Source: Catellatospora sp. IY07-71 (GTDB taxonomy: Bacteria; Actinomycetota; Actinomycetes; Mycobacteriales; Micromonosporaceae). From it: DNA of 64,000 bases. Each line of letters starts with the position of its first letter. The first letter of the stretch is position 1. The notes under the pieces were generated by a model that was not told the DNA's origin, made no database searches, and saw nothing but the letters and a program-made list of their open reading frames with translations. The DNA is taken from positions 4,993,501 through 5,057,500 of the forward strand of contig NZ_AP023360.1 in the NCBI RefSeq assembly GCF_018326265.1, read 5' to 3'. A program made the position numbers and the translations under genes. Of the stretch, positions 1-64,000 are shown one piece after another.

Positions 1-2273
1 TTGCCGACCCAGATCGCCGACGCGATCTGCGGGGTGTAGCCGACCGTCCACACGTGGGAGTGGGCGTTCTCCTTGGTCTTGCTCTCCCAGGTGCCGGTCT
101 TCGCGGCGGCCTGGCGGCCCAGCAGCGGGTGGTAGTAGTAGCCGGGCATCGTCTTGAGCACCCCGGTCACCTCGTCGGCCACCTCGGCGCGGATGCGGCG
201 CTCGGCCTGGATGACCTCCCCGGCCTGCGGGACCAGCTTGTACTTGCCGGTCTTCTCGTCCTTCTTCTCGACCTTGATCACGAAGTGCGGTTTGTAGTAG
301 ATGCCGTGGTTGGCGAAGGTCGCCATGCCCGAGGCGTGGTCCAGCACGGTGATCGGGTACTGCCCGAAGCCGACCTGGTAGTCGAACGAGGCGCGGCTGA
401 TGTCGGTGGCCGGGTCGGTGAGGTCGCGCGCCTTGCCGTCGCTGAGCGCCCACATGGTGTTGACGCCGGCCGCGTGCGCCATCTTGACGACCTTGTCCGG
501 GCCGATCTTCTTGGCGATCTTGAAGAAGGGCACGTTGAGCGACATCCGGGTGACGTCCTTCAGCGTGCACTTGCGCTTGCACTTGAGCTTGCCCGGGTCG
601 CGGCCGGCGTTCTCCACCTCGTACGGGCACAGCTTGTACTTGTCGCAGTTCTTGTTCTTGCCGGTGGCGGTGATCGGCGTCGGGTCCCAGGTCGACTTCA
701 GCGAGATGCCCGCGTCGATCGCGGCGGCCAGCGTGTACACCTTGAACGACGACGCGGGCGGATGGCCGCCGTCCTCCCAGGTGGTGCCCTCGTTGATCTT
801 CCCGGCGTAGTCGATGCCGGTGCCGTCGGCGCCGCCGTAGTAGGCCAGCACCCGGCCCGTCTTCGGGTCGATGGCGACCCCGGCCGCGATCACGTTCTTC
901 GGATACCCGTTGATCTTCGTGCCCTTGACGTCGATCGCGTCTTCCACGTCGTTGGTGCACTGCTTCTGGTCGCCCTTGCCGGTGCACGACTGCTTCCACT
1001 CGAAGGTGCGGAACAGCTGCGCCTCCAGCGCCTTCTGCGCCTTCGCGTTGATCGTCGTGGTGATCCGGTAGCCCTTGTTGCGCCAGTCGGTGATGCCCCA
1101 GGCGGTCATCTCCCGGTCCACGTACTTCTGGATCACGAAGCCGGTGCCCGTGCCCTGCACCCCGGTCTCACCCGACTTCGCGGAGTACTTGCGCAGCGCC
1201 TTGTCGGGATAGACCATCGCCGCCCGCTGCTGGGCGTCGATCCGGCCCATCTCGACCAGGTTGTCCAGCACATAGTTCCACCGGATGCGGGCCGCGTCCG
1301 GGTTGAAGTGCGGGTCGAAGCCCTTGCTGCCGTCGGCCTCGTTCGGCTCCGGCTGCTTGAGCACCGCGCCGAGCACCGCGGCCTCCTCGACCGTCAGCTT
1401 GTCGGCCGGCTTGCCGAAGTACGCCCTGGCCGCCGCGCCCACGCCGCTCGATCCGCGGCCGAACCACACCGTGTTCACGTAGAAGCCGAGGATCTCGTCC
1501 TTGCTGTGCTCCTCCTCCAGGCGGCGCGCCATCACCGCCTCGCGCAGCTTGCGGGCGTAGCTGACCTCCAGGTCCTTCGCGGCGTTGCGGGCGTACTGCT
1601 GGGTGATCGTCGAGGCGCCCTGCGTCTCGCCGCCGGTCAGGTTGTTCCACGCGGCGCGCGCGATGCCCCACACGTCGATGCCGCTGTGCTGGAAGAAGTT
1701 CTTGTCCTCGCCCGCGATCAGCGCCGCCTTCACCTCGTCGGACAGCGTCGGCATGGCGACGATCTGCCGGTTCTCGCCGCCGAGCTTGGCGATCTGCTCG
1801 CCGTCGGAGGAGTAGACGAAGGTGTTCTCGTTCTCGCTGAAGTCCGCGGGCTCGGGCACCGAGTCGTAGAAGTAGGCGCCCGCGATCAGGCCGCCGCCCG
1901 CGAGCATCACGATCATCGCCACCGAGGCCAGCAGGATGCTGCGTCCCCACCGCTTGCGGCGCTTGCCCTTGCTGTCGGCCTCGCTGAGCCGGGTACGGGC
2001 CGGCCGCCCCTCCGGGGCCGTCCCGGCGGGACGTACGGCAGCCCGCCCGGAGCCGCCGGGCGTCGGGCGGCAGGTTGCGGCGGGCGCTCGCCCCGCGACG
2101 GTCGGCACGGCGGCGCGGCCCGCGACCCGGCCGGGCGGCGGGCTCGGCGACGCGGAGATGGTGCGGTCCGGGTTGGTGTACCCACTCTGACCTGCGGTTT
2201 CGCCGCGGGTGCCGGCATTGTCGTCGGGTGGGACGGGGGAGCGGCCCGAGGTGGGCGTCGGGGGCGAAGTCAT
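1..2273 (-). CDS. Class A penicillin-binding protein (transglycosylase/transpeptidase), C-terminus beyond window
   Basis: Bifunctional peptidoglycan synthase: the GT51 domain polymerises lipid II and the transpeptidase cross-links stem peptides outside the membrane. The start is ATG at 2273. About 110 disordered Pro/Arg/Ser-rich cytoplasmic residues precede a basic stretch and one membrane anchor (SILLASVAMIVMLAGGG). GT51 signatures follow: the catalytic-Glu motif EDKNFFQHSG and STITQQYARN. The transpeptidase shows PPASSFKVYT (SxxK serine), RMSLNVPF (SxN-like) and AAKTGTWESK (KTG). About 757 codons are in the window and the 3' end is missing. The next gene inward is on the same strand but more than 350 bases upstream, so this is probably transcribed alone. 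Confidence 0.95.
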   Translation of the reverse strand, partial: MTSPPTPTSGRSPVPPDDNAGTRGETAGQSGYTNPDRTISASPSPPPGRVAGRAAVPTVAGRAPAATCRPTPGGSGRAAVRPAGTAPEGRPARTRLSEADSKGKRRKRWGRSILLASVAMIVMLAGGGLIAGAYFYDSVPEPADFSENENTFVYSSDGEQIAKLGGENRQIVAMPTLSDEVKAALIAGEDKNFFQHSGIDVWGIARAAWNNLTGGETQGASTITQQYARNAAKDLEVSYARKLREAVMARRLEEEHSKDEILGFYVNTVWFGRGSSGVGAAARAYFGKPADKLTVEEAAVLGAVLKQPEPNEADGSKGFDPHFNPDAARIRWNYVLDNLVEMGRIDAQQRAAMVYPDKALRKYSAKSGETGVQGTGTGFVIQKYVDREMTAWGITDWRNKGYRITTTINAKAQKALEAQLFRTFEWKQSCTGKGDQKQCTNDVEDAIDVKGTKINGYPKNVIAAGVAIDPKTGRVLAYYGGADGTGIDYAGKINEGTTWEDGGHPPASSFKVYTLAAAIDAGISLKSTWDPTPITATGKNKNCDKYKLCPYEVENAGRDPGKLKCKRKCTLKDVTRMSLNVPFFKIAKKIGPDKVVKMAHAAGVNTMWALSDGKARDLTDPATDISRASFDYQVGFGQYPITVLDHASGMATFANHGIYYKPHFVIKVEKKDEKTGKYKLVPQAGEVIQAERRIRAEVADEVTGVLKTMPGYYYHPLLGRQAAAKTGTWESKTKENAHSHVWTVGYTPQIASAIWVG

Positions 2274-2625
2274 TGGTCACACCCTTCGAGTCGTCGCGTG
2301 GCGGAGTGCTCGTCGGCCCGGCCTGAAGGAGCGTCGCTCCCACCGGATTACATCCGGGTTGTCCGGTCCTGCACCCTTCTAACGACGCACCCCCACGGGT
2401 CGCTCCACCCGCCGCGTCAGGTCACACCCGACAGCTCACCCGACCTGGCGACGACGCTGACCGAGGTCGCTGGAACGAGCGCACTGGTCTGCGGTTCGGG
2501 GTTCGAGTCCCCGGCAGCGCACCGCGAAAGCCCCGTCTCATCATCCGTGCGCGTCACGCAGTCTCGCCCAGCTGCCCCTCAAGCGGTCACACGGTGAAGA
2601 GGTCACCGGCCGCGGCAGACCTGAG
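2274..2625. other. Intergenic region upstream of the PBP gene
   Basis: About 350 bases without a convincing gene. It should hold the promoter of the PBP gene. Its only notable content is a tRNA-like T-arm with a 3' acceptor-like strand near 2454-2520, annotated separately. Confidence 0.5.
2454..2520 (+). pseudogene. Possible degenerate tRNA (T-arm plus acceptor, anticodon arm incomplete)
   Basis: A perfect 5-bp T-stem (CGGGG / CCCCG, 2497-2513) encloses the canonical 7-base loop TTCGAGT. It is followed by GCAGCGC and A-C-C, as in a tRNA 3' end. CGCTG at 2455-2459 can pair with CAGCG at 2515-2519 as a partial acceptor stem, and CTGGAACGAGCGC resembles a D-loop. The whole is only 67 nt and a normal anticodon arm with U33 cannot be drawn. 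It therefore looks like a tRNA with an internal deletion or an attachment-site remnant. A chance resemblance is possible. Confidence 0.35.
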
Positions 2626-3867
2626 TCAATCGACCGCGATGCGCAGGCCACGCACCGGCGAGGCGATGACGAGGGCGAGGCTGAGCACGACGGGCACAGC
2701 CAGCATCAGGTACGTGACCCGGACCCCGTAGGCGTCGGCGGCCAGGCCGCCGATCACGGCGCCGAACGGAGTGCCGCCCCAGGCCAGCATGCGCCCGGTG
2801 GTGTTGACGCGGCCCTGGAGCGCATCGGGTGTGAGCAGCTGTCGCACAGTGATGCCGTTGGCGTTCACGGTCAGGCGCGCCACGGCCCAGATCGCCCACC
2901 CGGTCAACGCCGACGTGAAGGCCGACGTGCCGGCCAATCCGATGAGGGCCGCGCCGAAGATGATGAGCCCGGTGATGGACACCGTTCCCTGGCCGGCCCA
3001 CCGGCTGGCTTGGGGCAGGATGACGGCGGCGACCAGCGATCCGACCGCGGCGGCAGCGTAGAGCAGGCCCAGCCGTTGGTCTTCGGGCCCGATGTCGAGA
3101 GCCCGGTCGGCGTGTACGACGAGCAGACCCAGCGCGCCGCCGGCGGCCACGTTCAGGCCGAAGCCCGCAGCGGTCAGCGTACGCAGGACCGGTGTTCGCC
3201 AGAGGTGGCGCACCCCTTCGGCGATCTCGGCCCGCAGCCGGCGGGCCACCGCCGGCCCTGGGTCCAACCCGGTTCGTATCTGGGCGAGCAGCGCCGCGGA
3301 CACCAGATAGGTGGCAGCGTCGACGGCCAGTACCAGAGTGGGGTCGGTGATCGCGGCCAGCAGGCCGGCAGTGGCGGGCGCGGCGATCTCCAGCACGATC
3401 TCGGTGGACCAGATCAGGCTGTTCGCCCGGGTGATCCCCGGCTTGCCGACGATGCTGACAAAGGCACCCCAGGCTGCGGCGTCGAACCAGCAGAAGCCGC
3501 AGCCCACGCCGAACGCCACGATGAGCAGGTGCCAGGTGGTCAGCGCATCGAACAGCGCGGCGACCGGTACGGTGGCGAGCAGGAGAGCGCAGCATACGTC
3601 AGCGGTGATCATCATGTGCTTGCGCCGCAGACGGTCCGCGGCGGCACCGGCGAAGAGCCCGAACAGCAGGTACGGCAGGGCTTCGAGGCCGAGCACCGCC
3701 GCGGTCAGCGTGGGGGAGCCGCTCGTCCGGTAGGCCAGCAGCGGCAGGGCGACGGCGCTGGCAGCGGTCCCCGCGACCGAGATCGATCGGGCGAGGTACC
3801 AGTAGGAGAAGTCACGGTGGAACAGCCGGCGTCCGTTGACGCCGGCTGCCTCGATGTGCTGCCTCAC
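2626..3867 (-). CDS. MFS transporter, third gene of the YcaO operon
   Basis: A 413-residue polytopic protein of the major facilitator superfamily, resembling the MFS_3 (drug or siderophore exporter) type. About 12 hydrophobic segments are visible, with the loop 2-3 motif GAAADRLRRKHMM (the GxxxDRxxRR-like signature) near residues 73-86. It starts eight bases after the stop of the small repeat-peptide gene and is transcribed with it and the YcaO gene. Its likely job is export of the modified peptide or immunity to it. That role comes from context; the substrate cannot be read from the sequence. Confidence 0.85.
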   Translation of the reverse strand: MRQHIEAAGVNGRRLFHRDFSYWYLARSISVAGTAASAVALPLLAYRTSGSPTLTAAVLGLEALPYLLFGLFAGAAADRLRRKHMMITADVCCALLLATVPVAALFDALTTWHLLIVAFGVGCGFCWFDAAAWGAFVSIVGKPGITRANSLIWSTEIVLEIAAPATAGLLAAITDPTLVLAVDAATYLVSAALLAQIRTGLDPGPAVARRLRAEIAEGVRHLWRTPVLRTLTAAGFGLNVAAGGALGLLVVHADRALDIGPEDQRLGLLYAAAAVGSLVAAVILPQASRWAGQGTVSITGLIIFGAALIGLAGTSAFTSALTGWAIWAVARLTVNANGITVRQLLTPDALQGRVNTTGRMLAWGGTPFGAVIGGLAADAYGVRVTYLMLAVPVVLSLALVIASPVRGLRIAVD

Positions 3868-3875
3868 CGCCTGCT

Positions 3876-4157
3876 TCAGGCGAGCACGGCGAGTTGCCGG
3901 TAGTCGATGCTGGCCAGCGCGAGGTGCAGGTCGGCCGCCAGATCGTCGGCGAGGTGGGTCATCGACGCACTGCCGTCGTCACTCGGGTGGAAGCAAGCGG
4001 CGCCGCCGCCACCGGGCTGGGAGTGGCGAGCCGTCGGCTTGTTGTCGTCCCCGGGGTGGAAGCACAGGGTGCCGCCACCACCGCCAGGCGGGGAGAGACG
4101 AGCCATCGGCTCTTTACCCGCGCCACCGGGACGGAATGGAACGTCGCTAGTAGACAT
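3876..4157 (-). CDS. Candidate RiPP precursor peptide with repeated Gly-rich CFHP modules
   Basis: A 93-residue peptide, ATG at 4157, with GAGGGA as ribosome binding site and six bases between it and the YcaO stop. Two modules align: residues 19-38 (ARLSPPGGGGGTLCFHPGDD) and 43-61 (ARHSQPGGGGAACFHPSDD). A third, partial unit lies at residues 7-21 (PFRPGG...KEPMARL). The only cysteines are C32 and C55, both in CFHP. The last 28 residues (MTHLADDLAADL... to LAVLA) are acidic and leucine-rich, like a RiPP recognition sequence but at the C-terminus. YcaO enzymes modify peptide backbones, often at Cys/Ser/Thr, so this is the probable substrate. No database family was recognised; the precursor role is inference from layout. 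Confidence 0.7.
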   Translation of the reverse strand: MSTSDVPFRPGGAGKEPMARLSPPGGGGGTLCFHPGDDNKPTARHSQPGGGGAACFHPSDDGSASMTHLADDLAADLHLALASIDYRQLAVLA

Positions 4158-4163
4158 GTTCCC

Positions 4164-5426
4164 TCATTTCGTGGTAACTGGACTCGGTCGGGTGATCATC
4201 GCCGGGCCTGGGGACGGCCACAGGGCCCAGCCCCGCCCAGTCGGGATGACGGGCACCCCGTGCCGCACCAGGCTGAAGCGCTCCAGTCCTGGGACGATCG
4301 TTGTGGCTACCGCGATCGACGAGCCGGCCGGCGCGACCTCGCACACGTGGTAGTCGATGCCGTGACGGGCCAGAGCCCGGCGGACCTGCTCCAGCCCCCA
4401 ATCCGGGCTGCCGTCACCGGCCATGTCCGCGCGTAGCGGCACCGCCCGCACCGGGCCGGACAGCAGTTCGTCGAGTGGCATCAGGGCACATCGTCGTAGC
4501 GCCTGCCAGGTCGCCAGACGGTCGACCGCAGGCGAGCCGCCGGCGGTCGAGGAGAGCGCGCAGACCTGGATCAGCTCGCCGAGGGCGCGCGACGCGGCGT
4601 CGGTGGCCCAGAGCGACGCGCCTGCCCCGAGCCGGGTCGGCTCGCCGCTGGCCGCTGGGCTGGCCGCCAGGTACACCGGCACATCCAGGTCGGTGGTGAC
4701 GTCGAGCAGGTGCACCGAGGCGCCGGCCGCCCGCACGGCCTCCGCGTGCAGCGCACGCAACTCGTCCGGCAGATCCTCGACGGGCACGAGGTCGACGTCC
4801 GGCACGCCCGCGATGTACCAGCGCAGCAGCGCCTGCCCGAGGCCGTCGTGTTCGATCAGCTCGCAGAGGCCGTGGTAGACGGCCTCTGCCAGGTCGACAC
4901 CTGCCGCAGTGCCCAGGCTGGACGAGTACCGCAGCAGACTGCGGTACGGTCGGACGTCGTCACCGGCGACCGGCCACCGGTAGTAGCGAGGGTCGGCGAG
5001 GAACGTGGGATAACGGACTCCGCCGTAAGGGGCACACGCCGCGACGGAGTTCGGAAATTCCGCTGCCCACCGCTGTATGACGAGGTCCCGCTCCAGGGCG
5101 GACTGCCCGGCTACGGCGCTCGCAGGCAGCAGCCTGGTGGCGTCTGCGGTCCATCGGCGGTTCTCCTGGGCGGACATGAGATAGCGTTCCAGGGCCTCGA
5201 AGTGCGCGCTCGCCGCGCCTTGGGGGCCCGCGCCTTTTCCCGCGCCGACGGCGACTGATCCTCCGTCCCGGAACAGCGTGACGCGCATGATCGGCGATGC
5301 GGTTGGGCCGAGGACCTCCGCCCGCGCCGTGAGGCCGAGCCGGCTGATCTCGGCCGAGGCTGTCGCGAGCGCGCTCTCGGCCGGCACTGATCGGAAGGGC
5401 ACTGCAGCCTTCCCGGAGGTGTTCAC
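4164..5426 (-). CDS. YcaO-domain protein (ATP-dependent peptide backbone modifying enzyme)
   Basis: A 420-residue stand-alone YcaO protein. ATP/Mg-binding signatures of the family are visible: SAHFEALERY (E77, E80, R81), EAVYHGLCELIEHD (E189, E192) and ALGELIQ (E284, Q287). Near the end is the conserved VPGLERF...GVPVIPTGRG segment. The C-terminus is RPSPVTTK, so the PxPxP tail typical of azoline-forming cyclodehydratases is absent. No E1-like partner, TfuA protein or dehydrogenase is adjacent. The reaction could be azoline formation, thioamidation or (macro)amidine formation and cannot be decided here. It is first in an operon with the repeat peptide and the MFS exporter. Confidence 0.9.
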   Translation of the reverse strand: MNTSGKAAVPFRSVPAESALATASAEISRLGLTARAEVLGPTASPIMRVTLFRDGGSVAVGAGKGAGPQGAASAHFEALERYLMSAQENRRWTADATRLLPASAVAGQSALERDLVIQRWAAEFPNSVAACAPYGGVRYPTFLADPRYYRWPVAGDDVRPYRSLLRYSSSLGTAAGVDLAEAVYHGLCELIEHDGLGQALLRWYIAGVPDVDLVPVEDLPDELRALHAEAVRAAGASVHLLDVTTDLDVPVYLAASPAASGEPTRLGAGASLWATDAASRALGELIQVCALSSTAGGSPAVDRLATWQALRRCALMPLDELLSGPVRAVPLRADMAGDGSPDWGLEQVRRALARHGIDYHVCEVAPAGSSIAVATTIVPGLERFSLVRHGVPVIPTGRGWALWPSPGPAMITRPSPVTTK

Positions 5427-5647
5427 CGGCCCAGACTGTTCCAGAGGCCTGCGTTGATGTCAACGGCTGGTAGCGGATCCGAAGCCGCACGACGTACCGC
5501 GGCCCGAGCCGGACCCGGCCGCCGAATCTGCGGCTTCGGCGGCCGACAGCCCGTTCTGGTGACCACGGCTAGTCCCGGGACATCGCCATCGGATTCCGAG
5601 GAGTGGCGCGAATCCGAGGTGACGAGGAGGACGGCGTTGCGACGGCG

Positions 5648-5878
5648 CTAGCGCAGTCGCGAACGCTGGAGCGCGCGTCCGCTACTTCCCGTCAGCCGCT
5701 CCCGGCGTCCGGACGATCGGTCGACGACGACCTCCACGCCGTGGAAACTCATGCGGTCGCCGGGGCGAAGGAACAAGGGCTGGTCCAGAGTCAGGGTATC
5801 GCAGCACATCTCGTCGGAGGAAACCACGCTGATCAACATCATGCGTGTGGCCGTGAACTCGTCAGCAAAGATGCTCAT
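5648..5878 (-). CDS. Small hypothetical protein
   Basis: A 76-residue protein whose ATG overlaps the stop of the upstream gene by four bases (ATGA), so the two are translationally coupled. The N-terminal half (MSIFADEFTATRMMLISVVS) is mixed hydrophobic and charged, followed by LRPGDRMSFHGVEVVV. The C-terminus is Arg-rich. I recognise no family. It lies 220 bases upstream of the YcaO gene on the same strand, so co-transcription with the peptide operon is possible but not shown. Confidence 0.55.
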   Translation of the reverse strand: MSIFADEFTATRMMLISVVSSDEMCCDTLTLDQPLFLRPGDRMSFHGVEVVVDRSSGRRERLTGSSGRALQRSRLR

Positions 5879-6201
5879 GACGCTTCCATCAGCGCCGCGT
5901 CAGCGAGGAATGCAGGCCCTGGCTGCGCCGGCCGCCAGCCGCCGCGCAGTGCCGCCCTGACGCAGGCGGCGACCTGCGCAGGACGGATCACGGCTGATGG
6001 AGATCCGATCCAGTTGTCGGGTCGGGCAGCATCGGTCGTGACGACCAGCACCGCGCCGTGCACGCCGGGGAGTTCGACGGCGAAGGTGAGCGGCGCGCCT
6101 ATGCCCTGGCTGCTGGAGGGCCGCTGCCGTACGAGCCAGCGGTACTCGACACCGTCCACCACGATGGGACGGCTTGCGTGTTGCGTCAGCGCCACGACCA
6201 C
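5875..6201 (-). CDS. Conserved-type hypothetical protein
   Basis: A 108-residue protein from GTG at 6201; a second GTG two codons on is better spaced from GGAG. The pattern VVDGVEYRWLVRQRPSS..., PLTFAVELPG, GAVLVVTTD, DNWIG and VRAALRGGWRPAQPGPAFL resembles a short family seen often in actinobacteria and myxobacteria as uncharacterised proteins; this is recollection of the pattern, not a search result. There is no signal peptide or membrane segment. It is coupled to the 76-residue gene downstream. Function unknown. Confidence 0.65.
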   Translation of the reverse strand: MVVALTQHASRPIVVDGVEYRWLVRQRPSSSQGIGAPLTFAVELPGVHGAVLVVTTDAARPDNWIGSPSAVIRPAQVAACVRAALRGGWRPAQPGPAFLADAALMEAS

Positions 6202-6301
6202 TCCGATCTCAGTCTCTCCGTGCCAGTGTCGCTGCCTGCAGTCCGGGGTGGAAGCGACTTTCGGCCGCGCTCAGCCGCTGGAAGCGCCCGCGCCGGTGGC
6301 G

Positions 6302-6757
6302 ATGTGCTCAGAGGGCAAGCGGGTCCTCGGCATCGGCGGCGCCGCGGTAGGTGGACACCATTTCAAGCTGATCTCCATCCACCCCCACAACACGCTCCCC
6401 GACGTCCTGCGGGGCGTCTCGGCGACGGTGGCGCCCGACGAGACCGGCTGCGGCCGCTTCGGTGCCTGGGTGTACGCGATCTGCAGCAACCCGATCGGGC
6501 AGCACGTCGTCTCGGCCGACAGCGTCGAATCGTCGATCAACAACGGTGTGAGCGTGGCGTGCCCGGCGGGGACGAAGGTGCACCGGGTCGGCGCGTTCAT
6601 CAACCTGGGCTTCGAGCCGTGGCGGCATCTGCACCTCAACCGGGTCGGCCTGTTCGGGCCCGGCGCGCTGTCCGGCGTCGACGTGGCCGCGCACGAGGAC
6701 CAGACCGGCTACGCCGACGACTGGCACGTGCACGCGTACGCGATCTGCGCGCCCTGA
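6302..6757 (+). pseudogene. 5'-truncated gene for a secreted two-repeat protein
   Basis: The frame encodes about 151 residues with two related repeats. Each begins C-x-x-G-(K/T)-x-V and ends near W-x-x-x-A-x-C: CSEGKRVLGIGGAAVGG ... AWVYAICS, then CPAGTKVHRVGAFI ... WHVHAYAICAP. This arrangement is typical of exported actinobacterial hypothetical proteins. No signal peptide or ribosome binding site precedes it; upstream the frame runs into DNA antisense to the 108-residue gene. The ATG at 6302 is merely the first in-frame ATG by the first repeat. I read it as a gene that lost its 5' end when the adjacent segment was inserted or rearranged. Confidence 0.55.
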
Positions 6758-6805
6758 GACCGGACCGCCGCCGAGCCCTGGCACGGTCCGGGCTGGTCCC
6801 GCCGT

Positions 6806-7540
6806 CTAGGGCATACGCTCGACGGCGACCGGGATCAGGCCCTGGCCGCGGGCCTCGGTGCGCAGGCGGAGCAGCAACGGGGCCAGGGCGGGCGTCGCCG
6901 GGTTGTCCGAGCGGTCGGTGGACAGGTCGACGGCCCAGGTCGCCTCGTCGCCGAGCTGACGGAGCGTCCAGGTCACCGTCTGCCCGTCCAGGGTGCGGCG
7001 GGTGCGTCCCGCTATGCGATGTGCTGTGTCGTCCCCGCGGTCGAACGGCTGCATCCGCCAGCCGCTGCGCAGCGCCGCACGCCCGTGCTCGGGCAGCTCG
7101 CCGGCCAGCAGCACCCGGTAGACGCACCGCTCGGGGGTGGCCTGCGCGGGCACCAGGTGGGCGGGCGCGGAGGCGGGCAGCTCCAGCCGGTCGAGGAAGT
7201 GGCGGCGCAGCTCCGGTTCCGGCGGCAGCGCCGCACCGCACGCCGCCTGGTACGCCGCCTGTGCGCCCGCCCGGCCGACGGGTGTCACCCGGGCGCGCAG
7301 CCGGGCGTCGGTGCGCAGGCCTCGACTGAACGTGACGGCGCTCCACCAGGTGCCGCCGGCGGCCGTCCAACCCGCACTGTCCAGCGCGGACGTGGTGCCG
7401 TCGGGGCGCAGCACGAACTCTTCGAGGACGATGCCCTCGGGCGGGAGAGCGCGATCCCGGGCGCGGGCGTTGGCGTACACGAGGTAGTAGTCGAGCTGTG
7501 CGGCGACGTCGACGGCGGAAGGATGTCCAGCGCGGCTCAC
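6806..7540 (-). CDS. Hypothetical protein
   Basis: A 244-residue soluble protein from GTG at 7540. It is rich in Ala, Arg and Leu with many aromatic residues (GWTAAGGTWWSAVTFSRGLR; DATERCVYRVLL-like segments) and no signal peptide or membrane helix. I do not recognise a family. It is followed by the truncated secreted-protein gene on the opposite strand and preceded by the terminator of the beta-helix gene, so it is probably a single-gene unit. Confidence 0.7.
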   Translation of the reverse strand: MSRAGHPSAVDVAAQLDYYLVYANARARDRALPPEGIVLEEFVLRPDGTTSALDSAGWTAAGGTWWSAVTFSRGLRTDARLRARVTPVGRAGAQAAYQAACGAALPPEPELRRHFLDRLELPASAPAHLVPAQATPERCVYRVLLAGELPEHGRAALRSGWRMQPFDRGDDTAHRIAGRTRRTLDGQTVTWTLRQLGDEATWAVDLSTDRSDNPATPALAPLLLRLRTEARGQGLIPVAVERMP

Positions 7541-7648
7541 GCCCTTGATGATGTCGTCGAGGGGTCCGGCGACGCAGCTGACACGCCGTGAGCGGAGTGT
7601 CGGATATCGATGCCCGGCGTCGGCGATGGCCTATGTGCACCCTCGGTG

Positions 7649-7678
7649 ACGGGGGCCGCCGGACGTGGCGGCCCCCGT
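7649..7678 (-). terminator. Strong hairpin after the beta-helix gene
   Basis: A 12-bp perfect stem (ACGGGGGCCGCC / GGCGGCCCCCGT) with the 6-base loop GGACGT, starting 15 bases after the stop codon of the gene at 7693-9303. There is no T-tract, as is usual in high-GC actinobacteria. Confidence 0.75.
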
Positions 7679-7692
7679 GCTGCCAGGCGTTC

Positions 7693-9303
7693 TCAGCACC
7701 TGACGATCGTCGAGTTGCTGAGGGTGATGCTGATGGACAGGTTGTCGGCGCAGGGGTTCTCCACCACTCGGCTGTTCACCAGGGTGAAGTTGCGCAGGGT
7801 GATGTCGCGGTTGCCGGCGAACTCGGTGCGCTCGGCGAGCCGGACCTCGCCGCCGCCGCTGATCGTGCCGCCGTTGGCGGCGATGTTCACGTTGTAGCAG
7901 TTCTCGATCAGGATCGCGTTGTTGCCGGTGTTGGCGATGTCCACCCGGTCGATGGCGGCGCCGCCGCTCTCGGAGACGCAGAAGATGCCGCGGCCGCCGC
8001 CCCGGGCGCGCACGGTGCCGACCCGGATGTTGGTGCCGTAGCTGGAGCCGACGCGGCCGTTGCGGTTGGCCATCCGGAACGCCGCGTAGCCCGTGCCCGC
8101 CCCGGCGTTCTCGGCGTCGACGGTGCCGACCGTGGCGTTGATCGTCTGGTTGAGCAGCAGGCCGGACTCGCCGACGTTGCGGGCGGTCACGGTGCCGACG
8201 GTGAGGCCGTCGACGCCGTAGGTCTCCACGGCGTGCGAACTCGCGCCGGACACGTACACGTTGTCGATGCGCACGTTGCGGGTCCACTGGCTGGTGTCGC
8301 CGCGGTTGTCGATGCGCACGCCGAGCCCGGCGGACAGCCGCATGTCGATCTGGCCGAGCACGACGTCGGTGACGTTGCGCATGAAGATGCCGTACAGCGG
8401 CGTGCCGGTGAGGTTGAGGTGCTGGACCTCGACCTGGGTGGTGCCGCGGGAGTAGACGGGTGCCTGGTCGCCGGAGCCGGTCCCGGTGACGTTGATGGTG
8501 CCGCACACGTCGAGGGTGGTGTAGCTGGGCAGCGAGATGCGGGCGTTGGCGCTCATCGAGCCGGAGCCGCGTACCACCACGCGCTGCTTGCTGGTGCGCC
8601 CGGCGGAGAGGCTGTTGACCGCCGCCTGCACGGCCGCCCGCAGGTCGGTGCCGGTGTAGACGGTGCTGCCGCCGTTGCGGGCAGTCCACGTGGAGCCGCT
8701 GAGCACGGCCTCGGCGTTGTAGGAGCCGCTGCCGCAGCCCGTGCCGCCGCCGGACCCGAGCTTGACCAGCTGCCACTGCTGGTTGGCGCCGTCGAGGTCC
8801 TGGTACTGGGAGATCATCGCGCCGTCGGCGGTGGACCAGCCCCACAGGTCGAGCGCCTTACCGCTGTGCCGGTTGAGGAACCGGACGTAGCCGCCGGCCG
8901 AGTCGGCCAGGCCGAAGTGCTGGCGGGTGTTGCCGCTGACGGCGGTGTTCTGGACGAGCTGGACGCCGTCGTTGGCGTTGGGCAGTTCGAGCACCTTGCC
9001 GCTGTGCACGGACCGGATCTGGTAGTAGCCGCTGCCGACGTCGGTGAAGCGCCACTGCTGCACCGCGAGGTCGTTGCGGGTGTACTGGTTGATCGGAGCG
9101 CCGTCGGCGGTGGACCAGCCGTACAGGTCCATCGCCTTGCCGCTGTGCCGGTTGACGAACACGTAGGTCGCGCCGGTGTCGACGGTCGCCGCGTGCGCCG
9201 CCGGGCTCGACACGAGAAAGGCGGTGGCGGCGAGCGCCGCTGTGGCGAGGACGGCGAGCAGGGCACGCCGTCGGGGGCGTGGTGGCCTGCGCTCAGGCAG
9301 CAT
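7693..9303 (-). CDS. Secreted ricin-B lectin / right-handed beta-helix protein
   Basis: A 536-residue exported protein. The signal peptide (RRRALLAVLATAALAATAFL...AHA) ends near residue 38. Residues about 42-180 form a CBM13/ricin-type carbohydrate-binding domain: YVFVNRHSGKAMDLYGWS and RFLNRHSGKALDLWGWS repeats with QQW motifs (VQQWRF, NQQWQL). A short Gly-rich linker leads to about 340 residues of Asn/Val/Gly-rich short repeats typical of a parallel beta-helix, as in polysaccharide lyases and GH28-like hydrolases. Catalytic residues were not identified, so substrate and reaction remain open. A LacI-type palindrome lies about 75 bases upstream, suggesting sugar-controlled expression together with the enzymes near 52-61 kb. 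Confidence 0.85.
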   Translation of the reverse strand: MLPERRPPRPRRRALLAVLATAALAATAFLVSSPAAHAATVDTGATYVFVNRHSGKAMDLYGWSTADGAPINQYTRNDLAVQQWRFTDVGSGYYQIRSVHSGKVLELPNANDGVQLVQNTAVSGNTRQHFGLADSAGGYVRFLNRHSGKALDLWGWSTADGAMISQYQDLDGANQQWQLVKLGSGGGTGCGSGSYNAEAVLSGSTWTARNGGSTVYTGTDLRAAVQAAVNSLSAGRTSKQRVVVRGSGSMSANARISLPSYTTLDVCGTINVTGTGSGDQAPVYSRGTTQVEVQHLNLTGTPLYGIFMRNVTDVVLGQIDMRLSAGLGVRIDNRGDTSQWTRNVRIDNVYVSGASSHAVETYGVDGLTVGTVTARNVGESGLLLNQTINATVGTVDAENAGAGTGYAAFRMANRNGRVGSSYGTNIRVGTVRARGGGRGIFCVSESGGAAIDRVDIANTGNNAILIENCYNVNIAANGGTISGGGEVRLAERTEFAGNRDITLRNFTLVNSRVVENPCADNLSISITLSNSTIVRC

Positions 9304-9377
9304 GCGTTTCTCCTCCGTTGAGACCCGTGAAGGCGCCGCCCGGAGGCGAAGCTGCCGGCTTCGCCGACGCCAGTGAT

Positions 9378-9391
9378 GGAAAGCGTTTTCC
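9378..9391. promoter_or_regulatory. LacI-family-like operator upstream of the beta-helix gene
   Basis: GGAAAGCGTTTTCC is a near-palindrome with the central CG of LacI-family operators, placed between the divergent genes at 9303 (-) and 9564 (+). It closely matches the sites at 52578 and 60837. No LacI regulator gene is present in the window. Confidence 0.6.
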
Positions 9392-9563
9392 GGATTGGAG
9401 GCTACGGTGGAGAGCTATGGCTGTCAATGCCAACCTTGTGTGCATCACCCCGGATGTCGTATACGGCCATCGCTCAGGCGCCGGTTCTCGCTGCACCGGC
9501 AAAGGCGGCGACGTGCACCTGCGGGGGATTTCGTAGATACCTGGCGGCTCCTAGGATCACGGG

Positions 9564-12521
9564 GTGGAGCACCTTTCGGAGGAGGCACCGCCGGACCCCC
9601 ACGTTCTGTTCGCCCGCGGGTTGCCACTCATCGACGACCCAGCCACACTGGACGACGGTCTGCGGCTGCTGCGGTCGGCGGTCGGCCGAACGCCGCACAA
9701 CGACCGGGCGCGGCCTTTCCGGTTGCTCAACCTCGGCGTCGCGGTCGACAACCGTTGGCAGCGTGACGGCGATCCGGCCGACCTCGACGAAGCCATCGAC
9801 CTGTACCGGCAGGCCGCTCCCGATGCCGGCGTACGCCGTGCTTGCCTGACCAACCTCTGCTACGCGCTGCGGATGCGATACCGCCTGACCGGCGCGAGGG
9901 CGGACCTGGATGCTGCAGTCGAGGCGGGCGCGGACTGCCTGGCCGCAGTGCCTGGCGACGACGATCGCCGGGCCGACCGGCTCGAACAGGCGGCGCATGC
10001 GCGCAGGGAGCGCTACGAAGTCACCCGCGACCTGGGTGACCTCCGAATCGCCCTGGACCTGTACCGGGAAGCCGTCGCGCTGACCACCTCACCCGGCGGC
10101 GGTGATCCGACTGGCCGTGCACTCGTGCACCTGCGCAACTACCATCTGGTCTCGCGTGAACACCACACGGCCACGGGGGATGAGCGCTCGGCGGCTACGG
10201 CGATCACGACGGCGCTGCGGCTGGCCGGGGATCCGCTCGGTGCCGGAGCGGTGCAGTGGGCCGCGCGCCGGCTGATAGACGGAGCTGAGCCGGACGGGCC
10301 CAGCCGGGCCGCGGCGGCGCTGCGTCGCGCGGCCGCGCTCGCCGAGGGCACCGATGCGACTACGCTACGACTCGATCTGGTCACCGCACTGCGGCGGCAC
10401 GCCGACCAGACCCGTCGGCCCGAAGATGCGGAGTCGGCGGTGTCCGCGGCATACGACGCCGTCGAACAGGCAGCCGCGGAAGACCGACCGGCGGCCCTTG
10501 GTGTGCTGGGAGCGGCGCAGCTGTGCCTTCACCAGCACACCGGTGCCATTGCCGACCTGGACGCGGCGATCGGCAATCTGCGCGAGGCCGACCGGACGCA
10601 GAAGGGCGCAGGTCCGGCCGGACCGGCCAACCTGTCCGTCGCGCTGCAGTGCCGGTACGAGTACTTCGAGGAACTCGCCGACCTAGACGAAGCGGTTGCG
10701 GCGAGCCGTCGCGCGGCAGCTCTCACCGGAGTGGACAGTGCCGACAGTGCGGGCTGCGCGATGAACCTCTCCCGTGTGTTGCGGTTCAGGTATGAGCGGT
10801 TCGGTCGTACCGAGGACATCGACGAAGCGATCGCGGTGCTGCATTCGGCAAGGACCGCAGTCGATCCCGGCAGCCCGCTGTCGGCCATGGCCGCGGCGAA
10901 TCTCGGGATCCTGCACCGCGTCCGGTTTCAGCGCCTACGCGAGCCGGCGGACATCGAGGAGGCCATCCGGTACACACGTTCCGCGCTGACGGCGTTCCGT
11001 GCGCGGCCGGGCGGGCCGGGCAGCGTCGGTAGCGAGCTGATCAACCTCGCGTTGGCGCTCACTGACAGCCATCGGTCCCTGGGACTGCCTGAGGCTTTGG
11101 ACGAAGCGGCGGAGGCGGCCGCGCAAGCTGTGCCGCTGCTTTCAGCAGCCGAGGCCGTTCTGCGTGGCAAAGCGGCCGTGCCGTTCGCCGAGCGCTTCCG
11201 GCGCGACGGCCGGGAATCGGACGCCCGGACGGCCATCGCTCATCTGGGCGAGATGGCCGCGCACCCGCTGGTGCAGCCCCATGATCGCGTAGACGCGGCG
11301 ATCATGTGGGGCCGCCTGGCAGAGGACCTGGGGGACCGGGAAGCGGCGTACGCCGGGTTCGCTCAGGCTGTGGAGATGCTGACCCGGCTGTCCTTCCTCG
11401 GCACGAGCCGCCGCGCCCGGCAGCGATCGCTCACCTTGGTCCGCGGGCTGGCCGGTGACGTCGGCGCCGCAGCCCTCGACATCGGCGAAGCGGCCACCGC
11501 GGTCGCCCGGCTCGAACAAGGTCGCGGTGTGATGTGGGCGCAGCAGCTGGAACTACGGAGCGATCTCACTCAGCTGGCCTCGCGCGATGCTGTCCTCGCA
11601 GCCCGGATGGAAGCGGTCGCCGTGTCCCTGGGCGCCGATCAGCTCGTGCATTCCCGACCGGAGCACGTGGGGCAGGACTGGTCTGAGACGCTTGGCCTGC
11701 TGGACGACGCCATGAGCGCGACCGGCGACGATGCTGCCGACCGCCGGGTCGCCCTGGCTCGCGCTGCTGTCGCGGCCGCTCCGCCCGATCTGCTGGCACA
11801 TGCCAGTGCCGTCTTGGAGCACCAGCTGTCGGGCCGCTATCTGGTTCGGCACGACCGTGCCGACCTGGACGCGGCGGTCGCCGCCGCCTCGACCGCGGTC
11901 AGGGCGGCTCCCGTCGGCGCAGTCGGCCGGTACTGGTCCTGGTACGGCCGCTCGCTGCTGCGCCGGTACGACGCCGACAGTGAGCGCGGCCGTGCGGACC
12001 CCTTGGACCTCGATTCGGCGATCCGCGCGTTGCAGCGCGCCGTGGCCGCCGGACGCAGCCCGCGGGAGAGGACCGATGACCTCGCCGGCCTCGCCAGGGC
12101 CTGGGAGCGGAAAGGCCAAGTGCAGGACGACGTCGCGACGCTCTCATCGGCCGTCGAGGCGTGGCGCGACGTGCTACGGCTCGGCCCGGGCTTCGCATCC
12201 GAGCGCGCCGAGTGGAGTTCGTCGCTGGCCCAGGCGCTGCTGCAGCGCTGCGACATCACCGGCGATCTCGCCGACCTTGACGACGCCATCGAGGCATGGG
12301 GCACCGCGACCGCCATCGGCGGCGACGACGATGATGTGGTCGAGTGGCACGTCTGGCTCACTGTGGCGCTGCGTGCACGCTGGCAGGCCCGTGGCGACCG
12401 CGCCGACCTCGACGCGGCGCTGGCGGCCGCCCGGCTGGCGGAAGCGTACGCGGCCGGGCTCGACCAGGAGACGCAGGACGTGGTTCGGGCGGCGCTGGAT
12501 GAGATACGCCGAGCCGCCTGA
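9564..12521 (+). CDS. Large TPR-type repeat protein without a catalytic domain
   Basis: A 985-residue protein from GTG at 9564, built of degenerate helical repeats. A recurring signature is (A/T)DLD(A/E)A(I/V) following RY/RW-type helices: DPADLDEAIDLYRQA, GARADLDAAVEAG, HTGAIADLDAAIGN, EELADLDEAVAAS, DRADLDAALAAA. Near residue 640 the stretch ARLEQGRGVMWAQQLELRSDL matches the segment that in actinobacterial CHAT-domain proteins lies just before the caspase-like CHAT domain. Here more TPR repeats follow and no CHAT His/Cys motif is seen. It is probably a protein-interaction scaffold. There are no membrane segments. Confidence 0.8.
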   Translation: MEHLSEEAPPDPHVLFARGLPLIDDPATLDDGLRLLRSAVGRTPHNDRARPFRLLNLGVAVDNRWQRDGDPADLDEAIDLYRQAAPDAGVRRACLTNLCYALRMRYRLTGARADLDAAVEAGADCLAAVPGDDDRRADRLEQAAHARRERYEVTRDLGDLRIALDLYREAVALTTSPGGGDPTGRALVHLRNYHLVSREHHTATGDERSAATAITTALRLAGDPLGAGAVQWAARRLIDGAEPDGPSRAAAALRRAAALAEGTDATTLRLDLVTALRRHADQTRRPEDAESAVSAAYDAVEQAAAEDRPAALGVLGAAQLCLHQHTGAIADLDAAIGNLREADRTQKGAGPAGPANLSVALQCRYEYFEELADLDEAVAASRRAAALTGVDSADSAGCAMNLSRVLRFRYERFGRTEDIDEAIAVLHSARTAVDPGSPLSAMAAANLGILHRVRFQRLREPADIEEAIRYTRSALTAFRARPGGPGSVGSELINLALALTDSHRSLGLPEALDEAAEAAAQAVPLLSAAEAVLRGKAAVPFAERFRRDGRESDARTAIAHLGEMAAHPLVQPHDRVDAAIMWGRLAEDLGDREAAYAGFAQAVEMLTRLSFLGTSRRARQRSLTLVRGLAGDVGAAALDIGEAATAVARLEQGRGVMWAQQLELRSDLTQLASRDAVLAARMEAVAVSLGADQLVHSRPEHVGQDWSETLGLLDDAMSATGDDAADRRVALARAAVAAAPPDLLAHASAVLEHQLSGRYLVRHDRADLDAAVAAASTAVRAAPVGAVGRYWSWYGRSLLRRYDADSERGRADPLDLDSAIRALQRAVAAGRSPRERTDDLAGLARAWERKGQVQDDVATLSSAVEAWRDVLRLGPGFASERAEWSSSLAQALLQRCDITGDLADLDDAIEAWGTATAIGGDDDDVVEWHVWLTVALRARWQARGDRADLDAALAAARLAEAYAAGLDQETQDVVRAALDEIRRAA

Positions 12522-12564
12522 AACGTCCCCGATCCCGCAGGACCGGCCGACGCGGTGCGTGGGC

Positions 12565-12714
12565 ATGACGGGACCGGACCGCGAACCCGAGATCACGCTG
12601 GTGCCCGCCAACGAGGCGACCTGGGGGCAGTTGCAGACCGTCTTCGGCGAGCGCGGCGACGCGGCCCGGTGCCGGTGCCGGCGGACCAAGCTCGGCGACG
12701 TGCAGTGTCCGTGA
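12565..12714 (+). pseudogene. N-terminal fragment of a GNAT-type acetyltransferase
   Basis: A 49-residue frame (MTGPDREPEITLVPAN... to DVQCP) resembles the beginning of actinobacterial GNAT proteins: WGQLQTVFGERGDAARCRCRRTKLG parallels the usual ..W..L..VFG.RGD...C.C...KL. The acetyl-CoA-binding part is missing. The following sequence is intergenic and then antisense to the methyltransferase gene. It is a decayed remnant or a chance frame. Confidence 0.5.
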
Positions 12715-12742
12715 AGATCCGCGCATCGCGCCGCGCACGAGG

Positions 12743-13582
12743 TCAGGCCGGCACGCTTACGAGCTGGGTCACCAGCGCGGGCAGCCTGAGTTCGATGACG
12801 TTCGCCGGGTCGTCGACCGCAGCGGCGTAGCTCTCCAGGAACATGGCGGCGGTGGCCGCCGGTGCCGCCTTCAGGCCGCGCAGGTGCGCGATGACGGTGC
12901 GGGCGGCGTCGAGGAACACCGCCCGGTGATCGCCTGCGGGCAGCTCCACCACCCGCTGCTCCCGGACGCAGCCCGTTCCGGCGGTGACGGCGTCGACGTC
13001 GGCACCGAGGCGGGCGCCGTACCGTGGCGCGAAGCCTCCCTGGATCAGCGCGCCCATCATCGCGGCCCGGGCGGCCATGCCGTCGGCCAGCGCCTGCGAG
13101 CGCGCCGTCAGGCCCGCCCGCGTCCAGTCGAACTCGGTGAACAGCGCCGTCCCGCCCGGCGCGGTCACGCGGAGCTGCTCGCGGATCGCTGCGCGCGGGT
13201 CACCGCACCAGGCCAGCACCGCCCGGCTGAAGGTGAGGGCGAACGAGCCGCCTGCCAGGGGCAGGTGCTCGGCCCGGCCGCGCACCTTACGAGCCGGGTC
13301 GGTGGCGCGGGCGGCCAGCAGCGGACCGCTGGCGTCGAGGACGTAATAGGCGACGCCGTGCGTGGTGCACAGGTCCTCGACGGTGGTGCCCGTGCCGGCG
13401 CCGACGTCCAGCAGCCGCACCGGCTGCTCGCTGGCGCGGACGGCGGCCAGGACCGGGGTCAGGTCGGCGGTCGTCACCGCGGCGAGTAGCTCGTCCATGC
13501 GCCGCAGGCGGCGGGCCTCGGCGTGGGTCCAGCCGGTGGGCGCGCCGGTGTAGAGGTTGCCGTCGCGGATCAGGCCGGGCAC
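12743..13582 (-). CDS. SAM-dependent methyltransferase
   Basis: A 279-residue class I methyltransferase. Motif I is VRLLDVGAGTGTTVEDL, the acidic end of strand 2 is YYVLDASGPLL, and then come RGRAEHLPLAGGSFALTFSRAVLAW (motif II region of ubiE-type enzymes) and VTAPGGTALFTEFDW. The GTG start at 13582 overlaps the end of the upstream gene by 13 bases (GTGCCCGGCCTGA) with GGAG seven bases before it, so translation is coupled. The substrate is unknown; a small-molecule acceptor is likely from the fold. Confidence 0.85.
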   Translation of the reverse strand: MPGLIRDGNLYTGAPTGWTHAEARRLRRMDELLAAVTTADLTPVLAAVRASEQPVRLLDVGAGTGTTVEDLCTTHGVAYYVLDASGPLLAARATDPARKVRGRAEHLPLAGGSFALTFSRAVLAWCGDPRAAIREQLRVTAPGGTALFTEFDWTRAGLTARSQALADGMAARAAMMGALIQGGFAPRYGARLGADVDAVTAGTGCVREQRVVELPAGDHRAVFLDAARTVIAHLRGLKAAPAATAAMFLESYAAAVDDPANVIELRLPALVTQLVSVPA

Positions 13583-14391
13583 AGCTGCTCCAGCCTGGCT
13601 CGCAGCGCGGCGGGCAGGTGCTGCCACGGGTAGCCGCGCAGCATGTCCCACATGATCTGCTGGCGCCACAGGCTGGCCGGCTCGTCGCCGGCGGTGCCGG
13701 CGCGTTCGGCGTCGTCGAGCAGGTCGGCGAAGAACGTCTGCGGGTCGATGACCGCCGGGTGCAGGGTGACGCTGCGGGACACACCACGTTCGCGTACGCG
13801 CACGGGCGCGCCGACCGACCGCACGACGCGCTCGCCGAACAGGTTCCGCAGCGCGCGGAACTCCGGGGCCACCGCCGCCAGGAGCATGACCTCGCGCCGG
13901 TCGACGGCGTCGTGCATGGCGCGGCGGTAGAGCGCCATCTTCACATCGGACGGGTAGGCCGGGTCCTTCCAGAGCCCGGCCAGCTCGGCCACGGGTCGCC
14001 CGGCGACGATCCGGTGCAGCAGCGCGCCGCCCGGTTCGGTCAAAGCCTGCTCGCGCAGCAGCATGGCCATGGACGGCAGGCGGCGCACCTCGGCCCGCCC
14101 GACCGCGTGGATCTTGCGCAGGGACGCGACCGGCCGCCCGTCCGGGTCGGTCACCACGATCAGCTCGGCGTGCGCGCCCCGGATCGGGGCCGGGCTCGCG
14201 CCGGGCTGCAGCCAGCCGTGCCGGACGTACTCCCGGAGCCGTCCCTCGTCGGCGAGCTGCCACAGCTCGGCGTGCCGGGGCAGGTCACGGTATGCCGCCA
14301 GGGTGAGGTGCCGGCCGTCGGAGGTGCGGAGCGGCTGCTCGCCACGGTCTGCCGTACCGGCCGCTGTGTCCTGTCGTAGTGCCGAGCCCAT
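13570..14391 (-). CDS. Hypothetical protein coupled to the methyltransferase
   Basis: A 273-residue soluble protein, ATG at 14391 with GGGAG upstream; an earlier in-frame start is possible but lies in Arg-rich sequence. It contains HLTLAAYRDLPRHAELWQLADEGRLREYV, LIVVTDPDGRPVASLRKIHA and a C-terminal LWRQQIMWDMLRGYPWQHLP. I do not recognise a family. Its 3' end overlaps the methyltransferase start, so the two probably act in one pathway or complex. Confidence 0.7.
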   Translation of the reverse strand: MGSALRQDTAAGTADRGEQPLRTSDGRHLTLAAYRDLPRHAELWQLADEGRLREYVRHGWLQPGASPAPIRGAHAELIVVTDPDGRPVASLRKIHAVGRAEVRRLPSMAMLLREQALTEPGGALLHRIVAGRPVAELAGLWKDPAYPSDVKMALYRRAMHDAVDRREVMLLAAVAPEFRALRNLFGERVVRSVGAPVRVRERGVSRSVTLHPAVIDPQTFFADLLDDAERAGTAGDEPASLWRQQIMWDMLRGYPWQHLPAALRARLEQLCPA

Positions 14392-14462
14392 GCCGCTCCC
14401 GTCCACCGTGCTCACCGGCCACTGTGGCGGCCGGTGTCCACCGGTAGTGGTGACGGACAGGC

Positions 14463-14495
14463 GCGGGCCCGGAAGACGGGATCTCCCGGGCCCGC
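14463..14495 (-). terminator. Hairpin after the surface-protein gene
   Basis: A 10-bp perfect stem (GCGGGCCCGG / CCGGGCCCGC) with a 13-base loop, 12 bases beyond the stop of the gene at 14507-17002. Confidence 0.65.
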
Positions 14496-14506
14496 TGGGT
14501 GGTGGG

Positions 14507-17002
14507 TCAGCCGCGCTCGCGCAGCTCGATCGCCCGGTCGGGCGAGCCGAGGATGCAGAAGATCGAGCAGGCCGTCGCCGAGGACGTGGCCGACGTGGCC
14601 GGCGGGGTCCCCTGCGGCGCACCCGGCGTGTGGTAGGTCACGCTGGCCGTGTTGGTCAGCGGGAGCAGCAACAGGAACGACGAGCAGTGGATCTGCCTGC
14701 TCGCCCCCGCTGCCAGGGTGAAGGTGCCTGCCGCGCTGACACAGGACGCCGCCACCGGGTCGTTGACGGTCACCTGCGAGGCGGCCACGGGGCCGTCATT
14801 GGTGACGGTGATCCGCCAGTACGCGGTGCCCAGCAACCCGAGCAGCCCGGCCGGGCTCGTCTTGGCCCAGGGTCCGGGGCCGCCCGGCCCGCATCGCGAG
14901 GCGCGGGTGTCCTGGCAGATCTCCTTGTTCACGACCAGGTGCGGCTGGCACGCCGCGCCGGGCGCGATCGGCAGCTGCACGGTGTTGGAGGTGAACTGGC
15001 CGCCGGCGTCGGTGCCGGAGCCCGTGTTGGCCACCGCGGTCACCTCGCAGGAGCTGCTCAGCGTGGTCTGGAAGCAGATCTGCGGCGGGTCGCCGTCGAA
15101 GCCCGCGACCAGGTGCGGCTGGTTGCCGCCGCCGAAGTCGTCGACGTTGAGCAGCCGCAGGCTGGCGTCGATGACCAGGGCCGGGTGGGTGGCCGGGGAG
15201 ATCCCGGAGAGGTCCACGCTGCCGTCGGGCGCGAACGGCACGGTCGCGATGATCGTGCTGTCCGGTTTCGAGATCGTCGCGCTGGAGTTGGCCAGGTCGA
15301 TGTTGGCCAGGTCGATGTCGACCAGACGGGCATCCTGGTATCCGGTGATGTGCCCGCTCTGCCCGTCGCAGTAGAAGTCCGGCGCGGTCAGGGTGAGCGA
15401 GGCGCCGGCCCGGAAGCACGGCGACGCGCCGGTGATCGGGTCCATGGAGAACAGCAGGCCCGCGTCGCCGAGCCCGATGAGGCACTCGCCGGCCGCGTCG
15501 TAGTCGTAGCCGTAGTCGCGGGTGGTGCCGCTGCCGCCGACGCCCGGGTGGGTGCGCGGGAAGGCCATGCCCGCGCAGGCCGCGTCGGTGTTCCAGTCGT
15601 AGCAGCCGGTCGCGCCGAGCAGCGGCCCGCCCCAGAACGGGAAGTAGCTGCGCAGGTGCCCGTCAGGGCCGGTGATGGTCTTCGGGTTGAAGGTCAGCAC
15701 CCCGGCGGGCATCGACGGGAACGCCGGCGGCGTCAGCGCGGCCCCGTCGACCCTGTAGCAGTGCAGTTGGTACGCCCCACCCGACGGCGGCACGCACACG
15801 CCCTCCACGTCACCGCCGGTGGTGTACGTGGCGAACACGCCGTACGTGGTCAGCCCGGCCGGTCCGGCGGGCTTGGGCGCGGTCCAGCCCGTGCACGCGG
15901 CCTTGGTGGCCGGGTCGAAGCAGCCCACGGTCGCGCCGGTGCCCGGCGACGACGACATGAACAGCTTCCCGCCTGCCCCGACGATCGAGCCGAAGTAGTG
16001 CTGGCTGCCCGCCGGACCCGGCTGGGTGCCGTGCGGGGCGACGACCGCCGCGTACGGCTGCCCGGCGCACGGCGCCTGGGTAGCCATGGTCAGGCAGAGC
16101 ACCGCCCCGGTGCTGGACACGCCGTAGACGTCGCCACCGGACTGGACGAACCCGGCCAGGTTGTTCTCGCTGGCGGGCGAGCCGCCGGTGGGCGTCAGCG
16201 GGAAGAAGCCGCAGTTGGCGCGGGCGTCCAGGTCCAGGCAGCCGACACCGAGCGCGGCGGAGGTGAACGCCGCGTAGTAGACGACGCCGGGCCGGTCCGG
16301 GTCGAACACGAACTGCGACGCCATCGGGCTGCCCAGGTCACCGGTGGCACCGGTGCCCAGCGGCCCGGCCGTGGCGTTGAGCGGCCGCGGCCAGGGACCG
16401 CCCGCGCACTGCTGGCTGGTCAGCAGGTTGATGCAGACCACCTTCGGCGATGCGGGGGCGAGGTGGTGGTAGATGTTCCACGATTCGACGGCGCCGTCGG
16501 CCGACCGGTAGAGCAGCGGGGTGAACCCGTCGCCGCCGGTCGAGGTGGTGGTCGGCTGCACCGGGGGCAGCAGCAGCCGGGCCAGGCTGGTGCCGCCCGG
16601 CTGGATGTCGGCGATGCTGCCGCGTACGGCGACCGTGCCCGACCCCGGCTCGGTGGTGGTGAACGTGCTCCCGTCGGTGGACCAGGCCGCGGTCCAGTCC
16701 GGCGGCACCCGCAGCGAGCCGGGCACGTAGGTGTGCCCGGCGGCGATGGCGTCGCTGACGGACACCGCGCCGCCGTCGCCGTTGTCGGTGTAGGACAGCA
16801 CCCAGTTCACCTTGTCGCCGTGGTCGGCGGGGTTCGCGCCGGGCTGGGTGACGTTCTGCACCGACTTGACCAGGGTGCCGGGCGCGGCCGTGGCCTGGGC
16901 CTGCTCCGCCGCGGCGGTCGGGGCCGCGGCCGGGACGAGCGCCAGGGCGAGCGCCGCGGCGAGGAGCAGGACGGGTCGGGTACCGATGCGTGATCGTGGC
17001 AC
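14507..17002 (-). CDS. Large secreted surface-type protein
   Basis: An 831-residue exported protein with a signal peptide (PVLLLAAALALALVPAAAPTAAA). Residues about 40-120 look like a DUF11/isopeptide-type adhesin domain (LVKSVQNVTQPGANPADHGDKVNWVLSYTDNG). The long middle has repeated Cys-containing GCxDxxxxAxC motifs (VGCLDLDARANCGFF, VGCFDPATKAACTGW, TGCYDWNTDAACAGM), consistent with a beta-propeller-like fold. A second DUF11-like stretch follows near the end (PHLVVNKEICQDT ... YWRITVTNDGPVAASQVTVNDPV). There is no LPxTG sorting signal. It probably acts as an extracellular or cell-wall-associated protein; no enzymatic signature was found. Confidence 0.75.
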   Translation of the reverse strand: MPRSRIGTRPVLLLAAALALALVPAAAPTAAAEQAQATAAPGTLVKSVQNVTQPGANPADHGDKVNWVLSYTDNGDGGAVSVSDAIAAGHTYVPGSLRVPPDWTAAWSTDGSTFTTTEPGSGTVAVRGSIADIQPGGTSLARLLLPPVQPTTTSTGGDGFTPLLYRSADGAVESWNIYHHLAPASPKVVCINLLTSQQCAGGPWPRPLNATAGPLGTGATGDLGSPMASQFVFDPDRPGVVYYAAFTSAALGVGCLDLDARANCGFFPLTPTGGSPASENNLAGFVQSGGDVYGVSSTGAVLCLTMATQAPCAGQPYAAVVAPHGTQPGPAGSQHYFGSIVGAGGKLFMSSSPGTGATVGCFDPATKAACTGWTAPKPAGPAGLTTYGVFATYTTGGDVEGVCVPPSGGAYQLHCYRVDGAALTPPAFPSMPAGVLTFNPKTITGPDGHLRSYFPFWGGPLLGATGCYDWNTDAACAGMAFPRTHPGVGGSGTTRDYGYDYDAAGECLIGLGDAGLLFSMDPITGASPCFRAGASLTLTAPDFYCDGQSGHITGYQDARLVDIDLANIDLANSSATISKPDSTIIATVPFAPDGSVDLSGISPATHPALVIDASLRLLNVDDFGGGNQPHLVAGFDGDPPQICFQTTLSSSCEVTAVANTGSGTDAGGQFTSNTVQLPIAPGAACQPHLVVNKEICQDTRASRCGPGGPGPWAKTSPAGLLGLLGTAYWRITVTNDGPVAASQVTVNDPVAASCVSAAGTFTLAAGASRQIHCSSFLLLLPLTNTASVTYHTPGAPQGTPPATSATSSATACSIFCILGSPDRAIELRERG

Positions 17003-17196
17003 GGTGGTCGCCTCTCGGGACGGCTGCCCGGTCCGCGAGCGGTGGCCCGTGACCGAGCGGCAGTGGATAGGCGCAGAACGTAACCCTTGTAAATGTATAT
17101 ATCAGTGAATGAGGTGATGAAGGGGCGTCTTCTTCACCGCTTCGGGTGCAACTCAGCGTGCCGACCCGGCTCAGCCACCGCCCGCCTCTCCCGCGC

Positions 17197-17265
17197 CGAT
17201 CTTGCGTGAACTGTGGGTACGACACGCGCCAATCGGGCAGATCCCCAACAGTTCGTGCAAGATCG
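17197..17265. repeat. Dispersed palindrome, copy A
   Basis: An imperfect inverted repeat: CGATCTTGCGTGAACTGTGGG at 17197-17217 faces CCCAACAGTTCGTGCAAGATCG at 17244-17265. It lies between two same-strand genes. Three other intergenic palindromes of similar layout occur at 25345, 33491 and 58127. Confidence 0.75.
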
Positions 17266-17293
17266 ACGTGATCTTGGGGTGGTGAGGGGCGGG

Positions 17294-18043
17294 TCAGTCC
17301 AGGGGGGCGGGGGATTCGGCTCCGTTCAGCAGCAGCGTCGGTGCGCCGGTGCCGTCGGCGGGGACGGTCCAGATCGCGGGTTCGCCGTCGGCGGCGCGCA
17401 GGGTGTATGCGACGGTGTGGTCGTCGAGCCAGGCGGCCTGGTCGTCGACGTTGCGGGTCTCGGCGAGGTGGGTGACGGCGAGGGTGTCCAGGTCCATGGT
17501 GGACAGTCGCCAGCCGCGTTGCGGGTCGCCGTCGATGGCCTGCTTGAATGCGATGCGGGTGCCGTCGGGGGACAGCGACGGGCATTCGACGTTGTCGGTG
17601 ATGGTCTGCGCGGTCTTGGTGGTGAGGTCGCCGCGGACGAGGTGGCGTCGGCCTGCGGTGGCCATGGTGGCGTAGAAGGTGTTGTCGTCGGTGGTGAAGG
17701 TGACGCCCCAGAAGTTGACGTCGGCGTTGCGGTAGGGCTTGCCGTCGCGGGTGATGGTGAAGTCTTCCAGGGACATGGTCTGGGTGCCGGTGTGGGTGTC
17801 GAGGATGCCGGTGCGGGTGGAGAAGCCGCTGGTGCTGTAGGAGTCGCCGCCGACGAAGGTGGTCCAGGCGATCATGCGGCCGCTGGCGGAGACGCGGGCG
17901 CGGTTGGGCAGGCCGGGGATGGCGAAGGAGCGGGTGGGGCGCAGCTGCCGGTCGAGCACCACGAGCCGGTACGACCACGCCGAGTCGGGCTGGAGGCACA
18001 CACCCGTGCCGGCGGTGGCGTAGGCGCGGGCGTTCCACGTCAT
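17294..18043 (-). CDS. TolB-like beta-propeller protein, N-terminus possibly damaged
   Basis: A 249-residue protein with WD40-like/TolB propeller repeats: LSPDGTRIAFKQAI, RVSASGRMIAWTTF, DDHTVAYTLRAADGEPAIWTVP. Such proteins are normally exported. The only start, ATG at 18043, falls in LTMTWNARAYATAG. Reading the same frame upstream gives a further PWQRLCIERPLAGGAL-type stretch back to a stop at about 18115, with no ATG or GTG. The sequence before ARAYA looks like the end of a signal or anchor segment, so the native N-terminus may have been lost. No clear ribosome binding site was seen. Confidence 0.6.
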   Translation of the reverse strand: MTWNARAYATAGTGVCLQPDSAWSYRLVVLDRQLRPTRSFAIPGLPNRARVSASGRMIAWTTFVGGDSYSTSGFSTRTGILDTHTGTQTMSLEDFTITRDGKPYRNADVNFWGVTFTTDDNTFYATMATAGRRHLVRGDLTTKTAQTITDNVECPSLSPDGTRIAFKQAIDGDPQRGWRLSTMDLDTLAVTHLAETRNVDDQAAWLDDHTVAYTLRAADGEPAIWTVPADGTGAPTLLLNGAESPAPLD

Positions 18044-18161
18044 CGTCAGCGCACCACCGGCGAGCGGGCGCTCGATGCACAGACGCTGCCACGGAGAGTG
18101 ATCTGCGGTGGACGCTCATTTGACTCATTCGCCCGGTTCACCCATACGGGTCCTGAACGGG

Positions 18162-18202
18162 ACCGGCCCGGCCGCCGTCGGTGTGACGGCGGCCGAGCCG
18201 GT
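18162..18202 (-). terminator. Hairpin after the AraC-type gene
   Basis: ACCGGC-c-CGGCCGCCGTC pairs with GACGGCGGCCG-a-GCCGGT around a 5-base loop, 23 bases past the regulator's stop codon. Confidence 0.75.
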
Positions 18203-18225
18203 CCGGCCGAGCCGGGAGGTACTGG

Positions 18226-19095
18226 TCAGGCGGGTTCGATCGGCAGCCACAGCTCGCAGGTCGCGGTGCTGAAGTCGGCGGCGCGGTCGAGGATCGCGAC
18301 GATCGACGGGCCGGGCCGCAGCCGCCACGGGTTCGACGGGAACCACTCGGTGGCCGTCGCGGCCCAGGCCGTCTGCAGCGCCTGCGGGTGAGGCCCGCTG
18401 GTCCGGAACACCGCCCAGGTGCCCGCGGGCACCTCGATGGCGTCGAGGTCGCCGGGCGCGGCGGTGTCCGCGCCGACGGCCACCCCGTGCAGGTAGGTCA
18501 GCTCGGTACCCTCGGTGGCGTCGGGGTCGACGTCGTCGCTGACCTGGAGCAGGCCCGCCGGCTCGGTGTCGCTGAGCGACTTGAGCCGGGCGTGCTCCTC
18601 CATCGGCAGGCCGGCGATGTGCTGCTGGATGTGCGGGTTGACGCCGTGGTGGATCAGCGGGACCCGGGCGGCGTGCCCGACGAGGCGGAACGCGGGGCGG
18701 TCGACGATGCGGGTGTCCATGGGTATGGCTCCTTCGACGGTCAGGCGGAACCTGAGCTGCGGTTGGGTGCGAAGGGGGCCTCCGTCGCGGCGTACGTCGC
18801 CCGGGTTCGCGCCGTGCACGGCCCGGAACGCGCGCCCGAACGCCTCGGTCGAGCCGTACCCGTACCGGACGGCGATGCCGAGCAGGTCGTCGCCGCCGCG
18901 TACGACGTCGGCGGCGGCGATGGTCATGCGCCGCCGCCGCACGTACTCCGACAGCGGCATGCCCGCCAGCGACGAGAACATCCGGCGCAGGTGGTATTCG
19001 GTCGTGCCGAGGCTGCCGGCCAGCCCGCTCAGGTCGAGCTCCTCGTTGAGGTGCTGCTCGACGAGATCGACGAGCCGGTTGAGTGCCGAGATCAC
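18226..19095 (-). CDS. AraC-family regulator with GyrI-like effector domain
   Basis: A 289-residue regulator; GTG at 19095 was chosen because GGAGG lies four bases upstream. The N-terminal ~110 residues form the two-helix-turn-helix AraC DNA-binding domain (DLSGLAGSLGTTEYHLRRMFSSLAGMPLSEYVRRRRM; second HTH IAVRYGYGSTEAFGRAFRAVHGANP). From about residue 125 comes a GyrI-like/SOUL-type small-molecule domain (IVDRPAFRLVGHAARVPL ... PAGTWAVFRTSGPHPQAL ... CELWLPI). This order matches Rob-like multidrug-responsive activators. The target gene is not evident. Confidence 0.9.
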   Translation of the reverse strand: MISALNRLVDLVEQHLNEELDLSGLAGSLGTTEYHLRRMFSSLAGMPLSEYVRRRRMTIAAADVVRGGDDLLGIAVRYGYGSTEAFGRAFRAVHGANPGDVRRDGGPLRTQPQLRFRLTVEGAIPMDTRIVDRPAFRLVGHAARVPLIHHGVNPHIQQHIAGLPMEEHARLKSLSDTEPAGLLQVSDDVDPDATEGTELTYLHGVAVGADTAAPGDLDAIEVPAGTWAVFRTSGPHPQALQTAWAATATEWFPSNPWRLRPGPSIVAILDRAADFSTATCELWLPIEPA

Positions 19096-19200
19096 GAGGC
19101 CTCCTTTCGCCGTCCAGCCTGGCCGAGCGCACCCTGCCCGCGCCCGATCGTGGCGATCCGATCCGATCATCCGGCGCCGGGCCCGGACGCGGCGGGGCCG

Positions 19201-21300
19201 TCAGCGGCGCTGGTCGGCGCGCTCGTGCTCGGCCGCGAAGTGGGCCACGACGCCGTCGGCGACCTCGTGCGGGTCCAGGCCGAGCCGCTGCGCGGCGGCG
19301 CGTACCAGCAGGTCCACCTGATCCTGCCCGACCGCGTCGAGCAGGTACGGCGCGATGGTCCGGTAGGCGCGGACCCGGTCCTCCGGCCAGGCGGGGTTGA
19401 ACCGGCCGCCGAACGCCTTGGCCAGCGCGTGCCGGACGCCGAGCAGCGGCAGCGGGCGCTCGGCGGCGAGCAGGTCGCGCAGCGCCCGGTCCGGTCCGCG
19501 GGCGGCGAGTAGGTCGGCGATGTCCTTGTGCCCGGCCGGGCGGGTGCCGGTGACCGGCCCGTGCGGCCAGGTCACGGCCAGCGGGTAGGCGCGTTCCAGG
19601 GCCCTGGTCCCGGCCCGGTCGGCGTCGAACGACAGGACCAGGGACGTGTGCGGGCCCGCCGTCCGGGCGAGCAGGTCGAACTGCGCCCGGGTGAACGCGG
19701 TCCCGCACGAGGCCACCGCGACCGTCCGCGCCCCGCCCGGCGCCTGATGGATCAGCTGGGCGGCGATCGCGTCGGTCGGCCCCTCGACGACCAGGAACCG
19801 GTCGGGCACTCCGGGGCCGGCCGCCTGCACCGTCAGGCCGTAGAGCAGCTCGCTCTTGTGGAAGGCGGGGGTGTCGGCGGTGTTGCGGAACTTCGCGGGG
19901 CTGCGCCCGGACAGGTCCCGCCCGGTGAACCCGGCGATCTGCCCGCCGGGCGTGTGCACGGGGAACATCAGCCGGTCGCGGAACACGTCGTACAGGCCAC
20001 CTCCGTGCAGCCGGCTGACCGCGACCAGTCCGGCGTCCAGCAGCACCTGCTCGGCGAACCCGCGTTCGCGCAGGTGCCGCAGCAGCGCGTCCTCGGCAGC
20101 GGGCGCGACGCCCAGCTGCCAGTCGCCGCCCGCCTCGGCCGCCGAGGCGATGCCGTGCGAGCGCAGGTAGGCGGCCGCGGCGCGATTGCGCGGCAGGTGC
20201 GTGGCGTAGAACTCCGCCGCGGCGGCATTGGCGGCGTACAGGGCCGCCAGGTCAGCCGCCGGGCGCGGCGCAACGGGTCCCCGGTCCGGCCGGGCGGTTG
20301 CGGACGGGGCGTCGCTGCGACGCGCCGCCGGGGCGGACGTCCCGGGCGCGCTGCTCCGGCGCAAGGCCTGCGCCGAGGGCGTGGACGGGGTGGGCGGATG
20401 GCGCGCCGGGGCGGCGGGCGCCGACGTGCTGCCGGGCCGGCGCGGTGCGGGGACGGCGGCCGTGCCGTGGCGCGCTGCCGGGCCCGGCGGCGCCGTCGCG
20501 GTGCCCTCGTGGCGTGGCGCGGGCGGAGGTGTCCCGGGCCGGTCCAGCGCACGCCGGTCCAGTGCGCGCCGCAGCCGGGCGGTGAGTGCCCCGGCGGCGC
20601 GCAGCGCCCGCTCGGTCGTCTCGACGACGGCCCGGTCGGTGGGCGCCTGGCCCAGCGCGGCGGTCCAGCCGCCCGCCGGGATGTGCGGCGGCCGCAGGCC
20701 GAACCTGCGGGCGACGACCCGCGCCGCCCCGGCGGCCTGCAGCTCGCGGGCTGGGCCCGGAGGCAGCAGCCGTCGGGCGAGGTGGTGGACCAGGTGCCCG
20801 GCTGACGCGGACAGCGGCTGCTCGGCGGCGAGGTCGAGATGATCGCCCTCGGCGTGCACCGCGGCGTCGAGGCCCTGTCCCAGCCGCACGCTCAGCCCGG
20901 CCGCGTCGGCCAGCGCCGCCAGCGCGGACACCACCGGCACCAGGTCGGGCACCGGCTCGCGCGGTGTGGGCACGGCGTCGGTCTGGGCGACGTCGAACGC
21001 GGTGACCGCATCGGAGCCCTCACCGCTCTCGCGCGCCTGCAGCAGCGTGATGCCGCGCTCGCCGCGGCGCACGTGGGCGCCCCGCGCCCGCCACTGGTCG
21101 TAGGTGCCCAGCTCGGTCGCGTCCGGACGCTGCCGCGCGATCAGCAGCACGTCGTGCACGCCGCGGCCCGGGTGCCGGGCGGCCACGTCGAGCAGCCGTG
21201 CCCAGGCCTGCGCGCCGGTCAGGTCGGCGATCGCCAGCCGCAGCGTGAGCAGGGCCGTGTGGCGCATGGCGCGGCTCGCCGGATGAGCCCGTACGGTCAT
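19201..21300 (-). CDS. DnaG-type primase core fused to an ArdC-like N-terminal domain
   Basis: A 699-residue protein, ATG at 21300 with AGGTGA at good spacing. Residues about 28-90 (AWARLLDVAARHPGRGVHDVLLIARQRP ... YDQWRARGAHVRRGERGI) resemble the ArdC-like ssDNA-binding domain of plasmid and phage primases. A Pro/Ala/Arg-rich linker covers about 250-345. Residues 350-490 match the DnaG catalytic N-domain (AAAYLRSHGI..., DRLMFPVHTPGGQIAGFTGRDL). A Toprim domain follows with EGPTDAIA (about 506) and SFDADRAG (about 557). The CHC2 zinc finger of chromosomal DnaG is absent. It is likely an accessory primase from a mobile or conjugative lineage. Confidence 0.85.
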   Translation of the reverse strand: MTVRAHPASRAMRHTALLTLRLAIADLTGAQAWARLLDVAARHPGRGVHDVLLIARQRPDATELGTYDQWRARGAHVRRGERGITLLQARESGEGSDAVTAFDVAQTDAVPTPREPVPDLVPVVSALAALADAAGLSVRLGQGLDAAVHAEGDHLDLAAEQPLSASAGHLVHHLARRLLPPGPARELQAAGAARVVARRFGLRPPHIPAGGWTAALGQAPTDRAVVETTERALRAAGALTARLRRALDRRALDRPGTPPPAPRHEGTATAPPGPAARHGTAAVPAPRRPGSTSAPAAPARHPPTPSTPSAQALRRSSAPGTSAPAARRSDAPSATARPDRGPVAPRPAADLAALYAANAAAAEFYATHLPRNRAAAAYLRSHGIASAAEAGGDWQLGVAPAAEDALLRHLRERGFAEQVLLDAGLVAVSRLHGGGLYDVFRDRLMFPVHTPGGQIAGFTGRDLSGRSPAKFRNTADTPAFHKSELLYGLTVQAAGPGVPDRFLVVEGPTDAIAAQLIHQAPGGARTVAVASCGTAFTRAQFDLLARTAGPHTSLVLSFDADRAGTRALERAYPLAVTWPHGPVTGTRPAGHKDIADLLAARGPDRALRDLLAAERPLPLLGVRHALAKAFGGRFNPAWPEDRVRAYRTIAPYLLDAVGQDQVDLLVRAAAQRLGLDPHEVADGVVAHFAAEHERADQRR

Positions 21301-21552
21301 GATCACCTGCCTGCCGATACCTGCGGTGCGCGGACGCCGACATTCCGTCACCCATCATCGGGCGTCCCTATGACATCGACGCGAATCACGACGTGAGCGC
21401 CTCAGGGATCACCCCGGCCGCACGGCTCAGGTCGGCTGCGGGAGAACGCCGGAGGTGCGGGCGGCCGCGCCGTCCGTAGCGTCGAGAACGTGCTCGACAG
21501 TCGTACGGGCGACCCGGTTTGCTCCGCCGCCCCCGCTGATGCTAAATCTGCG

Positions 21553-21579
21553 TTGGCACTCAGACACGACGAGTGACAA
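21553..21579. promoter_or_regulatory. CIRCE operator (HrcA site) upstream of htpG
   Basis: TTGGCACTC, nine bases, GAGTGACAA matches the CIRCE consensus TTAGCACTC-N9-GAGTGCTAA at most positions. It sits 20 bases upstream of the htpG start, so HrcA repression and heat-shock induction of htpG are expected. Confidence 0.85.
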
Positions 21580-21598
21580 CGCAGAAGGAGGATGCCGG

Positions 21599-23467
21599 GT
21601 GAGCCAGACCGAGACGTTCGAGTTCCAGGCGGAGGCGCAGCAGCTGCTCCAGCTGATGATCCACTCCATCTATTCGAACAAGGACGTGTTCCTGCGCGAG
21701 CTGGTGTCCAACGCCTCCGACGCCCTGGACAAGCTGCGCCTGGAATCGCTCATCGACAAGGAGCTGGACGCCGACACCGGCGACCTGCACATCGAACTGA
21801 TCGCCGACCGCGAGCAGCGCACCCTGACCATCCGCGACAACGGCATCGGGATGACCCGCGACCAGGTCGTCGAGCTGATCGGCACGATCGCCCGGTCCGG
21901 CACCGCCGAGTTCGTCAGCCGGTGGCAGCAGGCCAAGCACGACGGCACCGCCGAGCTGATCGGCCGGTTCGGCATCGGCTTCTACTCCAGCTTCATGGTC
22001 GCCGACCGGGTGGTCCTGGTGACCCGCCGTGCGGGCGAAACCGAGGGGACCCGCTGGGAGTCGGCCGGCGCCGACACGTACGAGATCTCCACCGTGGCCG
22101 ACGCCGCCCCCGGCACGGCCGTGACCCTGCACCTCAAGCCGGCCGACGAGGACAACCACCTCTTCGACTACACCGACCCGGCGGTGCTGCGGCGCATCGT
22201 CAAGCGCTACTCCGACTTCATCGCCTGGCCGATCCGGACGCCCGCCGCTGAGGAGGGGGCTGCGGCCGAGACCCTCAACTCGATGAAGGCGCTGTGGTCG
22301 CGGCCCGCCGCCGAGATCAAGCCCGAGGAGTACACGGAGTTCTACCGGCACGTCAGCCACGACTGGACCGACCCGCTGGAGACGATCCACCTGCGCACCG
22401 AGGGCACGCTGTCCTTCGACGCGCTGCTGTTCCTGCCCGCGCACGCCCCGTACGACCTGTTCTCGCGCGGCGCCCGGCGCGGCGTCCAGCTCTACATCAA
22501 GCGCGTGTTCATCATGGACGACTGCGAGGCGCTGCTGCCGGAGTACCTGCGCTTCGTCAAGGGCGTCGTCGACTCCGCCGACCTGTCGCTCAACGTGTCC
22601 CGCGAGATCCTGCAGCAGGACCGGCAGATCCAGACCATCCGCCGCCGCCTGGTCAAGAAGGTGCTCGGCACGCTCAAGGACATGCTGGCCAAGGACCCCG
22701 ACAAGTACGCCGGCTTCTGGCGCGAGTTCGGCCAGGCCGTCAAGGAGGGCCTGCTCAACGACCAGGACAACCAGGCCGCGATCCTCGACGTCGTCCAGTT
22801 CGCCTCCACCCACGACCCGGCCAGGCCGACCACCCTGCGCGAGTACGCCGAGCGCATGAAGGACGGTCAGACCGAGATCTTCTACCTGGTCGGCGAGCAG
22901 CGGGCCACCCTGGAGAACTCGCCCCACCTGGAGGCGTTCACGGCCAACGGCGTCGAGGTGCTGCTGCTGCACGACCCCGTCGACGCGATGTGGGTCGACA
23001 TGGTCACCGAGTACGACGGCAAGCCGTTCAGCTCCGCCAGCCGCGGCGAGGTCGACCTCAAGACCGAGACGGCCGACGCCCCCGACGCGGCGGAGTACAC
23101 CGGCCTGCTGGGCTGGCTGAGCACCCGGCTGACCGAGAAGGTCAAGGAGGTGCGGCTCAGCACCCGGCTCACCACCTCGGCGGCCTGCCTGGTCACCGAC
23201 GCGTTCGACGCCTCGCCGTCGCTGGAGCGGCTCTACCGGGCCATGGGCCAGGATCTGCCCAAGGTCAAGCGCATCCTGGAACTGAACCCGCAGCACCCGC
23301 TGGTCGAGAAGCTGCGCGCCGCCCACGCCGAGCGCGGCGACGACGACACGCTGGGCGAGACCGCCGAGTTCCTGTACGCGATGGCGGTGCTCGCCGAAGG
23401 CGGCGAGCTGGACGACCCGGCCGGGTTCACCCGGCGGCTGGCCGACCGGCTCTCCCGCACGATCTGA
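21599..23467 (+). CDS. htpG: HSP90-family chaperone HtpG
   Basis: A 622-residue ATP-dependent cytosolic chaperone. The GTG start at 21599 (protein [19 protein letters not shown]) is preceded by GAAGGAGG. The GHKL ATPase motifs are clear: [42 protein letters not shown] and [17 protein letters not shown]. The middle domain follows with [21 protein letters not shown] and [11 protein letters not shown], then the C-terminal dimerisation domain. Length is normal for bacterial HtpG. It is transcribed divergently from the primase gene and is very probably under HrcA control through the CIRCE element upstream. Confidence 0.97.
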
Positions 23468-23546
23468 CCGCCCGGCCGCGGGTGGGCACGCCCCGCCCGC
23501 GGCCCCGCCGCCGCGAACACGATCGGCTGCTGCCGGGAGGCTCGCG

Positions 23547-23750
23547 GTCCAACTGACATCGGCGCTCAAGCACGCGGCCGCGCAGGTCGCGCAGCGCTAC
23601 GACGGGCAGCACGAGGACGAGGTCATGGGGTGGCTGCTCCAGGAGACACGGGACGCGCTCCACCCGGACGTCGCCGAGGGCTTCGAGCCGGACGAGGAGC
23701 GCCTGCGCCTGGTCGCCCGTGCCGTCATCGACGGCGAGCCGATCACATAG
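23547..23750 (+). CDS. Small acidic hypothetical protein without a canonical start codon
   Basis: The frame encodes about 65 residues: LTSALKHAAAQVAQRYDGQHEDEVMGWLLQETRDALHPDVAEGFEPDEERLRLVARAVIDGEPIT, in overlapping helical segments and strongly acidic, with natural codon bias. CGGGAGG at 23534-23540 is ideally spaced for a start at 23547, but that codon is GTC; CTG at 23553 is the nearest plausible near-cognate start. The first in-frame ATG (23626) would remove the first third. It follows htpG by 80 bases. Function unknown. Confidence 0.5.
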   Translation, partial: VQLTSALKHAAAQVAQRYDGQHEDEVMGWLLQETRDALHPDVAEGFEPDEERLRLVARAVIDGEPIT

Positions 23751-23868
23751 GACAGTGCCCCAAGTGTGATCAATTACGCTCCCGCAGCCGGTTAGCGCCC
23801 GCGCCCGGCCCGGGTATCGCCTGCCTGCGCCCACTGTGAGCAGGGCCGGCACTCCCGAGGAGGACGTC

Positions 23869-25323
<1,455 letters not shown>

Positions 25324-25344
25324 CGGGCCTGACGACCACCTGCG

Positions 25345-25401
25345 CAGTTTCGGGGAGAGTGCAGACGGAACCCACTCATTCCTGCACTTTCCCCGAAACT
25401 G
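25345..25401. repeat. Dispersed palindrome, copy B
   Basis: CAGTTTCGGGGAGAGTGCAG (25345-25364) and its reverse complement with one mismatch (25382-25401) enclose 17 bases. It lies just after the trehalose synthase gene and could also end its transcript. Confidence 0.75.
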
Positions 25402-25468
25402 TGTAACGGTCGAGAGCCCAAGCAGCTCAGGGCCGTCCCGGCTATCTGAACTGCTGGAACGTTGGCGT

Positions 25469-25502
25469 GTGCGGGTCGGTCGGTCGTCGGGCCGACCCGC
25501 AC
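25469..25502 (+). terminator. Candidate hairpin between otsA and the membrane-protein gene
   Basis: GTGCGGGTCGG pairs with CCGACCCGCAC (11 bp, perfect) around a 12-base loop. Just downstream, TTGACA at 25551 and ACAGAT at 25575 form a possible promoter for the next gene. Confidence 0.5.
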
Positions 25503-25585
25503 GAGCTCAAGGCGGTGCTCCGCGAGGCTCACCCAGGGGACGGAAATGGCTTGACAGGTGAGAATCCAATGGAGACAGATGTGTC

Positions 25586-26788
25586 ATGCCCTTGGTGAAG
25601 CCGTCGACATGGTTCTCGAGAACGCGTCGCGCCTGGAACCTTCGTTACACCAAGCAGGTTCTGCGTCTCGCGCGAGCCGCGCATGAGCAGTGGTCCGATG
25701 ATCTTGCCGGATCGGCGACGCTGGACGAGCAGGCCGTCGCGCGGCTCAAGCCCATCCTGCGCACACATGAGGTGCAGCGCGCCGCATTCCACCGGTGGCC
25801 CGGCTGGTGGTGCTATCTCGCGCTCCGTGTGGTGACCGCGCTCGTCGCCGTGTCTGTTCCGGTCTGGGGCCTGGTGCGGTCGGGTCCCGAACCGCTGTGG
25901 GCAGCACTCGTCTGCTATCTCTGCGTGGGCGGCACGGTGGCCCTAGGCTACGGGATACACCAGCACCGGGTCCGGGCGTGGCAGCTCGCGGCGGCGGTGT
26001 CGGCCGGTTCGCTCGGGATGGCCACGACCTGGGCCGTCGGGTCACCTGCCGACCGCGCGGCGCTGTGGCGTGCGTTCGGCGCCGGCGTCCTGGCGGCCGG
26101 CGCGCTTCTTGTGCTGACCATGGCACGGCTTACCCTGCTGCTCGCGGTGCTGACGCGGGTGATGCGCCCACGGGCGGTGCGCCGTGCCGGATGGCTGCTG
26201 CCGTCCCAGTACGCCGCGGTGCTGCTGCTCAACGTCCTGCTGACGTCGGAGGAGGCGCGGCCCGCGAACCGCGTACCCCGCTTCCGGGTCAACTTCCTCC
26301 GCTGGCTGGCGGGGACGACCGACTACATCCGCTGGGAGGTCACCAGCTTCGCGGGCAGCCTCGAGCTGGCCGCCCACCTCACCCGTGACGCCACCGAGCG
26401 GGCTGCGATGCTGACCGCTTATCTGCGTACACATCAGACACGCCTGATGCACGACGACAGCCTTTCCGTGTACGACGTGGTGATCGGGGAACTGGCCACA
26501 GCGGTCACCGCGCTGGCGGCGGGCGACTGGAGTCCGCTGGAGGCCGCCGAGGCCACCGTCGACGAGCCATCGCGGTTCCGTCGGCTCGCCCGGCACGTGC
26601 GGCCTGCGGCGGTGCTCACCGCGACCGCCATCGGGCTGCCCTATCTGCCTGGCGTTCCGGACGGCGGCACCGCGCTGGTCGGAATCCAGCTCGGCCTCGT
26701 GGCGGCGGCCGCGCTGAGCCTGATGCCGCCGCTGGAGCAGGCGCACCGCGACCAGATCACGAACGCGTTCAGCTCGGCGGCGAAGTAG
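25586..26788 (+). CDS. Multi-pass membrane protein of unknown function
   Basis: A 400-residue protein from ATG at 25586. After a basic N-terminus of about 70 residues come four membrane segments (CYLALRVVTALVAVSVPVWG; WAALVCYLCVGGTVALGYGI; LAAAVSAGSLGMATTWAVG; GAGVLAAGALLVLTMARLTLLLAVL). A cytoplasmic-looking region of about 150 residues follows, and two more segments near the end (VLTATAIGLPYLPG; LVGIQLGLVAAAALSLMPPL). I recognise no family. TTGACA-N18-ACAGAT would start transcription at or very near the ATG, so the mRNA may be leaderless. It converges on the STAS gene with only nine bases between the stops. Confidence 0.75.
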   Translation: MPLVKPSTWFSRTRRAWNLRYTKQVLRLARAAHEQWSDDLAGSATLDEQAVARLKPILRTHEVQRAAFHRWPGWWCYLALRVVTALVAVSVPVWGLVRSGPEPLWAALVCYLCVGGTVALGYGIHQHRVRAWQLAAAVSAGSLGMATTWAVGSPADRAALWRAFGAGVLAAGALLVLTMARLTLLLAVLTRVMRPRAVRRAGWLLPSQYAAVLLLNVLLTSEEARPANRVPRFRVNFLRWLAGTTDYIRWEVTSFAGSLELAAHLTRDATERAAMLTAYLRTHQTRLMHDDSLSVYDVVIGELATAVTALAAGDWSPLEAAEATVDEPSRFRRLARHVRPAAVLTATAIGLPYLPGVPDGGTALVGIQLGLVAAAALSLMPPLEQAHRDQITNAFSSAAK

Positions 26789-26797
26789 CCGGCCAGG

Positions 26798-27106
26798 TCA
26801 GGATCCGCCATTCGGCGGCGGCGCGTGCACGGTGATGAGGTCGGTCAGGCCGGAGACGCGCAGCACGGGATGGATCAGCCGGTTGGCGACGAGCTCGATG
26901 CGGTCGGCGTGGGCGAACAGGACCGCCAGCCCGGCGCTGTCCAGGTACTCCACTGCGGAGAAGTCGAGCAGCAGCCGCCCGGGCGCGCCGTCGATGGCGT
27001 CGGCGAGGCAGGCGGTGTTGCTCATGTCGATCTCACCGCGGACCAGCAGGGCGGTCGTGCCGTCAGCCTGCCGGGCCGAGCTGATGTGCAGCGGTGTCGT
27101 GGTCAT
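26798..27106 (-). CDS. STAS-domain anti-anti-sigma factor
   Basis: A 102-residue SpoIIAA-like protein. LLVRGEIDMSNTACLADAI and LLLDFSAVEYLDSAGLAVLFAHA carry the STAS fold and the phosphorylatable Ser of the YLDSAGL motif. The ATG at 27106 overlaps the stop of the upstream kinase/phosphatase gene by four bases (ATGA), so the two are coupled. In partner-switching systems a PP2C phosphatase dephosphorylates this serine and a HATPase kinase rephosphorylates it. Both domains occur in the preceding gene, which makes that protein the obvious partner. Confidence 0.92.
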   Translation of the reverse strand: MTTTPLHISSARQADGTTALLVRGEIDMSNTACLADAIDGAPGRLLLDFSAVEYLDSAGLAVLFAHADRIELVANRLIHPVLRVSGLTDLITVHAPPPNGGS

Positions 27107-30100
27107 CGGGGAATCCTCGCGTGCATGTCGACGGTGGTTCCGGCACTGGTGGAGTTGATGTTGACCTCGGACATCATGGCGCGCATCAGGCCCACGCCCC
27201 GGCCCCGGTCGGTGTTGACCGTCGGGATCTTCCACCGGCCCGTGTCGGTGACGACGAGCCGGAGCCGGTCGGCGTACGCGACGGCGCGCAGCTCGATCGG
27301 CTCGCCCGGATTGGCACGGTGCCCGTGCTCGATGGCGTTGGCGCAGGCCTCGCCCGCGGCGATGAGCGCACCCTGCGCGATCTCCATCGGCAGGCCGCAG
27401 CGCTGCAGCCAGTCGCGCAGCGCGCTGCGGACCGGGGCGAGCTGGCCGGCGTCGGCGGGGAAGACGAGCTGCAGCGGCCCGGGCTGGCGGTAGAGCAGGA
27501 ACGCGACGTCGTCGTCGAACCCGTCGGCCGGGGTGAGCTGCTCCATGACGTACGCCGCGAGCTGGTCGACGTCGATGTCGCGGCCCTGGTGCAGGGTCGT
27601 CGCGGCGCTGGCGATGCCCTCGTCCAGGGAGCGGCGGCGGCGCTCGATGAGGCCGTCGGTGTAGAGGATCATCGTCGCCCGTGGCGGCACGGTGTACTCG
27701 GCATGGCCGCGGGCGGTCCCGGGGCGTACCGCAAGCGGCAGTGACCGGCCCTTGTCGAGGATGCTGGTGCCGCCGTCGTGGTGCGCGACGACGCCGGGGG
27801 GATGCCCGGCGCTGGCGTAGGTGAGCCGGCCGGTCCGCGGGTCGAGCACGCCGCAGAAGACGGTGGTGCAGGCGGCGCCGGGGGTGCCCGCCGCGAAGTG
27901 GTCCATGGTCATCAGGGTGCGGGCGGGGCTGGGGTCCTGCAGCAGCAGGGCACGGCACGCGCTGCGCAGCTGCCCCATGACGGCGGCGGCGCTCAGGCCG
28001 CGGCCTACGCAGTCGCCGACGACGATGCCGATGCGGCCGTCGGGCAGGGCGATGGTGTCGTACCAGTCGCCGCCGATCTCCAGCGGGGTGGCCGCCGGTT
28101 CGTAGCGGACCGCGAAGCCCTGCGGCAGCTGCGCGGGGCCGAGCAGGGCACGCTGCAGCGCCAGGGCGGTCTCCCGCTGCTGGTCGATCTGGTGGGCGCG
28201 GGTGAGTCCCTGGGCGAGGCTGCCGCCCAGCAGGGACAGCAGCAGCCGGTCGTGTTCGGTGAAGGGCCGGTTCGCGCCGAGGTTCAGCCAGACCACCATG
28301 GTGCCGTGGGGGTGTTCGAGCCGGATGCCGGCGCTGTCACCGGTCGCCGGGGTGAGGTTCGGTCCGTCGCGCAGGGTCGTGATGGCGTCGCGGTGGTGCT
28401 CGGCCAGGTGCTCCCAGGCGGCGACGGTGCCCTGGGCGGTGGTGACCACGGGCGGGGCGCCGGGACTGAAGACGACGCCCCAGACCTGTGCGGCGTGCCA
28501 GAGGCGCTGCAGCTCCGCCAGCGCCTCGACGGCGGCGTGGGCGAGGTCCGGCGCCTGCGACAGGCGCATGTTGAGGGCGGCGAGGGCGTTGTCGCGCTGG
28601 ATGGCGTAGTGCTCGGCGGTGACGTCGCGGAAGGTGCCGACGGTGACGGTGCGGCCGCTGTCGGGATCCTGTGCCTTGTTGAAGGTGGCGTTGGCCCACA
28701 CGCGACGCCCGCTGCGATGTACGACGGGGATGGTGTAGCTGCCCTGCGCGTTGCGCAGCAGCGTGTCGAAGGCGGCGGCGACCTGCTGGTACGCGTCGGC
28801 GTCGGCGGCATCGGGCCACCAGGGGTGCTGCGGCCGGTAGGGCAGGCCTTCGGGGCCGTAGCCGAGGATGTCGGTGAACGCGGTGTTGATCTCGACGACG
28901 GCGCCGTCCTCGTCGCAGACGAAGAACGCCTCCTGCAGCGAGTTGATCAGGGCGGTGCGCCATCGGGAGTGGTGGTTCCTGATCCGGGCGAGCTCCACAT
29001 TGGCCCGGACCCGGGCGAGCAGTTCGGCCGCGGCGAAGGGTTTGACGAGGTAGTCGTCGGCGCCTGCCTGCAGCCCCTCGATGGAGGCCTCCTGGCCCGC
29101 GCGGGCCGACAGCAGGATGACGGGGATCGCCTCGGTGCGCGGATCGGCCCGTAGCGCCATGAGCAGCTGCAGGCCGTCCAGGCGGGGCATCATGACGTCG
29201 CTGATGACCAGTTCGGGGTTGCGGGCACGGGCCTCGTCGAGCGCCTGCCTTCCGTCCTGCACCGTGCTGACCTGGTAGCCCGCGCCGCTCAGCAGCCGGG
29301 CGAGGTAGGCCCGCATGTCGGCGTTGTCGTCGGCGACGAGCACGCTGGCGGGCCTGGCCAGGCTGGGGCCGTACACCGCCGGGTCCTGGTCGGGCCGGCC
29401 GAGCCGGTCCGTCGCCGGATCGGGCAACCAGCGCAGGGCCTCCTGCACGTAGGGCTCGGCGGCGGCGGACAGGGTGGCGCCGGTCGTCGGCGCGACGATG
29501 GCGCCGTCAGGCAGATGCTGGTGGCCGAAGGGGAGCTGGATGGTGAAGCGGGTGCCCTCGCCCTCGGTGCTGTGCGCGGTGATGGTTCCGCGGTGCAGGC
29601 TGACCAGCTCCTGCACCAGGGCCAGGCCGATGCCGCTGCCCTCGTTGGACCGGGAACGGGTGTTCTCGATGCGGTGGAACCGCTCGAACAGCCGCGGTAT
29701 CTCGTCGGCGGCGATGCCGATGCCCGTGTCGGTCACGCTGACGATCGCGTGCCGGCCGTCGCTGCGGACGCTGACCTCGACCGAGCCGTCGAAGGTGAAC
29801 TTCAGGGCGTTGCTGAGCAGGTTGAGGACGACCTTCTCCCACATGCCGCGGTCGAGGTACACGGGCCGGTCCAGCGGCGGGCAGTCCACGGTGAGGCGCA
29901 GGCCGGCCTTCTCGACGGCGGACCGGAAGACGCTGGCCAGCTCCGCGGTGACGGCGGCGAGGTCGACCGGCTCGTACCGGGCCTGCATCCGCCCGGCCTC
30001 CAGGCGGGAGAAGTCGAGCAGGCTGTTGACCAGCTTGCCCAGCCGCAGGCCGTTGCGGTGGATGACGTCCAGCTCCGCCCGCGTCGCCGGATCGGTGTCC

Positions 30101-31239
30101 GGGTGGCGGCGCAGGTCGTCGACCGGTCCCATGATCAGGGTCAGCGGGGTGCGGAACTCGTGGCTGATGTTGGAGAAGAACACCGTCTTGGCCCGGTCGA
30201 GCTCGGCGAGCTCCTCGGCGCGCCGCTGCTGCTCCTGGTAGCTGCGGGCGCTGCCGATCCCGGTCGCGACGTGCCCGGCCACCAGTTCCAGGAAGGAGCG
30301 GTAACCGTCGTCGAGGGGGCGGTAGCGGTTGAGCCCGGCGACGAGGAAACCGGCGGGGTCCTCGCCCTGGCGCAGCAGCGGGACGACCAGCGCCTGCACG
30401 GGCGGCAGGGGCCAGGCCCCGGTCGGCAGCGCGCCGAATCGGGGCTCGTCCAGCTCGACGAGCTGGGGCTCCGTCCCGGTCGTGATCACCGGCCAGGTCG
30501 GTGCCGACCCGTCCAGCGGCAGGGCGGGGACGGCGACGGGATGCCCGTCGGGCATGCCGGTGGTCTCCGCCAGCCGGGCGGTCGTGCCGTCGCTGAGGTA
30601 GATCAGGGTGAACGGAAGATCGCGCTGGTTTCGCTCCAGCTGGCGGCTGGCGAAGGCGAGCGTCTCCTGCTGCGTGCGCACGACGCTGAGGTCGGAGCCG
30701 AGGTCGCGCAGCGTGGCCATGCGGCGCTCACTGATGACGCGCGTGGTGTCCTCGCTGACGACGCAGAGCATGCCGACGGCGGCGCCTGACTCGTCCCGTA
30801 ACGGGCTGTAAGAGAAGGTGTGGTACGTCTCCTCCTGGTAGCCGGACCGCTCCAGGAACAGCAGCAGCGCCTCGTCCCAGCTCGCCTGGCCGGTGGCCAG
30901 CACCCGCTCGATGCGGGGGCCGATGTCGTCCCAGATCTCGGCCCACACCTGGCTGGCCGAGCGGCCGAGGGCCCAGGGGTATTTGTGCCCGAGCGTGTCA
31001 CGCCGGTACGCCGCGTTGCAGAAGAACGTCAGCTCCGGGCCCCAGGCCATCCACATGGGGAACTTCGACGAGAGCAGGATGCTCACCGCGGTGCGCAGGC
31101 TCTGCGGCCAGCCGGGCACGGGCCCCACCGGCGTCGCGCCCCAGTCGACCGCGCGCAGATCCGCGGCGACCTCGGGATCCGCGGCGAACACGTCGTCGAT
31201 CAGGCCGTCGCCGGAATCCGTCACCCCACACCCGCCCAC
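27103..31239 (-). CDS. Hybrid sensor kinase / response regulator / PP2C phosphatase / anti-sigma kinase
   Basis: A 1378-residue signalling protein. Domains in order: PAS-like input (about 40-165), GAF-like (about 185-335), HisKA with NISHEFRTPLTL (H360), HATPase_c (NLLSNALKF; DTGIGIA; GSGIGLAL; to about 572), receiver (DDNADMRAY; phospho-Asp in LVISDVMMP, D681; K in LVKPF), PAS (about 762-880), GAF (about 890-1015), SpoIIE/PP2C phosphatase (GGDWYD about 1056; VGDCVGRGLSAA) and a C-terminal HATPase of the anti-sigma kinase type (GEACANAIEHGH, GRGVGLMRAMM). It couples a phosphorelay to control of a STAS protein, whose gene overlaps its stop. No membrane segment is present, so it is cytosolic. 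The start is GTG at 31239 or GTG five codons later. Confidence 0.93.
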   Translation of the reverse strand: MGGCGVTDSGDGLIDDVFAADPEVAADLRAVDWGATPVGPVPGWPQSLRTAVSILLSSKFPMWMAWGPELTFFCNAAYRRDTLGHKYPWALGRSASQVWAEIWDDIGPRIERVLATGQASWDEALLLFLERSGYQEETYHTFSYSPLRDESGAAVGMLCVVSEDTTRVISERRMATLRDLGSDLSVVRTQQETLAFASRQLERNQRDLPFTLIYLSDGTTARLAETTGMPDGHPVAVPALPLDGSAPTWPVITTGTEPQLVELDEPRFGALPTGAWPLPPVQALVVPLLRQGEDPAGFLVAGLNRYRPLDDGYRSFLELVAGHVATGIGSARSYQEQQRRAEELAELDRAKTVFFSNISHEFRTPLTLIMGPVDDLRRHPDTDPATRAELDVIHRNGLRLGKLVNSLLDFSRLEAGRMQARYEPVDLAAVTAELASVFRSAVEKAGLRLTVDCPPLDRPVYLDRGMWEKVVLNLLSNALKFTFDGSVEVSVRSDGRHAIVSVTDTGIGIAADEIPRLFERFHRIENTRSRSNEGSGIGLALVQELVSLHRGTITAHSTEGEGTRFTIQLPFGHQHLPDGAIVAPTTGATLSAAAEPYVQEALRWLPDPATDRLGRPDQDPAVYGPSLARPASVLVADDNADMRAYLARLLSGAGYQVSTVQDGRQALDEARARNPELVISDVMMPRLDGLQLLMALRADPRTEAIPVILLSARAGQEASIEGLQAGADDYLVKPFAAAELLARVRANVELARIRNHHSRWRTALINSLQEAFFVCDEDGAVVEINTAFTDILGYGPEGLPYRPQHPWWPDAADADAYQQVAAAFDTLLRNAQGSYTIPVVHRSGRRVWANATFNKAQDPDSGRTVTVGTFRDVTAEHYAIQRDNALAALNMRLSQAPDLAHAAVEALAELQRLWHAAQVWGVVFSPGAPPVVTTAQGTVAAWEHLAEHHRDAITTLRDGPNLTPATGDSAGIRLEHPHGTMVVWLNLGANRPFTEHDRLLLSLLGGSLAQGLTRAHQIDQQRETALALQRALLGPAQLPQGFAVRYEPAATPLEIGGDWYDTIALPDGRIGIVVGDCVGRGLSAAAVMGQLRSACRALLLQDPSPARTLMTMDHFAAGTPGAACTTVFCGVLDPRTGRLTYASAGHPPGVVAHHDGGTSILDKGRSLPLAVRPGTARGHAEYTVPPRATMILYTDGLIERRRRSLDEGIASAATTLHQGRDIDVDQLAAYVMEQLTPADGFDDDVAFLLYRQPGPLQLVFPADAGQLAPVRSALRDWLQRCGLPMEIAQGALIAAGEACANAIEHGHRANPGEPIELRAVAYADRLRLVVTDTGRWKIPTVNTDRGRGVGLMRAMMSEVNINSTSAGTTVDMHARIPR

Positions 31240-31372
31240 ATGAACCCCACCCTGCCATCCGCACCAGGAGCGCCGCCAGCGACTCCTGCGTCTGGATACC
31301 GGATGTACGGCTTCTGAAACCTCGCGCGGGCGGACGGTTGGATATCGTCGTCGCAGCAGCTCAGCGGCGAGA

Positions 31373-31388
31373 TGTGACCTGGATCACG
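31373..31388. promoter_or_regulatory. CRP-like palindrome upstream of the ECF sigma gene
   Basis: TGTGA-CCTGGA-TCACG fits the CRP/FNR-family pattern TGTGA-N6-TCACA with one mismatch. It lies 36 bases before the sigma-factor start, between it and the divergent kinase gene. Confidence 0.45.
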
Positions 31389-31423
31389 GAACTCCCGCCG
31401 TGCGGGGGGACAGAGAAGTGGTC

Positions 31424-32038
31424 ATGGAGTCGAGTCTGCGCGCCCGGATCCGGGCGGGTGACGCCACGGCGTTCGCCGAGCTGTTCGACCAGTACGCGCG
31501 GTCGGTGTACAACCACGCGTTCCGGCTCACCGCCGACTGGTCCGTCGCCGAGGACGTCATGGCCGCCACGTACCTGCAGGCCTGGCGCTCGCGGGAGCGG
31601 ATCGGCGAGGAGGGCGGGTCGCTGCGGCCGTGGCTGCTGGGCATCGCCACGAACGAGGCCCGCAACCACACCCGCAGCAACCGCCGCTACCGCGCCGCCG
31701 CGGCGGCCCTGCACGCGGAGGACTTCAGCGAACCCGATCACGCCGACCGGGTCGCCGGGCGCATCGACGACGGCGCTCGCCTCACCGCCGCGATCGCCGC
31801 CCTCGCCAAGCTGCGCCGCCAGGAACGTGAGGTCGTCACCCTCTGCCTGTGGGAGGGCCTGGACTACGAGTCGGCAGCGCGGGCGCTGGGCGTGCCGGTC
31901 GGCACGGTGCGCTCGCGCCTGTCCCGGGCCCGGACCAGGCTGCGCGCCCTCGTCGACCGGGTGTCCCGGAACCCGGCCGGGCCGGTCGGACAGATACCGG
32001 ACGGCGTCGTCCGACTCACCAAGGAGGGCAACCGATGA
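31424..32038 (+). CDS. ECF-family RNA polymerase sigma factor
   Basis: A 204-residue sigma-70 family protein from ATG at 31424 (GAGAAG upstream; in-frame GTGs at 31400 and 31418 are alternatives). Region 2 is FAELFDQYARSVYNHAFRLTADWSVAEDVMAATYLQAWR. Region 4 is LAKLRRQEREVVTLCLWEGLDYESAARALGVPVGTVRSRLSRARTRLR, with the HTH. Its stop overlaps the start of a membrane-anchored protein (ATGA), as with sigma/anti-sigma pairs. It probably controls its own operon and the lipoprotein that follows; this is inference from order. Confidence 0.92.
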   Translation: MESSLRARIRAGDATAFAELFDQYARSVYNHAFRLTADWSVAEDVMAATYLQAWRSRERIGEEGGSLRPWLLGIATNEARNHTRSNRRYRAAAAALHAEDFSEPDHADRVAGRIDDGARLTAAIAALAKLRRQEREVVTLCLWEGLDYESAARALGVPVGTVRSRLSRARTRLRALVDRVSRNPAGPVGQIPDGVVRLTKEGNR

Positions 32039-32787
32039 AGGCGCACCCGCCGCACGACCGGCCCGCGCCGGCCGACCTCGCCGACCTGGCCGAGCTGCTG
32101 CCCGACCCCGGCCACCGCGACCTGCCGCCGGGTCGCCACGAGTGGCACCGCGCCCGCCTGCTGAACGCGATTCGCGACCCGCGGCCGGTGGCCGCGCCGC
32201 GCCGGAGCCTGCTGCGGCCGATGCTGGCCCTGGCGGCGGCAGCCGCGCTCGCCGGTGCGGCCGCCGTGATGATCGATACTGCGGACCGGGGGAGCGTCGT
32301 CACCCTGCCCACGTCCGGACCGACCACACCCGCCGCCGAGCCCACCGGTGGCGGCCCGGTGGCGAAGATCCGCGCGTACGGCACCGTCAGCCAGCTCACC
32401 GACACCGCGGACCTGGTGGTACGCGGCGAGGTCCGGCGCGCCGAGGGCTCCGGCGGTGATGTCGTCGTGCGGGTCGCTGAGGTGCTCTACCGCGCGCCGG
32501 ACCTGCCGCGCACCGCCGAGATCACCGTGCGGGCGACCCCGGGCGCGGGCATGTCCACACTCGCGCCCGGCCAGCACATCGTGCTCTACCTGGCCGCCGA
32601 CCCGGCCACCGGCGCGTACACGACGCTGAGCGGCGACTTCGGGATCTTCGACGTCAGCGGGGAGACGGCCACCGCGCGCTCCGAGACCATGACCGTGACG
32701 GGGCTGCGGGCGGAGGACGCCACCGTGCGCGGCCGGTTCGCCGCCCCGCTGGCCGAACTGCGCGCCCTGGCTCGCGCGCGCGGCTGA
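32035..32787 (+). CDS. Membrane-anchored protein coupled to the sigma factor
   Basis: A 250-residue single-pass protein, ATG at 32035 after AAGGAGG and overlapping the sigma stop. Residues 1-58 form a short cytoplasmic part, about 59-80 a membrane segment (MLALAAAAALAGAAAVMI), and then about 165 outer residues. The outer domain includes KIRAYGTVSQLTDTADLVVRGEV, LAPGQHIVLYLAADPATGAYTTL and SGDFGIFDVSG. Position and topology suggest the sigma factor's membrane regulator, although the zinc-finger HxxxCxxC motif of common anti-sigma factors is absent. The outer domain recurs in the next gene. Confidence 0.75.
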   Translation: MKAHPPHDRPAPADLADLAELLPDPGHRDLPPGRHEWHRARLLNAIRDPRPVAAPRRSLLRPMLALAAAAALAGAAAVMIDTADRGSVVTLPTSGPTTPAAEPTGGGPVAKIRAYGTVSQLTDTADLVVRGEVRRAEGSGGDVVVRVAEVLYRAPDLPRTAEITVRATPGAGMSTLAPGQHIVLYLAADPATGAYTTLSGDFGIFDVSGETATARSETMTVTGLRAEDATVRGRFAAPLAELRALARARG

Positions 32788-32888
32788 AGATTTCGGGAAC
32801 CCGGCGCCGCCGCCGCACAGATACCTGGGGAGAGGACCGCCGTAACCGGGCGACCGCCCGGCCGGCCCCGACACGCTAGGAGCGCTCC

Positions 32889-33485
32889 ATGGCAAGCAAG
32901 CACCCCCACCGCGTCGCGGCGGCCGCCGCGGCCCTGCTCGCGACCACGGCCCTGGCCGCCTGCGGCAGCGCCGAGCAGGCCGCCCCCGCCGCCGCGCCCA
33001 CCACGGCGGCGGCCGCCCCGACCGAGGCCGCACCGCCGGCGCTGGGCAAGCTGCGGGGGTACGCCACGGTCCGCGAGCTCACCGAGACCGCCGACCTGGT
33101 CGCTCGCGGCCAGGTCGAGACCGCCGGGTTCCGGGTCGAGGAGGTCCTGCGCGCCGCGAACGGGGCCATGGCCAAGGCCGGTGACCGGCTCACCCTGACC
33201 GGGCTGAACGGCCAGGTCGTCGACATGGTGCACATGTCGAAGCTGGAGCCCGGCCAGACGGTGGTGCTCTACCTGTCGCGCGACGCCGGGTCGGGTGCCT
33301 ACAGCACGCTCACCGGCGACTTCGGGATCTTCGACGTGACCGGCGCGGAGGACGAGGCCGCCGCGACGAGCCGCTCGCAGGCGATGGCGGTCAGCGGCCT
33401 GCTCGCCGAGGACCCGGCGGCCGCGGGCAAGGGCTTCCGCACCACACTCGGCCAGCTGCGCGCGGTCGCGGCCCAGGTCAAGTAG
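32889..33485 (+). CDS. Lipoprotein sharing the outer domain of the preceding protein
   Basis: A 198-residue lipoprotein: signal peptide ending in the lipobox LAAC (Cys about 25), an Ala/Pro/Thr linker, then a domain paralogous to the previous gene's outer part. KLRGYATVRELTETADLVARGQVE, LEPGQTVVLYLSRDAGSGAYSTL and TGDFGIFDVTG align with the neighbour motif by motif. The family is not recognised. Side-by-side paralogues, one anchored by a helix and one by lipid next to a sigma factor, suggest a pair working at the membrane, perhaps as sensor and ligand or partner. Confidence 0.8.
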   Translation: MASKHPHRVAAAAAALLATTALAACGSAEQAAPAAAPTTAAAAPTEAAPPALGKLRGYATVRELTETADLVARGQVETAGFRVEEVLRAANGAMAKAGDRLTLTGLNGQVVDMVHMSKLEPGQTVVLYLSRDAGSGAYSTLTGDFGIFDVTGAEDEAAATSRSQAMAVSGLLAEDPAAAGKGFRTTLGQLRAVAAQVK

Positions 33486-33490
33486 CGCAT

Positions 33491-33551
33491 GATCGCAGAC
33501 TCGTGTCGAAATTTGGGGCGCAGCCGCAGGTTTCGACACGAGAGCGCGATC
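33491..33551. repeat. Dispersed palindrome, copy C
   Basis: GATCGC-aga-CTCGTGTCGAAA (33491-33511) mirrors TTTCGACACGAG...GCGATC (33531-33551) around a loop containing GCAGCCGCAGG. It shares arm and loop sequence with the copy at 58127 and lies directly after the lipoprotein gene. Confidence 0.8.
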
Positions 33552-33624
33552 TTCACCCCGGGCCGGAGCGGCCGAAAGTGCGGAATCGGTCTGCGGGCCG
33601 CCCGGCAATGCCGATGATGGGCAA

Positions 33625-36255
<2,631 letters not shown>

Positions 36256-36290
36256 GACGCCGCGGGGCGCCTGGAGATCACGCCCCGCAC

Positions 36291-36326
36291 GACGAGGCCG
36301 CGACTGTCAGCAGGCGCGGCCTCGTC
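36291..36326. terminator. Bidirectional hairpin between the GH63-like and MarR genes
   Basis: A 12-bp perfect stem (GACGAGGCCGCG / CGCGGCCTCGTC) with a 12-base loop between two convergent genes; a smaller stem (GCGGGGCG / CGCCCCGC) precedes it. Confidence 0.75.
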
Positions 36327-36344
36327 CGTGTGGGCTCGTGCGGG

Positions 36345-36761
36345 TCAGGGGGTGAGGCCGCGCAGGATGCGGACCAGGTGCGCGCGGTCGGCGTCGGGCA
36401 GTGTGCTGAAGAAACGCTCCGTCTCGGCACGCCCGGCGTCCGCGATCGCCTGTGCCGTGGCGCGCCCCTCCGCGGTGAGCGCGACCAGGGTCGCCCGGCG
36501 GTCGGCGGGGTCCGGCCGCCGCTCGACCAGGCCCCGGGCGGCCAGGTCGTCGACGACCTCGGTCACCGAGCGCGGCGCGATGCGCAACTGCTCGGCCAGC
36601 TCGTTGAGGCGCAGCGCGTCCTGGCGGGCGAGCACCCGCAGCGCTCGCGACTGCGACGGGCTGATCTGCCACGGGGTCAGCGCCGCCTTCGTCAGGTGGC
36701 GCAGGTGGCGCGCAACCGCCCAGAACGCCTCGGACAGGGCGCCGTCGTCGTGCTGATCCAC
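36345..36761 (-). CDS. MarR-family transcriptional regulator
   Basis: A 138-residue regulator from GTG at 36761 (protein DQHDDGALSEAFWAVARHL). The winged HTH is ISPSQSRALRVLARQDALRLNELAEQLRIAPRSVTEVVDDLAARGLVERRPDPADRRATLVALTAEG, with the DxR wing typical of the family. It is divergent from an ABC exporter gene, with a clear palindrome in the 79-base gap. Repression of both genes until a ligand binds is the expected mode. Confidence 0.92.
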   Translation of the reverse strand: MDQHDDGALSEAFWAVARHLRHLTKAALTPWQISPSQSRALRVLARQDALRLNELAEQLRIAPRSVTEVVDDLAARGLVERRPDPADRRATLVALTAEGRATAQAIADAGRAETERFFSTLPDADRAHLVRILRGLTP

Positions 36762-36790
36762 GCGGAATAGCGTAGCAGTGGATGCGGTTG

Positions 36791-36809
36791 TCACCTCATA
36801 GTGAGGTAA
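36791..36809. promoter_or_regulatory. Probable MarR operator between regulator and exporter
   Basis: TCACCTCA-tag-TGAGGTAA is a near-perfect inverted repeat centred between the divergent starts at 36761 and 36841, the standard position for MarR autoregulation. Confidence 0.75.
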
Positions 36810-36840
36810 CCTCAGTATCCGACGGAAGGAACCACCCCCC

Positions 36841-38640
36841 TTGGACAGCCCCAGCTTCGAACAGGGCCGCCGCGGCGGACCCAAGAGCGTGACCGCCGAG
36901 GAGAAGGCGCAGGCCCGCGAGGTCTCACTGCGCCGCGTCGGCGGCCTGTTCAGCGCCCACCGCGGGCAGATCGCACTGGTCACCGCCATCATCGTGGCCT
37001 CGTCCGTGATCGGCATGGCCTCGCCGTTCCTGCTGCGCGAGGTCATCGACGTCGCGCTGCCCCAGGCCGACCTGACCCTGCTGGTCTGGCTCGTGCTCGG
37101 CATGGTCGCGGTGGCCGGGCTCACCGCCGCCCTCGGCGTCGTGCAGACGTGGATCTCCACCAACGTCGGGCAGCAGATCATGCACCGGCTGCGCACCGAT
37201 GTCTTCGCGCACCTGCACCGCCAGTCCATCGCGTTCTTCACCCGCACCCGCGCGGGCGAGGTGCAGTCGCGCATCACCAACGACATCGGCGGCATGCAGG
37301 CCGTGGTCACCTCCACCGCGACCTCCGTCGCGTCGAACCTGACCACCACCGTCGCGACCGCCGTGGCCATGGCCGCCCTGTCCTGGCAGCTGTCGCTGGT
37401 CTCCCTCGTGGTCATGCCCCCGGCCGTGTACCTGACCCGCCGCGTCGCGCGCATGCGGCGCGCCATCACCGCGCAGCGCCAGCGCGAGCTGGCCGACCTC
37501 AACGTCACCATCGAGGAGGGACTGTCGGTCAGCGGCGTCCAGCTGAGCAAGACCACCGGCACCGGCCCCGCGCTGGTCGAGCGCTTCGCCGCGTCGTCGG
37601 CGCGCCTGATCGATCTGGAGCTGCGCTCGGAGCTGGCGGGGCGCTGGCGGATGGCCTCGATGAGCATCGTCTTCGCGGCGATCCCCGCGGTCATCTACCT
37701 CAGCGCCGGCCTGCCCGCCACCGCCGGCGCGCTCAGCATCGGCACGCTGGTCGCGTTCACCGCGCTGCAGGGCAGCCTGTTCCGGCCGCTGATGGGGCTG
37801 CTCAACGTCGGCGTCTCGCTGACCAGCTCGCTGGCCCTGTTCGCACGCATCTTCGAGTATCTCGACCTGCCCGTGGACGTCGACGATCCGGCGCGTCCGG
37901 TCGCGATCGACCCGGCCCGCGTCGCGGGGCACCTGCGCCTGGAGGACGTCACGTTCGCGTACCCCGGCAGCGGGACCGCCGCCGTGGCGGGCGTCAGCCT
38001 CGACGTGCCCGCCGGGACCTCGCTGGCGCTGGTCGGCGAGACCGGCTCCGGCAAGAGCACCATCGCCGCGCTGATCTGCCGGCTCTACGATCCGGCCGCC
38101 GGACGCATCACCGTCGACGGCGTCGACCTGCGCGACCTGCGCCTGGCCGACCTCGCCCGCATCGTCGGCGTGGTCAGCCAGGAGACGTACCTGCTGCACA
38201 CCACCATCCGGGAGAACCTGCGCTACGTGCAGCCCGACGCGACCGACGCCGAGATCGAGCAGGCGGCCCGCGCCGCGCAGATCCACGACCTCATCGTCGA
38301 ACTGCCCGACGGCTACGACACCATGGTCGGCTCGCGCGGGCACCGCTTCTCCGGCGGCGAGAAGCAGCGCATCGCCATCGCGCGTACGCTGCTGCGCGAC
38401 CCCCGGATCCTGGTCCTCGACGAGGCGACCAGCGCGCTGGACACCGAGACCGAACGCGCCGTGCAGCGCGCCCTCGACGAGCTGTCCCGCGGGCGCACCA
38501 CCATCACCATCGCGCACCGGATGTCGACCGTGCGCGACGCCGACCAGATCGCCGTGGTCGACCACGGCCGCATCCTCGAATCCGGCACGCACGCCGACCT
38601 CGTGGAGGACGGCGGCCGCTACGCCGCGCTCGCCGCGTGA
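36841..38640 (+). CDS. ABC exporter, fused permease and ATPase
   Basis: A 599-residue half-transporter starting at TTG 36841 (GGAAGGA 10-16 bases upstream). Six transmembrane helices occupy about 35-310 ([21 protein letters not shown] ... [18 protein letters not shown]). The nucleotide-binding domain has Walker [11 protein letters not shown]-loop VVSQETYLL, signature FSGGEKQR, Walker [13 protein letters not shown] and switch TIAHRMST. It exports a drug, lipid or peptide as a homodimer or heterodimer. The divergent MarR gene and operator suggest inducible efflux. Confidence 0.93.
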
Positions 38641-38690
38641 CGGGCGAGCCGAGATTGACTGTTAGGTTTGTTTACCGTTTACTAAGGCAC

Positions 38691-39569
38691 ATGTCTCGAT
38701 TCCTTCGCGGCCTCGCCGGGCTCTGCCTGATGGCCGCCATGATCGTCCTGCCCGGCAGCCCCGCGCACGCCGCCGCAGGCCAATACACCTTCAGCACCGG
38801 CACCATGGCGCCGGGCGCGAGCAAGACCTGGCATTGGAACAACGCCGACGCGGGCCTCGCCTACCGGGTCGGCCTCTCCCCGCAGGGCGCCACCCCCACC
38901 TCGACCTGTGAGTTCGAGGTCACCCGCGAGTGGTACGAGCAGCGCCTCAACTCCGGCGTCAGCGAGCTGGAGTACTGGTTCACCGTCACCAACGTCGGCA
39001 ACCTCGCCTGCTCCGCGACGGCTCTGCTGAGCTGGATCGGCCCGACCGCCAAGCTCGGCCCGACCGCGTCGGCCCCCGCCGGTCAGCGCGCCGGAACCTG
39101 GTACTACTACGACAGCGACGCCTCGACGACGGCCCTGGTGGTCGCCCTGATCCCGAGCGGTGCGACCTCCGCTGCGCCGTGCAAGTGGGAGGTCGGGCGG
39201 ATCATGCAGATCACCAACAACAACGGCGAGCGCCGCCACGGCATCGCCGCCGACAACGTCGGCTCCATCGCCTGCCAGGCCGAGGTGCGGGTGTACGCGA
39301 TCGCCGCGTCCAACACCTGGTCCACCGGCTCGATGGCCCCCGCCTCGACCAAGACCTGGCACTGGAACAACGCCAACCCGCTCACCGCCGTGTACGCCGT
39401 CAGCCTGCGCCCCGACGACGACATCCCGTACTTCAGCGTCGAGCGCACCTGGTACGTCCAGCGCATCAACTCCGGCGGCGCCGCCGAGCGCGAGTTCTAC
39501 CTGACCGTGCGCCATTACAGCTCACCGGGCCCCATGACGGCGCAGGTGCTGCTGGCCCGCGTCTACTGA
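38691..39569 (+). CDS. Secreted protein with two WHWNNA repeats
   Basis: A 292-residue exported protein (signal RFLRGLAGLCLMAAMIVLPGSPAHA). Two related blocks start with FSTGTMAPGASKTWHWNNA (about 33-51) and WSTGSMAPASTKTWHWNNA (about 206-224), each followed by Y-V-x-L-x-P segments and (T)W-Y-V/E-Q-R-(L/I)-N-S-G. A middle block (GTWYYYDSDASTTALVVAL) looks like a diverged third copy. Cysteines are few. I do not recognise the family. TTGACT at 38654 may be a -35 element. A strong terminator follows. Confidence 0.75.
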   Translation: MSRFLRGLAGLCLMAAMIVLPGSPAHAAAGQYTFSTGTMAPGASKTWHWNNADAGLAYRVGLSPQGATPTSTCEFEVTREWYEQRLNSGVSELEYWFTVTNVGNLACSATALLSWIGPTAKLGPTASAPAGQRAGTWYYYDSDASTTALVVALIPSGATSAAPCKWEVGRIMQITNNNGERRHGIAADNVGSIACQAEVRVYAIAASNTWSTGSMAPASTKTWHWNNANPLTAVYAVSLRPDDDIPYFSVERTWYVQRINSGGAAEREFYLTVRHYSSPGPMTAQVLLARVY

Positions 39570-39578
39570 CCACGGTCC

Positions 39579-39609
39579 GGGACGGACGGTGCGCACCGCC
39601 GTCCGTCCC
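39579..39609 (+). terminator. Hairpin after the WHWNNA-repeat gene
   Basis: An 11-bp perfect stem (GGGACGGACGG / CCGTCCGTCCC) with a 9-base loop, ten bases after the stop codon. Confidence 0.8.
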
Positions 39610-39909
39610 GTGTAGAGGCTGAGGCGCAGGCGCTCGGCCGTGGCCGGTCTGCCGCATCGAGAAGAGCGCCGATAGGCTCACGAGTGACGCGGAAACATGC
39701 CGGAAATAAGCCGGGAATGCGCTGGCAAAGGCGAGAGTGACGAAGAAATCAATCACTGGCCTTTGCCCGCCATTCGGCTATGCTCATGCCTTAACCGCCC
39801 GTCAGCGACGCCGGGACCGAAGCGGCACTGCGAACAAGCGACACCGGCTCCGCCGGTGCGTGACGCGAGAATCCGCTCGGCAGCAATTCGCGAACGACGG
39901 AGGCGAGCC
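39610..39909 (+). promoter_or_regulatory. Leader and promoter region of glnR
   Basis: About 300 bases without a gene. It is less GC-rich than its surroundings near 39690-39790. TATGCT at 39779 is a fair -10 element, with no clear -35. The ribosome binding site GGAGGCGAGCC precedes the ATG at 39910. No riboswitch-like structure was recognised. Confidence 0.4.
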
Positions 39910-40656
39910 ATGGAAATCCTGCTCCTGGTGAACGCACGTGCTGGTGAACCATCGGCCGTCCTGCCCGCGATCGACCTGCTCCCGCACACCGTGCGCACCG
40001 CACCCCGCGACGTGCGCACCCTGGTGTCGGCGCCCACCCCGGACGCCGTCCTGATCGACGCGCGCTCGGAGCTGTCCGAGGCTCGCGCCACCTGCCGGAT
40101 GCTGCACGCCACCGGCATCGGCGTGCCGCTGATCGCGGTGGTCACCGAGGCCGGGCTGGTCGCCGTCAACGCCGACTGGGGCGTGGACGACGTGATCCTG
40201 GCCGGGGCGGGCCCGGCCGAGGTCGAGGCCCGGCTGCGCCTGGCGACCGGGCGGCTCAGCTCCGCGGCCGCGGCCGCCGGGGGCCTGATCCGCGGCGGTG
40301 AGCTGACCATCGATCCGGACACCTACGCGGCGAAGCTCAAGGGACGTCACCTCGATCTCACCTACAAGGAGTTCGAGCTGCTGAAGTTCCTGGCGCAGCA
40401 CCCGGGCCGCGTGTTCTCCCGCGACCAGCTGCTGCGCGAGGTGTGGGGCTACGACTACTTCGGCGGCACCCGCACCGTCGACGTGCACGTGCGGCGCCTG
40501 CGCGCCAAGCTCGGCTCGGAGTACGAGGCGATGATCGGCACCGTGCGCCAGGTCGGCTACAAGTTCGTGCTGCCGTCCTCGCGCCCGCAGCACTCCGACG
40601 ACGCCGCGTCCAGCCTCGCCGACGCGCTGCTGGTGGACCTCAACCTGGCTGGCTGA
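39910..40656 (+). CDS. glnR: GlnR-type OmpR-family nitrogen regulator
   Basis: A 248-residue orphan response regulator. The N-terminal half ([19 protein letters not shown] ... [39 protein letters not shown]) follows actinobacterial GlnR closely, including the atypical receiver that works without phosphorylation. The C-terminal winged helix ([53 protein letters not shown]) is near-canonical. GlnR dimers control ammonium assimilation and other nitrogen genes. There is no kinase gene beside it, as expected. A strong terminator follows. Confidence 0.92.
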
Positions 40657-40673
40657 CCTCATACGCGGAAAGT

Positions 40674-40708
40674 CGCGCCCGCCGGCCGGACATCGGCCGG
40701 CGGGCGCG
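40674..40708 (+). terminator. Very strong hairpin after glnR
   Basis: A 15-bp perfect stem (CGCGCCCGCCGGCCG / CGGCCGGCGGGCGCG) with the loop GACAT, 17 bases after the glnR stop and between convergent genes. Confidence 0.85.
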
Positions 40709-40758
40709 TCATTCGGGGGTTTGGCGCAGGGGCGGGCGGCACTCGCGGACGCCGGAGA

Positions 40759-42156
40759 TCAGCGGTGCCAGGGTCCGGTGATCGCGAACACCAGACCCGG
40801 CGACTGGATCCCCGTGAACAGGATGCGGCCGTCCTGGCTGAAGACCGGGCCGGCGAACTCGCCCTCGCCGGTCTCGTTGCGAGCCAGCGGGTAGGTGCCG
40901 CCGTGCCTGGTCACCCCGACCAGATGCGACAGTCCCGCGCCGTCCTCGGCGAGGATGATGCCCCCGTACGGCGACACGGTGATGTTGTCCGGGCCGTCGT
41001 AGCCGCCCTCGGCCTTCGGATCCGGGTTCACCCCGAAGAGCGTCTTGAGCTCGATGGTCTGCCGCCGGGGGTCGTGGAACCAGACCTGGCCGTCGTGCTC
41101 GGTGACGGCGCCGTCGTCGAGGCGGGCGTAGCTGGAGACGAAGTAGACGCCGCCGTCGCCCCACCACTGACCCTCCAGCTTGTGCGCGCCGGTGACCTGA
41201 CCGGTGGTGAACTGCCTGCGCACCGAGGTGTCGGCGGCCAGCCGGTCCGGCACGTCCACCCAGGTCACCGTGAAGACGGTGCCGGGTGTGCCGGCCTCGG
41301 ACAGGTCGCCGACGGGCACTCCGTCGCGCCACGCGCGCAGCGCCTGCAGGCGTCCGGCGGTGTCGCCGCCCCTGCTCAGCGCCAGCCCGCGCAGCGCGCC
41401 CCGCCCGCCCCGGTAGCCCTGCGGCGGCAGCCAGCGGAAGTAGAGCCCGTTCGGGGTGCGGGCGTCCTCGGTCAGGTAGATCGCGCCCGTGCGGGGGTCG
41501 ACGGCGACGGCCTCGTGGGCGTACCGGCCGAGGAACTTGAGCGGCACCGGATCGGTGTTGGCGGCGGCGTCGAACGGGTCGACCTCGAAGACCCAGCCGT
41601 GGTCGTGCGCGAACGGGCCCTCGGCGCGCTGCTCGGTCTCCTCGCAGGTCAGCCAGGTGCCCCAGGGCGTGACGCCCCCGGCGCAGTTGTTGTGGGTGCC
41701 GGCCAGGCTCACGTACTCGCGCAGCCGGCGGCCCCGGTGGTCGACGTCGATGTTCGTGGTGCCGCCCAGCGCGCCCGGATCGAAGGTCAGCCCCTTGGCC
41801 TGCGGCACGCCGAAGGGCTCGCCGCCGTCGATCTCGTGATTGTTGACCAGGGTGAATCCGTGCCGGGCGGGGAAGCAGGCGGTACCGTCCGGGTCGCTCG
41901 GGGTGGGTTCTCCCGAGGCCAGGACGGTCCTGCCGGACTCGGCCACGATCCGGTAGGAGAACCCAACCGGCAGGGCGAGCAGGCCCGCGGGATCGGGCAC
42001 GAGCGGGCCGTAGCCGGGTCCGGCCGCGCGCGCGTGCGCGGACCCGGCGATCGCCTGGGCGCTGCCCGCCACGGCGATGCCCAGGGCGCCCGCGCGCAGC
42101 AGGGTGCGACGCGACAGCGGGGGCGTGTCCAGACCTTCCGACATCGATTCAGGCAT
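40759..42156 (-). CDS. PhoX-family (DUF839) exported phosphatase-like protein
   Basis: A 465-residue Tat-exported protein; ATG at 42156, with a GTG nine codons earlier possible. The twin-Arg signal is LSRRTLLRAGALGIAVAGSA. The body matches PhoX-like proteins: PVGFSYRIVAESG, FTLVNNHEIDG, AGTHNNCAGGVTPWGTWLTCEET, GRYAHEAVAVDPRTGAIYLTEDA and GPDNITVSPYGGIILAED. These supply the Glu/Asp ligands of the Ca/Fe phosphatase centre. It probably releases phosphate from organic phosphoesters outside the cell. It converges on glnR; no Pho box was identified. Confidence 0.88.
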   Translation of the reverse strand: MPESMSEGLDTPPLSRRTLLRAGALGIAVAGSAQAIAGSAHARAAGPGYGPLVPDPAGLLALPVGFSYRIVAESGRTVLASGEPTPSDPDGTACFPARHGFTLVNNHEIDGGEPFGVPQAKGLTFDPGALGGTTNIDVDHRGRRLREYVSLAGTHNNCAGGVTPWGTWLTCEETEQRAEGPFAHDHGWVFEVDPFDAAANTDPVPLKFLGRYAHEAVAVDPRTGAIYLTEDARTPNGLYFRWLPPQGYRGGRGALRGLALSRGGDTAGRLQALRAWRDGVPVGDLSEAGTPGTVFTVTWVDVPDRLAADTSVRRQFTTGQVTGAHKLEGQWWGDGGVYFVSSYARLDDGAVTEHDGQVWFHDPRRQTIELKTLFGVNPDPKAEGGYDGPDNITVSPYGGIILAEDGAGLSHLVGVTRHGGTYPLARNETGEGEFAGPVFSQDGRILFTGIQSPGLVFAITGPWHR

Positions 42157-42270
42157 GTCGATAAGTATGGGCTCTCCCGGCACCGCGAGGCGAGCCTGTG
42201 TCTGCGGGACGACCGGCGATCAGCCGTGACATGCAACGCCGAGGTGGATCTCGTCCGGGCCGGCACACCC

Positions 42271-43176
42271 TCACGGCTCCGCGCCGGGGAAGAGCCAGGC
42301 CAGCGCGGCCAGGCTCTTGTCGAGGTACTCGCGGCGGCCCTGCTCGATCCCGTACGCCATGTCCTCCAGCACGCTGCACCTGGCGTAGAAGGCGGCACGG
42401 CCGCGCAGGGCCCGCGCCGCGACGGCGTCGGCCCGATAGCCGCGCAGGGCCGCGTGGAGGGCGTCGGGGCCGAGGTCGCGGTACAGGAGCCCGAAGTCGT
42501 AGGCGGGATCGCAGAGCGCGGCATCGCTCCAGTCGATGACACCGGTCACCTCCGAGCCGGAGTCGTCGACGAGCACATGCTCGATGCCCAGGTCGTTGTG
42601 GGAGAAGACGAGAATGTGCGATCCGTCGGCGGGCGGCGGCGCGTCCAGGAACGCCTCCACGGCCGGACGGTGCGCCGACGGCACCACCGAGGCGAGGTCC
42701 GCGTAGAGCTCGGCGGCCTCGTCGAGCCACCGCCGCAACGGCTCATCGTCGACGCCCACCAGCTGAGCGACCCGGTCGACGGGCACACTGTGCAGCGCGG
42801 CCAGGAACTCCCCGAGCGCGGCGGCGACCGCGGTGCGGCCGTCCGCGCGCCGCGCGACCGGCAGCCCGATCAGCGGCAGCCCGGGCAGCTTGTGGTACGC
42901 CAGGCAACCCTGCTCGGCGACCGTGAAAGCAGGCGTGGGCACGGGCACGGGGGAGACGCCCGCGACGACGGCGAGCAGCCCGGCTTCGTCGTTCACCCTC
43001 TTGATCCGGGCACCGGGCTCCGGCTCCTTGGCGAACCTTACGATCAGCTCGCCGTTGACCTCGTACGCGACGTTGTCCGCGCCCTCGCCGAGCAGCGCCA
43101 CAGTGCCGACCCGGTAGCCGGGCAGCCGCTCGGCGACGATGCCGCAGACCTCGGCTGTACGGTCGTGGTAGGTCAT
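42271..43176 (-). CDS. Aminoglycoside phosphotransferase-fold kinase
   Basis: A 301-residue APH/choline-kinase family protein. It has an N-lobe with a Lys-containing strand (ELIVRFAKEP), the Brenner-type catalytic loop FSHNDLGIEHVLVD and the Mg-binding motif VTGVIDWSDAALCDPAYDFGLLY. The substrate is unknown; genes like this in soil actinobacteria phosphorylate varied alcohols and confer resistance only sometimes. It is probably monocistronic. Confidence 0.88.
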   Translation of the reverse strand: MTYHDRTAEVCGIVAERLPGYRVGTVALLGEGADNVAYEVNGELIVRFAKEPEPGARIKRVNDEAGLLAVVAGVSPVPVPTPAFTVAEQGCLAYHKLPGLPLIGLPVARRADGRTAVAAALGEFLAALHSVPVDRVAQLVGVDDEPLRRWLDEAAELYADLASVVPSAHRPAVEAFLDAPPPADGSHILVFSHNDLGIEHVLVDDSGSEVTGVIDWSDAALCDPAYDFGLLYRDLGPDALHAALRGYRADAVAARALRGRAAFYARCSVLEDMAYGIEQGRREYLDKSLAALAWLFPGAEP

Positions 43177-43232
43177 GGCCCGACGTTAACGGCTCGCCGC
43201 GAGCACCACAGGCGCAGATCCTGCCGTCTGTC

Positions 43233-44453
43233 TCAGGCTTCGCCGCCGGCGCGCCCCCGGGGCAGCCGCAGCAGCGGCAGGGGCCGGCCGGTACGCACGA
43301 TCCAGATCTCGAACCCGTTGAGCGCGAGCAGCACGGCGACCAGCAGCGCGGCCGTGACCGCGATCGGGAGCAGGGCAGCGGCGGCGGCCACGGCGCAGCA
43401 GGCTGCCGCGGCGGTCACCCGCTGCACGGTCGCCGCGCCGAACATACGCCAGCGGGCGTAGCAGAAGCCCCACAGGTACAGCGCGACGCCGGGTGCCAGC
43501 AGCAGCTCGGGCAGGCTGTGCGGGGTGTCGAAGGGGTGGCCCAGCAGCTTCTTCAGCCCGACCGCGACGAGCACGATCGCCACCACGTAGCCGAGATGGG
43601 CGTAGCTGAACACGTCGGTGACGATGCGCGCCTGCGCGGGCGTGTGCTCCAGGCTGTGCCGCACCGCGGGCGCGCCGAAGTGGAAGTAGGTCCACCACAG
43701 CAGCACGATGAGCGTGAACGCGAGCGCCAGGGCGACCAGCTCCGGCATCCCCAGCAGGCCCGCGGCCGCCTGGTTGCCGGTGGCCACCACGGTCTCGCCC
43801 AGCGCGATGATCAGCACCAGGCCGAACCGCTCGGGCAGGTGCGCGGTCTCGAACCGCAGCTCGGCCAGCCGCCGCCGTAGCAGCCGCGGGCTGCTGAGCT
43901 CGATGAGCGCGGCGGTCACCCACAGCGCGGTCTGCCACGTGCCGCCGAGCACGGCACCGGCCAGGTACAGCGGGGCGCCGACGAACAGCGCGACCGCGAA
44001 CGGCTCCAGCGCGAGCCGCCGGGACACGCCGGGCAGCGCGCCGCGCACCGCCCAGAGCACCAGCCGCAGCACGGTGTAGGCGACGGCGAACAGGACCGCG
44101 CGGTCGCCGTACGCCTGCCCGATCGCCACCGACACGAGCAGGCCGCAGCCGGCGGCGCCGAACAGCACCATCCGGCCGGACGCCCGGTCGACCCGGCTGC
44201 CGGCCAGGTTCGCCACCAGGGTCGTGCCGACCCAGCCCCACCACAGCGGCAGGAACAGCAGCACGGTGCGGGCGGCCTCGCCCGCGCTGTGCGCCCCGGC
44301 CAGGGTCGTGGTGATCTGCGTGATCGCGAAGACCCAGATCAGGTCGAAGAACAGCTCCGCCCAGGCGACCCGCTGCTCCTCGTGGGCGCCCGGGGCGGGC
44401 GAGGGGTCAGCGGGTACGGCTGGGGCGGCTGGGGCGAGCGGTGGGTGGGTCAC
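43233..44453 (-). CDS. LtrA-family membrane protein
   Basis: A 406-residue protein with about ten membrane helices of the low-temperature-requirement A family: VAWAELFFDLIWVFAITQITT at residues 29-49, LFLPLWWGWVGTTLVANL, FGLVLIIALGETVVATGNQ and LALAFTLIVLLWWTYFHFG. The biochemical role of the family is not established. A Pro/Ala-rich tail of about 25 residues precedes the core. Confidence 0.88.
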   Translation of the reverse strand: MTHPPLAPAAPAVPADPSPAPGAHEEQRVAWAELFFDLIWVFAITQITTTLAGAHSAGEAARTVLLFLPLWWGWVGTTLVANLAGSRVDRASGRMVLFGAAGCGLLVSVAIGQAYGDRAVLFAVAYTVLRLVLWAVRGALPGVSRRLALEPFAVALFVGAPLYLAGAVLGGTWQTALWVTAALIELSSPRLLRRRLAELRFETAHLPERFGLVLIIALGETVVATGNQAAAGLLGMPELVALALAFTLIVLLWWTYFHFGAPAVRHSLEHTPAQARIVTDVFSYAHLGYVVAIVLVAVGLKKLLGHPFDTPHSLPELLLAPGVALYLWGFCYARWRMFGAATVQRVTAAAACCAVAAAAALLPIAVTAALLVAVLLALNGFEIWIVRTGRPLPLLRLPRGRAGGEA

Positions 44454-44556
44454 GTGGCTCCTCGTGGTGACGGCTGCTCGCCGACGCTATGTGTACGCGG
44501 TGCGCCGGACAAGTCGTTACTCACCACATCGGATCAGCCGTCACGTGACGGGCGGG

Positions 44557-47500
44557 CTAGTTGACGGTGATGATGACGCTGCTGGACTGGGTGGCCCCGG
44601 CGCTGTCGGTCAGGGTCAGCCACGCGGTGTAGACGCCCTTGCGGGTGTACACGTGGCTGGCCGTGGCGGCGTGGACGGTGGCGGTGTTGTCGCCGAAACG
44701 CCATTCGCGGTCCACGATGGTGCGCCCCGGCGGGGCGGTGGACGTGCTGGTGAAGTTGACGGTCAGCGGGCCGGTGCCGGTGGTCGGCGTGGCGCTGGTC
44801 GTCAGCGTCGCGCCGGACTCGGACTTGACGCCGCGGCCGTTGAAGCGCAGCCAGTCCAGGGCCATGATGTCGGGGTCGCCGGTCTGCCCGGACTTCACGA
44901 ACTTCAGATACAGGGTGAAGGTGCCGCCCGGGTTGGTCAGCGCGACGGTCGGCGACACCACGGAGTCGTAGCTGCCGGTGACCGGGATGGTCGCCGTGCC
45001 CAGCAGGGGGCCGGTGGGGGAGCCGTTGCGGAACTCGATGGTGCCGCCGGTGCCACCGGAGCTGGCGCCGACCACGACGCCGCTGATGTTCTGCAGGTTG
45101 ACCGGCCCGATGTTGATCCAGTCCCCGTTGTCGAGGTCGCCGAGCCGCCTGCCCGCCTGTGCGGTCGCCCGGTCGAACACGGTCACCCCGGACGAGGCGT
45201 CGAAGTGCTCGGCCTCCATGCTGCGGGTCTGCAGCTCGACCTGCAGCGAGCCGACCAGCGCCGGGGCGCCGGTCGCGCCCGCGTCGGTGTACTGCGCGCT
45301 GATCAGGGTGAACAGGTTGGTGCCGGGGCCGTGCCCGTCTCCGCCGCCGGACTCGGTGACCAGCGTGCCGGAGCAGCCGACGTAGTTGTCCAGCGGGTGG
45401 GCGTGCGAGTCGTGCCCGAGCAGCGTCTGCACCACGACCCGGTTGCAGTCGATGGTCGTGTCCTCGGGGTCGGTGACGGTGACCGTGTACGGGATGCGGT
45501 CGCCGAACTCGAAGAACCCGCCCTGCGGCACGTTGATGGTGACCGTCGGGCGGGTGTTGCCGACGGTGATCTCGGTGCTGGCGACCGCGGTCAGCCCGGC
45601 CGCCCCGGTGACGGTCAGCCTGGCGCTGAACCGGCCCTTGGTGGTGTACGTGTACGACGGGTTGGCGGCGGTGGAGTCGACGGTGCCGTTGCCGTCGAAG
45701 TCCCACGCGTAGCTGCTCGCCCCGACCGAGCCGGCGCTGGAGAAGGTCACGGCCAGCGGTGCGGGGCCGTTGTCGCGGCTCGCGGTGATCTTCGCGGTCG
45801 GCGGCACGCCGTTGGCCACGTAGTCGATGCGGTAGATGCCCGCGCCCTCGTTGGAGCCGCCGCGCCCGCTGCCGGACCCGGCCCCGAAGTCGATGACGTA
45901 CAGCGACCCGTCGGGCCCGAACTCGGCCTCGAACGGCTGGATCCAGGTCATGCCCGCGAAGATGCCGTTGATCGACTGCAGCGCGCCCGGCGTGGTCGGG
46001 CCGAAGCGCGGGTCGCTGAACGTCTGCCCGGTCTGGTGGATGGACAGCGTCTTCCACCACCCTCGGGTCAGCTCGTAGACGATCCACTTGCCCTCGAAGT
46101 ACTCGGGGAACTTCGAGATGCGCGGGTTGGCGGGGTCGTAGTCGTAGACCGGGCCGCCCATGGGGCCGCCGCCCCCGGTGCCGACCTCGGGGAACTGGGC
46201 CGAGGCGGAGTAGGCGTACCAGACCAGCGCGCTGCGGGCGGCGGGCAGGTTGGTCAGGCCGGTGTTGTTGGGGGAGTTGTTGACCGGGGCGGCGCAGTTG
46301 AACTTCGGCCCCGAGGTGCTGGTGGCGAAGTCGTAGTCGTTGAAGGGGATGTTGTTGCCGATGCAGTACGGCCAGCCGTAGTTGCCGGCGCTGGTGAGCC
46401 GGTTGAACTCGACCGTGCCCTCCGGACCCCGGTTGGCGTTGGCCGCCGTCGCGTCGGGGCCGTAGTCGGCGACCAGCACGGCGTTGGACAGCGGGTCGAC
46501 GGTGATCCGGAACGGGTTGCGGAAGCCCATCGCGTACACCTCGGGCCTGGTCTTGGCCGTGCCCGGCGCGAACAGGTTGCCCGCCGGGACGGTGTAGGTG
46601 CCGTCGGCCTGCGGGCGGATGCGCAGGATCTTGCCGCGCAGGTCGTTGGTGTTGCCGGAGGTGCCCTGGGCGTCGAACGCGCGCCGCCCGGCCCGCTCGT
46701 CGATCGGGGTGTAGCCGCCGGACTCGAACGGGTCGGTGTTGTCGCCGATCGCGGCGTAGAGGTTGCCGTCCCTGCCCATGGCGATGGAGCCGCCCATGTG
46801 CGAGTTGGCGCGGGCCTCCCCGCGCAGCGTCGGGATGGTCAGCAGGCGCTTCTCCGAGCTGAGCGCGATCGCGTTGCCGCTGACGGTGAACCGGGACAGG
46901 TTCAGCTGGTTCAGGGTCTTGTCCGACCACAGCAGGTAGAGCCAGTTGTTGGTGGCGAAGTTGTTGTCCAGGGTCAGCCCGAGCAGCCCGTCGGACTGGC
47001 TGGTCTGGGTGGGCGTGTACGCGAAGTCGATCAGCGTGGTGACCGCCAGCGTGGCCTGGTCGATGACCTTCACGGCACCGGTGCGCTGGATGTAGAACAC
47101 GCGCCGGTCGGGCGCCACGGCCAGCTCGAACGGGTCGGCCAGGTCCTCGCTGACCAGCGGGACGCGCTGGAACTGCCCGTTCTGGGTGGCGCTGCAGTCA
47201 CCGGCGACCGCGCCCGCCGCCCACTCGATGCCCCAGCGCAGGTGGTCCAGGAACAGCGCGTTGCCGAACGCCGAGCTGCTGTGACCGCCGGCGGTGAACC
47301 AGGACCGGCCGCCGTCGTAGTTCTGGCACCACGAGTAGGCGTGGTCGACGCCCTCGTCCAGGCCGGAGATGCCGTCGCGGACCTTGATCTGCGCGAGGGT
47401 GTGCACCCGGCCGGTCGGGTTGGTCTTCCAGTTGTACCACTCCTCGCTGTGTTCCCACAGTTCAGGCAGGTTGCGGGTGGACGGGTGGGCGCGGTCGAGC

Positions 47501-47988
47501 ACCTTGATCCGCCCCGGGAACACCCCGCCGGTCGCGGTGAAGTCCGGGTGGTAGTCGAAGATCGTGCCGACCAGCCCGTCGTACCAGGTCCAGTCGCGTT
47601 CACTGGCCGAGGCGGCGTGCAGCCCGGCCCAGCCTCCGCCGCCTCGGATGAAGTTCTGCAGGGCGAGCCGCTGCGAGGCGTTGAGCAGGGCGCCCGAGGC
47701 GGGTGTGGAGTTCGTGTTGTTGAAGACCAGGACGTCGAACCGGGCCAGGTTGGTGTCGGTGAACGCGGCGGCGTCGGTGGTGGCCTCGACCTCGAAGTTG
47801 TGCGCGGCGCCGAGCTGCTGCACGGCGGCCACCCCGGCGGGGATCGAGTCGTGGTAGAAGTTCGTGACCTTGGAGAAGACCAGCACCCGGAACCGGGGTG
47901 CGGCGGAGGCGGGCGCGGCGACCGATGCGGACAGCACCAGGGCGGCGAGGGTGACGAGGGTGGGCAGGATGCTTCGGCGGCGGCTCAT
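44557..47988 (-). CDS. Secreted ThuA / PQQ-type sugar dehydrogenase / PKD / CBM6 multidomain protein
   Basis: A 1143-residue exported protein; ATG at 47988 with GGGAG upstream, signal RSILPTLVTLAALVLSASVA. Order: ThuA-like domain (about 30-250; VLVFSKVTNFYHDSIPAG, GGGWAGLHAASAS), glucose/sorbosone dehydrogenase-like propeller (about 270-680; GLLGLTLDNNF, NSHMGGSIAMGRDGNLYAAIGDN, EVYAMGFRNPFRITVD, AEFGPDGSLYVIDFG), PKD (SSYAWDFDGNGTVDS), a middle Ig-like stretch, a CBM6-type domain (MEAEHFDASSG ... GDWINIGPVNL) and a final PKD (DREWRFGDNTATVHAATASHVY). Similar proteins are common in actinobacteria and act on extracellular carbohydrates; the substrate is not known. Confidence 0.88.
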   Translation of the reverse strand: MSRRRSILPTLVTLAALVLSASVAAPASAAPRFRVLVFSKVTNFYHDSIPAGVAAVQQLGAAHNFEVEATTDAAAFTDTNLARFDVLVFNNTNSTPASGALLNASQRLALQNFIRGGGGWAGLHAASASERDWTWYDGLVGTIFDYHPDFTATGGVFPGRIKVLDRAHPSTRNLPELWEHSEEWYNWKTNPTGRVHTLAQIKVRDGISGLDEGVDHAYSWCQNYDGGRSWFTAGGHSSSAFGNALFLDHLRWGIEWAAGAVAGDCSATQNGQFQRVPLVSEDLADPFELAVAPDRRVFYIQRTGAVKVIDQATLAVTTLIDFAYTPTQTSQSDGLLGLTLDNNFATNNWLYLLWSDKTLNQLNLSRFTVSGNAIALSSEKRLLTIPTLRGEARANSHMGGSIAMGRDGNLYAAIGDNTDPFESGGYTPIDERAGRRAFDAQGTSGNTNDLRGKILRIRPQADGTYTVPAGNLFAPGTAKTRPEVYAMGFRNPFRITVDPLSNAVLVADYGPDATAANANRGPEGTVEFNRLTSAGNYGWPYCIGNNIPFNDYDFATSTSGPKFNCAAPVNNSPNNTGLTNLPAARSALVWYAYSASAQFPEVGTGGGGPMGGPVYDYDPANPRISKFPEYFEGKWIVYELTRGWWKTLSIHQTGQTFSDPRFGPTTPGALQSINGIFAGMTWIQPFEAEFGPDGSLYVIDFGAGSGSGRGGSNEGAGIYRIDYVANGVPPTAKITASRDNGPAPLAVTFSSAGSVGASSYAWDFDGNGTVDSTAANPSYTYTTKGRFSARLTVTGAAGLTAVASTEITVGNTRPTVTINVPQGGFFEFGDRIPYTVTVTDPEDTTIDCNRVVVQTLLGHDSHAHPLDNYVGCSGTLVTESGGGDGHGPGTNLFTLISAQYTDAGATGAPALVGSLQVELQTRSMEAEHFDASSGVTVFDRATAQAGRRLGDLDNGDWINIGPVNLQNISGVVVGASSGGTGGTIEFRNGSPTGPLLGTATIPVTGSYDSVVSPTVALTNPGGTFTLYLKFVKSGQTGDPDIMALDWLRFNGRGVKSESGATLTTSATPTTGTGPLTVNFTSTSTAPPGRTIVDREWRFGDNTATVHAATASHVYTRKGVYTAWLTLTDSAGATQSSSVIITVN

Positions 47989-48149
47989 GCGGGCGCTCCC
48001 GGGCAGGGGACAAGCGGGCAGGGAAAACGCGTGCTGTTCGCCGAAGGGCCACATCGTAAATCGGCGTCGGCCGATGCGTCAACGGCGTTCGTCGCCTTGC
48101 TGGACGGTCGGGACGGCGGGCCGTGTTCGGTATGGGATATTCCTCGGCC

Positions 48150-48719
48150 ATGGGCGAATTGCTACTGATCAGGCACGGCGAGACGGCGTGGAGCCGGACC
48201 GGCCGGCACGCTGGCCGCACCGATCTGCCGCTGACCGAGGCGGGAGAGGACGCGGCGCGGGCACTCGCACCCCGGCTGGCCGGACGGGAGTTCGCCGCCG
48301 TCTTCAGCAGCCCGTTGGCTCGCGCCGTGCGGACCGCCGAGCTGGCGGGGCTGAGCGCGGCGGAGCCCGACAACGGCCTGATCGAATGGGACTACGGCCG
48401 CTACGAGGGGCTGACCGCTGAAGAGATCCAGGAGCTCAGGCCCGGCTGGAATCTGTGGCGTGACGGCGTCGACGCAGGAGAGGACCTCGGGCACGTCACC
48501 GCGCGGGTCGACGCCTTCCTCGGCCGGGTGCGGCCGCTCGTGCGCGGAGGTGACGTGGCCGCGGTCGCCCACGGCCACCTGACCCGCATCCTCACCGCGC
48601 GCTGGCTCGGGCTCGGCGCACCGGCGGCACGGCAGTTCGGGCATCCGCATCCGGGGACGATCAACGTGCTGGGCCATGAGCACGGGCTGCCGGTCGTGCT
48701 GGGGTGGAACATGCCGTGA
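48150..48719 (+). CDS. Histidine phosphatase superfamily protein
   Basis: A 189-residue phosphoglycerate-mutase-like phosphatase. ATG at 48150 puts the catalytic motif LLLIRHGETAW at residues 4-14, as usual; an ATG six codons earlier is possible. Other catalytic parts are VFSSPLARAVRTAEL (Arg), LIEWDYGRYEGLTAEEI (Glu) and VAAVAHGHLTRIL (second His). It hydrolyses phosphate esters of unknown identity. Confidence 0.93.
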   Translation: MGELLLIRHGETAWSRTGRHAGRTDLPLTEAGEDAARALAPRLAGREFAAVFSSPLARAVRTAELAGLSAAEPDNGLIEWDYGRYEGLTAEEIQELRPGWNLWRDGVDAGEDLGHVTARVDAFLGRVRPLVRGGDVAAVAHGHLTRILTARWLGLGAPAARQFGHPHPGTINVLGHEHGLPVVLGWNMP

Positions 48720-48826
48720 CGGTGGCGGTGCTGCCGGCGCCGTGATGATCCACCGGGCATGCGCGCCTTGAGCGTTGACGGTGCCCGCCGGCCGGGTTCC
48801 TCGACGGGCGCCTAGACTCGCGCTCT

Positions 48827-49411
48827 ATGGAAGACGACACGCCGATCGTGGACCGCGAGGGTCGCGTCGGGGGCATCGAGTCCATGGTGGTCGACGGGCG
48901 CAGGTGGTTCTTCGGCTTCGACTTCAGCATGGACACTGCGGTCTCGCCGCTGATCGACGATCCGGCGCGTATGGCGCGGTTCGCGAGCGAGCACATGCTG
49001 CAGACGGACGGCGCACACGATGTCGCGTACTGGCGCGAACTGGTCGACTCGTCGGTCGAGCTGTCCGGCATCGTGGGCGAGGACGAGGACCGGACCTACG
49101 ACAGCGAGACGCTCGCGGCGCAGCGGCTGACGCCCAGCACGCAGCTCATGTATCTGATGGGTGCGGCCACTGCGTGGGACGACGAGTTCTTCGCCGACGA
49201 ATCCGTCCAGGCCGCGCTCGTCACGATCGGCGTGCCCGAGCCGGAGCGCGACGAATGGGACTGTCTCGATCAGTGCATCGCGGCCACCAGCTCGCCCGAT
49301 GCCGAGGTCAGCCGAGCAGGCACGCACTTCATGACGGCATACCAGCGCTTCGTCTTCGACAATCTGCCGGCGAACTGGCCCGAGGTCTTCGCCGCCCTGC
49401 GCCCGAGCTGA
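48827..49411 (+). CDS. Hypothetical acidic protein
   Basis: A 194-residue acidic cytosolic protein with no signal peptide: FFGFDFSMDTAVSPLIDDPARMARFA, WRELVDSSVELSGIVGEDEDRTYDS, FFADESVQAALVTIGVPEPERDEWDCLDQCIAA. The family is not recognised. A strong bidirectional terminator separates it from the convergent repeat-protein gene. Confidence 0.75.
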   Translation: MEDDTPIVDREGRVGGIESMVVDGRRWFFGFDFSMDTAVSPLIDDPARMARFASEHMLQTDGAHDVAYWRELVDSSVELSGIVGEDEDRTYDSETLAAQRLTPSTQLMYLMGAATAWDDEFFADESVQAALVTIGVPEPERDEWDCLDQCIAATSSPDAEVSRAGTHFMTAYQRFVFDNLPANWPEVFAALRPS

Positions 49412-49420
49412 TCGCAGCAC

Positions 49421-49466
49421 GCCCGGTCCCGGGAGCAGGCCGGATGACCGGCTCCCGGGACCGGGC
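49421..49466. terminator. Bidirectional hairpin between convergent genes
   Basis: A 16-bp perfect stem (GCCCGGTCCCGGGAGC / GCTCCCGGGACCGGGC) with a 14-base loop, placed between the stops at 49411 (+) and 49472 (-). Confidence 0.85.
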
Positions 49467-49471
49467 GCCGG

Positions 49472-52416
49472 TCACCAGAACGTGTCGGGATACCCGTAGT
49501 CACGGCTGGCGGAGACGGGCGAGTCCCACTTCACGCCGTCGAACCGGTCGCAGAGCGCCTGGCTGCCCTGGCCCACCCGGCGGCAGTAGGAGGTCGTGCC
49601 GTCCGCGTTGACCAGCCAGGCCCGGTCGGTGCTGATGCCCCAGTCGTCGGGTGGGGAGTTCACCGACACCCATCCGCCGGCTTTGCCGACGTTGCACACC
49701 AGGAACTGCGACGCCTGGTCACCGGCCCGGCCGCAGACCGCCGGGCCGTCCTTGGTGGGCAGGTAGGCGCGGTTCTCGGCGTACCCTAGATCGAACCGCG
49801 GCGACATGGTCGAGGTCCAGCCGGTGCCGTCGAACCGGTCGCAGAGGACCTGGTCCCCGGCGCCGACGCGGCGGCAGTAGGAGACGGTGCCGTCGGCGTT
49901 GGTGAGCCAGACCCGATCGGTGCTGTACCCCCAGTCGCTGGGCGCGGAGGCGGCGGTGGTCCAGCCCGTCGCCTTCTTCACGTTGCACACCAGGAACTGT
50001 GCCGTCTGGTCACCTGCCCGTCCACAGACCGCCGGGCCGTCCTTGGTGCTGAGGTATGCCCGGTTCTCGGCGTAACCGAGGTCGGTGCGTGGCGACGTGG
50101 ACGAGGTCCAGGCGGTGCCGTCGAAGCGGTCGCAGAGGACCTGGTCGCCGAGGCCGACGCGGCGGCAGTAGGAGACGGTGCCGTCGGCGTTGGCGAGCCA
50201 TACTCGGTCGGTGCTGTAACCCCAGTCGGTACGCGGCGAGGATGACGAGATCCAGCCGCCGGCGGTGCGGATGTTGCAGACGAGCGTCTGCCAGTTCTGG
50301 TCACCGGCGCGGGCGCAGATGGCGGGTCCGTCCTTGGTGCTCAGGTACGCCCGGTTCTCGGGGTAGCCGAGGTCGGTCTGCGGCGAGGTGGACGAGGTCC
50401 AAGTGGCGCCGTCGAAGCGATCACACGTCGCCTGGTTGCCGTTGTTGACCCGGCGGCAGTAGGAGACGGTGCCGTCGGCGTTGGCGAGCCAGGCCCGGTC
50501 GGTGCTGTAGCCCCAGTCCGTGCGCGGCGAGGTCGACGAGATCCAGCCGCCGGCGGTACGGATGTTGCAGACGAGGGTCTGCCAGTTCTGGTCGCCTGCC
50601 CGGCCGCAGATCGCGGGTCCGTCCTTGGTGCTCAGGTAGGCGCGGTTCTCGGCGTAGCCGAGGTCGATGTTGCCCGACAGCGGGGAGTCCCACCTCGTGC
50701 CGTCGAACCGGTCGCACAGGCCCTGGTGGCCCTGACCGACGCGGCGGCAGTAGGACACGGTGCCGTCGGCGTTGGTCAGCCACGCCCGGTCCGCGGCGTA
50801 CCCCCAGTCGTCGGGCGGCGATGACGCCGTCACCCATCCGGTGCTCTTCCAGATGGTGCACGTCAGGAACTGCGCCGCCTGATCGCCGGCCCTGCCGCAC
50901 ACCGCCGGGCCGTCCTTGGTGCTCAGGTAGGCCCGGTTGTCCGGGTAGCCGAGGTCGGTCTGCGGCGACGTGGACGAGGTCCAGCCGGTGCCGTCGAAGC
51001 GGTCGCACCTGGCCTGGTCGCCGTTGTTGACGCGGCGGCAGTAGGAGACGGTGCCGTCGGCGTTGGTCAGCCACGCCCGGTCCGCGGCGTACCCCCAGTC
51101 CCCGGCCGCCGAAGTGGCCGTCACCCATCCGGACGCCTTCCACACGGTGCAGACGAGCGTCTGGGCCGTCTGGTCACCGGCGCGTCCGCAGATCGCGGGC
51201 CCGTCCTTGGTGCTCAGGTATGCCCGGTTCTCGTGGTAGCCGAGGTCGGTCTGCGGTGAAGTAGAGGAGGTCCAGGTGGTGCCGTCGAAACGGTCGCACG
51301 TCGCCTGGTTGCCGTTGTTGACCCGGCGGCAGTAGGAGACCGTGCCGTCGGCGTTGACCAGCCAGGACCGGTCGGTCGCGTAGCCCCAGTCGGTGGCCGG
51401 CGAGTGGTCCAGCCCGTGGCCTTGCGCACGTTGCAGACGAGCAGTTTCGTAGTCTCGTCACCGGCCCGCCCGCACATGGCAGGCCCGTCCTTCGTCGACA
51501 GGAACGCCCGGTCGGCCGCCTCGGCCGTCGTCTGCACGTAGCGGGTGACCGGCTGTGACGCCCCGGATCCGTTGCGCGCCACGACGGTGTAGGTGTAGGC
51601 CTGCCCTGCCGAGACCTGGATGTCGAGGAAGCTCGTGTTGCCAGTCGCCGACACCTGGACGCCGTCGCGGTAGACGCGGTACTCCGTCGCGCCGGAGGCC
51701 GAGCCCCAGCGCAGGTTGACCCGGTTGCCGTGGACGAGCGCGTCGATGCCTGCGGAGACCGGCCCCGGGGGCGGCGGCCCGGCGGCGCATCCGGTGCCGT
51801 CGTTGCGGATCGAGCTCCACCGGGGGACGTTGTTCCAGTCTGCGGGGCTGCCGGCGAAGGCGGCCGGGTAGGTGACCATCTGGTTGCCGTGGCACGCCTT
51901 CAGCTGCCCAGGACTGACCCGGGTGCCGTTGTGGCGTACCTCGAAGTGCAGGTGGTTGAAGGAGCACGGCTCGACCCAGCCGGTGTTGCCGACGTAGCCG
52001 AGGACGGTGTTCTCGTCCACCCAGGTCGGCCCGGAGATGGCGAAGCCGCCCAGGTGGTAGTAGAAGCTCTTGACGTTGTTGCCGTGGTCGACCTGCACGG
52101 CCTTGGCCACGGTGCCGGAGCCGCCGCAGCTCGACCCGTTGGAGTAGACGGTGGCCAGGCCCGCGCCCGCCGCGTAGATCTGATCGCCGGCCACCGAGCC
52201 GGACGGGTTGCGGGCCAGGTCGAGCGCCGCGTAGCCGTGGTAGCCGCTGCTGCATCCGTTGCTCCAGGAGCAGCCGACCACCGTGGTTCCGCGCAGCGGG
52301 TACCAGCTCGGTGCGCTGTACTGCCCGGGACCTGCCGCGGCCGCGGGTGCCGGTGGTCCGGTGACGGTCAGCGCGGCGAGCATGACCGAAACCAGTAGCA
52401 GCCGTAGTCGTCTCAT
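49472..52416 (-). pseudogene. Secreted M23-peptidase-like protein with seven long repeats, split by a frameshift
   Basis: ATG at 52416 (GGAG upstream) opens an exported protein: signal LRLLLVSVMLAALTVTG, M23/LysM-type peptidase region (YHGYAALDLARNP, VQVDHGNNVKSFYYHLGGF, NHLHFEVRHNGTRVSPG), a fibronectin-III-like domain (DALVHGNRVNLRWGSASGATEYRVYRDG) and the first repeat. After GWTT the frame is lost near 51404: the sequence goes from TGG-ACC-AC straight to TCG-CCG, where other repeats have about seven more bases. The remainder, to DTFW at 49472, continues in the next frame without stops. Both halves are otherwise intact, so this is either a recent mutation or a sequencing error. M23 enzymes cleave peptidoglycan cross-bridges; the first Zn ligand region here is unusual, so binding-only function is possible. 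Confidence 0.8.
49475..51512 (-). repeat. Seven tandem 291-bp units (97 residues each)
   Basis: Each unit has two related halves: DLGYAENRAYLSTKDGPAVC...GDQ...LVCN...GW and DWGYSTDRVWLTNADGTVSYC...GDQVLCDRFDGTGW. Both halves share D-x-G-Y-x-x-(N/D)-R-x-(Y/W)-L and a pair of cysteines. Fourteen half-repeats plus a truncated last one (RDYGYPDTFW) are present. DNA identity between units is high, which favours recombination and copy-number change. Confidence 0.9.
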
Positions 52417-52514
52417 GATGCTCCATCCGCTGGGGGCCGGGACCCCCACGAAAGCGGGGGATCGTTACAAGAGCTGACGGACCCACGCGTCCTAGCTGGA
52501 GCTACGGCAAAGCC

Positions 52515-52536
52515 TGAAACGATTCATATCGTGAAT
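52515..52536. promoter_or_regulatory. Second LacI-like site before the sugar ABC operon
   Basis: TGAAACGATTCA at 52515-52526 has LacI-family operator character; overlapping it is ATTCA-TATCG-TGAAT (52522-52536). A similar TGAAACGTTACA is found upstream of the PL11 lyase. Confidence 0.5.
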
Positions 52537-52577
52537 GGAGACCCTTGCGTAACACATAGGTGTTCATTAGTGTGGGC

Positions 52578-52592
52578 CAGCAAGCGCTTTCC
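52578..52592. promoter_or_regulatory. LacI-family-like operator before the sugar ABC operon
   Basis: AGCAAGCGCTTTCCG contains the AAGCGCTT core palindrome, 70 bases upstream of the binding-protein start. It matches the sites at 9378 and 60837. Confidence 0.65.
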
Positions 52593-52660
52593 GAGCGGAG
52601 TGCCAGCGGTTCGGCTCGGCGGCTGCCTCGGTGGCCGCGCGTCCAGAGGGGACACTCTTA

Positions 52661-53950
52661 ATGAAACGATTCAAGACCGCGATGGCTGCCGTCGCGTGCG
52701 CGGCGCTCCTGCTCACCGGCTGCGGCGGGGACCCCGAGGGGCCCCGCGCCGACTTCGATCCGAACGCACCGGTCACCCTCGACCTGGCGTTCTGGGGCAA
52801 CGACACGCGCGCGGGCTTCTACAAGAACGCGATCGCGAAGTTCAACGAGAAGTACCCGAACATCACCGTCAACTCGACGTTCCTGCCCTTCCCGGAGTTC
52901 TGGGAGAAGCGCCAGATCGAGGCGGCGGGCCGGGACCTGCCGGACGTGATGCAGTTCGACTACGCCTACCTGCGCCAGTACTCGCAGAACAAGCTGCTGC
53001 TCGATCTCAAGCCCTACTTCGGCGAGCAGCTCAAGACCGACGGGTTCACCGAGTCCACGCTGGGCATCGGCGTCGTGAACGGCGTGACGACGGCGCTGCC
53101 GATCGGCACCAACGCCTGGGCGATGTTCACCAACACCGCCCTGGTCGGCAAGTCGGGCGTGGCCGCGTACGCGGGCGGCACGTCGTGGGACGAGTACACG
53201 GCGTGGATGGGCTCGGTGGCCAAGGGCGGCGGTGGCAAGGTCTGGGGCGGCACCGACCCGACCGGCCGCATCCAGAACTTCGAGATCACCCTGCGGGCCG
53301 ACGGCAAGGGCCTGTTCGACGACGCGGGCGCGCCGCAGTTCACCAAGGAGGACCTCGCCGCGTTCTGGAACCGGGGCGCGCAGCTGCGGGCCACCGGCGC
53401 GACGATCCCGACCAAGCGGCTGCTGGAGGTCGCGCCCAAGTCCGGCTTCGGTGCGGGCCTGACGACCAGCGAGCTGACCTGGGACAACTTCGGCGCAGGC
53501 TATGCCGGTGACCTGGGTGTCGATGCGAGCGGCCTGGCGCTGACCGCCCCGCCGGTGACGAAGGCCGGCGCGAAGGACCTGTACCTCAAACCGTCGATGC
53601 TGCACGCCATCGCGGCCAACACCGACCACCCGGAGGCGTCCGCGCTGCTGGTGGACTTCCTGGTCAACAGCCAGGAGGCGGGTGCCGTGTTCGGCACCAA
53701 CAGGGGCCTGCCGGCGTCCGCGACGCACCTGGCCGGGGTGAAGCTCGACCCGCTGTCGCAGAAGATCCTCGACTACGAGACCTCGATCAAGGACCGGCTG
53801 GGCCAGGCGCCGCCCGTTCCCGTCGTCGGCTACGGCTCGATCGAGGAGAAGTTCCGGCAGTTGGGCGAGGAGCTGGGCCTGGGCACGGTGACCGTCGAGC
53901 AGGCGGTGGACCAGTTCTTCAGCGAGATGGACACGATCCTCAAGAAGTAG
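52661..53950 (+). CDS. Sugar ABC transporter substrate-binding lipoprotein
   Basis: A 429-residue solute-binding protein of the carbohydrate-uptake-1 family; ATG at 52661 with AGAGGGGA upstream. The lipoprotein signal ends at LLLTGC (Cys about 24). LDLAFWGNDTRAGFYKNAIAKFNEKYPNITVN and the YAYLRQYSQNKLLLDLKPYF hinge region are typical. It captures an oligosaccharide outside the membrane for the two permeases that follow. Neighbouring GH51 and PL11 genes suggest arabinose- or rhamnogalacturonan-derived oligosaccharides; that is inference. Confidence 0.93.
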   Translation: MKRFKTAMAAVACAALLLTGCGGDPEGPRADFDPNAPVTLDLAFWGNDTRAGFYKNAIAKFNEKYPNITVNSTFLPFPEFWEKRQIEAAGRDLPDVMQFDYAYLRQYSQNKLLLDLKPYFGEQLKTDGFTESTLGIGVVNGVTTALPIGTNAWAMFTNTALVGKSGVAAYAGGTSWDEYTAWMGSVAKGGGGKVWGGTDPTGRIQNFEITLRADGKGLFDDAGAPQFTKEDLAAFWNRGAQLRATGATIPTKRLLEVAPKSGFGAGLTTSELTWDNFGAGYAGDLGVDASGLALTAPPVTKAGAKDLYLKPSMLHAIAANTDHPEASALLVDFLVNSQEAGAVFGTNRGLPASATHLAGVKLDPLSQKILDYETSIKDRLGQAPPVPVVGYGSIEEKFRQLGEELGLGTVTVEQAVDQFFSEMDTILKK

Positions 53951-53989
53951 GCACGCGCACGCCGCCGGACCTGACCGAGTGGAGATCAA

Positions 53990-54940
53990 GTGGCAACTCC
54001 TGTGGGGACGCCGGTGGCGCGCGGCCCCGGCCGCACGGCAGACCGCCGTGCGGCCGGACGGCGGGAGACCATGGCCGGGTACGGCTTCCTGGCCCCGTGG
54101 CTGGTGGGGTTCTTCGGCCTCACTGTCGGCCCGATGGCCGTCTCGCTGTATCTGGCGTTCACCCGCTACGACATCTTCACCCCGCCGGAATGGGTCGGGT
54201 TCGCGAACTTCACGCGGATGTTCACCGACGATCCGATCTTCCTGCGCTCGGCGAAGGTGACCCTGGAATACGTGCTCATCGGCACGCCGGTCAAGCTCGC
54301 CGCGGCGCTGGCGGTCGCGCTGCTGCTCAACTCGATCACGCGCGGTTCGGGGTTCTTCCGGTCGGCGTTCTACACGCCGAGCCTCATCGGGGCCAGCGTC
54401 TCGGTGGCGATCGTGTGGCGGGCGATGTTCGCCGGTGACGGTCCGGTGGACACCTCGCTGAAGTCGCTGGGGTTCGACCTGGGTGGCTGGGTCGGGGACG
54501 TCGACCTGGCCATACCCATGATGATCATTCTGGTGGTATGGCAGTTCGGGGCCCCGATGGTCATCTTCCTGGCGGGCCTCAAGCAGGTCCCCACCGAGCT
54601 CTACGAGGCGGCGCAGGTGGACGGCGCCGGGCCGGTGCACAGGTTCTGGAAGGTGACCGTGCCGATGCTGTCGCCGGTCATCTTCTTCAACCTGCTGCTG
54701 GAGACCATCCACGCCTTCCAGGTGTTCGGGTCGGCGTTCATCATCTCCAACGGCTCGGGCGCCCCCGGCGGGCAGCTCAACTTCATCACGCTCTACATGT
54801 ACAAGCGCGGCTTCGCCGACATGCAGATGGGCTACGCGGCGGCGATCGCCTGGATCGTCCTCGTCGCCGTCGCGATCATCGCAGCGATCATGTTCCGGAG
54901 CGCCCGCTCGTGGGTGTACTACGCGGGAGACCAACGGTGA
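53990..54940 (+). CDS. Sugar ABC transporter permease (MalF-like)
   Basis: A 316-residue inner-membrane permease starting at GTG 53990. It has six helices and the EAA loop ELYEAAQVDGAGPVHRFWKVTVPMLSPVIFF that docks the ATPase. It follows the binding-protein gene by 39 bases and overlaps the next permease by four. The operon has no ATPase gene; such CUT1 systems in actinobacteria share a distant MsiK-type ATPase. Confidence 0.94.
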   Translation: MATPVGTPVARGPGRTADRRAAGRRETMAGYGFLAPWLVGFFGLTVGPMAVSLYLAFTRYDIFTPPEWVGFANFTRMFTDDPIFLRSAKVTLEYVLIGTPVKLAAALAVALLLNSITRGSGFFRSAFYTPSLIGASVSVAIVWRAMFAGDGPVDTSLKSLGFDLGGWVGDVDLAIPMMIILVVWQFGAPMVIFLAGLKQVPTELYEAAQVDGAGPVHRFWKVTVPMLSPVIFFNLLLETIHAFQVFGSAFIISNGSGAPGGQLNFITLYMYKRGFADMQMGYAAAIAWIVLVAVAIIAAIMFRSARSWVYYAGDQR

Positions 54941-55797
54941 CCACGATCGAGCACACCCGGCGGCGCGGCCTGGCGAGCACCATCGTGTGGTACCTGGCGC
55001 TGCTCCTGCTCGCCGCCGTCGTGCTCTACCCGCTCGTCTGGCTGCTGTCGGCCACCTTCAAGCCGTCGAGCGAGTTCGGCCGCAACAGCGGGCTGCTGCC
55101 GTGGGAGCCGACCCTGGACAACTACGTCCGGGTGTGGGAAGGCATCGCGGGCATCCCGTTGTGGCGCTACGCCATCAACTCGCTGCTCGTGGCGTCGCTC
55201 GCGGTCGTCGGCACGCTGGGCTCCAGCGCGCTGGCCGCGTACGCCTTCGCGCGGGTCCCGTTCAAGGGCTCAGGGCTGTTCTTCGCGGCGATGATCGGCA
55301 CGCTGCTGCTGCCGTTTCACGTGATCATCATCCCGCAGTACATCATCTTCAACCGGCTCGACCTGCTGGACACCTACGTCCCGCTGCTGATCGGCAAGTA
55401 CCTCGGCACGGAGGCGTTCTTCGTGTTCCTCATGGTGCAGTTCATCCGAGGCATCCCGCGGGAGCTGGACGAGGCGGCCCGCATAGACGGCGCCGGGCAT
55501 CCACGCATCTTCCGGTCGATCATCCTGCCGCTGCTGCGTCCGGCCCTGGTCACCGGCGGGATCTTCAGCTTCATCTGGACCTGGAACGACTTCCTCGGCC
55601 CGCTGATCTACCTCACCTCGCCGGAGAACTACACCCTGCCGGTCGCGCTGCGCCTGTACAACGACGCGACGAGCACCTCCGACTACGGCGCCACCGTCGC
55701 CGCCTCGCTGCTGTCCCTGATCCCGGTGCTGCTCTTCTTCCTGATCTTCCAGCGGCTGCTGATCCGGGGCGTCGCTACACAGGGGCTGAAGGGATGA
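54937..55797 (+). CDS. Sugar ABC transporter permease (MalG-like)
   Basis: A 286-residue partner permease; GTG at 54937 overlaps the previous stop (GTGA). Six helices; EAA loop ELDEAARIDGAGHPRIFRSIILPLLRPALVTGG; C-terminal LLFFLIFQRLLIRGVATQGLKG is characteristic of MalG-type subunits. Its own stop overlaps the next start, so all five genes from 52661 to 58099 appear coupled. Confidence 0.94.
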   Translation: MTTIEHTRRRGLASTIVWYLALLLLAAVVLYPLVWLLSATFKPSSEFGRNSGLLPWEPTLDNYVRVWEGIAGIPLWRYAINSLLVASLAVVGTLGSSALAAYAFARVPFKGSGLFFAAMIGTLLLPFHVIIIPQYIIFNRLDLLDTYVPLLIGKYLGTEAFFVFLMVQFIRGIPRELDEAARIDGAGHPRIFRSIILPLLRPALVTGGIFSFIWTWNDFLGPLIYLTSPENYTLPVALRLYNDATSTSDYGATVAASLLSLIPVLLFFLIFQRLLIRGVATQGLKG

Positions 55798-56372
55798 GGG
55801 CGCGGATGGCGTACGGCGGTGGATTCGCGCTGCTCGGGGAGGTGCTGCTGACCGGCGTCGCCGTCGCGCTGCTCGCCCTGCCGGTGCTGACGGCGCCGGC
55901 CGCGCTGGCCGCCGGGATCGGGCACCTGCGCCGGTACGTCGACGACGAGGGATCGCCCCTTGCCGCGCTCTGGCGTGACGCGCGGGCGGCCGCGGCGGGC
56001 GGGGCGGCGGTCGCGCTGGCGGCACTGGCCGGTGCCGCCGCGGCGATGTTCGCGATCGGGCTGGCGAGCGCCGACCCGACCCCGGCCGGCACCGTGCTGG
56101 CGGCCGCCGGCTGGCTCGTCCTGGGCATCGTCGCGACCGCGGTGGTGATGGCGGCGGGGGAGTGGACCCGCGACGGCGGCTGGCTCGCCGCGGTCCGCGG
56201 GCTGCGCGACCAGCTCGACGCCGACCTGGGCGCGGCGCTGCACCTTCTCGTCGCGGTGGTGCTCACCGCCGTGCTGACCTGGCAGTCCCCGCTGCTGCTG
56301 GTGCCTTCCCTGGGTGTGCTGGCGTTCGCCGCCGTCGCCGTGCGGCGCCGCGCCCGTGGCCGGATGTCGTGA
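55794..56372 (+). CDS. YesL/DUF624-like membrane protein
   Basis: A 192-residue protein, ATG at 55794 overlapping the permease stop. It has about five hydrophobic segments (LTGVAVALLALPVLTAPAALAAGIGHL; GAAVALAALAGAAAAMFAIGL; WLVLGIVATAVVMAAG; LHLLVAVVLTAVLTWQ; LLLVPSLGVLAFAAVAV). The N-terminal P-(x)n-TAPAALAAG...LRRYVDDEGSPL pattern and position in a sugar ABC operon fit YesL-like proteins; the match is by pattern only. Its role in transport is unknown. Confidence 0.7.
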   Translation: MRARMAYGGGFALLGEVLLTGVAVALLALPVLTAPAALAAGIGHLRRYVDDEGSPLAALWRDARAAAAGGAAVALAALAGAAAAMFAIGLASADPTPAGTVLAAAGWLVLGIVATAVVMAAGEWTRDGGWLAAVRGLRDQLDADLGAALHLLVAVVLTAVLTWQSPLLLVPSLGVLAFAAVAVRRRARGRMS

Positions 56373-56639
56373 GCGAGCAGCGTGACCGGCGCCGGGCGCT
56401 GGGCGGCGTGCTCTCCGGCGCCGACCACAACCCGGAGCAGTGGCCGGCCGACGTTGCCGTTGTGCGTCGAGGCGGCCCGGCGGGGTGAGCAGGTCACGCT
56501 CATCAACCACGGCGCCGATCCCGTTACGATCACCGTCCGAGGCACCGATCTGCTCGCCCACACCGATGTCGGCGAGATCGTCTTGCGGCCCGATGGCTTC
56601 GCCTTCGTCCGACTGTCCCCGCCAGAGGAGTCACCATGA
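56369..56639 (+). pseudogene. Collapsed GH42 beta-galactosidase gene
   Basis: The GTG at 56369 (overlapping the previous stop as GTGA) reads ALGGVLSGADHNPEQWPADV, the hallmark N-terminus of GH42 enzymes (YGGDYNPEQWP). The frame then ends at 56488. From about 56468, in another frame, [27 protein letters not shown] ... [14 protein letters not shown] matches the usual GH42 C-terminal domain and stops at 56639. Some 600 internal codons are missing. It is an internal deletion that left both ends between two working genes, with ATGA overlap to the arabinofuranosidase start preserved. Confidence 0.75.
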
Positions 56640-58099
56640 TCACCATTACGGAGGGCGCCCGGACGCACCGCATCGACCGGCGGATCTACGGCCAGTTCGC
56701 CGAACACCTGGGCCGGTGCGTCTACGAGGGACTCTGGGTCGGCGAGGACTCGCCGATCGCCAACCGCCATGGCATCCGGTCCGACGTGGTGGCGGCGCTG
56801 CGCGCGATCAAGGTGCCGCTGGTCCGGTGGCCGGGCGGCTGCTTCGCCGACGAGTATCACTGGCAGCGCGGCATCGGGCCGGCGGCCGAGCGGGCCACCT
56901 CGATCAACACGCACTGGGGCGGGGTCGTGGAGACCAACGCCTTCGGCACCCACGAGTACTTCGAGCTGCTGCACCAGCTCGACGCGGAGGCGTACATCTC
57001 CGGCAACGTGGGCAGCGGCACCGTCGCCGAGATGCGGGACTGGGTCGAGTACATCACGCTCGACGGCACCTCGCCGATGGCCGACCTGCGCAAGCGGCAC
57101 GGGCGCGAGCAGCCGTGGCGGCTGCCGTTCTTCGGCGTCGGCAACGAGAGCTGGGGCTGCGGCGGGCACATGACGCCGCTGCACTACGCCAACCACTACC
57201 GGCAGTATCAGACCTACGTCCGCCGGTACGGCGAGCTGCCGATCTACAAGATCGCGTGCGGCCCGAACGACGACGACTACGAGTGGACCGAGGTGCTGAT
57301 GTCCACGGCCGCCCGGTTCATGGACGGGCTCAGCCTGCACTACTACACGCTCCCCAGTGGCAACTGGGACGCCAAAGGTTCAGCCACGGACTTCGGCGAC
57401 GACGAGTGGTACGAGACGATCAGGCGTACCCGGAAGATGGCGACCCTGCTCGAACGCCACTCGGCGATCATGGACCGGCACGACCCGGACAAGCGGGTCG
57501 GGCTGATCGTCGACGAGTGGGGGACCTGGTACGACCCGGCCCCGGGGACCAACCCCGGCTTCCTCGAACAGCAGAACACCATCCGCGACGCCGTGGTCGC
57601 CGCGCTGAACTTCAACATGTTCCACCGGCACGCCGACCGGGTGCGGATGACGAACATCGCGCAGATGGTGAACGTCCTGCAGGCGATGCTGCTCACCGAC
57701 GGCCCGCGCCTGGTCAGGACACCGACCTACTGGGCGTTCGACCTCTACACCGACCACCACGACGCCTGGTTCGTCGACGCCCGCCCCTCCCCGGGCGACA
57801 CGCCGGGCCGGATCGGGACGCACGGCGACTACACGGTGTCGTGGCGCGACGACGCGTACGCCATCACGGTGACCAACACCGGCCTCGAGGCCGACCTCAA
57901 GGCCGACGTCGAGCTTCCGGGGCGGGTCGGCACCGTGCACCGGGCCCAGATCCTGTCCGCGGCGAGCGCCACCAGCCACAACACCTTCGACGCGCCCGAC
58001 ACGGTACGTCCCGCCGACTTCGAGGCTTACCAGATCGAGGGATCGCGGCTGCGCCTGACCGTCCCCGCGCGCAGCATCGTCACCCTGCGTGTCGGCTAG
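56636..58099 (+). CDS. abfA: GH51 alpha-L-arabinofuranosidase
   Basis: A 487-residue cytosolic GH51 enzyme; ATG at 56636 after AGAGGAG. It removes terminal arabinofuranose from arabino-oligosaccharides taken up by the adjacent ABC system. Landmarks are [32 protein letters not shown], acid/base Glu171 in [20 protein letters not shown] and nucleophile Glu294 in [11 protein letters not shown]. Length is normal and no signal peptide is present. It ends the operon; a palindromic repeat separates it from the convergent lyase gene. Confidence 0.95.
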
Positions 58100-58126
58100 C
58101 GGCTCGCAGACCTCCACGCCACCGAT

Positions 58127-58187
58127 GATCGGCGTCTCGTGTCAGAACCTGCGGTCCAGCCGCACTTTCTGACACGAGACACCGATC
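58127..58187. repeat. Dispersed palindrome, copy D
   Basis: GATCGG-c-GTCTCGTGTCAGAA (58127-58147) mirrors TTCTGACACGAGAC-a-CCGATC (58167-58187). Arms and the loop segment CAGCCGCA match copy C at 33491. It sits between two convergent genes and could terminate both. Confidence 0.8.
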
Positions 58188-58200
58188 TTGGCGCCGTTGA

Positions 58201-60777
58201 TCAGGTCAGCATGCGGATGATCGAGCCGGCCTGGTAGGCCAGTGCCGCGTGGGCGGCCGCTGAGACGCCCGGCCCGTCCAGCTGATGCACGAAGCGCCGC
58301 AGCGCACCGGCTGCCGCGTCCGCGTGGCCGCGCCGCACGTGCCCGTCGGCCTGGACCAGCAGCGCGGTCAGCCGGAGCGCGTCACGTGCGTGTATGTCCC
58401 CGCTGTGCGCGTGCCCGTCCAGCGCGTCGCGCAGCACGCCCACACTGCCCGGGGCCCAGTGGTCCGGCACCGGCACCTTCGCCCAGTCGACGTCCGAGGC
58501 GAGGTGGAAGCCCGGGTACGCCGGCTGGTTGTAGGACGTCTGCTGCCTGGCGATGTCGGCCCGGTACTGCGGGTCGTGCATCAGCGTGAACATCTTGCGG
58601 TCGGTCACCTCGGTGCTCAGGTGGATCCGCAGCGCCGTGCTGTCCGCCGTACGCAGCAGCAGCTCCTCCCGCCAGTCCCCGAAGACGTCCGCGACCAGCG
58701 CGGGGTTGCCCTTCGTACCGTTGTTGGCCAGGGTGCCCTCGGCGGTGAGCAGCCGCCCGCGCCGCCAGTCGTCGACCGTCGGCGTCTGCAGCACGGTGGT
58801 CGCCGTGCCGTTCACGATCTGGGTGGTCATGTCGGCCGCCCACCGGACGCTCATGTTCGTGCCGGGCGTGGTGGGCGCCAGCAGGTCGCCGTCGGCTGAG
58901 AAGAGGCCGATGCCCAGGTCGGCCGCATTGGGCGGCATGGCGGGCCACACCTCCAGGCCCCGCACCTCGGGCGCGACGTCGCCGACCATGCCCCGTCCGG
59001 TGTCCCGGCCGGTGTAGTCACCGAAGATCACTTCGCCGGTACGGGCGTCGCGCAGCGCGTGCCCGTACGGGGCGAACGTGCCGCCCTCGTGCACCATGTA
59101 GATCTCGAGCCCGGGCCGGTCCGGGTCGATGTCGGTCACGTGCAGCGCGTCGCCGTGGCCCACGCGCACCACCGCGCCCGGATCGGCGCTGCCCGGCGGC
59201 AGCGGCGCGAACGAGCTGTAGAGCAGGCTGCCGTCGTCGTCGAGCGTGGCCCCGCCGTAGAGGATCTCCTGCCTGCCGTCGGCGTCCACGTCCGCGACGC
59301 TGAGCGAGTGTGCGCCCTGCGTGGTCAGCGTGGCGTACTCGGGATCGGTGCCGTCGCGGCCGTGCGGGGAGTCGTTGAACGGGTTGCTCATCGGCACCCA
59401 GCCGCTGTCGACGAACCAGTCCTCGGTCAGCCGCTTGCCGTTCCAGTGGTAGGCGACCAGCGTGGTGCGGGTGTAGTAGCCGCGGGCGAACACGGCGGAG
59501 GGGCGCCTGCCGTCCAGGTACGCCACCGTGGCGAGGAACCGGTCGACGCGGTTGCCGGGCTCGATGCGCGCCATCGCGTAGTCGCCCCAGCGCAGCCCGT
59601 CGTCGGTCCGGCCCGGCTTGTAGGGGATCGTCTCCAGCTCGCGGCCGGTGGCGCCCTCGAAGACGGTCAGGTACTCCGGCCCGTCGACGATGAAGCCCTG
59701 GAAGGCGCGCAGGTTGTTGCGGGTGCTGCGGCTGGGGGCGTACACGTCGACGAAGTGGTCGGCCAGCGCCCGCGCGTCCGCGTCGGACAGCGGATAGGGG
59801 TAGGCGCGGGGGATGCCGAACGCGTCCTCCAGCGTGGCCGGCCACCGGCCCGCGAGCACCTCGGGGTGCTGGTGCCAGCCGAGGAACATGTCGACCACGT
59901 GCTCGTAGTAGCCGGCCGCGCTGAGCCGGTAGTCGTCCTGGTGGGTGTGCCCGGCCGCCCGGTCCCGCCGGGGCATCGTGATGTAGCGCTCGGAGGCGAC
60001 GCCGCCGTCCGGGCGGTAACGGATGATCTTCGTGCCCGGTGCGGTCTTGAACATCATCTCCGACCGGCCGTCGCCGTCGAAGTCGTAGACCAGGAACTGC
60101 ACGTAGTGGGCGCCGGCGCGGACGTTGACGCCGAGGTCGATCCGGTGCAGCAGGGTGCCGTCGAGCCGGTAGGTGTCGATGTAGACGGGGCCGGTGTAGC
60201 CGACCTGGGAGACGTCCTTGGAGTTCGACGGGTCCCACTTGACGACGTACTCGTACTGCCCGTCGCCGTCCACGTCGCCGACGCTCACGTCGTTGACCGA
60301 GTAGGTGTACGCCTCGCCGCTCGGGGTGACGCCGTCGGCCGGTTTCCGCAGCGGCACGTCGTGGTGGTTGCCGGACCAGGGCGTGACCTCGTCGCTGAGG
60401 TCGACCTCGGCGTCGCCCACGACGGCGGCGACGCGGTACGCCGAGCCGGGCGTGCCGTCCCGGTCGAGGTGGTTGGTGCTGTCGGTGACCGTCGCGATGC
60501 GCTGCCCGTCGCGGTAGACGTGGAAGGCCGGGCTGGCCAGGCCGGTGCCGGTGCGGCCGGTGACCTCGTGTCCGCGCAGTCGCCAGCTCAGGAACGTCCC
60601 GTCGGCGGTGGCCGCGGCGACCAGGCCGCGATCGAGGCGTTCGAGCTGGACGGCGGGGATGCTGTGCGGGTGCTCCCGTTCGCCTGCTGACGCGGCGGGT
60701 CCGGTGAGGATGAGTGCCACCGCGCAGGCGGCGGCGATCGCGCGCGGGACGCGGCGGGTTCGGGTCCGAGGACTCAT
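58201..60777 (-). CDS. Secreted PL11 rhamnogalacturonan lyase
   Basis: An 858-residue exported lyase; ATG at 60777 with GAGGAG upstream, signal AIAAACAVALILTGPAASA. It matches PL11 enzymes: QLERLDRGLVAAATADGTFLSWRLRG, FHVYRDGQRIATV, VNDVSVGDVDGDGQYEYVVKWDPSNSKDVSQ, VYDFDGDGRSEMMFKTAPGTK and HLSTEVTDRKMFTLMHDPQYR. Repeated DxDGDGxxE calcium-binding loops form the propeller. It cleaves the rhamnose-galacturonate backbone of pectin. The last ~100 residues form a small helical FIVAR/linker-like module (RDALRLTALLVQADGHVRRGHADAAAGAL). LacI-type palindromes lie upstream. Confidence 0.93.
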   Translation of the reverse strand: MSPRTRTRRVPRAIAAACAVALILTGPAASAGEREHPHSIPAVQLERLDRGLVAAATADGTFLSWRLRGHEVTGRTGTGLASPAFHVYRDGQRIATVTDSTNHLDRDGTPGSAYRVAAVVGDAEVDLSDEVTPWSGNHHDVPLRKPADGVTPSGEAYTYSVNDVSVGDVDGDGQYEYVVKWDPSNSKDVSQVGYTGPVYIDTYRLDGTLLHRIDLGVNVRAGAHYVQFLVYDFDGDGRSEMMFKTAPGTKIIRYRPDGGVASERYITMPRRDRAAGHTHQDDYRLSAAGYYEHVVDMFLGWHQHPEVLAGRWPATLEDAFGIPRAYPYPLSDADARALADHFVDVYAPSRSTRNNLRAFQGFIVDGPEYLTVFEGATGRELETIPYKPGRTDDGLRWGDYAMARIEPGNRVDRFLATVAYLDGRRPSAVFARGYYTRTTLVAYHWNGKRLTEDWFVDSGWVPMSNPFNDSPHGRDGTDPEYATLTTQGAHSLSVADVDADGRQEILYGGATLDDDGSLLYSSFAPLPPGSADPGAVVRVGHGDALHVTDIDPDRPGLEIYMVHEGGTFAPYGHALRDARTGEVIFGDYTGRDTGRGMVGDVAPEVRGLEVWPAMPPNAADLGIGLFSADGDLLAPTTPGTNMSVRWAADMTTQIVNGTATTVLQTPTVDDWRRGRLLTAEGTLANNGTKGNPALVADVFGDWREELLLRTADSTALRIHLSTEVTDRKMFTLMHDPQYRADIARQQTSYNQPAYPGFHLASDVDWAKVPVPDHWAPGSVGVLRDALDGHAHSGDIHARDALRLTALLVQADGHVRRGHADAAAGALRRFVHQLDGPGVSAAAHAALAYQAGSIIRMLT

Positions 60778-60836
60778 GCGTGATCTCCTCGTCGAAGGGG
60801 CCACCGATGCCGTCGGAGTAGGGATGCGACGACTGC

Positions 60837-60850
60837 GGAAAGCGCTTTCA
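60837..60850. promoter_or_regulatory. LacI-family-like operator upstream of the PL11 lyase
   Basis: GGAAAGCGCTTTCA has a perfect GAAAGCGCTTTC core, 60 bases before the lyase start. It is nearly identical to the sites at 9378 and 52578. Confidence 0.7.
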
Positions 60851-60868
60851 GAAATCTGAAACGTTACA
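60846..60868. promoter_or_regulatory. Overlapping inverted repeat and second LacI-like site
   Basis: TTTCAG-AAAT-CTGAAA (60846-60861) is a perfect 6-bp inverted repeat. It runs into TGAAACGTTACA (60857-60868), which resembles TGAAACGATTCA at 52515. Two stacked sites occur upstream of both the ABC operon and the lyase. Confidence 0.5.
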
Positions 60869-60870
60869 AC

Positions 60871-61611
60871 TATCGATGCGCGTCAGATTGATGTCAAGCG
60901 CTCGGTGTGCCTGACCAGAGGCTGGCGCAACTGACCTCCCGACGGGTGGCTGTCGCAGCGGGCGACCGAGTCGGTTCAGGCGACCAGCGCACGCCGGCGA
61001 AGTGAAGCGGGCGGCTGCGCTGATCTATGCCGGAGTGTGGTTCACCTCACTTCATCGGCGTTCGGGCATGCTATGCGCTTTCTCATGCGGTTACCCGGGG
61101 TGATTGCTCCTGCTTGATGGCTCCGTGGGATCGGAAACTTCGGATCGGTTCGGTCTCGCCGCCGGTCGTGAGGCCATTTCAGGGACGGCGGACGTCGACC
61201 TTCTGGACTAGCCTCCCGCTCCGAATGATCTTAGAGGGGTGGGCCATACGGGGGATCATCCGTGGCTTCTCGTGCGCCAGCACGGCTGTCGCCGCGTTCG
61301 AGTGCCATGACCGGGAGGCGACTCGGTAACAGCGGGGACCGGCAGACGGGGCTGACGACAGATGGCAGCACCAGGTCTGTGCTCATCTCGACGGCGTCCC
61401 TGTGCCGGCTGCGTGTTGTACGTGGATGCCCTTGGGTCGTGGGCACCGCCCACGGGCTACCGGCCCGGCGGCGCCGGCGCCCTTCGCGACCTCCAGGGCA
61501 GCTCATCGCCCCAATCGATGGGACGTCTCTGTGTGACCTCCGGCGGTGTCCGATGACGCACGCCCGGAACAGCAAGAAACATCAATAACGGTGACCAAGG
61601 GGAGTGGGGCA
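60871..61611. other. Intergenic stretch before the RHS-like gene
   Basis: About 740 bases with no frame showing natural codon use or a recognisable product. GC content appears lower and more uneven than in the genes. The start of the next gene has AAGGGGAG at 61598-61605. No RNA gene was recognised. Confidence 0.5.
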
Positions 61612-64000
61612 GTGGCGAGTAGCCAAACCCGAAAACGGCTGGTGATGTTGCTAGCCGCAACGACGGCGATTTCAGGCATGTGGATGCCGCAGGCTGCCGC
61701 GGCCGATAAGCCGGTGGATCAGCGCGTCGAGCCGATGCGCAACGTGGCGGTGGAGGAAGGATCGGCGGTTTCGGCGCGTGCCCGCAAGACGGCGACCCGC
61801 CAGCATCAGGCGGCGGCTCCACGCTGGCCGGCTGCAGGAAAGGAAGTCGTCGCACTTCCGAGGGTTCAACCGCGCTTGACCGGTTTGCTGGCGCGCGTCG
61901 ACGGCCCGCTCCTCCAGCCCGCGTCGCGGGTTCGAGCGGGCAGCTCACCGGTGTGGCTGGCCGCGACAGCGGCCGGATCGCCGGAGCGGGTGACCGTCGA
62001 GATCCTTGGCAGGGCGCAGGCGACAGCGGCTGGGCGGGACCTGCTGGTGCGGCTCTCGACCGCACAGCGTGCCACCCCCGGCAAGGTGGAGATGTCGCTG
62101 GACATCTCCACCTTCAAGTCGGCCTATGGCGCGGACTGGTCGGATCGGCTGCGCCTGACCGTCGTGCCTGATTGCGCGCTTGCCGCAGTGAGCACGCCGA
62201 CCTGCCAGGAACAGTCACTGGCGACGTCGCGCAGTGGCGACCTGGTCACGGCACTCGTGCCGATTGGCAGTGAGGGCAGCGTCGTCGCGCTTTCGTCGGG
62301 CAACCAGTCCTCCGCGGGCTCCGGAGACTTCTCCGCCACGTCGCTGACCGCTTCGTCGACATGGTCGGCGGGAACCAGCAGCGGTGGCTTCACCTGGAAC
62401 TATGACTTGCGGATGCCGCCTGGTCTGGGCGGTCCTACGCCGAAGGTCGGTTTCTCCTACGCGTCGCAGGCGGTCGACGGCCGGACCGCGGCCACGAACA
62501 ATCAACCATCATGGATGGGTGACGGCTTTGACTGGGAGCCCGGGTTCGTCGAGCGGCGCTACATCTCCTGCTCGGATGACATGACGGGTTCGCCGAACAA
62601 CACGGTGGAGACCGGTGACCAGTGCTGGCGGGGTCACAACGCCACATTGTCCCTGAACGGCCGTTCCACCGAGCTGTTCTTCAACTCCACCGACGGCCTC
62701 TGGCACGGCCGCAGCGAGGACGGCTCGAAGGTCGAGCGCAAGACCGGTGCCGTCAACGGCGACAACGACGGTGAGTACTGGGTCGTGACCACGACCGACG
62801 GCAACAAGTACTACTTCGGACTTAACCGTCTTCAGGGCTGGACCTCGGGTAAGGCCGAGACGAACTCGGTGCAGACGGTGCCGGTGTACGGCAACCATGA
62901 CAACGACCCCTGCCACGCGGCCACCTACGCGGCGTCGGACTGCATGCAGGGTTACCGCTGGAACCTCGATTACGTGGTGGACCCACACGGCAACACCATG
63001 TCGTTGTGGTGGGGCAGGGACACCAACAAGTACGGACGCAACATGTCCACCAGTGATCTGGCCTCCTACACCCGCGCCGCGTACCTGGACCACATCGATT
63101 ACGGCACCCACCAGCGCACGCTGGTCAACACGGTCAAGACTGACACGGTGTACGCGGGCCTGCCGACGCCGGTGCGGGTGCAGTTCAACACGGCCGACCG
63201 CTGTCTGACCAACTGCACCACGCACGAGGACAACTGGTCCGACACGCCGTGGGACCTGTCCTGCACGGCATCGCCGTGCGACAACCACTCGCCGTCGTTC
63301 TGGTCCACCCGGCGGCTGTCCCAGGTCACCACGAAGGTGTGGGATGCGACGTCGGCGCAGCTCAGGGACGTTGAGCGCTGGACGCTGACGCATTCCTACC
63401 CCGATCCAGGTGACGGTACCCGGGCAGGCATGTGGCTGGCCGGGATCTCGCACGCGGGGCTGGTCGGTGGCACGGCCACGATGCCGGACCTGAAGCTCGA
63501 TCCGGTGATGCTGGCCAACCGCGTTGACACGGCGCTCAAGAACGGCCTGCGGCCGATGAACTGGCCCCGGATGGCGGCCATCACGTCGGAGACCGGTGGC
63601 GTCGTCGGCGTTACGTATGCTCCCGCCGAATGCTCGGCAGGTGCGCTGCCGACGCCGCACACCAACACCAAGCGCTGCTATCCCGTGCGGTGGGCGCCGG
63701 AGGATCTCGGCGGCACCCCGGGCCAGGAGATTACCGACTGGTTCCACAAGTACGTGGTGTCGCAGGTTACCGAGACCGACAGCGTGGTGACCGGTGCCTC
63801 GGCCTCGCCGCCGAAGGTCACCCGGTACGAGTATGTCGGCGGTGCGGCCTGGCGCTACACCGAGGACGACGCCTTCACCAAGGACAAGTACCGCACCTGG
63901 AACCAGTGGCGCGGCTACGAGACGGTCCGGACGCTGGTCGGCGATGGCGCACAGCAGACCCGAAGCGACACGCGATACTTCCGCGGCATGCACGGCGACA
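61612..64000 (+). CDS. Secreted RHS/SpvB-like protein, 3' end beyond window
   Basis: GTG at 61612 (AAGGGGAG upstream) opens a frame that stays open to the window edge (796 codons seen). It has a signal peptide (RLVMLLAATTAISGMWMPQAAAA), about 200 residues of linker and Ig-like sequence, then the actinobacterial RHS/teneurin front end: SSGGFTWNYDLRMPPGLGGP, VGFSYASQAVDGR, GDGFDWEPGFVERRYISCSDD, DGNKYYFGLNRLQGW and DYVVDPHGNTMSLWWG. In this family an RHS shell encloses a C-terminal variable toxin or enzyme, which would lie beyond the edge. An immunity gene may follow. Confidence 0.88.
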   Translation, partial: MASSQTRKRLVMLLAATTAISGMWMPQAAAADKPVDQRVEPMRNVAVEEGSAVSARARKTATRQHQAAAPRWPAAGKEVVALPRVQPRLTGLLARVDGPLLQPASRVRAGSSPVWLAATAAGSPERVTVEILGRAQATAAGRDLLVRLSTAQRATPGKVEMSLDISTFKSAYGADWSDRLRLTVVPDCALAAVSTPTCQEQSLATSRSGDLVTALVPIGSEGSVVALSSGNQSSAGSGDFSATSLTASSTWSAGTSSGGFTWNYDLRMPPGLGGPTPKVGFSYASQAVDGRTAATNNQPSWMGDGFDWEPGFVERRYISCSDDMTGSPNNTVETGDQCWRGHNATLSLNGRSTELFFNSTDGLWHGRSEDGSKVERKTGAVNGDNDGEYWVVTTTDGNKYYFGLNRLQGWTSGKAETNSVQTVPVYGNHDNDPCHAATYAASDCMQGYRWNLDYVVDPHGNTMSLWWGRDTNKYGRNMSTSDLASYTRAAYLDHIDYGTHQRTLVNTVKTDTVYAGLPTPVRVQFNTADRCLTNCTTHEDNWSDTPWDLSCTASPCDNHSPSFWSTRRLSQVTTKVWDATSAQLRDVERWTLTHSYPDPGDGTRAGMWLAGISHAGLVGGTATMPDLKLDPVMLANRVDTALKNGLRPMNWPRMAAITSETGGVVGVTYAPAECSAGALPTPHTNTKRCYPVRWAPEDLGGTPGQEITDWFHKYVVSQVTETDSVVTGASASPPKVTRYEYVGGAAWRYTEDDAFTKDKYRTWNQWRGYETVRTLVGDGAQQTRSDTRYFRGMHGD

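Follow-up and report, generated by a model that had tools for sequence, protein, structure and literature searches.

A three-gene cassette in the genome of Catellatospora sp. IY07-71 (Micromonosporaceae) very probably makes a YcaO-modified RiPP. We see about even chances for a more specific reading, namely a minimal pathway in which a stand-alone YcaO forms thiazolines at the repeated Cys of a small precursor, which is recognized through its C-terminus, cleaved into modules and exported by an MFS transporter. The cassette lies in a stretch of 64,000 nucleotides of contig NZ_AP023360.1 (positions 4,993,501 to 5,057,500), hereafter the window, and its parts are listed in table 1. The three tightly spaced same-strand open reading frames that a first-pass annotation had described were borne out, with gaps of 6 bases between YcaO and peptide (4158-4163) and 8 bases between peptide and MFS gene (3868-3875). 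Its reading of these genes as a minimal RiPP pathway likewise gained support, and we further observed a near-fixed peptide C-terminus, a varying number of repeats, a link to bottromycin and a divergent relative, locus L040.

Table 1. Parts of the cassette, in positions of the window.
Feature	Position	Strand	Description
YcaO, stand-alone, first cassette gene	4164-5426	minus	420 aa; PF02624, E=2.7e-32
Repeat peptide, presumed RiPP precursor	3876-4157	minus	93 aa; ATG preceded by TGAGGGAAC
Module 1, GGGGGTLCFHPGDD	4044-4085	minus	peptide residues 25-38
Module 2, GGGGAACFHPSDD	3975-4013	minus	peptide residues 49-61
C-terminal segment LADDLAADLHLALASIDYRQLAVLA, presumed recognition (follower) part	3879-3953	minus	peptide residues 69-93; nearly fixed at nine loci
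MFS transporter, presumed exporter	2626-3867	minus	413 aa; PF05977, E=6.1e-21

The first protein scores 112.8 bits against PF02624 (curated cut-off 25.7), which places it in the YcaO superfamily, and the 93-residue peptide matches no Pfam or NCBIfam model at E<=1. A scan for promoters and terminators returned no promoter-like site and one terminator-like site, no better than those of shuffled sequences.

The repeated Cys modules that had been noticed in the peptide are present as GGGGGTLCFHPGDD and GGGGAACFHPSDD, and shuffling the residues of the peptide 200,000 times never reproduced their two CFHP motifs. Counted as C[FHYR][HRPTN], there are two modules in the window and 4, 4, 3, 1, 3, 2, 5 and 2 in the homologous loci L031 to L038, respectively. 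They are spaced by 22-27 residues in the window and L031-L036, most of them being set off by an A-R-like spacer that is absent from L037 and L038 and almost absent from L040. The repeated residue is always Cys (32 motif Cys over ten precursors, L040 included). After the modules comes, at nine loci, a nearly fixed C-terminal segment formed by the last 21 residues or so, in which D, L, A, D, L, H, L, L, D, L, A and L are invariant. The structure model of the peptide (mean pLDDT 54) is disordered except for helices at residues 66-83 and 86-92. The precursor probably combines multiple cores at the N-terminus with a single segment for recognition at the C-terminus; the latter is the natural candidate because it stays constant while modules come and go. 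Pooled pN/pS values were 0.35 for the last 21 peptide codons and 0.19 for the six codons of the last CFHP module (eight loci each), to be compared with 0.33 for YcaO (four loci) and 0.30 for the MFS gene (seven loci); purifying selection acts on the peptide. These values, together with the homologous open reading frames found after YcaO in nine genomes, indicate that the peptide gene is no chance reading frame.

A search for YcaO across 354 Micromonosporaceae genomes (E<=1e-20) gave matches in 21: ten close ones (at least 73% identity to the window YcaO, whose own 100% is included), one intermediate (G342, 48% by tblastn and 50% in alignment) and ten at 31-38% identity. A peptide profile (E<=0.01) retrieved 12 of the 354 genomes, nine strongly (E<=1.6e-15) and three weakly (0.003-0.006), the strong ones coinciding exactly with the nine genomes in which the close YcaO is intact. 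As the profile was built from those same nine peptides, their own strong scores are expected, and the informative part is that no further genome joins them and that the peptide directly follows YcaO, its start falling 10-21 bases beyond where the YcaO alignment ends at every one of the nine intact close loci. The co-conservation of peptide and YcaO that had been proposed as a check was found, the pair being adjacent at all nine of these loci, with no other strong match in the 354 genomes. The weak matches (G235, G182 and G149) were dropped because no YcaO matched there at E<=1e-20. The tenth close genome, G189, carries a decayed cassette in which YcaO residues 1-274 are joined directly to the C-terminal ~65 residues of the MFS protein; the profile search found no peptide there. 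Next after the peptide comes the MFS gene, at eight of the nine close loci (not L038) and in L040. At L038, an array of 17 tRNA genes (bases 6182-7872) lies downstream of the YcaO-peptide pair, where the other loci have the MFS gene.

Within the genus, only the window genome has a close YcaO (1 of 11), and four others have weak matches at 31-38%. In wider samples, a YcaO profile (E<=1e-30) matched 16 of 397 genomes in the order, 5 of 394 in the class and 1 of 396 in the phylum, those outside the family showing 31-38% identity or less where compared; the peptide profile was searched in family genomes. The intermediate genome G342 holds L040, which has the same gene order and a 103-residue peptide with six C-R-[TN] motifs in place of C-F-H-P. 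Its modules share the Cys with those of the window but not the Phe-His-Pro, and its AGVNLCRTAG resembles the AGVNLCHHAA of L037 and L038. The YcaO tree places L040 next to the CFHP clade, and the ten group with a support of 100/96.

This distribution bears on the possibility that YcaO acts elsewhere and that the peptide is a small protein that stays unmodified or binds metal. A C-F-H-P motif brings a Cys and a His close together, and the MFS protein gives a below-cut-off match to the model of the siderophore exporter EntS (86.6 bits, cut-off 324). However, the modules of L040 contain no His, and peptide and YcaO co-occur strictly over the 354 genomes, so that we consider such a role improbable.

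The structure model of the window YcaO has the YcaO fold (mean pLDDT 87), with no separate recognition domain (RRE) apparent in its secondary structure, and Foldseek ranks M. jannaschii YcaO 6peu first, with LynD 4v1v also among the best matches. The matches further include 7u58 (E=3.4e-11), whose title describes an ATP-dependent peptidase activity of a YcaO. An enzyme of this kind, as reported for MusD (7u58), could itself release the modules, and the three genes of the cassette include no protease; the match to 7u58 is nevertheless not specific, since many other YcaOs match equally well or better, and we regard a peptidase as very unlikely. In a distant alignment to E. coli YcaO, and at positions that we take to be its ATP/Mg-site residues, seven residues are identical (E75, E78, E191, E199, E202, R286 and E290), whereas others are replaced in the window protein (K9 by R, S16 by A, N187 by V); on this comparison of sequences the presumed catalytic acids are conserved. 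Kinship with the ribosome-modifying E. coli YcaO was rejected, there being no match to the window YcaO at E<=1; the tree, in which the E. coli protein serves as the outgroup, gives no test of it.

The relatives of the window YcaO are stand-alone enzymes, most of which have a small peptide as neighbour, and they include the BtmF-position YcaO of a bottromycin cluster. Family placement had been suggested as a second check, and this grouping, apart from the E. coli enzyme and among mostly peptide-adjacent stand-alone YcaOs, does not refute the original reading. The bottromycin-type cluster (L044, ~4000-12700) belongs to a genome of the same family; its precursor matches NF033414 at E=6.2e-30, and its neighbours look radical-SAM-like and hydrolase-like by reading of their sequence. 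From gene order, we take its first and second YcaOs to be BtmE and BtmF, respectively. The second is the closest YcaO from a characterised pathway among those compared (31%, E=3e-36), whereas the first gives E=0.06 against the window YcaO. In the tree, L044, its first YcaO, the second YcaO of the window genome and L078 form long branches, and their placement is uncertain. The window genome (G000) has YcaO in two places ~560 kb apart, and the second (L082, near 5.5586 Mb) is only a distant relative of the cassette's. The cassette resembles bottromycin in its stand-alone YcaO and in what may be a core preceding a C-terminal recognition part. However, it has one YcaO where bottromycin has two, no radical-SAM gene was found among the nine flanking open reading frames scanned, and its peptide has repeated Cys modules, no Met-Gly start and no match to NF033414 at E<=1, the L044 precursor serving as positive control.

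More widely, YcaOs 28-38% identical to that of the window adjoin small open reading frames starting with Met-Gly, which were chosen on the basis of their start, ribosome site and GC pattern, in some cases from several candidates. At L041, L074 and L075, an open reading frame starting MGNSN[SP]NG precedes the related YcaO, and an MFS gene follows (tested with Pfam in L074, judged by likeness in L041 and L075), forming a parallel uncharacterised cassette. A conserved 44-residue MGLHDAIYR.. frame, without Cys and matching no known family, lies upstream of the related YcaO at seven of the eight loci L042, L043 and L045-L050 (L047 not among the seven). L071 and L072 have an MG.. frame bearing KLELSKxEQQVI, one Met-Gly kind each is found in L073, L076/L077 and L079, the adjacent peptide of L044 is the bottromycin precursor, and none was picked in L078 or L080. 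By eye, kinship between the window C-terminus and the presumed followers of these related peptides seemed likely, but it failed a shuffle test. The profile used was made from those followers, with the window clade left out and anchors set by hand. When each related peptide was left out in turn, 11 of the 12 reached p<0.05 (L041 not at the expected site), and bottromycin p=0.139. Seven of the ten window-clade precursors were tested against it, and all seven gave p values of 0.20-0.78; the best site fell within the C-terminal segment proper in L038 only. Near-fixed as it is, the window segment showed no sequence kinship with the related followers by this profile.

These comparisons bear on whether YcaO might form an amidine as BtmF does, with an amine attacking the activated amide and the Cys serving another purpose. 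The likeness to the BtmF-position YcaO of L044 favours an amidine, as does the adjacency of related YcaOs to peptides that start, like bottromycin's, with Met-Gly; judged by sequence, a YcaO nearer to the macroamidine-forming BtmF position (E=3e-36) than to the BtmE position (E=0.06) would also count against thiazolines. Yet none of the ten window-clade precursors starts with Met-Gly, and the residue conserved in the repeats is a Cys, internal to the peptide. We hold amidine formation to be unlikely.

The usual YcaO partners had been noted as missing nearby, and indeed no E1-like, TfuA or dehydrogenase domain occurs in the nine flanking open reading frames scanned (a scan that excluded the stretch 9304-13569), no E1-like/Ocin-ThiF partner belongs to the conserved cassette either, and TfuA (PF07812) has no match across the whole window genome. 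The cassette resembles SagD/TOMM azol(in)e pathways in joining a YcaO to a peptide containing Gly and Cys, but differs from them in having no E1-like partner or dehydrogenase in the flanking frames scanned and by a YcaO that scores 71.1 bits on the SagD model (cut-off 219.25). A YcaO and a small peptide are also found in YcaO-TfuA thioamide pathways; since TfuA is absent from the genome, thioamidation of that type is unlikely and was set aside. Thioamidation without TfuA has been proposed for archaeal and some bacterial YcaOs, and the window YcaO might carry it out on the peptide backbone: the modules are rich in Gly, the top Foldseek match is the M. jannaschii enzyme, and the model for McrA-glycine thioamidation is matched at 57.9 bits. 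That score, however, is far under the cut-off of 365, the genome has no TfuA, and across modules the Gly tract varies in length while the Cys is constant, which makes a thioamide very unlikely.

Thiazoline formation is the preferred chemistry because the Cys is common to all modules, TfuA is absent, no E1-like protein is found nearby and bottromycin offers a precedent. Stand-alone YcaOs are reported to form thiazoline or amidine without a partner in bottromycin (PMC5103208, PMC7136475), BtmF participating in macroamidine formation and BtmE being implied in thiazoline formation (PMC5103208). We infer that the peptide is the substrate of the window YcaO. The enzyme would bind it, probably via the near-fixed C-terminal helical segment. 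At each repeated Cys (x-C-[FHYR]), it would activate the preceding backbone amide with ATP for attack by the Cys thiol; ring closure would yield a thiazoline at each, spread over several N-terminal cores. Separating the modules would fall to a protease encoded outside the cassette, which may cut at the recurring A-R-like spacer, and exporting them to the MFS protein.

The edges of the cassette are sharp. DNA similarity between the window and L031-L036 starts 40-72 bases before the YcaO start and stops within 6 bases of the MFS stop, and the comparison lists no additional match of more than 60 bases for the window. The flanks of L033 are common to L031 and L032 and lie beside tRNA-Arg and tRNA-Ser. 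The 46 bases at window positions 2493-2538, next to the MFS end, are a copy (93%) of sequence that reaches into the 3' end of the tRNA-Lys(CTT) gene at 387 kb in the same genome; this copy looks like an attachment-site remnant. We infer that the cassette is transferred as a whole. A search for plasmid carriage gave two records, both below 60% identity and neither covering 80% of the query.

Stand-alone YcaO pathways are already known, from bottromycin and streptamidine. As PMC8442711 describes it, the streptamidine family of actinobacteria also pairs a small precursor with a stand-alone YcaO, its peptides are without Ser/Thr/Cys-rich regions, and most of its clusters include iron-transporter, hydrolase and dehydrogenase genes. 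The window cassette has none of these three genes. In the same paper, Russell et al. 2021 grouped peptides near actinobacterial stand-alone YcaOs (PMC8442711). The peptide strings of the cassette family had no match in the literature searched, nor did a three-gene pathway whose multi-core precursor carries a recognition part at its C-terminus; the supplements of PMC8442711, where the strings may figure, lay outside this search. Tentatively, the cassette could represent a new RiPP class, in which one BtmF-like YcaO, guided by one C-terminal helix, turns a variable number of N-terminal Cys modules into a series of thiazoline peptides. Such a class would be a branch of the uncharacterised Met-Gly clade, itself a possible source of N-terminal macroamidines, and in the window's branch the attacking N-terminal amine would have been exchanged for Cys.

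If our reading is right, these three genes, in ~2.8 kb, would be among the smallest complete YcaO pathways that could be expressed, with a repeat precursor yielding several products per gene. They would open to direct study how a YcaO picks its sites with neither an E1-like partner nor a separate recognition domain, and would allow asking whether one enzyme lineage shifted between amidine and thiazoline chemistry.
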